Shown here: in pieces, positions 1 to 41,579 of the stretch | Layout: every line of letters starts with the position of its first letter | Numbering within the stretch: the first letter of the stretch is position 1 | Origin: Chloroflexota bacterium | GTDB lineage: Bacteria; Chloroflexota; UBA11872; VXOZ01 | Direction of reading: 5' to 3' | Assembly (NCBI GenBank): GCA_028874195.1 | Contig: JAPPLM010000068.1 | Span: 1-41,579, forward strand | Length of the DNA stretch: 41,579 bases | Program-made: the position numbers and the translations under genes | Notes under the pieces: generated by a model | What the model was told of the DNA's origin: nothing | The model's input: the letters and a program-made list of their open reading frames with translations, nothing else | The model's database searches: none

Positions 1-36
1 ACGTTCACCTTCAAGCGCGAAGGAGAAAGTGAAAAG

Positions 37-387
37 TCAATAGCTACTTATTCCCGTGGGTTGCGCGCTGGCTGCTCCACCAAAGAAGGCTCCGAAGTTA
101 GGGTTCGGGCCGGGTAGAACAACAGTGAGGTTGACTTCCATCTGGAAGCCGAGGTTTTGGTCGTTGATCTCGTTGGCGGCAGACTGGAGAGCGGCCAGGA
201 TGTTACCGGCCTGCGCCGCCTGAAAGTTCGCTCCCTGCCCTTGTGGCAAGAAGACCGCTACGTTGACCGTCTTGTCGCCGGAATCTCCGCCGACCAAGTC
301 CTCAAAGAAGCCACAGCCGGACGCAAGGCTTGCCGCCAGCGGCACGCCTCCGACCAACCCGAGAAACGAACGCCGCGTTAATGCCAT
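37..387 (-). CDS. Short Tat-exported lipoprotein, unknown function (possible truncated solute-binding protein)
   Basis: Encodes 116 residues. The N-terminus MALTRRSFLGLVGG has a twin-arginine motif, a hydrophobic stretch and a lipobox-like ASGC, so export by Tat and lipid anchoring are likely. The mature part begins like a periplasmic ligand-binding protein (VNVAVFLPQGQG, then an amphipathic helix ending AANEIND), but the frame stops after about 80 mature residues, far short of a full binding protein. It ends in a Gly/Ala/Pro-rich tail. The ATG at 387 is preferred over an upstream in-frame start at 426 because AGGAGG lies just before it and the Tat motif then sits at the N-terminus. It could be a genuine small lipoprotein or the remnant of a longer gene. 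No function is claimed. Confidence 0.6.
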   Translation of the reverse strand: MALTRRSFLGLVGGVPLAASLASGCGFFEDLVGGDSGDKTVNVAVFLPQGQGANFQAAQAGNILAALQSAANEINDQNLGFQMEVNLTVVLPGPNPNFGAFFGGAASAQPTGISSY

Positions 388-604
388 CTCCTGAACCCTC
401 CTCTTACCACAGAACCAGCTACTCACTCATTCTCGATTTCTACGTATGACCACACGGGACACTTTGCCACCCATAATCTTGCACGGTACCAAAGAACTGT
501 GAAGAAAGTGTGAAGTCACAGCGGAGGCAGGCGAATTACCTCGAAAAGTCTTCGATTAATGCTAATAGCCGGCTCTTTCCATTGCGGCACGCCGAACAGC
601 GGCC

Positions 605-1090
605 TCACTCTTGCAGGGTACGGATCATGGCGATCTCGTCGCACTTGGAGAACTTAGGGCAGCGGTAGCACTCCTGCCAGACTTTGATGGAGAGCGTATC
701 GCGCTCTACTTCCCGGAAGCCGCACTTAGTAAAAAACGTGGGTTCCAGCGTCAGAGTGAACACGGTCTTGATGCCCAGTTCCCGCGCTTCCGCGACGCAG
801 GCGTCAACAAGCTGCCGCCCGATGCCCTGCCCCTGGTATTCCGGCAGCACGGCCAAACCGCGCACTTCCGCGAGGTCTTTCCACATGACGTGCAAAGCGC
901 AGCACCCCGCCACCTTGCCGTCCTGCCGCCAGACCACATAATCGCGGATCCCGCCGTAAAGCTCCGCCAGCGAACGGAAGAGCATGCGGTTCTGCTTGGC
1001 GTAGTAGTCGATTATCTGCTTCATGGCGGGCACGTCTGCCACCTGTGCCCGTTCTGCTCTACCGGTGTCGAAAACCCGAAGCGTTGCCAC
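605..1090 (-). CDS. ArgA-like GNAT N-acetyltransferase (short N-acetylglutamate synthase type)
   Basis: A 161-residue single-domain GNAT. Motif A for acetyl-CoA is visible as RGLAVLPEYQGQGIGRQL (residues 78-94). The N-terminal YYAKQNRMLFRSLAELY and the Cys-containing C-terminus (C141, C144, C150 within QECYRCPKFSKC) resemble the short stand-alone ArgA-like acetyltransferases that make N-acetylglutamate for arginine synthesis. That assignment rests on family resemblance. The start is GTG with GAGGA about 10 bases upstream. It stands alone here, with a Tat lipoprotein downstream. An argJ gene at 33032-34255 in the same window could supply the same product, so this enzyme may be anaplerotic or act on another amine. 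Confidence 0.75.
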   Translation of the reverse strand: MATLRVFDTGRAERAQVADVPAMKQIIDYYAKQNRMLFRSLAELYGGIRDYVVWRQDGKVAGCCALHVMWKDLAEVRGLAVLPEYQGQGIGRQLVDACVAEARELGIKTVFTLTLEPTFFTKCGFREVERDTLSIKVWQECYRCPKFSKCDEIAMIRTLQE

Positions 1091-1205
1091 GACGTTTAAA
1101 TCCTCTACTGCTGCTATGTTTGGGAGATTAGGAAAGGAGCCTTCCCTATTATCGTAACGTATACGTCAACTTCGGGGAAGCAAATAGTGCATACCCTTAT
1201 GCGCC

Positions 1206-1235
1206 GTCATTCCCGCGCAAGCGGGAATCCATCTT
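1206..1235 (+). repeat. Dispersed palindromic repeat, family A (attcccgc...gcgggaat)
   Basis: Contains 'attcccgcgcaagcgggaat', an 8-bp inverted repeat (attcccgc/gcgggaat) around a 4-base loop, followed by 'ccatctt'. The same element occurs at 2496, 7873, 14268 (inverted) and 15091. It is REP-like and could fold as a hairpin in RNA from either strand. Confidence 0.8.
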
Positions 1236-1442
1236 CAAGGTACTCACATTGTGCGAGGCGTACCAAGAGGCGGGGGCAACCCTCCCTGCGGTATCGCCGT
1301 TAGCTTGATGAACCAAGTGCGGCGCGTGAGCAGTCTTGCAGCTTAGATTCCTTGCTACGCTCGGAATTGTAGAAGTCAGGAGATTCGTTGACGGATTTGG
1401 GAGAAAGAGCGGTAGATCTGGCGTCGTATATACCAGTACACA

Positions 1443-1546
1443 TGTCATTCCGAACGGAGCGCAGCGAAGTGAGGAATCTAGGGTGCTGGGTCTATAGACT
1501 GCTTAGTGCATGGCACTAGATTCCTCGCTACGCTCGGAATGACTGT
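1443..1546. repeat. Inverted pair of a dispersed repeat, family G
   Basis: The left arm (1443-1480) reads gtcattccgaacggagcg and ends gaggaatctag. The right arm (1519-1546) reads ctagattcctcgctacgc and ends ggaatgac, the reverse complement with a few differences. A third copy lies at 1344-1370. The arms are about 40 bases apart and could form a long hairpin. Confidence 0.65.
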
Positions 1547-1559
1547 GCTTTCGGGCCGC

Positions 1560-2411
1560 TCAGAGCCTACCCACGCTCTTGCCAGCCACCAGCACCCGCC
1601 GGATGTCGTCGGCGAAGACGACTTCCGAGTCGTCCTGCGGCGCGTAGCCAATCACTTTGCGGGCATTGGCGATGCTCCAAAAGGCCCGCGCGTTGTTGGA
1701 CACGCCGTAGAAGATCTGGAAGGGGACGCCGTGCTCGTTCGTGATATCCGGCGTTTCAATGGATTTGACAAAGAGTTGCTGCAAGTCGCGGGGGCTGATG
1801 TATGCGCCCAGATTGCGCTTATAGCTCGTGAGGTCTTTTGCGGCGCTGTCCGCCGGTATCTGCCGTGGCGCCCCAATGCGCACCTGCACAATTTCCACTG
1901 CGCGGCCCATGGCCCCAGTGGCAGCAAGAAACCCCAGATGCTCGTAACACGCCTTCGCCCAGCCGTAGAAATTGTCTGAAAGCGGTGGCGCGGTGACGTC
2001 GAGCATCTCCATTTTGCGCTGCCGCAGCAAGTGTTCATACCAGTCGGCGGCATGGTTGGAACTGGCGATGACGACCCGCTTTACTCCCTCATCCACGGCG
2101 GTCTGGTAGACGTGGTAGGCCAGATCGAGATTCGACCGTTCTGAGTAGTAGTCGCCGTCATTCATCGAATGCCCCGCTTTGTAGTTGAAAGCCAGGTGCA
2201 CGATGGCGTCCGCCCCATTGAAGAAGCGGCGGTACGTCTCCCGGTCGAATTCGCGGAGATCGGAGATGGTAACGCCCTCAACCAGGGCGCCGTCGCGGGT
2301 GCGGTTCCGATTGTCCAGCAGGACGAGATCATACCGCTCGCGAAACGCCGGCAAGAGCTGAGAAGCAACGTAGCCCGCAGCTCCGGTAACAACCACTTTC
2401 ATGCGTGCCAT
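1560..2411 (-). CDS. NAD-dependent epimerase/dehydratase, uronate-dehydrogenase-like (extended SDR)
   Basis: A 283-residue Rossmann-fold protein. The N-terminal VVVTGAAGYVAS (residues 7-18) is the dinucleotide-binding GxxGxxx motif of extended SDRs. LLDNRNR follows beta-2 and fits NAD rather than NADP. IASSNHAADWY (116-125) resembles the SSNH motif of uronate dehydrogenases, and YGWAK (Y149, K153) is the catalytic YxxxK. Likely role: oxidation or epimerisation of a sugar or uronic acid in the cytoplasm. The specific substrate is not readable from sequence. A second in-frame ATG lies three codons in; neither start has a strong ribosome-binding site. Upstream on the same strand lies a Gfo/Idh/MocA oxidoreductase separated by repeat-bearing DNA, so a shared sugar role is plausible. 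Confidence 0.8.
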   Translation of the reverse strand: MARMKVVVTGAAGYVASQLLPAFRERYDLVLLDNRNRTRDGALVEGVTISDLREFDRETYRRFFNGADAIVHLAFNYKAGHSMNDGDYYSERSNLDLAYHVYQTAVDEGVKRVVIASSNHAADWYEHLLRQRKMEMLDVTAPPLSDNFYGWAKACYEHLGFLAATGAMGRAVEIVQVRIGAPRQIPADSAAKDLTSYKRNLGAYISPRDLQQLFVKSIETPDITNEHGVPFQIFYGVSNNARAFWSIANARKVIGYAPQDDSEVVFADDIRRVLVAGKSVGRL

Positions 2412-2495
2412 AGGAATTCGTGCCTTAACTTGCTTGGGATCGATGCGCTTGAATCGGATTCAGTCTGCTCGGAATTGTCACGAAAACAAGACTCC

Positions 2496-2525
2496 GTCAT
2501 TCCCGCGAAAGCGGGAAACCATCTT
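2496..2525 (+). repeat. Dispersed palindromic repeat, family A
   Basis: Reads gtcattcccgcgaaagcggg followed by aaaccatctt, one base different from other copies after the palindrome. It lies between the SDR and the Gfo-type gene. Confidence 0.75.
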
Positions 2526-2590
2526 CTTCTTGGACACAGGACTGTACGCGCTTGCACATCTACGAGATTCTCTACTCTGCACCAGTTCTG

Positions 2591-2613
2591 GACTCCGGCT
2601 TTCGCCGGAGTGA
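2591..2613. repeat. Short palindrome 'actccggctttcgccggagt'
   Basis: An 8-bp perfect inverted repeat (actccggc/gccggagt) around a tttc loop. It sits about 50 bases past the stop codon of the Gfo-type gene on the minus strand and resembles the family A elements in layout. It could act as a transcript-end hairpin, but no T-run follows. Confidence 0.5.
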
Positions 2614-2659
2614 CGGAGACTGCTTGACTTGCCTTTACGCTCCTCTTTCCACCAAGGCA

Positions 2660-3709
2660 TCACGCCAATTCGACCATCCGGCCGGTCTCGCCGGACTCGT
2701 AGATTGCATCCACGATCCGCTGCACCACCAGCGCTTCCTCTACTTTCACCAGCGGCGGCGTGCCTTCTTTCACGTTCCTTACGACCTGCGCGAACTGGCC
2801 TTCGTGATTGTGCTCTCTGCCTTCTTCGTGTGCCGGCGTGTAGTCGAGAAGTCCGGCGTGCGGCACCTCTTTGTGGATCTTCAGCGGTCGCAACGTCGCG
2901 CCGCCCTCGGTGCCGCAGAGATACGCGTTCACTTCGTTTTCGATATTGAGCGCCCAACTCGTCTCCAGGTTGATGACAGCGCCGGTGTCGAAGCGGATTT
3001 GCGCCGTGGCAAAGTCTTCCACTGAGTACCGGTCTTGATCGGCTTCTCTCCCGCGGGTAAAGAGGCCGGGTCGCTTGGCCAGCTTCGTGAAGACTGCGCC
3101 GGTGACCGCCGTCGGCGTGGGGTGGCCCATGAGCCACAGGGTCAGATCAAGCGTATGCACGCCGATATCGATCAATGGACCGCCGCCATTCTTGTCTTTC
3201 TCAATGAAGACGCCCCACCAGGGGATGCCCCGCCGCCGCAACGCCAGCACGCGGGCATAGTAGATTTCGCCGAGCTCGCCCTGCTCGATGAGATGCTTGA
3301 GAAATTGCGCGCGCTCGCCAAAGCGCGATTGAAAGCCGATGGTGAGCATCTTGTCGTTCTGCTTAGCGGCGGCGATCATCTCCTCGCACTCGGCGGCGTT
3401 CATGGCCATCGGCTTCTCGCAAATGACGTTGGCGCCCGCGTTGAGCGCGGCAACCGACGCGTCCTTGTGCATGAACGGCGGTGTGCAAACACTCACAAGG
3501 TCCAAGTCTTCCTGCACGACCATTTCATTGAAGTCGGCGTAGACCTGTGGGATTCCGTATTCGTCCGCAACGCTTTGCGCACGCGGCACATCGACGTCAC
3601 TGATGGCGACGACTGTGGCTTCCTCAGGAATTTTCGCGTATCCCGGTAGGTGAGCGCCGCGGGCAATACCACCCGCGCCGATAACGCCGACCCGCACTTT
3701 CGAACCCAT
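2660..3709 (-). CDS. Gfo/Idh/MocA family oxidoreductase
   Basis: A 349-residue two-domain NAD(P)-dependent sugar oxidoreductase. VGVIGAGGIARGAHLPGY (residues 7-24) is the Rossmann phosphate-binding loop. CEKPMAMN (97-104) carries the family EKP motif. GGPLIDIGVHTLDL (176-189) carries the catalytic Asp/His pair (D181, H185). The C-terminal half is the alpha/beta substrate-binding domain. It acts in the cytoplasm on a cyclic polyol or sugar; the substrate cannot be read from sequence. The ATG at 3709 is chosen over a GTG at 3724 because GAGGAG sits about 8 bases upstream of it. It is divergent from nagA, with about 110 bases between them. Confidence 0.9.
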   Translation of the reverse strand: MGSKVRVGVIGAGGIARGAHLPGYAKIPEEATVVAISDVDVPRAQSVADEYGIPQVYADFNEMVVQEDLDLVSVCTPPFMHKDASVAALNAGANVICEKPMAMNAAECEEMIAAAKQNDKMLTIGFQSRFGERAQFLKHLIEQGELGEIYYARVLALRRRGIPWWGVFIEKDKNGGGPLIDIGVHTLDLTLWLMGHPTPTAVTGAVFTKLAKRPGLFTRGREADQDRYSVEDFATAQIRFDTGAVINLETSWALNIENEVNAYLCGTEGGATLRPLKIHKEVPHAGLLDYTPAHEEGREHNHEGQFAQVVRNVKEGTPPLVKVEEALVVQRIVDAIYESGETGRMVELA

Positions 3710-3761
3710 GGCACTTCTCCTCACTCATGATCCAGCGACTTGCGCGTTACCCTAGTATACA

Positions 3762-3790
3762 TTGACGCAGTTTCAACCGCCCCGTACGAT
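3762..3790 (+). promoter_or_regulatory. Possible sigma70-type promoter for nagA
   Basis: TTGACG (3762-3767), then 17 bases, then TACGAT (3785-3790). This would start transcription about 20 bases before the nagA ATG. It is a sequence match only. Confidence 0.35.
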
Positions 3791-3818
3791 GAATTTGGCG
3801 GTTTAGATTGGAGTTCGC

Positions 3819-4994
3819 ATGATCCTTCTTTCCGGCGGTACGGTCTACACGCCCCTGCAAGAACACCCGCAAACGAGTGTCGCCATCAAGGGTGGCCGCA
3901 TCGCAAGCGTGGCGCCCGACGCGGAACTGACGGGCCTCGCCGATGCTGCGGAGACGATTGACGTATCCGGCTGCATCGTCTGCCCCGGCTTCATCGATAT
4001 GCACGTGCACGGGGCTTTGGGCGCTTCCTTCAGCACGCACTCCGTGGAAGACGTGCACAAGATCTGCGCATACCGGGCCGAAACGGGCACGACCGGTCTG
4101 CTGGCAACGGTGGGCACGGCAGCGTGGGAGCACACGGTCGGGGCTTTGGAAACGCTCGTGGAAGCTGCCGTTCACCCCACCGGAACGCGGCTGCTCGGCG
4201 TGCACATGGAAGGACCGTATCTCAGTCCTGAGCGCCCCGGCGCCATGCGCATACCGCTCATGCGAGAGCCCAGCGTGAACGAGGTAGCCGCCCTGCAGGA
4301 CGTCGCCCAAGGCATGATCAAGTCCATGACCCTCGCCCCCGAACGGGAGGGTGGCTTGGAGTTGGTAGCATACCTCGCCAAGCACGACATAATCCCCTCC
4401 ATCGGCCACTCCGATGCCACCTTCGAGGAGGTTGCGGCTGCGGTTCGCAGCGGCGTGCGCCAGGCGACTCACACCTTCAACGCGATGCGCCCACTGCATC
4501 ACCGTGATCCCGGTACCGTTGGCGGCGTCATGGCACATGCCGAGATCACGGCTGAGTTGATTGGCGACGGCGCGCATGTAGACCCACAGGTGGGCAGACT
4601 GCTCATCGCGGCGAAAGGCTGGGAACGCGTGGCCCTCGTTACGGACGGCGTGGAGTTTTCCGGTCTGCCGGCGGGCCGCTATGAGCGCGCGAGCGGCGTG
4701 GCCGTAACGGTTTCGGAAGTACTCGCCACACGGAACGATGGTACGATCACGGGGAGTTCATCGGCTATGAATCGCAATGTGCGCGTCTACGTAGAGGCCG
4801 GCATACCCTTGCCCCACGTGCTCGCCATGGCAAGCTACGTGCCCGCGCGGCAACTTGGCTTGAGCGACCGCAAGGGCATCATCCAAGCTGGGGCGGATGC
4901 CGACATTGCCGTGCTTTCTCAAGACTTTCGCGTTATGCTGACAGTAATAGGCGGAGAAATCGTGCATCGCGCACCGGAGTTCTCGTCGAGCTAA
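3819..4994 (+). CDS. nagA: N-acetylglucosamine-6-phosphate deacetylase
   Basis: A 391-residue amidohydrolase that removes acetate from GlcNAc-6-phosphate, the committed step of amino-sugar use. Visible motifs: PGFIDMHVHG (H62, H64), GVHMEGPYLSPE (metal ligand E131), IGHSDA (H197), THTFNAM (H218) and LVTDG (catalytic D276). Length and motif order match NagA. The start is ATG with GGAG about 7 bases upstream. A ROK kinase gene begins 5 bases after the stop, with its ribosome-binding site overlapping the nagA end, so the two form an operon. nagB is not in the window. Confidence 0.93.
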   Translation: MILLSGGTVYTPLQEHPQTSVAIKGGRIASVAPDAELTGLADAAETIDVSGCIVCPGFIDMHVHGALGASFSTHSVEDVHKICAYRAETGTTGLLATVGTAAWEHTVGALETLVEAAVHPTGTRLLGVHMEGPYLSPERPGAMRIPLMREPSVNEVAALQDVAQGMIKSMTLAPEREGGLELVAYLAKHDIIPSIGHSDATFEEVAAAVRSGVRQATHTFNAMRPLHHRDPGTVGGVMAHAEITAELIGDGAHVDPQVGRLLIAAKGWERVALVTDGVEFSGLPAGRYERASGVAVTVSEVLATRNDGTITGSSSAMNRNVRVYVEAGIPLPHVLAMASYVPARQLGLSDRKGIIQAGADADIAVLSQDFRVMLTVIGGEIVHRAPEFSSS

Positions 4995-4999
4995 GGACT

Positions 5000-5944
5000 A
5001 TGACCGGAATCGGCATTGATATCGGCGGCACGAAAGTTGCCGCCGGCGTTGTCGACCAGGACGGCGGCATTCTGGCAACCGACCGCGCGCCGATGGTGAA
5101 AGATTCCCATGAGACGATGCTGGAGAGCATCTGCACGGTGGTTGACCGGCTGCTCGCGCAGGGGCACGAAAAGCCGAACGCTATCGGTATCGCTGTGCCC
5201 GGTACGGTAGACCGCGACCAGGGCATCGCGGTCTCAGCGGTCAACGTGGGTTGGCGGAACTTGCCGCTCGTGGACTTGCTGCAAGACCGCTACGGCCTGT
5301 CCGGTGTCATTGCGAATGACGGCAACGCCGGGGCGTGGGGCGAGTACGCGTTCGGTAGAGGCAAAGACACGCAGAATTTGGTGTATCTAACCGTCGGCAC
5401 GGGCATTGGCGGCGGCATCATCGACGCCGGACGGGTGGTGCGGGGCAGCGGCGCCGCGGGTGAAGTCGGACACATCCTGGTGAACCCAGGCGGTCCGCTC
5501 TGCAATTGCGGCGTGCACGGCTGCTTGGAATCACTGGCCGCCGGACCCGGCATCGCCCGCCGGGGGAAACAGGCTGCGGCCGAGGAGCCTACCGACATCG
5601 TGCGGCGTCTCACGGACGGCAACATAGAAAACCTTACAAGCGTAACCGTGCGCGACGCGGCAGATGAAGGCGATCCGGTGATGCAGGCCGTGCGCGACGA
5701 TACAGCGCGCTGGCTCGCTATTGGCTGCCAAATCTGTCACCAGCTCTTCGCGCCCGAATGTATCGTCTTTGGCGGCGGGGTGATGCAGGACGGCGGACGC
5801 TTGATCCAGGATATCCGCAACTGGTACCAGCAACTGGCCGGCAGCCCACATCCCAACATTGAGAGCTTTATTCGACTGGCGGCAGAGAGCGAGCACTCCG
5901 GCATAGTAGGGGCGGCGGCGTTGGTTCTGCAACCGGAGCGCTGA
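5000..5944 (+). CDS. ROK-family sugar kinase (glucokinase / N-acetylhexosamine kinase type)
   Basis: A 314-residue ROK protein. IGIDIGGTK (residues 4-12) is the phosphate-binding loop. IANDGNAGAWGE carries the catalytic Asp (D107). EVGHILV followed by CNCGVHGCLE (H158, C168, C170, C175) is the ROK zinc-binding signature. It phosphorylates a hexose with ATP. Because it sits 5 bases downstream of nagA, with AAGGA overlapping the end of that gene, phosphorylation of GlcNAc or another amino sugar to feed NagA is the most economical reading. Glucose cannot be excluded. The start is ATG and the domain length is typical. Confidence 0.9.
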   Translation: MTGIGIDIGGTKVAAGVVDQDGGILATDRAPMVKDSHETMLESICTVVDRLLAQGHEKPNAIGIAVPGTVDRDQGIAVSAVNVGWRNLPLVDLLQDRYGLSGVIANDGNAGAWGEYAFGRGKDTQNLVYLTVGTGIGGGIIDAGRVVRGSGAAGEVGHILVNPGGPLCNCGVHGCLESLAAGPGIARRGKQAAAEEPTDIVRRLTDGNIENLTSVTVRDAADEGDPVMQAVRDDTARWLAIGCQICHQLFAPECIVFGGGVMQDGGRLIQDIRNWYQQLAGSPHPNIESFIRLAAESEHSGIVGAAALVLQPER

Positions 5945-5966
5945 GGAGCACAGGATCAGCAGATTC

Positions 5967-6362
5967 ATGTCACATCGGGCCTTCAACCTAAGCGCTTTCT
6001 TGCTCATCAGCGCCATCGTGCTGCATCTCGCGCTGCCGTTCACCAATGGCGTCGTCTGCAGCCTGCCGGGCGCTCAAGACACCCCTGCAGCTTTGACCCT
6101 GGCATCCTTTGCGCCGGACGGACAATTGCCGTCATTTGCGGCCAATGACTCTTCTCGTTCGGTTGCATTCCCGGAAGTCCAGCCACAGACGGGAGCGCAC
6201 GGCATTGTAACAAATACGGTGTGGGGCCCCATGCTCGTGACGTTGTCATTGCCCACGTACGTCTTGCGCTCACCCCCAACCATCTTCTCCGAGCGGTTAG
6301 CTACCAATAGCAACGCCCTCCTCATTTGGCGTCCGCCTATTCCCTTTCCTTCCTCGCTTTGA
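5967..6362 (+). CDS. Small secreted protein, unknown function
   Basis: Encodes 131 residues. The N-terminus (SAFLLISAIVLHLALPF) is a convincing hydrophobic signal or anchor. The rest is Pro/Ser/Thr-rich without a recognisable domain. It begins 22 bases after the ROK kinase stop on the same strand, with AGGA about 15 bases upstream of ATG, which is a weak site. It may be the last gene of the nagA operon or belong with the downstream redox genes. The signal peptide is the main argument for it being a gene. Confidence 0.4.
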   Translation: MSHRAFNLSAFLLISAIVLHLALPFTNGVVCSLPGAQDTPAALTLASFAPDGQLPSFAANDSSRSVAFPEVQPQTGAHGIVTNTVWGPMLVTLSLPTYVLRSPPTIFSERLATNSNALLIWRPPIPFPSSL

Positions 6363-6455
6363 GGAGTTCCAAGTTTCGTAGCCTCAGCGGCACAAGCAAC
6401 TGAGCTTGCCGCTCCCGGCTGCCTGTCATGCAACCGGCACGCGTGGCGCCGCCGC

Positions 6456-6482
6456 GTAGGGGCGGTTCGCGAACCGCCCTAC
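6456..6482. repeat. Long perfect palindrome (agggcggttcg/cgaaccgccct)
   Basis: The core agggcggttcgcgaaccg extends to a near-perfect 27-base palindrome, gtagg...cctac. It lies between the small secreted protein and the YtkA-like lipoprotein. It probably belongs to the same class of dispersed hairpin elements seen elsewhere. It could also end upstream transcription, but there is no T-run. Confidence 0.6.
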
Positions 6483-6564
6483 CAGTCTACGCGCCGGGAA
6501 GAGTGAAACGCGCGCACGTTGCCCAGACCCTATCGCCCGTTGCTACTATGAAAGGGATAGCCCA

Positions 6565-7032
6565 TTGGTTCGTTTAGGTCTTTCCGAAATCACGCACAAT
6601 GCTCGAACGCTGGTTGTCGTCTTGATCGCCCTGTCTGTCGCGCTCGTATTCAGCGCGTGCGGACCGCGTGCCGGAGAGACCGGCGGACTCGACGTGACAA
6701 TCGTCTCTATCTCGCCGGAGCCTGCGGCGGTAGGTGACGCCGAAATAACCCTGCAGATCCGGGACATGGCAGGTAATCTCGTATCAGACGCCACCATTCA
6801 GGTGGAGGGCACGATGACCCATGCCGGTATGCAGCCGGTTATCGTTGCGACTGAAGCCCGTGGCAACGGCACGTACGTTACTGAGGACTTCAGATTCACT
6901 ATGGGCGGCGACTGGGTCATCATCGTGCGCGCCACGTTCGCCAACGGCAGAACGGCCGAACAGCGCATTGATCTGAAAGGCGTGCAGGGTGAGATGGACA
7001 TGAAGTCCGACAAGGGCAAGGAAGGAAACTAG
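6565..7032 (+). CDS. YtkA/FixH-like lipoprotein
   Basis: Encodes 155 residues. A hydrophobic N-terminus ends in a lipobox (LVFSAC, lipidated C32). The remainder is one beta-sandwich domain of the YtkA/FixH type: DVTIVSISPEPAAVGDAEIT, IQVEGTMTHAGMQPV, GNGTYVTEDFRFTMGGDWVI. In this superfamily such domains are extracytoplasmic and often linked to copper or cytochrome-oxidase assembly. That role is inferred. The start is read as TTG, preceded by AAAGGG; no in-frame ATG is available near it. The polyferredoxin gene starts 2 bases after the stop and its ribosome-binding site lies inside this gene, so the two are translationally linked. Confidence 0.75.
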   Translation: MVRLGLSEITHNARTLVVVLIALSVALVFSACGPRAGETGGLDVTIVSISPEPAAVGDAEITLQIRDMAGNLVSDATIQVEGTMTHAGMQPVIVATEARGNGTYVTEDFRFTMGGDWVIIVRATFANGRTAEQRIDLKGVQGEMDMKSDKGKEGN

Positions 7033-7034
7033 CC

Positions 7035-8855
7035 GTGGCTGTGCCGCGCACCCAGCCGTCGACCCAGCGCGATCTTCTCAACCTGCCCGTAATTGGGAGC
7101 TTTCTGCGCTGGAAGCATGCCCGGACATCAATGCAGGCTGTGCTGCTGGCAGTGTCGGCGCTCATCCTCTATGACGGTTTCTGGGGTCCGCAACTCGCGC
7201 CCAAGAATCTCGCCGGCGTGTTGCCCTGGGTGCATTGGCGGGGCTTGGTGGTGCTGGCGCTGCTCATTGCGGGCAACATCTTTTGCATGGCGTGCCCGTT
7301 CATGCTGCCGCGCCGCCTGGCCAAGAAGCTCCTGCCCGCCAACCGGCGCTGGCCGAAGGTCATTCGCAACAAGTGGCTGGCGCTTGGCGTTCTCTTGGTC
7401 TTCTTCTGGGCGTATGAGGCCTTCGATCTGTGGGCGAGTCCCTGGCTCACGGCGTGGGTGGCCTTGACGTACTTTGTGGCGGCCTTCGCCATTGACGGCA
7501 TCTTTCGCGGCGCGGCCTTTTGCAAGTACGTCTGTCCCATCGGACAGTTCCACTTCGTCCACGGCATGGTCTCGCCGCTGGAGGTGAAGGTGCGCCAGCC
7601 GGACCTCTGCGGTTCGTGTCCGACCAAAGACTGCATCAAGGGGCGCTATGCGCAGAGGCCTGAGCCGGACGTTCTTCGTCACTCCCGCGAGACGAACGCC
7701 GCGCAGGACTCACCTTCTCTGTCGGCATTAAGCTGGTCTGCAAAGAGTCACCCTCACCCCGACCCTCTCCCTCAAGGGAGAGGGAGTCCCCCGAGTTTGG
7801 GCGAGGGAATTGGGGTCCCGGGTAAATCGCTGGACGCTACAAGAGGAAATTCCAATAGTGAGCCCGGCATCCGTCATTCCCGCGCAAGCGGGAATCCATC
7901 TTCTGCAGGGCGAGTGGGTCAAGAGCCTGCGCCGACGACATCTGAATCTTCCCACCGTGAAAGCAAGCAATCTTCAATAAAGGAGCCTAAGCAAGCCGAG
8001 AGAGACATCGCCATCCCCGCCGGCCTCCAACTCGTGCAGACCGGCTGCGAACTGTGGCTCTTCCAAGAACGCAAAGTCGGCAACATGGACTGTACGTTCT
8101 GCCTGGACTGCATTCAGGCCTGTCCTTACGACAACGTCGGCATCCAGCTCCGCGCTCCCACCAGCGAGTTCCGCAAACTGGATCAATTGCACTCCGGCGT
8201 CGGCGCGCTGGCGCAGCGCATCGACCTGGCGGCGCTCGTGTACGTGCTCGTGTTCGCGGCCTTTGTGAACGCTTTCGGCATGGTAGCGCCGGTCTACGCA
8301 CTGGAACAGTGGCTCGCCGGGCAACTCGGTGTGACCAGTGAGCCGGTGGTGCTGGGCGTGCTGTTTATAGTGGGCCTCGTGGCGCTGCCGTTTGTGCTGG
8401 TGACCGCTGCGGCGTGGTCCAGCCGCGCCCTCAGCGGGAGCCGTGAAACGCTGGCGGCCACGGCGACACGCTTCAGCTTTGCCCTCATTCCCATCGGCTT
8501 TGGGATGTGGTTAGCGCACTACGGCTTCCACTTCCTCATCGGTGCATTGACCGCAATTCCCGTGACGCAGAGCTTTCTCGCGGACTTCGGCGTGATCCTA
8601 CTGGGTGCTCCCCAATGGGAGTTGGCCGCAATCGTGCCAGATTCCTGGTTGGTGCCGCTTGAACTACTGCTGCTGGAACTCGGCATGCTCGTTTCGCTGA
8701 CGGTTGGCTATCGCATCGCCAGAAAACAACACGGCTCCATGGCAAGGGCTATTCGTGCGCTCCTACCCTGGGCGGTTATCATTGTACTGTTGTTCTTTAC
8801 CGGCGCCTGGATGATGACGCAGCCGATGGAGATGCGCGGGATAATTCTGGGATAG
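7035..8855 (+). CDS. Membrane-bound polyferredoxin (NapH/CcoG-like) carrying in-frame repeat insertions
   Basis: Encodes 606 residues. Residues 33-160 contain several membrane helices and a first Cys pair (FCMACPF, C84/C87). CKYVCPIGQFHF (C163, C167) and LCGSCPTKDC (C192, C195, C200) follow. A second cluster, CTFCLDCIQACP, lies at 353-363, and further helices fill 395-606. This layout is that of membrane 4Fe-4S proteins that pass electrons to or across the membrane (NapH, CcoG/FixG, NosR relatives). Between C200 and about residue 325 lies a low-complexity stretch, HPHPDPLPQGRG (239-250) and RHSRASGNP (280-288), which are literal translations of two dispersed palindromic repeats. The start is GTG with AAGGA 8 bases upstream. 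It is coupled to the YtkA/FixH-like gene before it, and a one-helix protein follows. Confidence 0.85.
   Translation: MAVPRTQPSTQRDLLNLPVIGSFLRWKHARTSMQAVLLAVSALILYDGFWGPQLAPKNLAGVLPWVHWRGLVVLALLIAGNIFCMACPFMLPRRLAKKLLPANRRWPKVIRNKWLALGVLLVFFWAYEAFDLWASPWLTAWVALTYFVAAFAIDGIFRGAAFCKYVCPIGQFHFVHGMVSPLEVKVRQPDLCGSCPTKDCIKGRYAQRPEPDVLRHSRETNAAQDSPSLSALSWSAKSHPHPDPLPQGRGSPPSLGEGIGVPGKSLDATRGNSNSEPGIRHSRASGNPSSAGRVGQEPAPTTSESSHRESKQSSIKEPKQAERDIAIPAGLQLVQTGCELWLFQERKVGNMDCTFCLDCIQACPYDNVGIQLRAPTSEFRKLDQLHSGVGALAQRIDLAALVYVLVFAAFVNAFGMVAPVYALEQWLAGQLGVTSEPVVLGVLFIVGLVALPFVLVTAAAWSSRALSGSRETLAATATRFSFALIPIGFGMWLAHYGFHFLIGALTAIPVTQSFLADFGVILLGAPQWELAAIVPDSWLVPLELLLLELGMLVSLTVGYRIARKQHGSMARAIRALLPWAVIIVLLFFTGAWMMTQPMEMRGIILG
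7748..7785 (+). repeat. Dispersed palindromic repeat, family B, inside the polyferredoxin gene
   Basis: Contains ccctctccctcaagggagag, a hairpin (ccctctccct/agggagaggg) read as HPDPLPQGRG in the host frame. A related copy lies at 37909-37940 outside genes. The insertion keeps the frame open. Confidence 0.75.
7873..7902 (+). repeat. Dispersed palindromic repeat, family A, inside the polyferredoxin gene
   Basis: gtcattcccgcgcaagcggg followed by aatccatctt, identical to the intergenic copy at 1206-1235. In the host frame it is read as RHSRASGNPS. Confidence 0.85.
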
Positions 8856-8916
8856 GATCGGCGCTTCAGCAATGAACTTGTACGGGGCATTCAGTAGAGT
8901 TGGGTAGCAAAAACCG

Positions 8917-9165
8917 ATGAATTCGCGTCGCATAAACCGCTATTGCCGAACAACGCAAGCCGCAGGGGAGCACCGCGGTGCGCCACGCTCGGGCCGGCTC
9001 GCGCTCGCGGTTCCACTTCACATGCTGCCGGCCCCGCTGGAGCATGGCGCGTTGGGCGTGTGGGACGAGGTGGCTGTGGGTGCGCTCCTCGTCGGCTGCG
9101 CCGTAGCGTACACGCTCTGGTTCTACCTCACCGGACGCAAAGAGAAGCCACAGGACGAAGAGTAA
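8917..9165 (+). CDS. Small one-helix membrane protein, unknown function
   Basis: 82 residues from the ATG at 8917. The conserved-looking part is the C-terminal half: MLPAPLEHGALGVWDEVAVG, then one membrane helix (GALLVGCAVAYTLWFYL), then a charged tail (TGRKEKPQDEE). The N-terminal 35 residues are Arg-rich and look less like protein, so the true start may be the ATG at 9022, giving 47 residues. Neither start has a strong ribosome-binding site. It follows the polyferredoxin by 61 bases on the same strand and faces terC. By position it resembles the tiny FixS/CcoS-type membrane proteins, but no sequence signature proves that. Confidence 0.5.
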   Translation: MNSRRINRYCRTTQAAGEHRGAPRSGRLALAVPLHMLPAPLEHGALGVWDEVAVGALLVGCAVAYTLWFYLTGRKEKPQDEE

Positions 9166-9204
9166 GTACTGCTCACCGACAGGAGTGACCGTGTGAAAGG
9201 CGCG

Positions 9205-10203
9205 TCACTCGGCGTCGTGCGGCCGGAGCAGCGATGCGATGACTGACCCGCCCAGCAGCACTCCAACCACGGCCAGGGAGTACACCGGCTGTTCGTGGAA
9301 AGCAGATGCTACCACCTCGATCCCCTCGAGCACGGGTGTAAAGAAGTGGTCGCCTTTAGGTACGCCGTGGAAGTCGCCCACGACCATCTTGATGCCCACG
9401 AAAACGAGCACGAGGCCGAGGCCCACGCTGAGATAGTGGAACCGGTCCATCAAGTTCGCGAGCAGGAAGTACAGGGCGCGCAGGCCGAGAATGGCGAAGA
9501 TGTTTGCCGAGTAGACGATGAAGGGTTCGCGTGTGATGGCGAAAATTGCGGGCACGGAATCGAGGGCAAAGACCACGTCGGTCACGTTCACCACGAGCAG
9601 CACGAGCAACAGCGGCGTTGCCAGCCAGCGGCCGTCGACCTTTACGATGTAACTTCCGCCATGGTAGTTCGCGGTGCTTGGGAGAATCTTGCGAAAGATG
9701 CGGACGGCGAAATTGCGCTCGGGATCGGTATCCTCGTCACCCTTGATCAGAATGCGAAAACCGGTATAGATGAGGAAGCCGCCAAAGACGAAGATCATCC
9801 AATGGAAGGTATTCAAGAGGGCGGCGCCGACCAGGATAAACGTGCCGCGTAAGATGATGGCGGCGAGAATCCCCCAAAAGAGCACGTTGTAGCGATACTC
9901 GTGGGGTACCGCAAAGTACGTGAAGATGATCAAGAAGACGAAGAGGTTGTCGACACTCAGAGTCCACTCGATGAGATAGCCCGTGATGAACTCCGTGCCG
10001 CGTTCGGGCCCGGCAAAGATGAACATGCCGACGGCGAAGATGAGAGCGAGGCTCACCCAAATTGCCACCCACGTAGCCGCTTCACGGGGTTTTATGACAT
10101 GAGCGCCCCGGTGAAACACCAGCAGGTCGAGGATGAGTAGAGTGAGAACGACGGCGGTGAAGCCTATCCAGAGTACGGGCGAGTTGAACGTTCCGAGCAT
10201 CAT
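9205..10203 (-). CDS. TerC-family integral membrane protein
   Basis: 332 residues with about nine membrane helices. Family features are visible: an acidic motif in a helix (YLIEWTLSVDNLFVFLII), a second repeat-like motif (NVTDVVFALDSVPAIFAI) and a cytoplasmic loop between them (DEDTDPERNFAVRIFRKILP). TerC/Alx proteins export or balance metal ions such as manganese; the acidic residues in the two SVDN/FALDS motifs are thought to bind the ion. It starts with two adjacent ATGs preceded by GAAGGAAG. It is convergent with the small membrane protein on its left. The leader upstream contains two hairpins. Confidence 0.9.
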   Translation of the reverse strand: MMLGTFNSPVLWIGFTAVVLTLLILDLLVFHRGAHVIKPREAATWVAIWVSLALIFAVGMFIFAGPERGTEFITGYLIEWTLSVDNLFVFLIIFTYFAVPHEYRYNVLFWGILAAIILRGTFILVGAALLNTFHWMIFVFGGFLIYTGFRILIKGDEDTDPERNFAVRIFRKILPSTANYHGGSYIVKVDGRWLATPLLLVLLVVNVTDVVFALDSVPAIFAITREPFIVYSANIFAILGLRALYFLLANLMDRFHYLSVGLGLVLVFVGIKMVVGDFHGVPKGDHFFTPVLEGIEVVASAFHEQPVYSLAVVGVLLGGSVIASLLRPHDAE

Positions 10204-10521
10204 TGCTTCCTTCGACAGATTAGGGATCAGTCAAAATTCATGTCAGCGCGCGACACAATTAAGGCACCGTCGTATCGGTGCCGTTTACCCACTCTGGAAA
10301 GAGGAATTGTGCGCTGGCGCACGTCTCCTATAGTAGCGCACTGCGGGCATGAGCGTCACATGGCTGCAGTGAGTAAAGGATTTCCGGTAGAGGCAGCGAG
10401 TTCAGATCATCTAGAGTAGCGCCCGTTGGCAACCGCATAGGGTGTAAGATTGCAAGTAGTACTTTCAATTTTACACCCTTTTAGCGCCGCCCTTAATGAC
10501 ACTGAGAGTCAGATAGCGGGG
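10204..10521. other. Intergenic region with three hairpins, no gene
   Basis: About 320 bases upstream of terC and downstream of panC, both on the minus strand. It holds perfect hairpins ggcaccg/cggtgcc (10263-10282) and gtgcgc/gcgcac (10309-10322), and a longer weak-stem hairpin at 10440-10478. The first two would be in the terC leader if transcription starts beyond 10322. Confidence 0.55.
10440..10478. terminator. Hairpin, possible transcript end
   Basis: A 13-bp stem, gggtgtaagattg against caattttacaccc (one G-T pair), with a small inner stem aagt/actt. TTTT follows on the plus strand. On the minus strand it lies 44 bases beyond the panC stop but lacks a T-run, so its direction is uncertain. 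Confidence 0.4.
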
Positions 10522-11376
10522 TCAACTTGAGGGAGAGCTGTCGCTGCCTAACTCGATGGCGTCGATGAGGCGCGTAGTTCCAATTCTGGCGGCGAGAGAG
10601 GCAAGAGCCGGGCGCTCGATTGTGGTTAGTGCTTCCAGGCTCTCATCGTCGGCGACGCTGACGTATTCCACGTCGAGGAGGGGTTCCCGCGCGAGGACCG
10701 CGCGCATGGCGGCGCGCAAGACGTCGGCATTGCGCTCGCCGGCGACAAAGCCCTGCTGCGCTGCTTGGAGCGCTTGGTAGAGGGCGTTCGCCGCCTGGCG
10801 TTCAGCCGGTTTCAGGTGCACGTTGCGACTGGAGTGGGCGAGGCCGTCCGGTTCTCGCACGGTTTCCACCGGTACGATAGTGGTGGGGATGTTGAGGTCG
10901 CGCACCATGCGGCGGATGACGCGGAGTTGCTGGGCGTCTTTGCGACCCAAATAGACCCGATGGGGCTGCACGATATTGAGCAACTTGCAGACCACCGTGG
11001 TAACGCCGCGAAAGTGACCCGGGCGCGCTGCGCCTTCCAGGCGATCGGTGAGCTTCTCGACATCCACGTACGTGCTGAATTCTGCTGTGTACATGGTTTC
11101 AGCTTCAGGGACGAAGACGGCATCCACACCGGCTTCTTCGAAGAGAGCAAGATCGCGCGGCAGGTCGCGGGGATAGGTGTTGAAGTCCTCGTTTTGTCCA
11201 AATTGCAGTGAATTGACGAATACTGTGGCCCAGCAGTGATCGTTAGCATCGCGGGCGGCCCGCACCAGCGCCATGTGGCCCGCGTGCAGATAGCCCATAG
11301 TGGGCACCAGCCCAAGGCTGCCCCGGGCCTCTTGGCGAGCGGCGCGAACGGCTGGGATTGTGTGCAGAATCTGCAT
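10522..11376 (-). CDS. panC: Pantoate--beta-alanine ligase
   Basis: A 284-residue cytoplasmic ligase that joins pantoate and beta-alanine with ATP to give pantothenate. LVPTMGYLHAGH (residues 23-34, H31/H34) is the HIGH-type ATP-binding motif. TVFVNSLQFGQNEDFNTYPR is the pantoate-binding region, where the usual Pro after Asn is Ser. YLGRKDAQQL and HSSRNVHL match the later nucleotide-binding motifs. Length is typical. It is the last gene of the minus-strand cluster DUF2520-panB-panC, but a 228-base gap with two repeat elements separates it from panB. No clear ribosome-binding site is seen at this ATG. Confidence 0.93.
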   Translation of the reverse strand: MQILHTIPAVRAARQEARGSLGLVPTMGYLHAGHMALVRAARDANDHCWATVFVNSLQFGQNEDFNTYPRDLPRDLALFEEAGVDAVFVPEAETMYTAEFSTYVDVEKLTDRLEGAARPGHFRGVTTVVCKLLNIVQPHRVYLGRKDAQQLRVIRRMVRDLNIPTTIVPVETVREPDGLAHSSRNVHLKPAERQAANALYQALQAAQQGFVAGERNADVLRAAMRAVLAREPLLDVEYVSVADDESLEALTTIERPALASLAARIGTTRLIDAIELGSDSSPSS

Positions 11377-11440
11377 GTGAGAGTGCTTGGTTGATGCTTA
11401 GAGAAGAATCCAGGCGGTGCCTTTGCGCCCTTGCAACCCC

Positions 11441-11475
11441 GTTCCCGCTCACCTTTCGACACGCTTAGGGCGAAC
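11441..11475 (-). repeat. Degenerate copy of repeat family C
   Basis: gttcccgctcacctttcgac, continuing to gcttagggcgaacag, is a diverged version of the neighbouring family C element. It lies in the panB-panC gap. Confidence 0.45.
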
Positions 11476-11502
11476 AGAAACGCTTCTAGGATGGGCATGG
11501 CC

Positions 11503-11559
11503 CCGTTCACCCTTCGACCCTTCGGCAAGCTCAGGACAGGCAAGCTCAGGGCGAACGGA
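11503..11559 (-). repeat. Dispersed repeat, family C (composite)
   Basis: cgttcacccttcgacccttc followed by ggcaagctcaggacaggc and a second caagctcagggcgaacgg. This is the reverse complement of the 'ccgttcgtcctgagcttgtc' element. A near-identical composite lies at 28946-28999. It sits between panB and panC. Confidence 0.75.
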
Positions 11560-11604
11560 TTAGTCGTAGCGGGCGCAAAGAGGATTCCCAGTAAATCTTC
11601 GTGA

Positions 11605-12477
11605 TTAGTCTTCGTCAGAGGCCGAAATCAGGGTCTCTTTACGCAAGGCGCGTGCGACTTCGTTGGGCAGCATGAAGCTGTGTTCGCGGGTAGGAAACGC
11701 CCTGTTTTCGACGTCCTGCACATAGGCATTTACCGCGGCGCGCATCGCTTCGCCCAATTTCGCGTAGGCCTTGGCATGCCGAGGGTGCACGGCGTGTGGA
11801 TTCAGCCCGAGGAGATCGTGCAATACCTGAATCTGACCGTCACAGTGGACGCCTGCGCCGATACCGATGGTGGGAATGGAGAGGGACTCGGTGATCTTCT
11901 GCGCCAGCGTGGCCGGAATGCTCTCCAGGACAATGGCGAACGCGCCCGCGCGCTCGAGGGCAAGCGCATCGCTTTGCAGTTCTTCCGCCTCCGCCAGTGT
12001 GCGCCCCTGTGCCCGGTAGCCGCCGAGTTGATGGACCGATTGTGGGGTGAGTCCGATATGCCCCATCACCGGAATGCCGGCATCTACCAGATGGGCCGTT
12101 ACCGTTACGGTTTGCTTGCCGCCTTCCAGCTTTACCCCGTGCGCGCCGCCCTCCTTGATCAACTGCCCGGCGTTAAGCAGCGCGCGCTCGTTGGAAACCT
12201 GGTACGAGAGAAAGGGCATGTCGGCTATCACCATAGCCCGGCGCGTGCCGCGCACCACGGCTTGGGTGTGGCGCAAGATGTCGTTCACGGTCACCGGCAA
12301 GGTATTCTCGTAGCCAAGCACCGTGTTGCCCAAGCTGTCGCCGACCAGGATTGCGGGCACACCGGCAGCCTCTACGAAGTGCGCCAGCGGCGCGTCGTAC
12401 GCCGTCAGCATTACGATCTTGCGGCCCTCCGCCTTCATCCGCTTGAGGTCGGCGATGGTAACGCGCTCGGTGCTCAT
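11605..12477 (-). CDS. panB: 3-methyl-2-oxobutanoate hydroxymethyltransferase
   Basis: A 290-residue TIM-barrel enzyme that makes ketopantoate from ketoisovalerate and methylene-tetrahydrofolate. IVMLTAYDAPLAHFVEAAG, ILVGDSLGNTVLGY (metal-binding Asp), VIADMPFLSYQ, GAHGVKLEGG (Glu ligand), MGHIGLTPQS and IGIGAGVHCDGQIQVLHD are the family motifs in order. Its ATG overlaps the stop of the upstream DUF2520 gene (ATGA), with GAGGGAC upstream, so translation is coupled. This is the second gene of the pantothenate cluster. Confidence 0.95.
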   Translation of the reverse strand: MSTERVTIADLKRMKAEGRKIVMLTAYDAPLAHFVEAAGVPAILVGDSLGNTVLGYENTLPVTVNDILRHTQAVVRGTRRAMVIADMPFLSYQVSNERALLNAGQLIKEGGAHGVKLEGGKQTVTVTAHLVDAGIPVMGHIGLTPQSVHQLGGYRAQGRTLAEAEELQSDALALERAGAFAIVLESIPATLAQKITESLSIPTIGIGAGVHCDGQIQVLHDLLGLNPHAVHPRHAKAYAKLGEAMRAAVNAYVQDVENRAFPTREHSFMLPNEVARALRKETLISASDED

Positions 12478-13385
12478 GACGTCCCTCGGTTCTTGAGCGT
12501 CGCGCTCAGAAGTGACCGCAACTCACGTTCGAGTGCAGCTTTGTCAGCGGCGCAATCTTTGTCGAAAGCGCCATCGTTGTCATCAATAGCTACGAGATTA
12601 TTGTATATCATTGCAAGGGCCATTGCAGCGTACGGAAAAGCCTGTTGGGGGGCGGCCTCACGAATTGCCGTGAGGTTGCGTTGTACTGTTGCCCAGTCCC
12701 CACGTGCTATGGGACCGGTGAGGGCATCCTCCGACCCAAGACGACGAAGGTTATGCACGGTGCCTTGCAGTAAGGGAACCAAGGCCTCCAGCCCTTCCTG
12801 TTCCGATTTCCCAATAGCTTGCCAGAGTTCGACGCCGGCATGGGCGAGGGCCACGGTGTAGTTGGAGACGAGCACCGCCGCCGCATGATAGGCCGGCCGC
12901 GCCACGGCTGGCACATAGCCCCAGGTGCACTCCAGAGAAGTTGCGATCTCCTTGAGTTGGGTGAGAAGCGGCTCTTCCGCCTCGATGCCAATAAACGAGC
13001 CGGGCAGATTTGCAAATGCCGCCTGGGCGTCCGGCAGCGTCTGCAAAGGATGAAACGCGCCGGGCACTGCGCCATGCTGCGTTACCACGGCGAGTGCGGC
13101 TGCGGAGAGCGCGCCGCTGCAATGGACGACACCTTGTCCGGGCCGCCACGTATTGGCGCTGGCAATTGCCGGAATGCCGGAGTCGGGAGTGGTGATGAAG
13201 ACTAGATCGCAGGTGTCAGCGACACGTTGTGGGCCGGCAGCTTCACATTCCGACAGAACTGCAGCGAGCGATTCAGCTTGGGCAGGAGTCCTTCCCGCAA
13301 TTGCACGGACGACGTACCCACGATCCGCAAGGAGACGTGCCAGGCCTGATCCCACGCGGCCGGGCCCAATCACGCCGATGTTCAT
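12474..13385 (-). CDS. Rossmann-like/DUF2520 oxidoreductase in the pantothenate operon
   Basis: 303 residues. The N-terminal Rossmann domain has MNIGVIGPGRVGSGLARLL (loop at residues 6-14) and VVRAIAGRTPAQ after beta-2, whose Arg suggests NADPH. LVFITTPDSGIPAIA, VVHCSGALSAAAL and PGAFHPLQTLPD are typical of this family. The helical C-terminal half (RPAYHAAAVLVSNYTVALA, ALTGPIARGD) resembles ketopantoate-reductase and pyrroline-reductase-like dimer domains. It is the first gene of the cluster and overlaps panB by 4 bases. No classical panE is in the window, so reduction of ketopantoate to pantoate is a natural hypothesis. The start is ATG with AGGTGA 7 bases upstream. Confidence 0.85.
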   Translation of the reverse strand: MNIGVIGPGRVGSGLARLLADRGYVVRAIAGRTPAQAESLAAVLSECEAAGPQRVADTCDLVFITTPDSGIPAIASANTWRPGQGVVHCSGALSAAALAVVTQHGAVPGAFHPLQTLPDAQAAFANLPGSFIGIEAEEPLLTQLKEIATSLECTWGYVPAVARPAYHAAAVLVSNYTVALAHAGVELWQAIGKSEQEGLEALVPLLQGTVHNLRRLGSEDALTGPIARGDWATVQRNLTAIREAAPQQAFPYAAMALAMIYNNLVAIDDNDGAFDKDCAADKAALERELRSLLSATLKNRGTS

Positions 13386-13483
13386 GGATTTCTCACCTGG
13401 AAAGGTGTGGCTCTTCTACAGGGAACCGGACGACGGCGAGCCGCTGGAGTCGTCTCTGGTGGACTCTTCGCGGCGAATTGCTC

Positions 13484-14014
13484 TTACCGGATCATCCCGT
13501 CGATGCGGTCGCCGACGACTTCCAACGTTTGAATGGGGAACGTACCCGTCTCGATGATGTTCTTCAGGTCGGCAAGGAGAGTCTTGATTTCCGCTATCTG
13601 TTCCTGCTGGCCTGCAGAACCCAGCTTCGCCGCGGCCGCCAGCGAACGATCGACTTCAGCCAACTCGCGGATCGCAAGACCGCCCTCTTGCTCGCGCAGG
13701 TGAGCCCGTGCCCGGCTGACGCGCACCGATGCCCGCAGGAGGTGGTTCTGGAACTGCAGCACACTCACTTGCTGGCTCAGTGCCTCAGCTTGCTGCTCCA
13801 ATCCTGACACACGCGTATCTATTACGCTTGTGACCTGCGCCGCGTTCTGGGCCTGGTCGGCAGCAGTCTGAATGGTGGGACGGTCGCGCCAAAGGAAGAC
13901 GCCGAGGGCCAGCGCCGCAACTCCCGCAGCGACACCAATCAGCGCAAGCGCCAGTGTAATAACCCGTATCCAGCTTCCGAGCCGGGTAGCCAATGAGGGT
14001 CGTGCGTTAGCCAT
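13484..14014 (-). CDS. Single-helix membrane protein with coiled coil, unknown function
   Basis: 176 residues. One membrane helix at about residues 17-41 (VITLALALIGVAAGVAALAL) is followed by a long helical region with heptad character (DTRVSGLEQQAEALSQQVSV), then a charged helical tail. The N-terminal side is basic, so the tail probably faces outside. A weak AGGAGC lies about 12 bases before the ATG. It lies upstream of the DUF2520-panB cluster with a 98-base gap. No family is recognised. Confidence 0.65.
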   Translation of the reverse strand: MANARPSLATRLGSWIRVITLALALIGVAAGVAALALGVFLWRDRPTIQTAADQAQNAAQVTSVIDTRVSGLEQQAEALSQQVSVLQFQNHLLRASVRVSRARAHLREQEGGLAIRELAEVDRSLAAAAKLGSAGQQEQIAEIKTLLADLKNIIETGTFPIQTLEVVGDRIDGMIR

Positions 14015-14214
14015 GCTGTGGTTCTGCTCCTAGAAAGAGGATTTTGCAAGGTGTGGATGCCTACCCTTCAAGCATACCAAAGTGCGGCAGAGGCGCGTTT
14101 GCAGCGCAGGGCAGGCACACACCCGCAGCCACTGCGCAGTTCTCCGTCACTCCGCCGGAGGCCGGAGGCCAGAGGCCAGAGGCCAGGGACACGGTAGCTA
14201 ACAAGAATCTACAC

Positions 14215-14241
14215 CGTAGCGCGGGGGCTTGTCCCCCGCTT
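14215..14241 (+). repeat. Dispersed palindromic repeat, family D
   Basis: gtagcgcgggggcttgtccc followed by ccgctt; the stem gcggggg/cccccgc surrounds cttgt. Its reverse complement occurs at 15025-15050, on the other side of the GNAT gene. Confidence 0.75.
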
Positions 14242-14267
14242 GGGGAAGTGTGCAGGTGGCGCGAGAA

Positions 14268-14297
14268 AAGATGGATTCCCGCTTTCGCGGGAATGAC
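14268..14297 (-). repeat. Dispersed palindromic repeat, family A (inverted)
   Basis: aagatggattcccgctttcg followed by cgggaatgac, the reverse complement of the family A element. A direct-orientation copy lies at 15091. Confidence 0.8.
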
Positions 14298-14347
14298 GGA
14301 CGACGGCTCCTCGCGTTACCTTCTTACGTTCACCCATGTGCCCGCCT

Positions 14348-14860
14348 CTATTCGTCCTGCGGCTCCAAGGGCATGGCGTAGAAAATCTGCCGTGCTACTT
14401 CCTCGAACCCAAGATCGGGATAGAGGTGGCGGCCGATAGGATTCTGGTCCAGGGTCTCGATGCGGGCAAGTATCAGGTTCTGGTCGCGAAAGTACTGCAG
14501 GCAGTGCTCCAACAGCATGCGGCCGATCCCCTTGCCGCGAAACTTCTCGTCCACGGCCATATCGGGTATCTGGCCGACGCTATTGGTGCGGTTGATGCGC
14601 GTTGTGGCATAGCCGATTACTTCACCATCGTATTCGACCACAAAGCACTCTTCCGGATGAGCGGTGAGATCCATGGCAACCATGGGCCATTTGCGTTCGC
14701 CCCAGGGAACGGGCAAGAGCCCAGGCCAAGCGTGTTCGATGTTATTCTCGATGCTAACACCCGTAAAGGCGGCGATGGTAAGCTCCTTGACGCGCGCCTC
14801 GTCGCGTGGTTCATATGGGCGTATGCTCAATTCCTTGAGAAAATCCTCAGCGACCGGCAT
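14348..14860 (-). CDS. GNAT-family N-acetyltransferase
   Basis: 170 residues with a standard GNAT fold. LSIRPYEPRDEARVKELTIAA is the N-terminal beta-alpha unit. DMAVDEKFRGKGIGRMLLEH contains the acetyl-CoA pyrophosphate-binding motif (RGKGIG). ETLDQNPIGRHLYPDLGFEEV is the C-terminal motif B region. The substrate is not predictable. The gene is isolated: both sides hold repeats of families A and D in mirrored orientation. Confidence 0.88.
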   Translation of the reverse strand: MPVAEDFLKELSIRPYEPRDEARVKELTIAAFTGVSIENNIEHAWPGLLPVPWGERKWPMVAMDLTAHPEECFVVEYDGEVIGYATTRINRTNSVGQIPDMAVDEKFRGKGIGRMLLEHCLQYFRDQNLILARIETLDQNPIGRHLYPDLGFEEVARQIFYAMPLEPQDE

Positions 14861-15024
14861 TATTCACCGTCCTGGTGTTCTTGGTTTGCAGCGGAATCTT
14901 GATCTTCATGAGTTGGAGCAGCAGCCGAGAAATTCGTGTTTGTCTCTTGTTTCGGCGTCGCAATGACCTTCTGCCATGAGGTAGAGGCAACGCACTGTTG
15001 AAATACCGCGCGCACTGGACGCTA

Positions 15025-15050
15025 TGCGGGGGACAAGCCCCCGCGCTACT
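15025..15050 (-). repeat. Dispersed palindromic repeat, family D (inverted)
   Basis: gcgggggacaagcccccgcg then ctac, the reverse complement of 14215-14241. Confidence 0.75.
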
Positions 15051-15090
15051 GAGGAATGAGCCAACGCCCACATCCGCAATGCCGCACTCC

Positions 15091-15120
15091 GTCATTCCCG
15101 TGAAAACGGGAATCCATCTT
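15091..15120 (+). repeat. Dispersed palindromic repeat, family A
   Basis: gtcattcccgtgaaaacggg followed by aatccatctt. The stem has changed on both arms (cccgt/acggg), a compensatory change that keeps pairing. Confidence 0.75.
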
Positions 15121-15258
15121 CTCAACCCGCAATAACTTATGCCCACTCGATACTGCCGCAGAACCATGTTGCGGCATGGCTGAGTCAAGAGCAGCAATCG
15201 TAATCTCTCAGACGCTTCAAACCCGGCAGGACCCGATTCTTCACAGATTAAACTCTGT

Positions 15259-16005
15259 CTACCCGACTCCCCTGCCGCCGTCGATGATGAGCGTCTGGCC
15301 GGTGACCCAATCGGCGGTGCAGATGAGGTAGTGCGTCGCCCCCGCAATGTCTTCCGGCGTGCCCAGACGCTGTGTGATAGTGGTCTGGCGTATCTCTTCA
15401 TTGCGGTCGGGGTAATCTTCCGTCCAACGTGTGTAGATCAGGCCGGGCGCAACGCTATTCACGAGGATTTCCGGTCCTAAGGCAGCCGCCATAGACTTTG
15501 TGAGGGCGATCATGGCGGCCTTGGAGGCGGCATAGGGCACGGAACTGCCGCCGCCGGTGATGCCGGCCACGGAGGAGATGTTGACAATGCGTCCGCTGCC
15601 TTGCGCCTTCATGATGGGCGTGACCGCGCGGATGCCGTAGAACGCTCCCATGACGTTCACCGCAAAGATGCGGTTCCACAGCTCGTCGGTCAGTTTGTCA
15701 AGTTCGGTATGTTTGATAAATTGCGTATAGCCCGCGTTGTTCACCAGCGCGTCCACGCTGCCGAAAGACTCGTGGGCAAAGTTCACCATCTCTATGACCT
15801 TGGCTTCATCGGCCACGTCGGCCTTGAAGGTCACACCCCGACCGCCGGCTGCCGTAGCGTCGCGGGCGGTCTCTTCGGCCTCTTTTTCAGACCTGGAATA
15901 GTTGACGACGACGTTCGCTCCCTCACGGGCGAGTGAAATGCAGACCGCGCGGCCAATGCCGGTGGCGCCGCCGGTAACGATGGCACACTTACCTTTTAGC
16001 TGCAT
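15259..16005 (-). CDS. Short-chain dehydrogenase/reductase (FabG-like)
   Basis: A 248-residue classical SDR. AIVTGGATGIGRAV (residues 8-21) is the cofactor loop. VNYSRSE with Ser and Arg after beta-2 favours NADP(H). LVNNAGYTQF holds the NNAG motif. The catalytic residues S145, Y158 and K162 (SSVPYAASK) are present. The C-terminus, TGQTLIIDGGRGV, is typical. The substrate is unknown; 3-oxoacyl or sugar alcohol are the usual options. The start is ATG with a full AAGGAGG site. The DUF1648 gene ends 13 bases upstream, so the two share an operon. Confidence 0.9.
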   Translation of the reverse strand: MQLKGKCAIVTGGATGIGRAVCISLAREGANVVVNYSRSEKEAEETARDATAAGGRGVTFKADVADEAKVIEMVNFAHESFGSVDALVNNAGYTQFIKHTELDKLTDELWNRIFAVNVMGAFYGIRAVTPIMKAQGSGRIVNISSVAGITGGGSSVPYAASKAAMIALTKSMAAALGPEILVNSVAPGLIYTRWTEDYPDRNEEIRQTTITQRLGTPEDIAGATHYLICTADWVTGQTLIIDGGRGVG

Positions 16006-16018
16006 AGATTTGTCCTCC

Positions 16019-16396
16019 TTAGCGAATGATAAACCAGAGGCCGGCCAAAAGCAGCAGGCCTAGCCAACACGTAGTCAGCATCAGCATGCGGGCGGCAAAG
16101 GCGCTCCTCTTTATGAAGAAAGCGCACACCGCGCCATTTGCAAGTATCAGCAATGCCACGCCGAGTGGCAGGCGGTAGAGATAGACTTTATTCGCCACAA
16201 GATCGGCTTGGCCCTGGGCATTGAAGAGGATGGGCAATCGCTCCGGCAGTTGGGGATAGACACTCTGGATGACGCCGAACAGCGCAACGTCTGCCAGCAA
16301 GGCCAGTATCAGGAAGAAGTAGAATACCTTGTCCGTCCAGAAGCGATAGCGAGGCACAAACTCAACCTCGATGTTCGCGCCTGCTTGCTCTGCCAT
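16019..16396 (-). CDS. DUF1648-type membrane protein
   Basis: 125 residues with three membrane helices (about 27-45, 76-95 and 103-123). Between the first two is LPERLPILFNAQGQADLVAN, the LPxxxPxHFNxxGxxD pattern of the DUF1648 family, which also appears in SdpI-type immunity proteins and in Gram-positive membrane proteins. Function is unknown. The start is ATG with GAGGAAG about 6 bases upstream. It is directly upstream of the SDR gene on the same strand. Confidence 0.8.
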   Translation of the reverse strand: MAEQAGANIEVEFVPRYRFWTDKVFYFFLILALLADVALFGVIQSVYPQLPERLPILFNAQGQADLVANKVYLYRLPLGVALLILANGAVCAFFIKRSAFAARMLMLTTCWLGLLLLAGLWFIIR

Positions 16397-16549
16397 CCTG
16401 CTTCCTCGGCGGTGGTCTGCGCATCACGTGGGCCACTGCCTCTCCACGAACAACCGGTAAACGACGGCGGCACCGGCAAACCCCAAAGAACACTCACGTG
16501 ACAAGGAGAAACACGGCTGCCACACGAGCGCGGTAAAGCGCGAAGCGCC

Positions 16550-17515
16550 CTACGAGACGCCGGCGCTTACGGGATAGACGGCGGCGCACCAGTCGCCGTA
16601 CTTCGGATTGCGGTTGCGCACCGCGTCGAAGAAGACTTTCTGCAGCCGGGCCGTCACGGGGCCGATTTCGCCGCTGCCGATGACTCTGCCGTCTACCTCG
16701 CCGATGGCGGAAATCTGCGCGGCCGTGCCGGTAAAGAAGAGTTCATCGGCAATGTAGAGTTCGGTGCGCGCAATGCGCCGCTCCACCACTTCAATGCCGA
16801 GTTCCTCTTGTGCCAGCGTCATCACGGCATGGCGCGTGATACCTTCGAGGATATTCGAGTCAGGTCCGGTGGTTATGAGCTTGCCGTCCCGCAGCATGAA
16901 GATGTTTTCGCCGGGGCCCTCCGAAACCGAGCCGTCGCTGTTCAACATGATGGCTTCGTCAAAGCCCAGTTCCTTGGCTTGGGAGGTCGCCAAGGCCGAA
17001 TTGATGTATAGTCCCGTAACTTTCGCTCGCGGCGGAATCACGTTGTCATCGATGCGCCGCCAGGGGGAAATGGTGACGCGAATCGGCTTGTCCAGGTCCA
17101 AATAGGCCCCAAACGGCACGGTAAACATAAAGAAGTCGTCCGGCACGTCTTCCAGACTGCCGTCTTCGGCTTTGCGCACCAACGAGAGTCCCACCTGCTC
17201 GGCGCTCTTGTAGACGAGCGGGCGCACGTACACGTCTTCGCGGTAGCCGGACTTCGCGACGAGGTCACAGGCGAGTTGCGTCAATTCCTCCGGGCTGAGG
17301 CGCACCTTCATGCGCAGGATATGCGCGGAGCGGTGCAAACGCTCAAAGTGCTCACGCGCGCGAAAGAGATAGACCTGCTCGTCCTCCGGCACCCAGTAGC
17401 CCCGAATGCCCTCAAAACAGCCGGTGCCGTAGTTGAGCGCGTGAGTCATGATGCCTACTTTGGCGTCACCAAGCGGCACCACATTCCCTTCAAAATACGC
17501 GAACGGTTCTCCCAC
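16550..17515 (-). CDS. ilvE: Branched-chain amino acid aminotransferase (class IV)
   Basis: A 321-residue PLP enzyme of fold type IV. Motifs: GIMTHALNYGTGCFEGIRGY, VYVRPLVYKSAE, PRAKVTGLYINSALA with the PLP lysine (K165), GFDEAIMLNSDG and SEGPGENIFML. It catalyses the last step of Val, Leu and Ile synthesis, or the first step of their breakdown. The start is set at GTG 17515: a strong AGGAGG lies 6 bases upstream, inside a longer open frame with ATG at 17530 that has no ribosome-binding site. This gives a length close to other IlvE proteins. ABC transporter genes lie upstream. Confidence 0.92.
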   Translation of the reverse strand: MGEPFAYFEGNVVPLGDAKVGIMTHALNYGTGCFEGIRGYWVPEDEQVYLFRAREHFERLHRSAHILRMKVRLSPEELTQLACDLVAKSGYREDVYVRPLVYKSAEQVGLSLVRKAEDGSLEDVPDDFFMFTVPFGAYLDLDKPIRVTISPWRRIDDNVIPPRAKVTGLYINSALATSQAKELGFDEAIMLNSDGSVSEGPGENIFMLRDGKLITTGPDSNILEGITRHAVMTLAQEELGIEVVERRIARTELYIADELFFTGTAAQISAIGEVDGRVIGSGEIGPVTARLQKVFFDAVRNRNPKYGDWCAAVYPVSAGVS

Positions 17516-17673
17516 AACCGACCTCCTCATTAGCCCGTGGGCGCAGATGCTTATGCTACGCAAAAGCTTACGCTTTATCATGCTACATTTGCGGAGTCCG
17601 TGTAAACCCTGGAATGTGCCTCGCGACGCTGTGGGACGACTCCTTAGAAGCACGCCGCACACACGCATGGACT

Positions 17674-19491
17674 TCAACTGGCGTCTTCTCGGTAAGCAGC
17701 AGCTTGAAGGCCGTAGAGTTCGGCATATTCGCCGCCGGACGCGAGCAGGGCGTCGTGCGTTCCCTCCTCCACCAAGCGGCCCTCACGCAACACCAGAATC
17801 CGGTCGGCGATCTGGCATGATGCCAGGCGGTGGGAGATGAGGATCGCCGTGCGGTCTTGCGCCAGGTCGGCAAAGTGCCGATAGACCGCTGCTTCGGCCT
17901 TGGCATCGAGGGCCGAAGCCGGTTCGTCCAGGATGAGAATTTCGGCGGGGCGGAAATAGGCCCGCGCGATTGCCAGTTTCTGCCACTGTCCCACCGATAG
18001 CTCCGCGCCGGCGTGGTACTCCTTGCCTAGCCGTGTGCTCAGTCCTTGCGGCAGTTCAGCTACTACTTCCTGCGCGCCGCTGCGCGTGAGGACGGCTTGG
18101 AGGTGCTCTTTGTCGTCAGCACCTTCCAGCCAGCCGAAAGTGATGTTTTCCTCTACGGTAGTCTGGTAGCGCAAATAGGTCTGAAAAACGGTGCCGAATT
18201 TCCGGTGCCAATCGGCGGGCGCAATGTCAGCAAGGTCAACCCCATCTACAAGGATGCGGCCGGACGTGGGGCGATAGAGGCCCATCAGGAGTTTGACCAG
18301 AGTGGTCTTGCCTGCCCCGTTTTCGCCAACGAGGGCGATGCGCTCGCCGGGCCGAAGTTCTAGGTTGAGGTCGGAGAGTGCCGGCCGTTCGGCTCCGGGA
18401 TATGTGAAGGTGAGATTCTCCAAGACGATAGGTGTGGCCAGCGGTTGATCCAGTTTCCGGCCGGCCCTTAGGTCAAGGCGTGGGTTGTCCATCAGCACAA
18501 AGTAGTCCTCCAAGTAGCGGAGAGAGTTGTAGAGCATAGACCCACACCAAATCAGCCCGAAGAACGTGATTTGGAACGTCTCGATTGCGGCGAATAGGGC
18601 TGCCGCCGCGCCAATGCTGATGTGTCCGTTGATGAGGAGGCCGACGCTCAGGCCGAGGGCCGCAATGTGCGTCAGGCCGTTCATGCCGTCCGAGACAACC
18701 GTAAGCCGCGCTTCACGCGCCGCAAGTTGCAGTCGTTCTTTATGGAGACTGCGACGGAGCTGCCCGGCTTGATTGAGCAGCCATTGCCCAAGGCTGAAGA
18801 GCCGAATCTCTGCCGCTGAATGCCGGCCGGTCAGCAGGTCGATATAGACGCCAAAGCGGCGTTCGTCCGGGGCTTGCGTGCGGTCCATCAGGTATCTTTG
18901 TCGATTGATGAATTCACGCAGCAGCGCGCCTGGCGTTGATCCGAGGGCAAGCAGGAGCGGCAGTCCCCAGTGGAATTGCCCCAGGTAGATGAGGAGCGAC
19001 GCCATAGTCACAATATCTGAAAGGCTCCTTGTGAGAAAACTGGTCGTGGCTCCCAACCGTCCCACCGTTCTGCGCCGCACCAGGTGCAACAGGTCGTAGT
19101 GCTTGTCATGCTCGAACCACTCCAACGGCATCGACTGCGCCTGCTGCAGGCACCGCTCCTCTAGGTAGTTGCCCAAGACCTCCTGATGACGGCGGTCGAC
19201 GATTTCCCTGACGTGCACTACCGCAGCGTGCAGGATCGCGAGCAGGGCGAGACCGAGTCCCCACGCGAGACCGTCTGCCACGGGGGCGCTTCCCGCGACT
19301 ATCAGTTCCGCCGTTTCGATGAGCCGGCGCAATGCATGCACCTCGGCCAAGGGAAAGAGACCCATGACAATGCTTATCGTGAAATGCAGAACTGTCCCTC
19401 TGGCGTCGGCTGCGAGCAGGAGGCCCAGCGTAGGTGGCACATACTTAAGGCGCTGCCAAGACCTTGGGGTGGTGTTTGGTTCAGTGCTCAT
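17674..19491 (-). CDS. ABC exporter half-transporter (permease fused to ATPase)
   Basis: 605 residues. An N-terminal membrane domain spans about 1-330. The ATPase domain has Walker A GENGAGKTT (389-397), signature LSVGQWQKLAIAR (498-510), Walker B ILILDEP (518-524, catalytic E523) and a switch His (LISHRL, H554). All catalytic residues are intact. ATG 19491 overlaps the stop of the neighbouring ABC gene (ATGA) and has GGAGGA upstream, so it is preferred over a start at 19527. The pair probably forms a heterodimeric exporter; the substrate is unknown. Confidence 0.9.
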   Translation of the reverse strand: MSTEPNTTPRSWQRLKYVPPTLGLLLAADARGTVLHFTISIVMGLFPLAEVHALRRLIETAELIVAGSAPVADGLAWGLGLALLAILHAAVVHVREIVDRRHQEVLGNYLEERCLQQAQSMPLEWFEHDKHYDLLHLVRRRTVGRLGATTSFLTRSLSDIVTMASLLIYLGQFHWGLPLLLALGSTPGALLREFINRQRYLMDRTQAPDERRFGVYIDLLTGRHSAAEIRLFSLGQWLLNQAGQLRRSLHKERLQLAAREARLTVVSDGMNGLTHIAALGLSVGLLINGHISIGAAAALFAAIETFQITFFGLIWCGSMLYNSLRYLEDYFVLMDNPRLDLRAGRKLDQPLATPIVLENLTFTYPGAERPALSDLNLELRPGERIALVGENGAGKTTLVKLLMGLYRPTSGRILVDGVDLADIAPADWHRKFGTVFQTYLRYQTTVEENITFGWLEGADDKEHLQAVLTRSGAQEVVAELPQGLSTRLGKEYHAGAELSVGQWQKLAIARAYFRPAEILILDEPASALDAKAEAAVYRHFADLAQDRTAILISHRLASCQIADRILVLREGRLVEEGTHDALLASGGEYAELYGLQAAAYREDAS

Positions 19492-21416
19492 GAGTCGTCC
19501 TCCGCATTGAGCGGCGCGGCATACCAACGCGCCTGGAGGCCGTACATGTGCGCGTAAACGCCGTCCTGGTGCAGCAGAGCCTCGTGATTGCCTTCTTCGA
19601 CAATGCGACCGTGTGCCAGCACGACGATCCGGTCTCCCAGGCGGGCCGCGCCCAGCCGGTGCGAGACCAAAACTGCGGTGCGCCCGGCGGCTACCTGGGT
19701 AAACTGCCGGTAGAATTCCACCTCCGCGCGCGGGTCCAAGGCGGCGGTGGGTTCATCGAGAGCGACGATTTGGGCATCGCGCAGGTACGCCCGCGCCAGG
19801 GCTAGCCGCTGCCACTGGCCGGAAGAGAGCTCCGTCCCACCCGGCCATTCCTTGCCGAGAGGCGTTGCGTAGCCTGCAGACAGAGCGGCGACGAACCCAT
19901 CCGCCCCGCTCTGCGCCGCAGCCGCGGCGATGCGGGGATGGGTTGCGGATGCGGTTTGCGGAGACGCAGCCAGCAAGGCGGTGTCGCCATAGGCGATGTT
20001 CTCAAACACCGTCGTGGGATAGCGGACGAAATCCTGGAACACCGCGGTCGCCTCCCGCCGCCAGGCCTCGGGATCGAGTGTGGACAGGTCCGTACCGTCC
20101 ACCAGTATGGTCCCTTGCGTGGGTCGGTAGAGGCCGAGGAGCAAACGCACGAGTGTCGTCTTGCCCGCGCCGTTCTCGCCCACGAGGGCGATGCGCTCAC
20201 CGGGCCGGATCTCCAAGTTGATGTTGGCGAGCGCCGGTCGATCCGCGCCAGGATACGTAAAGCTGACATCGCGAAACTGAATCCCCTGGCGCAGGGGCCG
20301 CTGTATTCGATGCTCAATTTCCGGCGTATCCGGCGTTTCCGCTTCAAGGGAGAGAAAGTCGCGCAGATACTCGGAGTATTGCAACTCCTCATAGATATTT
20401 CGCAAGCCCCAGGCGACGTTGTCGGCGAGGTCGCGAAACCGGGTGAGGCCATACAGCAGCGCGACCAAGCTGCCCAAAGTGATGTTGCCGACCAAGGCAA
20501 TTAGCAGGGCGAATACAATGATGAACGCTACCGCTTCTTGCGCGGCAACACTGCCCAACCCCGGCAGCGCCACCTTGCGTTGGGCAGCAACAATCTCCAC
20601 GAGAAAGCGCTGGAAGACGCTATGGCGTCGGCGGAGCAGGAAGTCTGAGAGACCGGACAGCCGGATCTCGGGGATAGCCTCCCGGCTGGTAAGGAGCCGC
20701 GACCAGTATTGCTTCTCGCGCCGGCGGGGCGAGTTTTGGTATTCGACCTCTAGCAAGTTGTGCTCGGTGTACGATTGCACAACTGCCCGCAACCCCATCA
20801 CGGTAACCAGCGCAACCCCAATCAGCCAGTGGGCCCGAAAGAACAACACCATCAACCCGGCCGCGCCGACCAGCGACGTCACAAGCCACGAGACATTCTC
20901 CAGGAAGTCGCTGAGGATGCTCCCTCCCTCTTTGCCTGTCACCTCCAGCTTAGTGTAATACTCTTCCCGCTCGAAGACGCTCAGCGGCAGCGCGACGGCT
21001 TTCGCGCACACCATGTGCTGCACGGTAGCGCCAAGGCGCAAGCCCGTCAACTGACTGAGATAGTCCCCTAGCGCGCCGTCAAGGCTGCGGATGATAAAGG
21101 CAGCAAGTAGGATCAAGAGCCAAGGGACTATGGAGGACCAAACGTCAGTAGAATTGGCCGGGGAGCGCTGGAATTCATCGGTGAAGTTTATACCAGTGGG
21201 GTTGGGTACGGAGCGCCGTACGTCATCGATGAGGCCGCTGATGGCGAAGACGATGAGCGGCGTGGTGGCGCCAGCGGCGAAGCTCTGGAGCGTAATGAGC
21301 GTGGCAGCCACCGGGACTTCCTTGAAGAGAAGCCCCAGGATGTAGCCTGCTCCAGTAGCTGTGGCCCGCAGGCGGCCGGCGGGTTCACTGAGCCATTTCG
21401 GCATGATAAAACTCAT
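19488..21416 (-). CDS. ABC exporter half-transporter, partner of the downstream ABC gene
   Basis: 642 residues. The membrane domain covers about 1-345 and the ATPase about 370-610. Walker A is GENGAGKTT (413-421), signature LSSGQWQRLALAR (530-542), Walker B IVALDEP (D554, E555) and switch His H586 (LVSHRL). An extra loop (AASPQTASATHPRIAAAAAQ, about 483-502) between the Q-loop region and the signature is absent from the partner. Both nucleotide sites look consensus, so neither half is degenerate. It is translated first, and overlaps the partner gene by 4 bases. No strong ribosome-binding site is seen at the ATG. Confidence 0.9.
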   Translation of the reverse strand: MSFIMPKWLSEPAGRLRATATGAGYILGLLFKEVPVAATLITLQSFAAGATTPLIVFAISGLIDDVRRSVPNPTGINFTDEFQRSPANSTDVWSSIVPWLLILLAAFIIRSLDGALGDYLSQLTGLRLGATVQHMVCAKAVALPLSVFEREEYYTKLEVTGKEGGSILSDFLENVSWLVTSLVGAAGLMVLFFRAHWLIGVALVTVMGLRAVVQSYTEHNLLEVEYQNSPRRREKQYWSRLLTSREAIPEIRLSGLSDFLLRRRHSVFQRFLVEIVAAQRKVALPGLGSVAAQEAVAFIIVFALLIALVGNITLGSLVALLYGLTRFRDLADNVAWGLRNIYEELQYSEYLRDFLSLEAETPDTPEIEHRIQRPLRQGIQFRDVSFTYPGADRPALANINLEIRPGERIALVGENGAGKTTLVRLLLGLYRPTQGTILVDGTDLSTLDPEAWRREATAVFQDFVRYPTTVFENIAYGDTALLAASPQTASATHPRIAAAAAQSGADGFVAALSAGYATPLGKEWPGGTELSSGQWQRLALARAYLRDAQIVALDEPTAALDPRAEVEFYRQFTQVAAGRTAVLVSHRLGAARLGDRIVVLAHGRIVEEGNHEALLHQDGVYAHMYGLQARWYAAPLNAEDDS

Positions 21417-21807
21417 GATTGTTTCACTTTAGTTTGTTCGGACTTCACGGAGATCGGATATTCACGACGAACTTGGATTCTAGGCCTGAACTTCCCAGGC
21501 AATCTTTGTCCCCAAACCGCGCAATGGCAAACCCATAGACATCCATCTGTCAGGATTGTTCCGGTTATGGATATCCTGGCACAAACCGTGCCAATAGGTG
21601 AGAAGACTACTCGCTTCCGGCCTAGTCTGATTCCAAGCGTTTGCAGAGGTATGCAAAGGACCCATGAGGGCGGCTGCGCATGAACGCGCCGCCATAGAGA
21701 TCAGCGACTGTGCGCAAGGCGCCTTAGCTGACTGCCGACACAAGGTAGCGGGAAAGAAGACCTGGCGCGAGGCGGCCTGTGGTGGGGTCTCGACAGAGGG
21801 GTAGGTT
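21417..21807. other. Intergenic stretch, no recognised gene
   Basis: About 390 bases upstream of the ABC genes. An 87-codon minus-strand frame (21480-21743) is present but has an atypical composition and no recognisable motif or ribosome-binding site. No family A-D repeat was found. Confidence 0.4.
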
Positions 21808-23256
21808 TTATCTCGGAACTATCACGTTAACTGCTACCGTGTGGGAGGCTACGCCCTGAATGTCTTCGTCGGTGGTTAGCCTGAGTTCTCGTGTCTCTCC
21901 CGGGAGGAGGTTGCTCACCTGTCCGATTGCCATGCCGAGCACGCTGCCGGCGGCATCGAAAAGCGCGCCGTTGAGGTCGAGGCTGTAGGTGCGCGCGCCG
22001 TTATTCGTGACCGACCCGTGCAGGACGTGGAGACTTCCTTCACGCTCGTAATGCGTGCCGCTAAAGCTGATATGGCGCGCGTGATTCTCGCCGCCAGCCA
22101 GCGTACCGGTAAAGCGGAGTTCTACCGCTGCGGGGACTTCAGCATATGGATCGGTGGATAAGAGACGAACAACGCGTGTTGACCCTGGCAGCAGGGCTGT
22201 GATACTGCCGGTGGCATGAGTTAAGTCGGCGCCTCTGGCATCGAGCAAGTGCACCTCGATAGCACTGGAAATGAACAAATGATATTCATTACGCAGTTGT
22301 AGGTAGATACGGTAGTTGCCGTGGGGCGACACTGTGACTGTGGGCGACGCTACGAGGGACAATTGATCGGCAAGTCTGCCAGAGGGAATTCGCACGATGT
22401 CAAGAGAAGACGCCGTGCCTGCCGGCGCTGGGGGTGAGGCTAGTCCTCCTGTAGGAGGTTTCACAGCACTCAAGACAGCGAGAGCCACATCCAGCGGATA
22501 CGTAGCCGCTGCCGGAATGAGGCCGGACTCTTTGGCAAGGTCACCGCCAAGCACTACCGTCACGTCCCCGACGTCTGCCCAGGGCATCTTGACTTTCCAG
22601 TATTGCAAAGCGCTGCGTTGGGCACGCACGACGATCATCGGTCCGAACTCTTGAAGTGCCATCGGCAGGCCGAAGCGTTGCAGCCAGTCAGGATCGCTGA
22701 GAAAACGCTCTTTCAGCGCGGCGCGGGCCGCGCTCATTGCCCGAGTGTCGCCGGGCTGCGCCTCGAAGATGCGCGTGAGATGGTTCTGTACAGTTCCTTC
22801 CCAGTCATTTATCGGGTCGTCTGCCGACCAATCGAAGCTCTTGGGAATCTGCCGGTAGGCCACGAGCCAGTCGTCATAGTTGGCGGCGGAGAGCATATCG
22901 AACGTGTTCGCAAGGTTGACGCTGTTTGTCCCCGGGTTCCACTGCAAGAGGGCTTTCTGCGTCGCTTGGTAGACGAAACCGCCCAGAATGAAACGCCCGG
23001 ACACCGGATATCCCAGCGCCGGCACGCCGCCGAGCTGCTGAAAGCCACTCCAAAAGGCAATGCCGCCGTAGTCCGTGATAGCGTAGCCCTTGCCGGTGCC
23101 ACTGCCGGTCTGCGTATAGTACCAGCCTCCACCTACGGCATGGTCGGGCGCGCTGTGTTCGTGATCGTCGTGCGCCTGCACGGAGAGTACGGGGGTTGCC
23201 CATACCAGGATCAGGAGTGTCAGGCAGCTAAGGAGTCGTGTGTGTCGTAAGTACAT
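21808..23256 (-). CDS. Secreted protein with LGFP-like and FxLyD-like regions
   Basis: 482 residues. A signal peptide (RLLSCLTLLILVWATPVLS) is followed by a His/Asp-rich patch (HDDHEH). Residues about 55-115 have ITDYGGIAFWSGFQQLGG, LGYPVSGRFIL and ATQKALLQWNPG, a pattern seen in secreted Chloroflexota proteins with LGFP-like repeats. The last 100 residues contain LHVLHGSVTNNGART, ALFDAAGSVLGM and LPGETRELRL, which matches the FxLyD beta-sandwich type. It is probably attached or released at the cell surface. Function is unknown. It is divergent from the YIP1-type gene. Confidence 0.75.
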   Translation of the reverse strand: MYLRHTRLLSCLTLLILVWATPVLSVQAHDDHEHSAPDHAVGGGWYYTQTGSGTGKGYAITDYGGIAFWSGFQQLGGVPALGYPVSGRFILGGFVYQATQKALLQWNPGTNSVNLANTFDMLSAANYDDWLVAYRQIPKSFDWSADDPINDWEGTVQNHLTRIFEAQPGDTRAMSAARAALKERFLSDPDWLQRFGLPMALQEFGPMIVVRAQRSALQYWKVKMPWADVGDVTVVLGGDLAKESGLIPAAATYPLDVALAVLSAVKPPTGGLASPPAPAGTASSLDIVRIPSGRLADQLSLVASPTVTVSPHGNYRIYLQLRNEYHLFISSAIEVHLLDARGADLTHATGSITALLPGSTRVVRLLSTDPYAEVPAAVELRFTGTLAGGENHARHISFSGTHYEREGSLHVLHGSVTNNGARTYSLDLNGALFDAAGSVLGMAIGQVSNLLPGETRELRLTTDEDIQGVASHTVAVNVIVPR

Positions 23257-23408
23257 CGCTCAGATTTGGTACAGTGTTAGTAGCAGCAATCTCTATGCTA
23301 GTGGAAGTTACCTGCCGTGGCAATCGGTGCGGCGCGCACCGCGATCACGGCTAATGGCTGCCTCGGCCAATTGGCTGAACAACGTAAGCAACTGCTGTGG
23401 GAGGATGC

Positions 23409-24125
23409 ATGGACCGCGTACCGCGAGCGTGGATGAAGCCGCTCGACGATGACTACAAGGCAAAGCCGCTGCCGGAACGCAAGCGGCGGCCCTGGCGTGA
23501 AACCGTTGTGGGCCGTGCCGTCATGGCGCCGATTGACCGCCTCGACCCCTACGTGCGCTGGTCGGAACTCATAGAACGCATGGTGCACGGGTTGATGCTG
23601 AACACCGACGTCTTCAAAGACGCCCACGAGGACGAATCGGCGAACCTGCAGGCGCTGACGGTAGTGTTGATTGTTGCCGTTGTGCAGAACATCAGCTTGC
23701 TGCTCGTCGGGATGTTCTGGTTCGGCTTCTTTGGCGCTTTCGGTTACGTTGCCCGGGCCATGAGCGACGCGCTGATTTCTTGGGTCATCTGGTTGTTGGT
23801 GGCCTACGCGCTGTGCAAGGTGCTCTTCAGGAGCCGCGCGGGTTTCATGCAGCTTTTTCGCGCGCTGGCCTTCGCGTACGTTCCTTCTATCTTCTTGTTT
23901 TTCCAAGTAATCCCGCTGTACGGGGTCACGCTGGCCGCCCTCACGTACTTGGCCTTGATCGAGTACGGCGTCTTGGCCCTGCGCCCTGCTTTGAACGGGT
24001 CGATCTGGAAAGCGCTGCTGGCGAGTTTCGTCGGCTGGACCGGCCTGCTCGTAGTCAGTTTGATTCTGAGCGAGAGCCAACTCTTCGTCCTGATACAAGA
24101 GTGGATTGCCGAGCAGTGGCTGTAA
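23409..24125 (+). CDS. YIP1-family integral membrane protein
   Basis: 238 residues with five predicted membrane helices starting near residue 80 (ALTVVLIVAVVQNISLLLVG). The cytoplasmic N-terminus is charged (LPERKRRPWRETVVG) and is followed by an amphipathic segment (PYVRWSELIERMVHG). Helix arrangement and the LFRALAFAYVPSIF motif fit the bacterial YIP1 family, whose role is unknown. ATG 23409 is chosen because GGGAGG lies 5 bases upstream; an in-frame GTG at 23397 lies inside that site's leader. Confidence 0.8.
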   Translation: MDRVPRAWMKPLDDDYKAKPLPERKRRPWRETVVGRAVMAPIDRLDPYVRWSELIERMVHGLMLNTDVFKDAHEDESANLQALTVVLIVAVVQNISLLLVGMFWFGFFGAFGYVARAMSDALISWVIWLLVAYALCKVLFRSRAGFMQLFRALAFAYVPSIFLFFQVIPLYGVTLAALTYLALIEYGVLALRPALNGSIWKALLASFVGWTGLLVVSLILSESQLFVLIQEWIAEQWL

Positions 24126-24185
24126 GCAAGACTACTCTTTCAGCGATGTCTGCGCTCATTGCGAAGTCTACGCCAATAGCTAAGA

Positions 24186-25346
24186 CTACACCGGATGAGG
24201 CCGCGTGTACGCGGCTTGCGGCGAAAGCTCCACTCCCCATCCCGGCGCATCGCTCAATTGCACCTCTCCGTCTTCAGGCAGGGGCTCGCCCACATAGAAC
24301 GAATGAATGGGCGCAATCTCCGTGCCGTCGCCGCTGCCGAAGATGAATTCCGCCATGGGACAGACCCCGTGCGCTGCGACGAAGTTGTAGCTCATGACGC
24401 CGCCGATATGGGGAATCACCTGCAGGCCGTGGGTCTCGGCCAGGGCCGCCACGCGCCGCGCCACGGTGATGCCGCCGCACCAGGCGAGATCGGGCTGCAA
24501 GATGTCCGCGCAGCCCTGCTTGATAAGCTCATGAAACCCGTAGTGCGTGTATTCATGCTCGCCGCAGGCAATGTGCAGCCACGGTAGTCGCTTGCGCAGC
24601 GTCGCATAGCCGTCGTAGTCATCAGGCAGCAGCGGTTCCTCCAACCAGTAGACGTCAAACTGGCGCAGGCGCTCGGCCATGGTGACGGCATACGGCACGT
24701 CCCAGCCCATCCAGGCGTCAATCATGAGGAGCCTGTCCGGTCCCAGCGCGTCACGTGCCGCTGCTACCTGCGCTTCGTTTTCCCGCATGCCTTCCGCGCC
24801 GTCGGGCGGCCCGTAGCGCATGAAGACTTTATTCCGTTGAAACCCTAAACGCGTATACGCTTCCGAGCGGTTGCCGCTGGCATAAAGAGCAACGCGCGGC
24901 GGCTGGTTTCCCGGCCCTTTCGTCTTGCCGCCAAGCAGCACGTAGACCGGCACCCCTGCCGCCTTGCCCTTGATATCCCACAGGGCGTTATCTATCGCGC
25001 TGACCGCCATGATGGGCAGCCCCTTGCGCCCGTAGGGCAGTGTGGCGCGGTACATGAGGTCCCAGAGCAACTCAATATCGCGCGGGTCCCTGCCAACCAG
25101 CAGTGGCTTGAGGTGGTGCTCGATGATGTGGCAACTGGGCGCGCCACCCCCGCCCACGCCGATGCCCGCGACGCCTTCATCAGTGGTGACCCGGGCGATG
25201 GTGCGCGGCACCATGCCCTGCCAGGAACTGCGCGTCTCGGCGTATTCGGGATAGGGCGCCATGGGACTCGCCATGCGCTCTTCTACAAGCCAGCTACGGC
25301 GACCGGTAGCTTGGGGCACGAGTGCTTCGATTTCGACGATTTTCAT
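24186..25346 (-). CDS. Enolase-superfamily dehydratase, L-rhamnonate dehydratase-like (copy 1)
   Basis: 386 residues of the mandelate-racemase/muconate-lactonizing group. The capping domain has MASPMAPYPEY and LMYRATLPYGRKGLPIMAVS, both close to L-rhamnonate dehydratase (RhmD). Barrel residues expected for Mg binding are D210 (LMIDAW), E236 (WLEEP) and E263 (CGEHEYT); H313 (IPHIGG) is the expected general acid/base. It dehydrates a sugar acid; rhamnonate is the closest guess, but the active site could fit another aldonate. A small insertion (KTKGPGNQPPRV) distinguishes it from copy 2. The open frame extends upstream to 25910, but homology begins only at ATG 25346. It follows copy 2 by 154 bases. 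Confidence 0.88.
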   Translation of the reverse strand: MKIVEIEALVPQATGRRSWLVEERMASPMAPYPEYAETRSSWQGMVPRTIARVTTDEGVAGIGVGGGGAPSCHIIEHHLKPLLVGRDPRDIELLWDLMYRATLPYGRKGLPIMAVSAIDNALWDIKGKAAGVPVYVLLGGKTKGPGNQPPRVALYASGNRSEAYTRLGFQRNKVFMRYGPPDGAEGMRENEAQVAAARDALGPDRLLMIDAWMGWDVPYAVTMAERLRQFDVYWLEEPLLPDDYDGYATLRKRLPWLHIACGEHEYTHYGFHELIKQGCADILQPDLAWCGGITVARRVAALAETHGLQVIPHIGGVMSYNFVAAHGVCPMAEFIFGSGDGTEIAPIHSFYVGEPLPEDGEVQLSDAPGWGVELSPQAAYTRPHPV

Positions 25347-25390
25347 GGTGGTGGAGTTGCGCTCACTTTTTTGCTGCGTCGAGCGACCGG

Positions 25391-25412
25391 TCGGTTTCTC
25401 GCGAGAAACCGA
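25391..25412. promoter_or_regulatory. Perfect 22-bp palindrome upstream of copy 1
   Basis: tcggtttctcg/cgagaaaccga is a perfect inverted repeat 45 bases upstream of the copy 1 start on the minus strand. A related palindrome with the same tcggttt/aaaccga ends occurs at 35323-35340. It could be an operator or another dispersed element. Confidence 0.4.
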
Positions 25413-25446
25413 GAAGTTCGTTTCCGCAAGGGTTGTGCCATCTCCG

Positions 25447-25469
25447 GTAGCGTAGGTTTGCAACCTGCG
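25447..25469 (+). repeat. Dispersed palindromic repeat, family E
   Basis: gtagcgtaggtttgcaacct then gcg; a near-identical copy is at 30201-30223. The core aggtttgcaacct is a palindrome. It lies between the two dehydratase genes. Confidence 0.65.
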
Positions 25470-25500
25470 CTGCAAGCCCGCACCCGCAAGGACTGCATCC

Positions 25501-26709
25501 TTATTCACCGGTACCCAGACCGGCCGAGCCGGGTTCGGCCTTTTCCTTGCTCTCCGCTGTGGGATGCGGGCGCTCCAAGGTAACCTCCGACGCGATTTCG
25601 TTGCCCCATCCGGCAGTTTCCGGCGGCCGCACGCGTCCGTTTTCCGGCAGCGGCTCGTTACTGAAGAAGGGCTGCACGGGCGCGAGTTCGCTGCCGTCGC
25701 CCGTCCGGAAGATGAACTCAACCAGCGGCGCATTGCCGTGGGCAAGGCAGAAATGGTAGCTGGCGGTAGCGCCCACGTGGGGAATGACGTCGATGCCGTG
25801 GGGTTCGGCCATCTGTGCCGCGCGATGGGCCTCGGTGATGCCGCCGCACCACGCGAGATCGGGCTGCAGGATGTCGGCGCAGCCGCGTTGAATGAGTTCA
25901 TGGAAGCCAAAGCGCGTGTACTCGTGCTCGCCAGTGGTGATGCGCGTCCAGGAGATGCGGCGGCGCAGTTCGGCGTAGCCCTCGTAATCGTCGGGCGGCA
26001 GCGCTTCTTCGATCCAGAAAACGTCGTACGGGCGCAGCCGCTCAGCCATGCGCAGCGTGTAAGTAACGTCCCACGCCATGTAGCAATCCAGCATCAGCAG
26101 CATATCGGGACCCAGCGCCTCACGGGCATCCGCCACGTGCTTCTCGTTCAGCTTCATGCCCTCGACGCCGTCCCACGGGCCGTAGGGCATGGCGACTTTG
26201 TTGCCCACAAACCCCAGCGACTTGTAGACCGCGGATTGATTGCCGGTGGCATATACCGGAATGTCAGGTTTGGTGGCGCCACCAAGGAGCTTGTAGACTG
26301 GCTGATCGACGGCCTTGCCTTTGATATCCCACAGGGCGTTGTCGACGCCGCTGATGGCCATGAGGGGCAGCCCCTTGCGGCCGTACGGCAGCGTAGCGCG
26401 AAACATCTGGTCCCAGAGCCGTTCCGTATCGCGCGGGTCCTGGCCGACAAGCAGGCGCTTGAGGTGCTGCTCCACGATGAAGCAGCCCGGATTGCCGCCG
26501 CCACCCAGTCCGATACCCTCCAGGCCGTCATCCGTCTTGACGCGCACGATAACGGGTCCCATCGGACCCAACCAAAGCGCCCGCCGCGCGCCGTATTCCG
26601 GATAGCGCGACATGGGATTGGCGACGCGAATGTGTGAGAGCCAACTCGGCGGCTCCGGCGGCCGATGGGGGAGATAGGCTTCAACGTCAGTGATTCTCAC
26701 AAGTGACAT
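25501..26709 (-). CDS. Enolase-superfamily dehydratase, L-rhamnonate dehydratase-like (copy 2)
   Basis: 402 residues, a paralog of the gene that follows it on the minus strand. RVANPMSRYPEY, MFRATLPYGRKGLPLMAIS, VYATGNQSAVYKSLGF and PDDYEGYAELRRR are all shared with L-rhamnonate dehydratases. Mg-binding residues are D208 (LMLDCY), E234 (FWIEEALPPD) and E261 (TTGEHEYT); H311 (IPHVGA) is the expected catalytic His. Compared with copy 1, it keeps EEALPPDD, as in RhmD, where copy 1 has EEPLLPDD. The C-terminal tail after HPT is charged and extra. ATG 26709 is chosen as the start of homology; AGAGG lies directly before it, closer than usual. A divergent methyltransferase-like gene lies 158 bases away. 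Confidence 0.88.
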   Translation of the reverse strand: MSLVRITDVEAYLPHRPPEPPSWLSHIRVANPMSRYPEYGARRALWLGPMGPVIVRVKTDDGLEGIGLGGGGNPGCFIVEQHLKRLLVGQDPRDTERLWDQMFRATLPYGRKGLPLMAISGVDNALWDIKGKAVDQPVYKLLGGATKPDIPVYATGNQSAVYKSLGFVGNKVAMPYGPWDGVEGMKLNEKHVADAREALGPDMLLMLDCYMAWDVTYTLRMAERLRPYDVFWIEEALPPDDYEGYAELRRRISWTRITTGEHEYTRFGFHELIQRGCADILQPDLAWCGGITEAHRAAQMAEPHGIDVIPHVGATASYHFCLAHGNAPLVEFIFRTGDGSELAPVQPFFSNEPLPENGRVRPPETAGWGNEIASEVTLERPHPTAESKEKAEPGSAGLGTGE

Positions 26710-26770
26710 CCTCTGTTTGGAAAGCGTAACACCGGTTCGGCACCACCGTTTCTCGCCTGTGGTACGGTCT

Positions 26771-26800
26771 ATGATACCCGTCAGGAGTGGCACGTGTCAG
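26771..26800 (-). promoter_or_regulatory. Possible sigma70-type promoter for the dehydratase pair
   Basis: On the minus strand CTGACA, 18 bases, TATCAT. It would start a leader of about 55 bases before ATG 26709. Sequence match only. Confidence 0.35.
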
Positions 26801-26867
26801 TGGAAACTCTGCGATTGGGGACCAGACACTGGCGCAACGCCGGTAGGAATAGCGAGGGGAGAAGGCC

Positions 26868-27587
26868 ATGCGTCTCGGCGAATTTACAGTCAGGCGCGGA
26901 GGCATTCTGCTCTATCTGCTCGCGCTGGCAGTGACGACGGGGTTACTCGTATGGTTTCTTTATCTCGATAAGCGTCCGTGGTACGGCAACTGGCCGGCGG
27001 TGGTTCTGTCAGTTGTTTTCTTCTCGCTCTTCATCGTGGGATTTCTCGTGGCGTTGCCGCACCGCGACTGGCGGCAGGCGGCGCTGGGATCGGCGTTTCT
27101 CATCGCGCTCTTCACCGAGATGTTCGGTATACCCTTCACCATCTACCTGCTAAGCGGTGTCTTCGGTCTCTCAATCGGGCTGGACGGCAGTGAAGGGCAC
27201 CTGTGGGCGGTATTTCTCGACCGAATGCAATGGGCGCCGCTGGCCGTAGGCGTGCCTCTCCTCAAGTGGGGTGGCAGCGCGGTGGTTGTGACCGGATTAG
27301 TCCTCATGGGCTGGGGCTGGTGGCACGTGCACCGCGCCCGCGGCGCGCTGGTGACCGGCGGGCTCTATGGAGTCGTGCGCCATCCGCAGTACATCGGCTT
27401 TGCGCTGGTCATGGTCGGCTTTCTCATCCAATGGCCGACGCTGCTTACGCTGTTGATGTTTCCGGTACTGCTCGCGGCCTACGCGCGGCTGGCGGCAAAG
27501 GAAGACGATCATTTGCAACGCGAGCACGGCGCAATCTTTGAGCGCTATAGGGTGACTGTTCCCGGTTGGTGGCCGCGCTTGAGGTGA
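26868..27587 (+). CDS. Integral membrane methyltransferase, PEMT/ICMT type
   Basis: 239 residues with five or six membrane helices. The C-terminal half has the family signature: LVTGGLYGVVRHPQYIGFAL, then a helix hairpin, then AAKEDDHLQREHGAIFERYR. In this superfamily (isoprenylcysteine carboxyl methyltransferase and phospholipid N-methyltransferase relatives) the RHPxY motif and the final E...Y region bind S-adenosylmethionine. The substrate is likely a lipid or other membrane-embedded molecule, but cannot be specified. AGGGGAGAAGGCC precedes the ATG. A DUF192 lipoprotein follows on the same strand. Confidence 0.85.
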   Translation: MRLGEFTVRRGGILLYLLALAVTTGLLVWFLYLDKRPWYGNWPAVVLSVVFFSLFIVGFLVALPHRDWRQAALGSAFLIALFTEMFGIPFTIYLLSGVFGLSIGLDGSEGHLWAVFLDRMQWAPLAVGVPLLKWGGSAVVVTGLVLMGWGWWHVHRARGALVTGGLYGVVRHPQYIGFALVMVGFLIQWPTLLTLLMFPVLLAAYARLAAKEDDHLQREHGAIFERYRVTVPGWWPRLR

Positions 27588-27671
27588 GAGATTTGCGTTA
27601 GTGTAAACAAAGAACCCAGGCTGATAACAAACATATTGAAGAGGGGAGCAGCGACCTTGGGCGCATGTGGC

Positions 27672-28211
27672 ATGAATAGCGTTACACGGATCATTTTCCG
27701 CCAATTAGCGGTTATCTTATTGTTCGCAGCGGTGTTTCTTATGCTCAGCTGTGGGGACCCCACCGCGGAGTTGCTGGAAGGCCTAGCCACGCGGGTCGCG
27801 TCGGATGGGGAAACACCGCTTCCTTTCGAGGCGGAGCTTTGCGTCAATGAGGCGCGCATCAACGTGCTGGTGGCCGATACGCTGGAGGAACGGGCCGCGG
27901 GCTTGAGCGGCTACGCCGGTCTGCCGGAGGATACGGGCATGCTGTTCGTTTTCCCAGAGCCGCAGCAACCGTCGTTCTGGATGAAGGGTATGCGATTCGC
28001 GCTCGACATTATCTGGCTACGCGACGGTACGGTTGTCCAAATCGATGCGTCTGCCCCGCCCCCGTCGCCGGATACGCCTGACGACCAACTCCCGCGCTAC
28101 CAACCCGATGAACCCGTCACCCACGCGCTGGAACTCAACGCTGGCGCGGCGGAACGTCATGGCATCACCGTCGGCAGCCGCATAGAGCCTTGCCCTGATG
28201 ATGGAAACTAG
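27672..28211 (+). CDS. DUF192 lipoprotein
   Basis: 179 residues from ATG 27672. A hydrophobic N-terminus ends in FLMLSCG, a lipobox, so the protein is anchored outside the membrane. The DUF192 domain covers about 50-170: CVNEARINVLVADTLEERAA, LSGYAGLPEDTGMLFVF, FWMKGMRFALDIIWL, then HALELNAGAAERHGITVGS. Function of the family is unknown. An in-frame start at 27636 would add 12 residues before the signal sequence and is less likely. It lies about 85 bases after the methyltransferase-like gene. Confidence 0.85.
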   Translation: MNSVTRIIFRQLAVILLFAAVFLMLSCGDPTAELLEGLATRVASDGETPLPFEAELCVNEARINVLVADTLEERAAGLSGYAGLPEDTGMLFVFPEPQQPSFWMKGMRFALDIIWLRDGTVVQIDASAPPPSPDTPDDQLPRYQPDEPVTHALELNAGAAERHGITVGSRIEPCPDDGN

Positions 28212-28244
28212 GGTGAAGGAAGTAAGCCGCGTTGCACGTTATGG

Positions 28245-28808
28245 TTATTCTGGCGGGAGAGCGTCTTTCGAGCGCACATCCTTGGTGCCGGCCTGGTGGT
28301 TGGCGAGGCGGCCTAGGGTGAAGAGCAGGTCGGAGAGGCGGTTGAGATAGACCAGAATGGGTTTGGAGAGTTCTTCCTCCTGGGCTAGAGCCACGGCGAT
28401 GCGTTCGGTGCGGCGGCAAACGGCCCGCGCGAAGTGGAGCGCGGCGGCGGCGGGTGTGCCGCCGGGGAGCACGAAATCCGTGAGCGGAGCGAGTTGTGTG
28501 TCCGCTGCATCGATGGCTTCTTCTAGGGCATTCGCATGGGCGGGCATAATGCGGGCAATGGTGTAGGCACGTGGTTCCTGCGGTGTGGCGACGTCGGCGC
28601 CCATCACGAATAGTTCGCTTTGGATGCGCTGGAGCAGACCGGTTAGCTCGGTCTGTGATGTTGCCAGGTACGCTACCGCCATCCCCAGCGCGGCGCTGAG
28701 TTCATCGATGGAACCCATGAGTTCCACGCGCAGCGCGTGTTTGCCGACGCGCTCACCGCCAAAGAGGGAAGTGGTGCCGTCGTCACCGCCGCCGGTGTAG
28801 ATGGGCAT
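28245..28808 (-). CDS. Cob(I)alamin adenosyltransferase, PduO type
   Basis: 187 residues forming a helical-bundle enzyme that transfers the adenosyl group of ATP to cob(I)alamin. YTGGGDDGTTSLFGGERVGK (residues 4-23) is the ATP-binding N-terminus. VELMGSIDELSAALG, FVLPGGTPAAAALHFARAVC, RRTERIAV and NRLSDLLFTLGR complete the PduO motif set. Adenosylcobalamin serves mutases such as methylmalonyl-CoA mutase; none is in the window. The start is ATG, with no obvious ribosome-binding site. It is convergent with the DUF192 gene. Confidence 0.93.
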   Translation of the reverse strand: MPIYTGGGDDGTTSLFGGERVGKHALRVELMGSIDELSAALGMAVAYLATSQTELTGLLQRIQSELFVMGADVATPQEPRAYTIARIMPAHANALEEAIDAADTQLAPLTDFVLPGGTPAAAALHFARAVCRRTERIAVALAQEEELSKPILVYLNRLSDLLFTLGRLANHQAGTKDVRSKDALPPE

Positions 28809-28870
28809 GGGATGAGTGACCCCTTGTTCTTCTTTGAACTATTACTCGAGAGCGAAGGCGAGTAGTCTTT

Positions 28871-28900
28871 CCGTTCGTACTGAGCTTGTCGAAGTACGGG
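28871..28900 (+). repeat. Dispersed repeat, family C
   Basis: ccgttcgtactgagcttgtc followed by gaagtacggg. It lies just upstream of the adenosyltransferase gene. Confidence 0.65.
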
Positions 28901-28945
28901 CGGAGAGTGAATACGAGCTTCAATATGCATCTAGTAGCCTCGCCG

Positions 28946-28999
28946 TACACCCTTCGACCCTTCGGCAAGCTCAGGACAGGCAGACTCAGGGCGAACGGC
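28946..28999 (-). repeat. Dispersed repeat, family C (composite)
   Basis: acacccttcgacccttcggc, then aagctcaggacaggc and cagactcagggcgaacgg, near-identical to 11503-11559. Confidence 0.7.
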
Positions 29000-29101
29000 T
29001 CAATGCCTTTAGCTAATTGGCAAAAGCCGAACAGCTTAGCAGGTTTGCCAATCAACCCGGCAGCATCGACCTTAGGCGGCTGTTTTGACTGTCTCTCACT
29101 A

Positions 29102-30037
29102 CTATTCCGTGGCGGCTGTCCGCAGCATGTCGCGCATGCGCTGCACTAGGGCCAGACCTTCATCCCAGGGCCGTTGGAAACAGTTGCGGCCGAAGATGAA
29201 GCCGGCCGCGCCGGCTTGCACCCCCAGCCGCGCCTTTTCCAAGGCTTCTTCGTCGCTGGCGCGGGAACTGCCTGAGATCAGCACCAGCGTCTTCCCCGCC
29301 GACTGCACGGCTTTGGCCAGCGCCTCGTCGGGCGTGATCTGCATCGTGTTGTACGGCGCGGGCGAAAGCTTGTCCTTGTCCGGATCGATCTTCGGCACGT
29401 TGATCTTTACCACGTCCGCGCCAAGCTCGCAGGCCACGCGTGCTCCGTAATCGATGGCGTAGAAGCTGTCGCGGCCGCCCTTGGCCTCCATGTGCTGGCC
29501 GCGGGGATACGCCCACATGATGGTCGGCATGCCGAAGCGCTCGGCATCCTGCCGCACCTGCCGCCACTGGGCGAAGTCTTCATCCTGGCGCGCCGAGCCC
29601 ATGTACAGCGTATAACCGACGGCGTCGGCCCCCACGCGCACGGCGTCCTCCACAGAGGCATTGAGCGGATTGAGTGGATCGTCGTCGGGCGGGATGTTCG
29701 TCTTGCCGTTGAGTTTGACCACCAGCGGCACGCGGCCGGCGTAGGGCCGCATGTACTTGAGGGCGTTGCCGTATTGCAAAGCGACACCTGAGAAACCGCC
29801 TTCTACCGCCAGCCGCCAGATATAATCGGAATCGAGCGCAGCGGGATTGTCGAAGAAGTCCACCGGTCCGTGCTCCATGCCGTGGTCCACGGGCAGGAGC
29901 ATCATGGTGCCGTTGCCGGGCCCGTAGCCGTAGAGCAGGCGCTGCAAGCGGACGTACTTACCTGGGCTCAGCTCAAGATCGTCTAGCGTGATCCGTCTCG
30001 CTGCCGTCGTGGCCGCATTAGCAACAGAATCGGCCAT
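29102..30037 (-). CDS. fbaB: Fructose-bisphosphate aldolase class I, DhnA type
   Basis: A 311-residue TIM-barrel aldolase. MLLPVDHGMEHGPVDFF holds the early Asp/His motif. ADVVKINVPK carries the Schiff-base lysine (K211), and LISGSSRASDEEALEK with AGAAGFIFGRNCFQRP forms the phosphate-binding end. It is related to the archaeal/DhnA-type class I aldolases and to AroA'-like enzymes, and acts in the cytoplasm on fructose-1,6-bisphosphate or a related ketose phosphate. The start is ATG with AAGGAGG upstream. It is an isolated gene. Confidence 0.9.
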   Translation of the reverse strand: MADSVANAATTAARRITLDDLELSPGKYVRLQRLLYGYGPGNGTMMLLPVDHGMEHGPVDFFDNPAALDSDYIWRLAVEGGFSGVALQYGNALKYMRPYAGRVPLVVKLNGKTNIPPDDDPLNPLNASVEDAVRVGADAVGYTLYMGSARQDEDFAQWRQVRQDAERFGMPTIMWAYPRGQHMEAKGGRDSFYAIDYGARVACELGADVVKINVPKIDPDKDKLSPAPYNTMQITPDEALAKAVQSAGKTLVLISGSSRASDEEALEKARLGVQAGAAGFIFGRNCFQRPWDEGLALVQRMRDMLRTAATE

Positions 30038-30377
30038 GGTCGACCTCCTTATCTCACTACCGTGAAGGCTATCTTGAAGCGCATGCAGAGCTTACACTTC
30101 TGGATTGATTGCCCGCTGTCCTGCTTTCCCTTTACTTTAGCAGCTACACCGCTGCGGAACGAGTGACTCAGCGCGTTTGTATCGATGGGCTGGATCCTCG
30201 GTAGCGCAGGTTTGCAACCTGCGTGTTGGCGTAGGTTCGCACGGGGCGCACGGCAACCCACGCTGGCTTGCCGCGCAGCCGGGCGATAACAAACGGATAG
30301 CAACCAGAGTGTCTCTCCCTTCGCTTGACATCCCCACCGTGGACGCCGACATTATATAAGGGAATGGATCAGTCGAG
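30038..30377. other. Intergenic region with family E repeat
   Basis: About 340 bases between divergent genes. It holds a family E palindrome (30201-30223) and, before the HEPN gene, TTGACA (30325-30330) with an AT-rich 'attatataag' 20-25 bases later. Confidence 0.5.
30201..30223 (+). repeat. Dispersed palindromic repeat, family E
   Basis: gtagcgcaggtttgcaacct then gcg, matching 25447-25469 with one change. Confidence 0.65.
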
Positions 30378-30767
30378 ATGAGGCGCGCAATGCAAGTCAA
30401 CGGAAGAGACCGACAGGCAGAGAAGTACCTCCAAACCAGCCGCGTCTTTCTAAGGCAAGCGGACAAGGAACTCGAAGCGGGTGATTTGCGGCAGGCCTCG
30501 GAGAAGGCATGGGGCGCGGCAGCGCAGGCCGTGAAGGCAATCGCCGAACAAAGAGGATGGGAATACTATACCCACGCGCACTTGTTTCAGCACGTGGATC
30601 AGTTTTCCGCTGAACTTGACAGTGCCGAGCTCGGTAGGCTGTTCAGGAGCGCGAACTCATTGCACATCAACTTCTACGAGGGCGACCAGACGGAATCAGC
30701 CGTGCGGGGCGGCATTGAGGACGTACGGCTGTTCATTAGCAGACTGGACGCCATCTTTGCACGTTAG
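30378..30767 (+). CDS. HEPN/PaREP1-family protein
   Basis: A 129-residue all-helical protein. AEKYLQTSRVFLRQADKELE, GDLRQASEKAWGAAAQAVKA, EQRGWEYYTHAHLFQ and RSANSLHINFYEG are the PaREP1/HEPN family motifs. The last one contains an R-x5-H (R90, H96), which matches the Rx4-6H motif of HEPN ribonucleases. HEPN proteins often pair with a nucleotidyltransferase antitoxin, but none flanks this gene. An alternative ATG at 30390 has GAGG 6 bases upstream and may be the true start. Confidence 0.8.
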   Translation: MRRAMQVNGRDRQAEKYLQTSRVFLRQADKELEAGDLRQASEKAWGAAAQAVKAIAEQRGWEYYTHAHLFQHVDQFSAELDSAELGRLFRSANSLHINFYEGDQTESAVRGGIEDVRLFISRLDAIFAR

Positions 30768-30820
30768 ATACGGGCGTCTGCACGCTCACTCCACACCGTG
30801 AGCAAGAACCTTCTTACGCG

Positions 30821-31672
30821 CTACCGCGCCGTGCGTTGCCGGGCTTCCGCTTCCAGTCGCGCCAGGGATTCCGGGGGCACGCGGATTGCGCCTAATTCCG
30901 CTTGGACTAGGATGCCCCCGCCGTGAAAGTCGCTGCCGCCGGTTGGAATGAGGCTGAATTGTTGGGCCATTTGCAAGATGGCTGAACGCTGCTCCGTTGA
31001 GTAGCCGGTGTAGTAAGTCTCGATGGCATCAAGGCCGGCATCGGCGAGTTCCGGCACCAAGATGCCCAGGTCCACCTGGTCCGCGCCTTCCACGTTGTAC
31101 GGGTGCGCGAGCCCGGCTGCGGCGCCGGCGCGGTGGAGGAGCATGACCGCATCACTTGGTGTGAGTTTCGGCTGTTCTACGTAGGCCGGCATGCCGTGTC
31201 CAAGATATCTGTCAAAGGCTTCGTTGGCTTCGCTCACGTAGCCCTGCGCAAGCATGGCTTTGGCAATGTGCGGACGTCCCACGGCGCCCCCGTCCGCGCC
31301 TGCGAGAATCTCTTCCCATACGAGCGGCATGTCGAGCGTCGCCAGTTTTTCAATTATCTTCTGTGCACGGTAGAGGCGCCCGTCGCGCTGGCGCGCAATG
31401 ACTGCCTGCAATTCCGGGTGTTCTGTGTCCACGAAGTAGCCGAGTATGTGCACAGACTGGCCGTGCCACATGGTGTTGAATTCAATACCGGCAATCACAC
31501 GCACACCGAGCCCTTGTCCGGCCTCCTGGGCAATAGCCACGCCGTCAGTGCTGTCATGGTCGGTGATGGCGATGCAGTCGAGCCCGGCCTCATACGCCAT
31601 GCGCACGAGGTCAGCAGGCGCAAACGCCCCGTCAGAGGCAGTGGTGTGCAGGTGGAGATCGATGCCAGGCAT
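30821..31672 (-). CDS. PHP-domain phosphoesterase
   Basis: 283 residues. Metal-binding PHP motifs are in order: DLHLHTTASDG (H7, H9), ITDHDS (H39, D40), GIEFNT (E64), HILGYF (H75), GLAHPYN and GGSDFHGG. The set resembles the YciV/RNase AM and 3',5'-nucleoside bisphosphate phosphatase group, which cleave nucleotides or RNA ends. The exact substrate is inferred. ATG 31672 is chosen because AAGGA lies 7 bases upstream; a longer frame starts at 31726 without a good site. It is convergent with the HEPN gene. Confidence 0.88.
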   Translation of the reverse strand: MPGIDLHLHTTASDGAFAPADLVRMAYEAGLDCIAITDHDSTDGVAIAQEAGQGLGVRVIAGIEFNTMWHGQSVHILGYFVDTEHPELQAVIARQRDGRLYRAQKIIEKLATLDMPLVWEEILAGADGGAVGRPHIAKAMLAQGYVSEANEAFDRYLGHGMPAYVEQPKLTPSDAVMLLHRAGAAAGLAHPYNVEGADQVDLGILVPELADAGLDAIETYYTGYSTEQRSAILQMAQQFSLIPTGGSDFHGGGILVQAELGAIRVPPESLARLEAEARQRTAR

Positions 31673-31849
31673 CAGGGTCCTTAATTGGCGTGAATTCTGG
31701 GTTACGTCCGGATTCAGGATCTGCAAACCTTATGATACACTGCTGTGCGAGCCTTGCCATTAATGCCAGATGTGACTTTCTTCCCGCCTAGCACGCCTCG
31801 TCGCACAGACAAAACGCGTTCGTCGATACCAGAGACTTGAGTGGTTACC

Positions 31850-32236
31850 ATGTCTAAAGCAAAGACCGGCACGTTTGACGATTTGCTGGCGATGACGGAG
31901 GAACCCCTACGTGCCGTGGCCGCGGCTCTGCGGGAGGTTATTCGTGGGGTTGACCCAAATGCATGCGAGGTGGTGCGCCTGGGCGACCGAGCGGCGACCT
32001 ATGGCGTGGGGCCCCGCAAGATGAAGGACGGCTACGCCTACATTTTGCCTCACAAATCGTGGATCAACCTCGGTTTCTACCAGGGTGTCGAACTGGCGGA
32101 CCCCGAGGGTCTCCTGGAAGGAACCGGCGCCAAGATGCGCCACGTGAAGATTCGCTCGCTGGAGGACGCACGCCTTCCGGCAGTTCGCGACCTCATCCGT
32201 AGTGCTCTCGAGCTCAGAAAGACACCGGGAGGCTAG
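31850..32236 (+). CDS. DUF1801-domain protein (YdhG/CyaY-like fold)
   Basis: 128 residues. The middle of the protein has ATYGVGPRKMKDGYAYILPH and SWINLGFYQGVELADPEGLL, followed by GTGAKMRHVKIRSLED, all typical of DUF1801 proteins. Function is unknown. GTG 31841 is an alternative start three codons upstream. Its stop codon shares the ctag at 32233-32236 with the stop of the converging transaldolase-family gene. Confidence 0.8.
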   Translation: MSKAKTGTFDDLLAMTEEPLRAVAAALREVIRGVDPNACEVVRLGDRAATYGVGPRKMKDGYAYILPHKSWINLGFYQGVELADPEGLLEGTGAKMRHVKIRSLEDARLPAVRDLIRSALELRKTPGG

Positions 32237-33003
32237 TTGAGGCGCACAGGCACGCCTTCGAGCAGGCTGGCTTCGTGCATGGCAACCCACTCGCCCATGA
32301 AGGTCTCATTCCACGTGTCAGTGAGGGGATGCTCCATCATCTCTTGAAACGTGGTCCAAAAGATGATGATGCCGTCAGCGCCATCGCGGAGGGCGGCGTA
32401 GGCGGTGTCGACGCTGCGGACGAGAGCGGCGGTAACGTAGGGACGGTTTTCCCAGCCCGCGAACATGCGCACGCACTCACGCACCAGCTTGGTGGGATCG
32501 CCGCCCATCTGCTTGACCGGCTCGCAGAAGGGGAGGACGTGGGTCGCGCCCGCCTGCGCAACGGCGGCCGCCTGCGGCAGTGAGAAAACGGTGGTGCAGT
32601 AGGTCTCGATGCCTTCTGCCGCCAGTCGTCGAAAGGCGCCGAGTGCGTTTACTGTGCAGGGAATCTTGATGATGATCTGGTCGGACATGCGCGTGAAGTA
32701 GTGGCTGACATCCAGCAGTTCTTCCGTCGAGTGGCCGTCGACCTCGACGACCACGGGCTTGTCGGTGATGTCGAGGTAGCGCTGCACGACATCCCTGATC
32801 TGGCCGTATTTCTTGACCATGTCATTCAGGACGACGGTGTTGGTGACGATGCCCGCGGCGCCACGATCCATCCAAGGCTTAAGGTCTTCAGGATCGCCCG
32901 CCAGCCAGATGGCGGGGCCTCTGCCGGCGCGCCGGGCCTGCGCAACAGGCCCTTGCACCACCGGATCTGCACTGTCAATGACCGGGTTTGTCCTGTTTGC
33001 CAT
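32233..33003 (-). CDS. Transaldolase-family enzyme (TalC/fructose-6-phosphate aldolase type)
   Basis: 256 residues, the short transaldolase class. GAAGIVTNTVVLNDMVKKYG, VVVEVDGHSTEELL, QIIIKIPCTVNALGAFRRLA with the Schiff-base lysine (K113), CTTVFSLPQAAAVAQAGA and VTAALVRSVD follow the family order. It moves or cleaves a dihydroxyacetone unit; whether it is a true transaldolase or an aldolase cannot be told. The N-terminal 20 residues are extra compared with TalC. The start is ATG with AGGAGG about 6 bases upstream. argJ ends 28 bases upstream on the same strand. Confidence 0.85.
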   Translation of the reverse strand: MANRTNPVIDSADPVVQGPVAQARRAGRGPAIWLAGDPEDLKPWMDRGAAGIVTNTVVLNDMVKKYGQIRDVVQRYLDITDKPVVVEVDGHSTEELLDVSHYFTRMSDQIIIKIPCTVNALGAFRRLAAEGIETYCTTVFSLPQAAAVAQAGATHVLPFCEPVKQMGGDPTKLVRECVRMFAGWENRPYVTAALVRSVDTAYAALRDGADGIIIFWTTFQEMMEHPLTDTWNETFMGEWVAMHEASLLEGVPVRLN

Positions 33004-33031
33004 GAACCGCCTCCTACGAGATGTCTACCGC

Positions 33032-34255
33032 TCACGTGCGGTAGTCGCTGTTGAAGATGACGTACTCGGTAGTGAGGTCGCAGCCCCAGGCGGTGGCGGT
33101 GGCGTCGCCGTCTGCCAGGTCGAGGATGAACATTGATTGCTTCCTGTCCAACAGGGCGGAGGCGGCGTCCTCATCGAAGTCGGTGGGCGTGCCGTTGCGG
33201 TAGAGCAGGATGTCTTCCAGCCAGAGCGACGCCTTATTGGGGTCGAAGTCCACGCCGCTGTAGCCCGCCGCGCACATGATGCGTCCCCAGTTCGGGTCTG
33301 AGCCGAGAAAGGCAGTCTTGACCAAACTGGAGGCAGCTACGCTGCGGCCGACGATGCGGGCGTCCTCGGCTGTGGCAGCGCCGCGTACCTCCACGCCGAA
33401 TACCTTGGTCGCGCCCTCGGCATTCCGCACGATTTCTTTGGCAAGAAAGACCGCCACCGCGCGCAGCGCAGCTTCAAAAGCATCACCCGCCGCGCCGCCG
33501 GTGATTTCCGGTCCGCCCGCCGCGCCGTTGGCCAGCGCCAGTACCGTATCGTTGGTCGAAGTGTCGCCATCCACGCTGATCATGTGGAACGAGTCATCCA
33601 CGGCACGTTGTAAGACTTCATGCAAGAAATCCCCCGCGACAGGCGCATCGGTGTTTATGTAGGCGAGCATGGTCGCCATGTTGGGATGCATCATCGCCGC
33701 GCCCTTGGCCATGCCGCCGACCGCGTAGGAGACGCCATTGGCCTCGAACAGGGCCGCCCCTTCTTTGGGCCACTCGTCGGTAGTCAGCATGGCAATTGCC
33801 GCGTCGCGGTGGCGCTCTTTCGCCGGCTTCAGTTGCGAAATCCCTTCTCGCACGGTATCCATGGGCAGTTGGCGACCGATGACGCCGGTAGAGCAGACCA
33901 GGATATCCTCGGCGTCCACGCCGACCTGGGCAGCCAGCAAAGCCGTCATCTCTCGCGCATTCGCCATGCCCTGATCGCCGGTGCAGGCATTGGCGTTGCC
34001 GCTGCAGTAGACGATGCCGCGGGTTGTGCCGCGCCGCATGCGCTCCTGGTCGAGGAGCACGGGCGCCGCTTTCACGACGTTCTTCGTGTAGACTCCGGCC
34101 ACGGTCGCGGGACGTTCCGAGACCAAGCAACCCACGTCGCGCTTTTCACCGGTCGGGTCGATCTCCTTTATGCCGCAAAACACGCCGTCTGCCAAGTAAC
34201 CGAGCGGGCGCGTTGCGCCTCCGGCGACTAATCCTTCCGCGAGTTCTTCTGTCAT
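33032..34255 (-). CDS. argJ: Glutamate N-acetyltransferase / amino-acid N-acetyltransferase
   Basis: A 407-residue self-cleaving enzyme that moves the acetyl group from N-acetylornithine to glutamate, recycling it in arginine synthesis; some also use acetyl-CoA. YCSGNANACTGDQGMANARE, LVCSTGVIGRQLP, GGMAKGAAMMHPNMATMLAY with the cleavage site before T195 (ATML), and SVDGDTSTNDTVLALANG are family signatures. The start ATG 34255 has AAGGAA 8 bases upstream; a longer frame to 34378 has no support. With the ArgA-like gene at 605-1090, the window has two routes to N-acetylglutamate. Confidence 0.95.
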   Translation of the reverse strand: MTEELAEGLVAGGATRPLGYLADGVFCGIKEIDPTGEKRDVGCLVSERPATVAGVYTKNVVKAAPVLLDQERMRRGTTRGIVYCSGNANACTGDQGMANAREMTALLAAQVGVDAEDILVCSTGVIGRQLPMDTVREGISQLKPAKERHRDAAIAMLTTDEWPKEGAALFEANGVSYAVGGMAKGAAMMHPNMATMLAYINTDAPVAGDFLHEVLQRAVDDSFHMISVDGDTSTNDTVLALANGAAGGPEITGGAAGDAFEAALRAVAVFLAKEIVRNAEGATKVFGVEVRGAATAEDARIVGRSVAASSLVKTAFLGSDPNWGRIMCAAGYSGVDFDPNKASLWLEDILLYRNGTPTDFDEDAASALLDRKQSMFILDLADGDATATAWGCDLTTEYVIFNSDYRT

Positions 34256-34494
34256 GAATCTGTTCCTTACACTACGCAACTGTCCAACGGGGCATGTCTT
34301 AATCGTGCCGATGAATCCGCCTCTTAGAATCAGCCAAATCGCAGGGATCTTCCGCTGGCCGCAGCGGGCACCGCACAAGTGCGAACGGCTTGCCGCGCAG
34401 CACCTTATGATGATACACGAGAGCGCGGCGCGTTGCGTGGGAAACAGATCGCAGAGTTCGGAGATGCCAAGCTGAGTGCCCCTACGAGGGGACT

Positions 34495-35268
34495 TCAGTC
34501 CTCGCTGCCGTGAAGAAATTCCGCCAGCATGTCCCGCGCGTTCTCCTGTATCGGCGGGAAGTGGCGGAAGCAGAGGGTGGTGAAGTCCACGTCAAGCAGT
34601 TTGGCGAGGGAAGCCCGCGCCAGTTCGGGGTCGCGGGTGAAGAGCCATGAGGGTGCGAGCAGCTTGCCAAAGCGGAATTGGAGCGCGTCGCCAACGATGA
34701 GCACCTTCGCCGACTCGACGTAGAGACAAATGCTGCCCTCGGTATGGCCCGGCGTGTGGATGACGCGCACGCCCCCGCTTTCGGGCAGCACGTCGCCGTC
34801 CTCCAGCGGATAGCGCACGGCTACCGGACGGCTGTTGAACATCGCAAAGAGCGGGTGGGCGTTTTGCAGAGCCTGCCGGCGCAGGAAACTCGGCGCGGGC
34901 TCATCGCCGCGTACGATGTCGGCTTCGGTGTGATGAATAGCCACCGGCGCGGAGGTGAACTCGACGAGTTCCGCAAGTCCGCCGGCATGGTCCGGGTGAC
35001 AATGCGTCAGCGCAATGAGCCGCACCTGCTCCGGCGCCACGCCGAGCGTCTTCAAACCGGCAGCTATGACGTGCAGGCTTCCCCGGCTGCCGGTATCGAC
35101 GAGCACCGCGCCGTCAGGCGCTTGCAGCACCGTGACGCGGGCGCCTAACGCGCGCAGTTGATGCACCCCGGGAGCAATTGTAATAGGCCCCAAGAAGGGA
35201 ATATCCAGCACTGATCTAGCGAACTCCCTGCGCCAAGTAGAGTCCCGCTTCCGTGCGCCGGCAACCAT
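34495..35268 (-). CDS. Metallo-beta-lactamase fold hydrolase
   Basis: 257 residues. ALTHCHPDHAGGL (H89, H91, D93, H94) is the metal-binding HxHxDH motif. HTPGHTEGSICLYV supplies the next His, and VLIVGDALQF supplies the bridging Asp. Instead of the usual GHG near the end it has LCFRHFPPI, which still provides a His. Glyoxalase-II-like or general MBL hydrolase activity is likely; the substrate is unknown. No clear ribosome-binding site is seen at the ATG, so the true start may be a little downstream, near the PFLGPITIAPGV strand. It is divergent from the ligase fusion. Confidence 0.85.
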   Translation of the reverse strand: MVAGARKRDSTWRREFARSVLDIPFLGPITIAPGVHQLRALGARVTVLQAPDGAVLVDTGSRGSLHVIAAGLKTLGVAPEQVRLIALTHCHPDHAGGLAELVEFTSAPVAIHHTEADIVRGDEPAPSFLRRQALQNAHPLFAMFNSRPVAVRYPLEDGDVLPESGGVRVIHTPGHTEGSICLYVESAKVLIVGDALQFRFGKLLAPSWLFTRDPELARASLAKLLDVDFTTLCFRHFPPIQENARDMLAEFLHGSED

Positions 35269-35322
35269 CAGCCGCGCCGCGCTTGCACAGGACTACCATT
35301 TCTCAACCCTACCACAGCGCGG

Positions 35323-35340
35323 TCGGTTTCCAGAAACCGA
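35323..35340. promoter_or_regulatory. Palindrome overlapping the -35 region of the ligase fusion gene
   Basis: tcggttt-ccag-aaaccga, a 7-bp stem with the same arms as the 22-bp palindrome at 25391-25412. It overlaps the candidate -35 box (35327-35332). Confidence 0.4.
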
Positions 35341-35355
35341 GACGGTGCGTATAAT
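35327..35355 (+). promoter_or_regulatory. Possible sigma70-type promoter for the ligase fusion gene
   Basis: TTTCCA (35327-35332), 17 bases, TATAAT (35350-35355), a perfect -10 box. A leader of about 45 bases would precede ATG 35408. Confidence 0.5.
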
Positions 35356-35407
35356 ACGCCGTAGAATACGCATATTTGTCTCCCAATAAATGCCTAAGGA
35401 GAGCGGC

Positions 35408-37903
35408 ATGCAGACCCTCAACGATCTCTTGGAGACCGCGGCAAGCCGCTTTAGCGATTCTCCTGCCTTGGTCATCAAGCCGGGCATCCGCGTGCGTAGC
35501 TGGAGCTACCGCGAGATTTGGGAAGCCTCCGGCAAGGTGGCGGCGTATTTGCACGGTCGGGGCATCACCAAGGGCGACCGGGTCGTCATCTGGGCTCCGA
35601 ACCGACCGGAATGGGTGGTCGCGCTCTTTGGCTGCTTGCGGTTGGGCGCCATCGCGGTGCCGTTCGATATTCGGAGCGCGCCGGAGTTCGTCGCCGGCGT
35701 GCTCGGCCAGACGGACCCGAAGTTTGCCTTCGTCTCCCAGTTCACACCGGAGAACGCGGCGATAGACGCGCTACCGCACCTGAATATCGAAGACCTGGAA
35801 GGTGTGCTGCACGACGAAACGTCCCCGCCGCCGCGTGTGGAGGTGGCGGGAGACGACATTGCCGAGATCATGTTCACGTCCGGTACCACCGGCGCGCCCA
35901 AGGGTGTAATCCTTACCCACGGCAACATCATCGCCAATGTCCTGGCCGGCACTCAAGAAGTAGCGCCGCAGCCGCACTGGCGCTTGCTCTCCATCCTGCC
36001 GTTGAGTCACATGCTGGAGCAGACGGTGGGCCTCTTTGCTTCGCTTGTTGGCGGCGGCCGCGTGGTCTATCCCGCCAGCCGCCAACCGAGCATACTGGTG
36101 CGGACGATGCAGGAGAACGGCATCACCAGCATCGTGCTCGTGCCCCAAGCCCTGGAACTCTTCATGAACGCCATCGAGCGCGAGGCGGAGCGCACCGGCA
36201 AGAAGGAGCAACTCGCGAAGATCCTCAGCATTGCGCCGAAGCTGCCGATCTGGCTGCGTCGCAAGCTCTTTGGCAAGGTGCATAAGCGTTTTGGCGGCAA
36301 GCTGTGGTTTGTGATGTGCGGCGGCGCGCGCTTGGATCCCCCCTTGGCGGAGAAGTGGGAAGCGCTGGGCGTCATCGTGCTGCAAGGCTATGGGACGACG
36401 GAAGCGGCCCCGATTGTGGCGTGCAACAGTTTTCGCTACAAGAAGCTCGACGCACTCGGCAAGGTGCTGCCGGGCCAGGAGGTGCGGATAGCGGAAGATG
36501 GGGAGATTCAGACGCGTGGGCCGAATGTGACACAGGGCTATTGGCAGCAGCCCGAAATCACCGAGGCATCGTTCGACGGTGAGTGGTATAAGACCGGCGA
36601 CTTGGGCTACATCGATGAGGATGGGTTCCTCTATTTCAAAGGCCGCAAGAAAGACCTCATCGTCTTGGCCAACGGTCAAAACGTCTACCCGGAGGACATC
36701 GAACCTTGGCTCCAGAACCACCCGGCAATTGAGGATGCGGTGGTGGTGGGCATGCCGAGTCCCAGCGGCGGCGAGGACGTGCACGCCGTGCTCATACCCA
36801 GCGAGGGCGGCGTCTCCGACGGAGTCTCCGACGGCGGCGCGGTGGTGGCGGATGTCAACCCGCAACTCGCCGCTCACCAGCAGATCAGGGGCTTCACCCT
36901 CTGGCCGGAAGAGGAGTTCCCCCGCACGCACACGCTTAAGGTAAAGAAGAACCTGGTGCTGGAGCGGCTGATTGCCGATGCGGAAGGTAAATCCGAGGCT
37001 GCCGCGGCGCCGGCGGAGGTCCCCAAAGATGAACAGACGCCGCTGGAGCAGTTGATCGTGCGCATCTGCGAGGTCTCACCAGCAGACGTGAAGGCAGAGA
37101 GCATTCTGGGCGCGGATATCGGCTTGGACTCCTTGGGCCGCGTTGAGTTGCTGTCTGCTATCGAGCAAGAACTCGGCGTCTACATCGATGAGACCCAAGT
37201 GCACCCCGAATCAACCGTTGGGGACTTGGAGACCTTGCTCGCGCAGGGCAGCGCCAGTGAAGAGGAGCGGTTTCCGGGCTGGAACCGGGCAGGATGGTGC
37301 CGGGCCGCGCGCGCTGTGCTCCACTCCGTGATCGTCAATCCTGGCATACGGTTGCTCTACCGGATTCAGGTTGACGGCAAGGAAAACCTCGACGGCCTCA
37401 CCGGGCCGGTGCTCTACGCCGCTAACCACAATCTCAAGCTGGACGCTGGGATGATCCTGCTAAGCCTGCCGGCGTCGGTACGCTGGCGGCTGGCGATTGC
37501 GGCAGCGGCTGATAACTACTTCTCGTCAATTTGGTGGCAGCGCTTTAGTCCGCTCCTGGGGAATACCTTTCCATTCGCGCGTTACGGCCCGGTGCGCCGC
37601 AGCTTGGAGAACTTGGGTGACTTGCTCGATAACGAGTGGTCGGTGCTGATCTTTCCGGAGGGTGATCGGACCGACGGGGAGATCAAGGCCTTTAAGCCCG
37701 GCACCGGTTTCGTAGCCATGGAGTCGCGCACGCCCGTTGTGCCGATTCGCGTCTCGCTCGAGAAGGAAGGGATCTATGAGGGGGCATCGTTTCCGTCGCG
37801 CGGCAAGGTGACAGTCCAGATTGGGAAACCGCTCGTCTTCCCACCCGGCACCGACTACCTGGAAGCGACGGAAACGCTCGAACAAGCCGTGCGCGAGCTG
37901 TAG
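35408..37903 (+). CDS. AMP-dependent acyl ligase - acyl carrier - acyltransferase fusion
   Basis: 831 residues with three domains. Residues 1-520 are an AMP-forming acyl-CoA/ACP synthetase: FTSGTTGAPKGVILTHGN (156-173), LQGYGTTEAAP (325-335), WYKTGDLGY (393-401), and a C-terminal catalytic lysine (K511 or K513 in THTLKVKKN). Residues 545-612 are an acyl carrier domain with IGLDSLGRVE, whose S575 would carry phosphopantetheine. Residues 640-831 are a PlsC/LPLAT acyltransferase: NHNLKLD (H674, D679) and FPEGDRTDG (749-757). The enzyme could activate a fatty acid, load it on its own carrier and pass it to a lysophospholipid or glycerol phosphate. E. coli Aas has related domains in the opposite order and lacks an internal carrier. 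AAGGAG precedes ATG 35408, so the ATG at 35390 is not used. Confidence 0.9.
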   Translation: MQTLNDLLETAASRFSDSPALVIKPGIRVRSWSYREIWEASGKVAAYLHGRGITKGDRVVIWAPNRPEWVVALFGCLRLGAIAVPFDIRSAPEFVAGVLGQTDPKFAFVSQFTPENAAIDALPHLNIEDLEGVLHDETSPPPRVEVAGDDIAEIMFTSGTTGAPKGVILTHGNIIANVLAGTQEVAPQPHWRLLSILPLSHMLEQTVGLFASLVGGGRVVYPASRQPSILVRTMQENGITSIVLVPQALELFMNAIEREAERTGKKEQLAKILSIAPKLPIWLRRKLFGKVHKRFGGKLWFVMCGGARLDPPLAEKWEALGVIVLQGYGTTEAAPIVACNSFRYKKLDALGKVLPGQEVRIAEDGEIQTRGPNVTQGYWQQPEITEASFDGEWYKTGDLGYIDEDGFLYFKGRKKDLIVLANGQNVYPEDIEPWLQNHPAIEDAVVVGMPSPSGGEDVHAVLIPSEGGVSDGVSDGGAVVADVNPQLAAHQQIRGFTLWPEEEFPRTHTLKVKKNLVLERLIADAEGKSEAAAAPAEVPKDEQTPLEQLIVRICEVSPADVKAESILGADIGLDSLGRVELLSAIEQELGVYIDETQVHPESTVGDLETLLAQGSASEEERFPGWNRAGWCRAARAVLHSVIVNPGIRLLYRIQVDGKENLDGLTGPVLYAANHNLKLDAGMILLSLPASVRWRLAIAAAADNYFSSIWWQRFSPLLGNTFPFARYGPVRRSLENLGDLLDNEWSVLIFPEGDRTDGEIKAFKPGTGFVAMESRTPVVPIRVSLEKEGIYEGASFPSRGKVTVQIGKPLVFPPGTDYLEATETLEQAVREL

Positions 37904-37908
37904 AAGTT

Positions 37909-37940
37909 CCCCTAACCCTCTCCCGCGACGGGAGAGGGAA
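37909..37940 (+). repeat. Dispersed palindromic repeat, family B
   Basis: cccctaaccctctcccgcga followed by cgggagaggga; stem ccctctcccg/cgggagaggg. It starts right after the stop of the ligase fusion gene and could serve as a transcript-end hairpin. It is related to the copy inside the polyferredoxin gene. Confidence 0.65.
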
Positions 37941-38096
37941 CTCTCTCGCTTCCCGCTAGGGTCACGCAAAGGTCTCCCAGGGAGAGGGAACCGGAGGAGC
38001 GCCGGGATTGGCGTGATAGTCCGATAGAGTTGGCGTGATAACCCGATAGCGGCTCAATGTGGCTGCACTAACCAGGGACTGCAAACGGATAGACAA

Positions 38097-38272
38097 TCGT
38101 TCGCCTGAGCTTATCGAAGAATAATCAGTATCCGTTCGTTCTGAGCCTGTCGAAGGATGACTAGAGTCCGTTCGTCCTGAGCTTGTCGAAGGATGATCAG
38201 TATCCGTTCGTCCTGAGCCTGTCGAAGGATGATCAGTATCCGTTCGCCTGAGCTTGTCGAAGGACAAGCGGA
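38097..38272 (+). repeat. Tandem array of family C, about five 36-bp units
   Basis: Units begin at about 38097, 38131, 38167, 38203 and 38239; the last four starts are exactly 36 bases apart. Each has tccgttcgtcctgagcttgt followed by cgaaggatgatcagta, with c/t variation (gcttgt/gcctgt) and small differences. Single copies lie elsewhere. There are no unique spacers. Confidence 0.85.
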
Positions 38273-38330
38273 TGCTTTATTCATACCTTCAAGCAAGATA
38301 AATGGATTCTCATTAGAGCCGCAATCGTGG

Positions 38331-38360
38331 TTGCAGCGCCTCCACGCAGCAACTTATAAT
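38331..38360 (+). promoter_or_regulatory. Sigma70-type promoter ahead of tRNA-Leu and rpsF
   Basis: TTGCAG (38331-38336), 18 bases, TATAAT (38355-38360), close to consensus. Transcription would begin near 38367, about 97 bases before the tRNA, and may read into rpsF-ssb-rpsR. Confidence 0.55.
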
Positions 38361-38463
38361 GTGAGAGGTAGTCAAGGGCCTGCGCCCCTGCTTGGGAGTG
38401 ACTTGAGTTTGCCCACAGTGTAAAGTGCGCCTGCAGACTTGATTTGCAGAATGCGTCTATCGA

Positions 38464-38551
38464 GCCGAGGTGGCGAAATGGAAGACGCATGGGACTTAAA
38501 CTCCCAGGAGCATTAATGCTCGTGCCGGTTCGACTCCGGTCCTCGGCACCA
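38464..38551 (+). tRNA. tRNA-Leu (anticodon TAA)
   Basis: Acceptor arms gccgagg (38464-38470) and cctcggc (38541-38547) pair fully; discriminator A and an encoded CCA follow. The anticodon stem-loop is tggga-cttaaac-tccca, giving anticodon TAA. A long variable arm (gagcattaatgctc) and the T-loop ggttcgactcc confirm a class II tRNA of the Leu type. Confidence 0.95.
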
Positions 38552-38652
38552 CAACAATAACCTTTCTGCTTCCGGCAATGGCCGGCTCGGCCCAGAGTTC
38601 ACCGAGTCGCGTTACACGACCGGAGGCAAACCCAGAGGAAGGATGCAGTTAC

Positions 38653-39018
38653 ATGCGTCTCTACGAACTCGTCGTCATCTTCCACCCGGAGATCGACCCC
38701 GATACCCTTGCGACTCTTACCGGTCGCATCGTCTCCACCATCACCGACCACAACGGTGAAGTCGTTGCGCAACAGACGTGGGGGCGGAAGCGTCTCGCCT
38801 ATCCCATCAAGCACTTGCACGACGGGCACTACGTGCTCTGGCATTTCAAGGCCGATTCTCCGACGCTGGTGCGCGATCTTGAGAGCCTCTTCCTAATCTC
38901 CGAGCCTATTCTCCGCTACCTCACCGTGCGCGCTGAGGGTCTTCCCGCCCTTTCGCCTGATCGGGAGCCCGAACCGGAACCCGCAGCCGTCGCTGAGACA
39001 GAGGGTGAGGAGGCTTAA
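38653..39018 (+). CDS. rpsF: 30S ribosomal protein S6
   Basis: 121 residues. MRLYELVVIFHPEIDPDTLA begins the ferredoxin-like S6 fold; WGRKRLAYPIKHLHDGHYVL is the hallmark segment. It ends with an acidic tail (PDREPEPEPAAVAETEGEEA), as in many S6 proteins. S6 binds S18 on the platform of the 30S subunit. ATG 38653 is chosen because the conserved N-terminus starts there; an in-frame start at 38578 would add residues without support. GGAAGG lies about 11 bases upstream. ssb begins 2 bases after the stop, so the two are co-translated. Confidence 0.95.
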   Translation: MRLYELVVIFHPEIDPDTLATLTGRIVSTITDHNGEVVAQQTWGRKRLAYPIKHLHDGHYVLWHFKADSPTLVRDLESLFLISEPILRYLTVRAEGLPALSPDREPEPEPAAVAETEGEEA

Positions 39019-39020
39019 CC

Positions 39021-39443
39021 ATGGCCGGACTCAATAAAGTCATGCTCATCGGACATCTTGGGCGCGACCCTGAATTGCGCTATACCTCGAGCGGGACGCC
39101 CGTGTGCGATTTCTCCGTTGCGGTGAGCCGCCGTTACAACACGCGCGACGGTCAGCAGCAAGATGAGACGGAATGGTTTCGTGTCACCGCTTGGAACAAG
39201 CTTGCTGAAATTTGCGCAAACTACCTCACTAAAGGGCAGCAAGTTTACATCGAAGGGCGCGTAAAGCTTGACCGCTGGACCGGGCAGGACGGACAGGAAC
39301 GCTCTACCTTAGCCGTTACCGCATTTGAGATGCAGATGCTCGGCTCGCGGCGCGATCAGGGGGTGTCCGACGACACAATGGAAGCTGCCGGCGCGCCCGC
39401 GGAAGCGGAGGAAACCATCGACCCAGATGATCTTCCATTCTAG
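39021..39443 (+). CDS. ssb: Single-stranded DNA-binding protein
   Basis: 140 residues. LNKVMLIGHLGRDPELRYTS opens the OB fold; WFRVTAWNKLAEICANYLTK and QQVYIEGRVKLDRWTGQDGQ are typical SSB. The short flexible linker ends in the acidic DPDDLPF, the protein-interaction tip. The protein binds single-stranded DNA in replication and repair. GGAGG overlaps the end of rpsF. The order rpsF-ssb-rpsR is the common bacterial arrangement. Confidence 0.96.
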   Translation: MAGLNKVMLIGHLGRDPELRYTSSGTPVCDFSVAVSRRYNTRDGQQQDETEWFRVTAWNKLAEICANYLTKGQQVYIEGRVKLDRWTGQDGQERSTLAVTAFEMQMLGSRRDQGVSDDTMEAAGAPAEAEETIDPDDLPF

Positions 39444-39501
39444 CGCCGCTCAATGATACGGAAATTAGTGCAACGTGTAGCTAGTGGATTGGGGAAAACC
39501 G

Positions 39502-39846
39502 ATGTATGATCGCGGAGGAAGTTCACGAGGCCGGCCGCCGGGCCGGTTCGGCGGCGGAGGTGGAGGCGGAGGCGGAGGTCGTTTCGGCGGGCCGCGGCGA
39601 CGGGGTCCGGGTGGTCGGGGACCACGGCGGCGGCGCTCATGCTATTTCTGCGGCAACGCCATCAAAGTCATAGACTACAAGAACGTCGACCTGCTGTGGA
39701 ACTACCTGGACGACCGGGAGAAGATCCTTGGGCACCGGCAGAGCGGCACGTGCGCCAAGCACCAGCGCCGGCTTTCGGTGGCCATAAAGCGTGCCCGCAC
39801 CATAGCGCTCTTGCCCTACACGCCGGAGCATTCACGCACACGGTGA
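39502..39846 (+). CDS. rpsR: 30S ribosomal protein S18 with Gly/Arg-rich N-terminus
   Basis: 114 residues from ATG 39502. The core (about 46-110) is standard: SCYFCGNAIKVIDYKNVDLL, DREKILGHRQSGTCAKHQRR, AIKRARTIALLPY. Four residues, C47, C50, C84 and H87, form a likely zinc site, as in the zinc-containing S18 variants. The first 45 residues are an extension, RPPGRFGG followed by ten glycines and PRRRGPGGRGPRRRR, absent from typical S18 proteins of about 75-80 residues. GTG 39484 is an alternative start that would lengthen it further. rplI, often next, is not found. Confidence 0.92.
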   Translation: MYDRGGSSRGRPPGRFGGGGGGGGGGRFGGPRRRGPGGRGPRRRRSCYFCGNAIKVIDYKNVDLLWNYLDDREKILGHRQSGTCAKHQRRLSVAIKRARTIALLPYTPEHSRTR

Positions 39847-40128
39847 ACTGCCCGCCACTGCCGCAGTGTATTGAGAGTCTCCACGGCGGCGCGCCACGGC
39901 GCTTGCCGAGCCTGGGAGCAGTATGCGACCGGCACGAGCGCCGTCATTTGCAGGCGCGTTGCCGCCACTCGCAGCGGCTAGAGCGCAGCGCAACCTGCAA
40001 ACCGGATGGCAGCGGCTCTCGCGGCGGGCGTGTGATCCGGGACCGCGGGGAACAGCGCCAGGCAACGGCGCCAAGGCACGTGTCCGCCATTTCGATTTGT
40101 TCTAACGACCACACTTCAAGGCCTTTAC

Positions 40129-41514
40129 ATGCCACGTAGAAAGACCGGCTCGTCGAACCGACGCGGCCAGCGCATCATTGCCCGTCCGCTGGAGCATCCG
40201 GCGGAAGAAGGGGAGCCGTGGATATTCGGCTGGGGCGCGCACCTCTCGCGGCGGGAAAGAGACACACTCATGCGGCGGGCGGTCATGGTCGGCGCCGGTT
40301 TCGTGGCCGTTCTCATCGCCGGCATCCTGCTCTACGCCTACCTCAACGAGTACGTCATACAGGCGCGCGCGGCCGTGGCGCGGGTGGGAGACACCACTAT
40401 CCGCGCCAGTGAGTATTCCACGGAGTTAGGCGCCGAACTCGCGCATCGGATCTACCTTACGCGCCAGATACAGCAGATCCTGCCGAACCTCGTCAGTGAA
40501 AAGGTGGATACCCCTGAGAATTTGAGCAGCGGGGCCAGCCGGCTTTTGGGCCAACAGGAACAACAATTGCAGTTCCTGCCCAGCTTTACGTTGGAGCAGA
40601 TGATCGATGCCATTATCGTGCGCCAGGAAGCCGCCGCGCGCGGCTATACTTACACGGACACCGAGCGGGAGGAGGCCACCGCCGCGTATCTGAATGAGGT
40701 GAGTGAGACGGAGGTGCGCAGCCAGATCGTCGCATTCATCCCTCCGCCCCCATCTGAAATCCTTGAAGTCACACCTTTGACCGCCGATGATGAGATACGG
40801 CAGTCTGACGAATTGCTGATGCGGGCGATGATCGCGGCTACGGCAACTGCCGCACTCACTCCCACGCCGGTGCCGCCAACGCCGACGCCTACCCCCGTGC
40901 CGGTGACGCCGACGCCGCTCGTGCCCACGCCCACGCCTGTCTTGGACGCCCGCGTGGAGGCGTATCTCGCCGCCACGGGCATGACAAGAGAGGTCTTCGA
41001 TCAGCGGGTTCAAGACGCCTGGTGGCGCCAGCGCCTGGAAGCGGAGACCGTCGCCGCCGTGCCCACGAGCAGCGCGCAAGTCCACGCCCGTCACATTCTC
41101 CTCACCAACGAGGAAGATGCCGCCCTCGCTAAGGAGCGTTTGGATGCTGGGGAGGATTTTGCCGAGCTTGCGGCCGAGATGTCGCTCGATCCCGGTACCA
41201 AAGACTCCGGCGGCGACCTGGGCTGGTTCCCCAAGGGCGTGATGACCCCCACTTTCGAGGATGTGGCCTTTGCGCTGGAACCGGGACAGGTCAGCGAGCC
41301 GATACAGTCACCGTTCGGCTTCCACATCATCGAGGTCTTGGAGCGAGCCGACGACGTCCCGCTGGAAGCCAACGCCTTGTCCCAACTGCAACTCCGCGCG
41401 TTCAGCACCTTCCTTGGCAGCCGCAAAGAGGAACTCAACGTCGAACGCTTGCTTACCCAGGAAATCGCCACGTGGGCGCAACGCCACATGCCCCCGCTGC
41501 CCGAAGTGCCATAG
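40129..41514 (+). CDS. Membrane-anchored peptidyl-prolyl isomerase (parvulin/PpiC type)
   Basis: 461 residues. A basic cytoplasmic N-terminus (1-50) leads to one membrane helix (about 51-71, AVMVGAGFVAVLIAGILLYA). A SurA-like chaperone region (75-240) follows, with a Thr-Pro linker (about 245-272, TPTPVPPTPTPTPVPVTPTP). The parvulin domain (about 318-412) has VHARHILLTNEEDA, GGDLGWFPKGVMTPTFEDVA and SPFGFHIIEVLE. It probably helps fold exported proteins outside the membrane. The Pro/Thr linker is common in exported Chloroflexota proteins. AAGG lies about 8 bases before the ATG. Confidence 0.9.
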   Translation: MPRRKTGSSNRRGQRIIARPLEHPAEEGEPWIFGWGAHLSRRERDTLMRRAVMVGAGFVAVLIAGILLYAYLNEYVIQARAAVARVGDTTIRASEYSTELGAELAHRIYLTRQIQQILPNLVSEKVDTPENLSSGASRLLGQQEQQLQFLPSFTLEQMIDAIIVRQEAAARGYTYTDTEREEATAAYLNEVSETEVRSQIVAFIPPPPSEILEVTPLTADDEIRQSDELLMRAMIAATATAALTPTPVPPTPTPTPVPVTPTPLVPTPTPVLDARVEAYLAATGMTREVFDQRVQDAWWRQRLEAETVAAVPTSSAQVHARHILLTNEEDAALAKERLDAGEDFAELAAEMSLDPGTKDSGGDLGWFPKGVMTPTFEDVAFALEPGQVSEPIQSPFGFHIIEVLERADDVPLEANALSQLQLRAFSTFLGSRKEELNVERLLTQEIATWAQRHMPPLPEVP

Positions 41515-41523
41515 GCGCGAAAC

Positions 41524-41570
41524 TCCGTTCGTGCTGAGGGCTGCGCGAAGCCCCTGTCGAAGTACGAGCG
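41524..41570 (+). repeat. Dispersed repeat, family C, with an internal hairpin
   Basis: ccgttcgtgctgagggctgc then gcgaagcccctgtcgaag and tacgagcg. The usual 'ctgagcttgtcgaag' core is split by gggct-gcgcga-agccc, a small hairpin insertion or variant. Confidence 0.55.
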
Positions 41571-41579
41571 CAAGGAAGC

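Follow-up and report, generated by a model that had tools for sequence, protein, structure and literature searches.

In-frame repeats of the CGTC-1 type and a second palindrome in the linker of a Chloroflexota polyferredoxin

The window, that is, the whole stretch of 41,579 nt analysed here, belongs to a Chloroflexota bacterium and carries at 7035–8855 on the plus strand a gene with a GTG start, which encodes a NapH/MauN-like polyferredoxin of 606 aa with two Fe-S cysteine clusters. According to the alignment of homologues, the invariant cysteines are residues 163/167, 192/195/200, 338 and 353/356/359/363, and the Fer4 matches in Pfam are weak. The match to TIGR02163, the NapH/MauN subfamily, has an E-value of 1.7e-7 and 31 bits, which is below the NCBIfam cut-off of 213; by this threshold the predicted protein is a relative of NapH/MauN and not a member. 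The upstream neighbour (6565–7032, plus strand), located 2 nt away, encodes a protein of 155 aa with a YtkA-like domain (PF13115, E 1.6e-13), and the two genes are probably co-transcribed.

Between the two cysteine clusters lies a lineage-specific, repeat-filled linker (7650–8018, plus strand), which comprises 123 codons, residues 206–328, and is open throughout in frame. The initial annotation had placed two palindromic repeat families in frame in this gene, and both could be located, at 7763–7784 (family B) and 7872–7898 (family A), where they are read as HPHPDPLPQGRG and RHSRASGNPS, respectively, within an open reading frame that stays open from 7035 to 8855. A large share of the linker is not recognisable as repeat. 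A candidate remnant of a third palindrome, CGTCACTCCCGCGA, is present at 7677–7690 on the plus strand; only its 5' half, read as RHSR, would be left, as suggested by its identity with the first half of the CGTCACTCCCGCG variant.

The family A element (7872–7898, plus strand) has the form CGTC-ATTCCCGC-GCAA-GCGGGAAT-CCA, in which an 8-bp stem starting with A-T pairs encloses a 4-nt loop, and the folding of this segment returns exactly the CGTC-1 hairpin (-13.6 kcal/mol, z -4.1). Its 27-mer is identical to an intergenic copy at 1205–1231 (plus strand), as had been noticed before. Further intergenic copies are found at 2495–2521 (plus), 2589–2615 (minus; the variant CACTCCGG...CCGGAGT), 14272–14298 (minus) and 15090–15116 (plus; the stem variant CCCGTG..AACGGG), and the positions of the two variants are also occupied in the close relative G004. 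The family was described initially as dispersed, which holds within the window, since CATTCCCGCGCAAGCGGGAAT (7875–7895) has five matches there with no more than three mismatches, compared with 0 expected. A map of the whole genome (3.5 Mb, 81 contigs), also proposed at that time, gives 170 family A sites, and the consensus of 114 copies is tCCGTCATTCCcGCGaAAGCgGGAATCCAtcttc, with an unpaired CGTC tag at one end and a CCA tail; 94.9% of the stem cells are paired. Among the close pairs, 21 of 33 show one inverted arrangement, counted without the head/tail definition of Di Nocera et al. (2013, PMC3733652). Judged from tag, stem, loop and tail, family A fits the definition of a CGTC-1 REP in that survey. 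Conservation does not extend past the core and a short ATCTTC tail, no clean insertion junction was found, and the Rfam search gave no match. Mobilisation of family A by a RAYT was considered and rejected for want of an association with PF01797 genes, as no copy lies within 1.5 kb of either of the two such genes.

The family B element (7751–7784, plus strand), read as HPDPLPQGRG, is composed of the arm CCCTCACCCCGACCCTCTCCC and a 9-bp stem-loop, CCCTCTCCC-TCAA-GGGAGAGGG, with a folding energy of -20.2 kcal/mol (z -1.9). The initial annotation had called this family dispersed as well, but its core CCCTCTCCCTCAAGGGAGAGGG at 7763–7784 is the sole copy in the window (0 expected by chance). The core pattern yields five sites, which is an undercount, and the longer arm CCCTCACCCYRRCCCTCTCCC yields 23 matches in 1.18 Mb of this genome, two of them inside called genes, namely, only the polyferredoxin gene and moeA.

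Some other repeats were observed. A GTAG-tagged palindrome, GTAGCGCGGGGGCTTGTCCCCCGC, occurs as inverted copies at 14216–14239 and 15026–15049, flanking a GNAT acetyltransferase gene (14348–14860) that is also flanked on both sides by family A copies; this palindrome has about 80 matches in 1.18 Mb. In another region (L066; contig C45 of this genome, G000), a RAYT-like gene with a PF01797 match at 1501–1815 (C45:131036–131350) is surrounded by inverted GTAG repeats at 1368 (plus) and 1932/2012 (minus), an arrangement that resembles a typical REPtron, one of the GTAG family and not of family A. A second GTAG-tagged family, GGTAGCGYAGGTTTGCAACCTGC, is found at 25446 and 30200 of the window, with 38 matches in 1.18 Mb, and a dispersed repeat, CCTGAGCYTGTCGAAGG, at 38104–38267, 11503–11558 and 28943–28998, the copies at 38104 being in tandem, one every 36 nt.

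How unusual, then, is a repeat-filled linker at this place? Between C200 and C338 there are 137 residues here, compared with 9–17 in most homologues from several phyla. The initial annotation had set its reading against the case that all homologues possess a repeat-free linker of the same length, which is not what the alignment shows: most homologues have no insert. Some Gemmatimonadota homologues have linkers of 16–92 aa without family A or B repeats, and the nearest repeat-free Chloroflexi relative has a linker of 44 aa; therefore, the site was already expandable. Five polyferredoxin orthologues of the genus, from this genome and four MAGs, have linkers of 89–168 aa at the same site, in which the palindromes are combined differently from one orthologue to the next and the frame is open in all five species. 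Family B is present in the polyferredoxin genes of G000, G004 and G001 and absent from those of G002 and G003. For one congener, jk18x7bins.44, the bin prefix is that used in a study of Ircinia sponges, and an association with sponges is likely for that congener.

In the AlphaFold2 model based on 30 homologues, residues 221–324 have pLDDT below 50 and no secondary structure, and the helical membrane and Fe-S parts are mostly of high confidence; the insert of about 120 residues is thus predicted to be disordered. Among the congeners, dN/dS is 0.07–0.16 on both flanks of the linker and 0.48–0.66 within it. Such strong purifying selection on both flanks argues that the polyferredoxin has been kept functional, and the protein probably works despite the insert.

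The repeats are not confined to this gene. Gene-borne copies were counted in the 1.18 Mb mentioned above, in regions picked around known copies. Of the 116 family A-type copies, a simple gene caller puts 12 within called genes, compared with 83 expected at random, and the other 104 lie outside, i.e. the family is mostly intergenic. This caller overlooked six uvrA copies, for the insert scores poorly as coding. A second scan, in which a coding signal was required on both sides, identified 17 of 119 copies in frame in six genes: the polyferredoxin gene, uvrA, moeA, a 3-hydroxyacyl-CoA dehydrogenase/enoyl-CoA hydratase gene (hcdh), a gene for a DUF2298 membrane protein, and one for a methyltransferase-like protein, a label that rests on an NPPF motif, with no Pfam match. 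The moeA and hcdh inserts were found in all five congeners compared, and the uvrA insert in all six, each uvrA containing 2 to 12 palindromes. For example, the insert in uvrA of this genome (C15:37350–40796, minus strand) is about 158 residues long and contains seven CGTC palindromes in frame, and that of G003 is 339 residues long and contains at least 12. In other genomes of the class, including the repeat-rich genera g3 and g8, most uvrA genes among the matches listed are ungapped at the insert site. At the corresponding site of the methyltransferase-like gene, G002 and G004 have no more than 9 aa, close to an empty site, whereas G000, G001 and G003 have a filled linker.

Across the genus, four of these genes contain 21 inserts of 48–339 codons, all of which are multiples of three with zero stops; by base composition, the probability that 15 of the inserts are stop-free is about 1e-20. 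Within each of these four genes, which together hold 68 copies, all copies of a given orientation share a single frame. A genome-wide preference for one reading frame was rejected, since four different frames occur from gene to gene (RHSRESGNPS, VIPAKAGIH, SFPRKRESI and MDSRFHGNDG), and hence the consistency holds only within a gene. The peptides RHSRESGNPS, VIPAKAGIH and MDSRFHGNDG should be taken as flags of repeats, not as protein domains.

Very probably, then, we are dealing with a gene that still functions and has an insert filled with repeats, in which a CGTC-1 REP and a second palindrome occupy a tolerant surface linker between the Fe-S clusters. On this reading, families A and B would have entered the linker in frame early in the history of the genus, and copies would since have been gained, lost and exchanged species by species, with lengths that stay divisible by three and frames that stay open, templated conversion or a trans-acting transposase being the means of spread. 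The ribosome would read straight through the insert, and insertions that shift the frame or fall in folded parts would be purged.

Three other explanations of the insert deserve consideration. An old low-complexity expansion, in which repeat-like motifs arose by chance, would find a precedent in the longer repeat-free linkers of the Gemmatimonadota and of the nearest Chloroflexi relative mentioned above; it is contradicted by the exact 27-nt and 22-nt matches to dispersed families, where zero are expected, and we consider it very improbable. Repeats are typical break points of an assembly, and the present one is a draft of 81 contigs, which might point to a chimera, or the gene might be a decaying pseudogene. 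However, the site is filled in all four separately assembled congeneric MAGs, which excludes an assembly join for the polyferredoxin insert, and the open frames and the low dN/dS on both flanks are hardly those of a pseudogene; a probability close to nil is left for either. The hairpins within the insert could also suggest an element that is removed or skipped after transcription, as an intron, an intein or a bypassed segment would be. Nevertheless, a skipped element has no need of inserts that are all open multiples of three, and neither an Rfam match nor an intein domain among the Pfam results was obtained, so this explanation, too, is highly unlikely.

A separate question is whether the in-gene palindromes are merely tolerated or are preserved as DNA or RNA. 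Codons with an invariant amino acid were scored for full codon identity across orthologues and compared by Fisher's test with the core of the same protein; species lacking a copy were excluded at polyferredoxin B and hcdh, and none was excluded at moeA or uvrA. Identical codons amount to 10/11 in the family B repeat of the polyferredoxin gene (core 173/367, p 0.004), 8/8 in the moeA palindrome (130/338, p 0.0006), 9/10 in that of hcdh (206/541, p 0.001) and 9/9 in that of uvrA (136/338, p 0.0003). Pooled over the four loci, 36 of 38 synonymous codons are unchanged in the orthologous palindromes, compared with about 40% elsewhere. In addition, 14 in-gene stem cells have changed on both sides, compared with 3.8 after shuffling (covariation 0.215 vs. 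0.086), and in the MDSR copies of uvrA and hcdh the stem is preserved while the residues vary (FH, VR, LR). The variant CGTCACTCCCGCGAAAGCGGGAGTCCA of hcdh and uvrA has 1–8 copies per genome and yet is present at both loci in most species; consequently, it appears to have come down by inheritance, not by a new draw on the general pool of copies.

The DUF2298 gene provides a different kind of case. Its perfect REP (L199:16610–16636 on contig C39 of G000, minus strand) corresponds in the congeners to coding sequence of the same length and partial similarity, which agrees with the 27-nt REP at 22 positions in G004 and at 20, 16 and 15 elsewhere, and a tryptophan kept by all four other congeners is lost in G000. 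An insertion was rejected here because the change is length-neutral, and a check for paralogues returned only orthologues. The site looks like templated overwriting.

The above observations could be explained if selection for structure, or conversion recurring from other copies, preserved the in-gene palindromes as hairpins in DNA or RNA, with the coding sequence under two demands. The near invariance at synonymous codons, the compensatory stem changes, the persistence of the rare CGTCACTCCCGCGAAAGCGGGAGTCCA variant and the DUF2298 site all speak for this possibility, to which we would give not quite an even chance. However, the test is biased, as copies were recognised by resemblance to the consensus, in addition to the exclusion of copy-less species at two loci; the second uvrA copy (MDSR..GNDG) has just 5/7 identical codons (p 0.10); and inserted copies carry the covariation of their source family. 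Moreover, 6 of 13 intergenic positions mapped in G001 also bear a REP, some well preserved, so persistence may be a general property of REPs, and the retention of in-gene copies in G001 (4/4, preselected) does not differ significantly from that of intergenic ones (6/13, p 0.10). Rather tentatively, and with somewhat greater doubt, it may be proposed that the palindromes are actively kept as DNA/RNA structures while being translated, via templated conversion and/or hairpin selection, and that the repeats would thus lodge in disordered protein loops for the long term. The idea of in-frame repeat DNA tolerated in an exposed loop, raised initially, is well supported by the homologues without insert, the predicted disorder and the purifying selection on the flanks, but pure tolerance does not readily account for palindromes that are perfect at synonymous sites. 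Rickettsia is the best-known case of in-frame palindromes; with the same repeat superfamily behaving alike in a remote phylum, where uvrA and other core genes are affected throughout a genus, the choice between tolerated junk and preserved structure becomes testable comparatively.

Among known systems, MITEs such as the QMITEs of Coxiella are non-autonomous and also insert in frame, adding residues to proteins (PMC5896051), but they are longer and have terminal inverted repeats, none of which appeared in the flanks compared here. The GTAG REPs mobilised with RAYTs (REPINs) are likewise small dispersed palindromes, and a GTAG family beside a RAYT-like gene exists in this genome, whereas the tag of family A is CGTC and its copies keep away from both PF01797 genes. 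Palindromic elements of Rickettsia were reportedly described by Ogata in 2000 and 2002. The initial annotation likened the present repeats to these elements (RPEs) and regarded them as a different lineage; the host does belong to another phylum and two unrelated palindrome families share one gene, but the repeats are not unrelated to RPEs. The CGTC-1 superfamily, which includes dRS3 of Neisseria and RPE-6 of Rickettsia conorii, covers family A, so that the comparison is closer than first held (Di Nocera et al., 2013). As in that superfamily, the copies here have the CGTC tag, the A-T-started 8-bp stem, the 4-nt loop and the CCA tail, are mainly intergenic and commonly paired, have no linked transposase and are in part in frame within genes. 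The same survey reported REPs inside genes of other species, uvrA among them, and CGTC repeats in five phyla, Chloroflexi not being one of them; the available sections of a later REP survey (PMC12306157) do not discuss CGTC repeats in Chloroflexi. What differs from the CGTC-1 survey is that up to 12 copies occur in one uvrA and that the same genes are filled genus-wide. In Rickettsia, RPE-4/6/7 sites are common to orthologues, with differing repeat groups and a solvent-exposed location (PMC3767692), and the inserts described here resemble them in that conserved genes carry the repeats in frame, with orthologues occupied at the same places by different repeats. The phenomenon as such is thus already known from Rickettsia, and the apparent novelty lies in the phylum and in the conservation of the palindromes at the DNA level, which, in a comparison made for this genus alone, are nearly frozen at synonymous sites.
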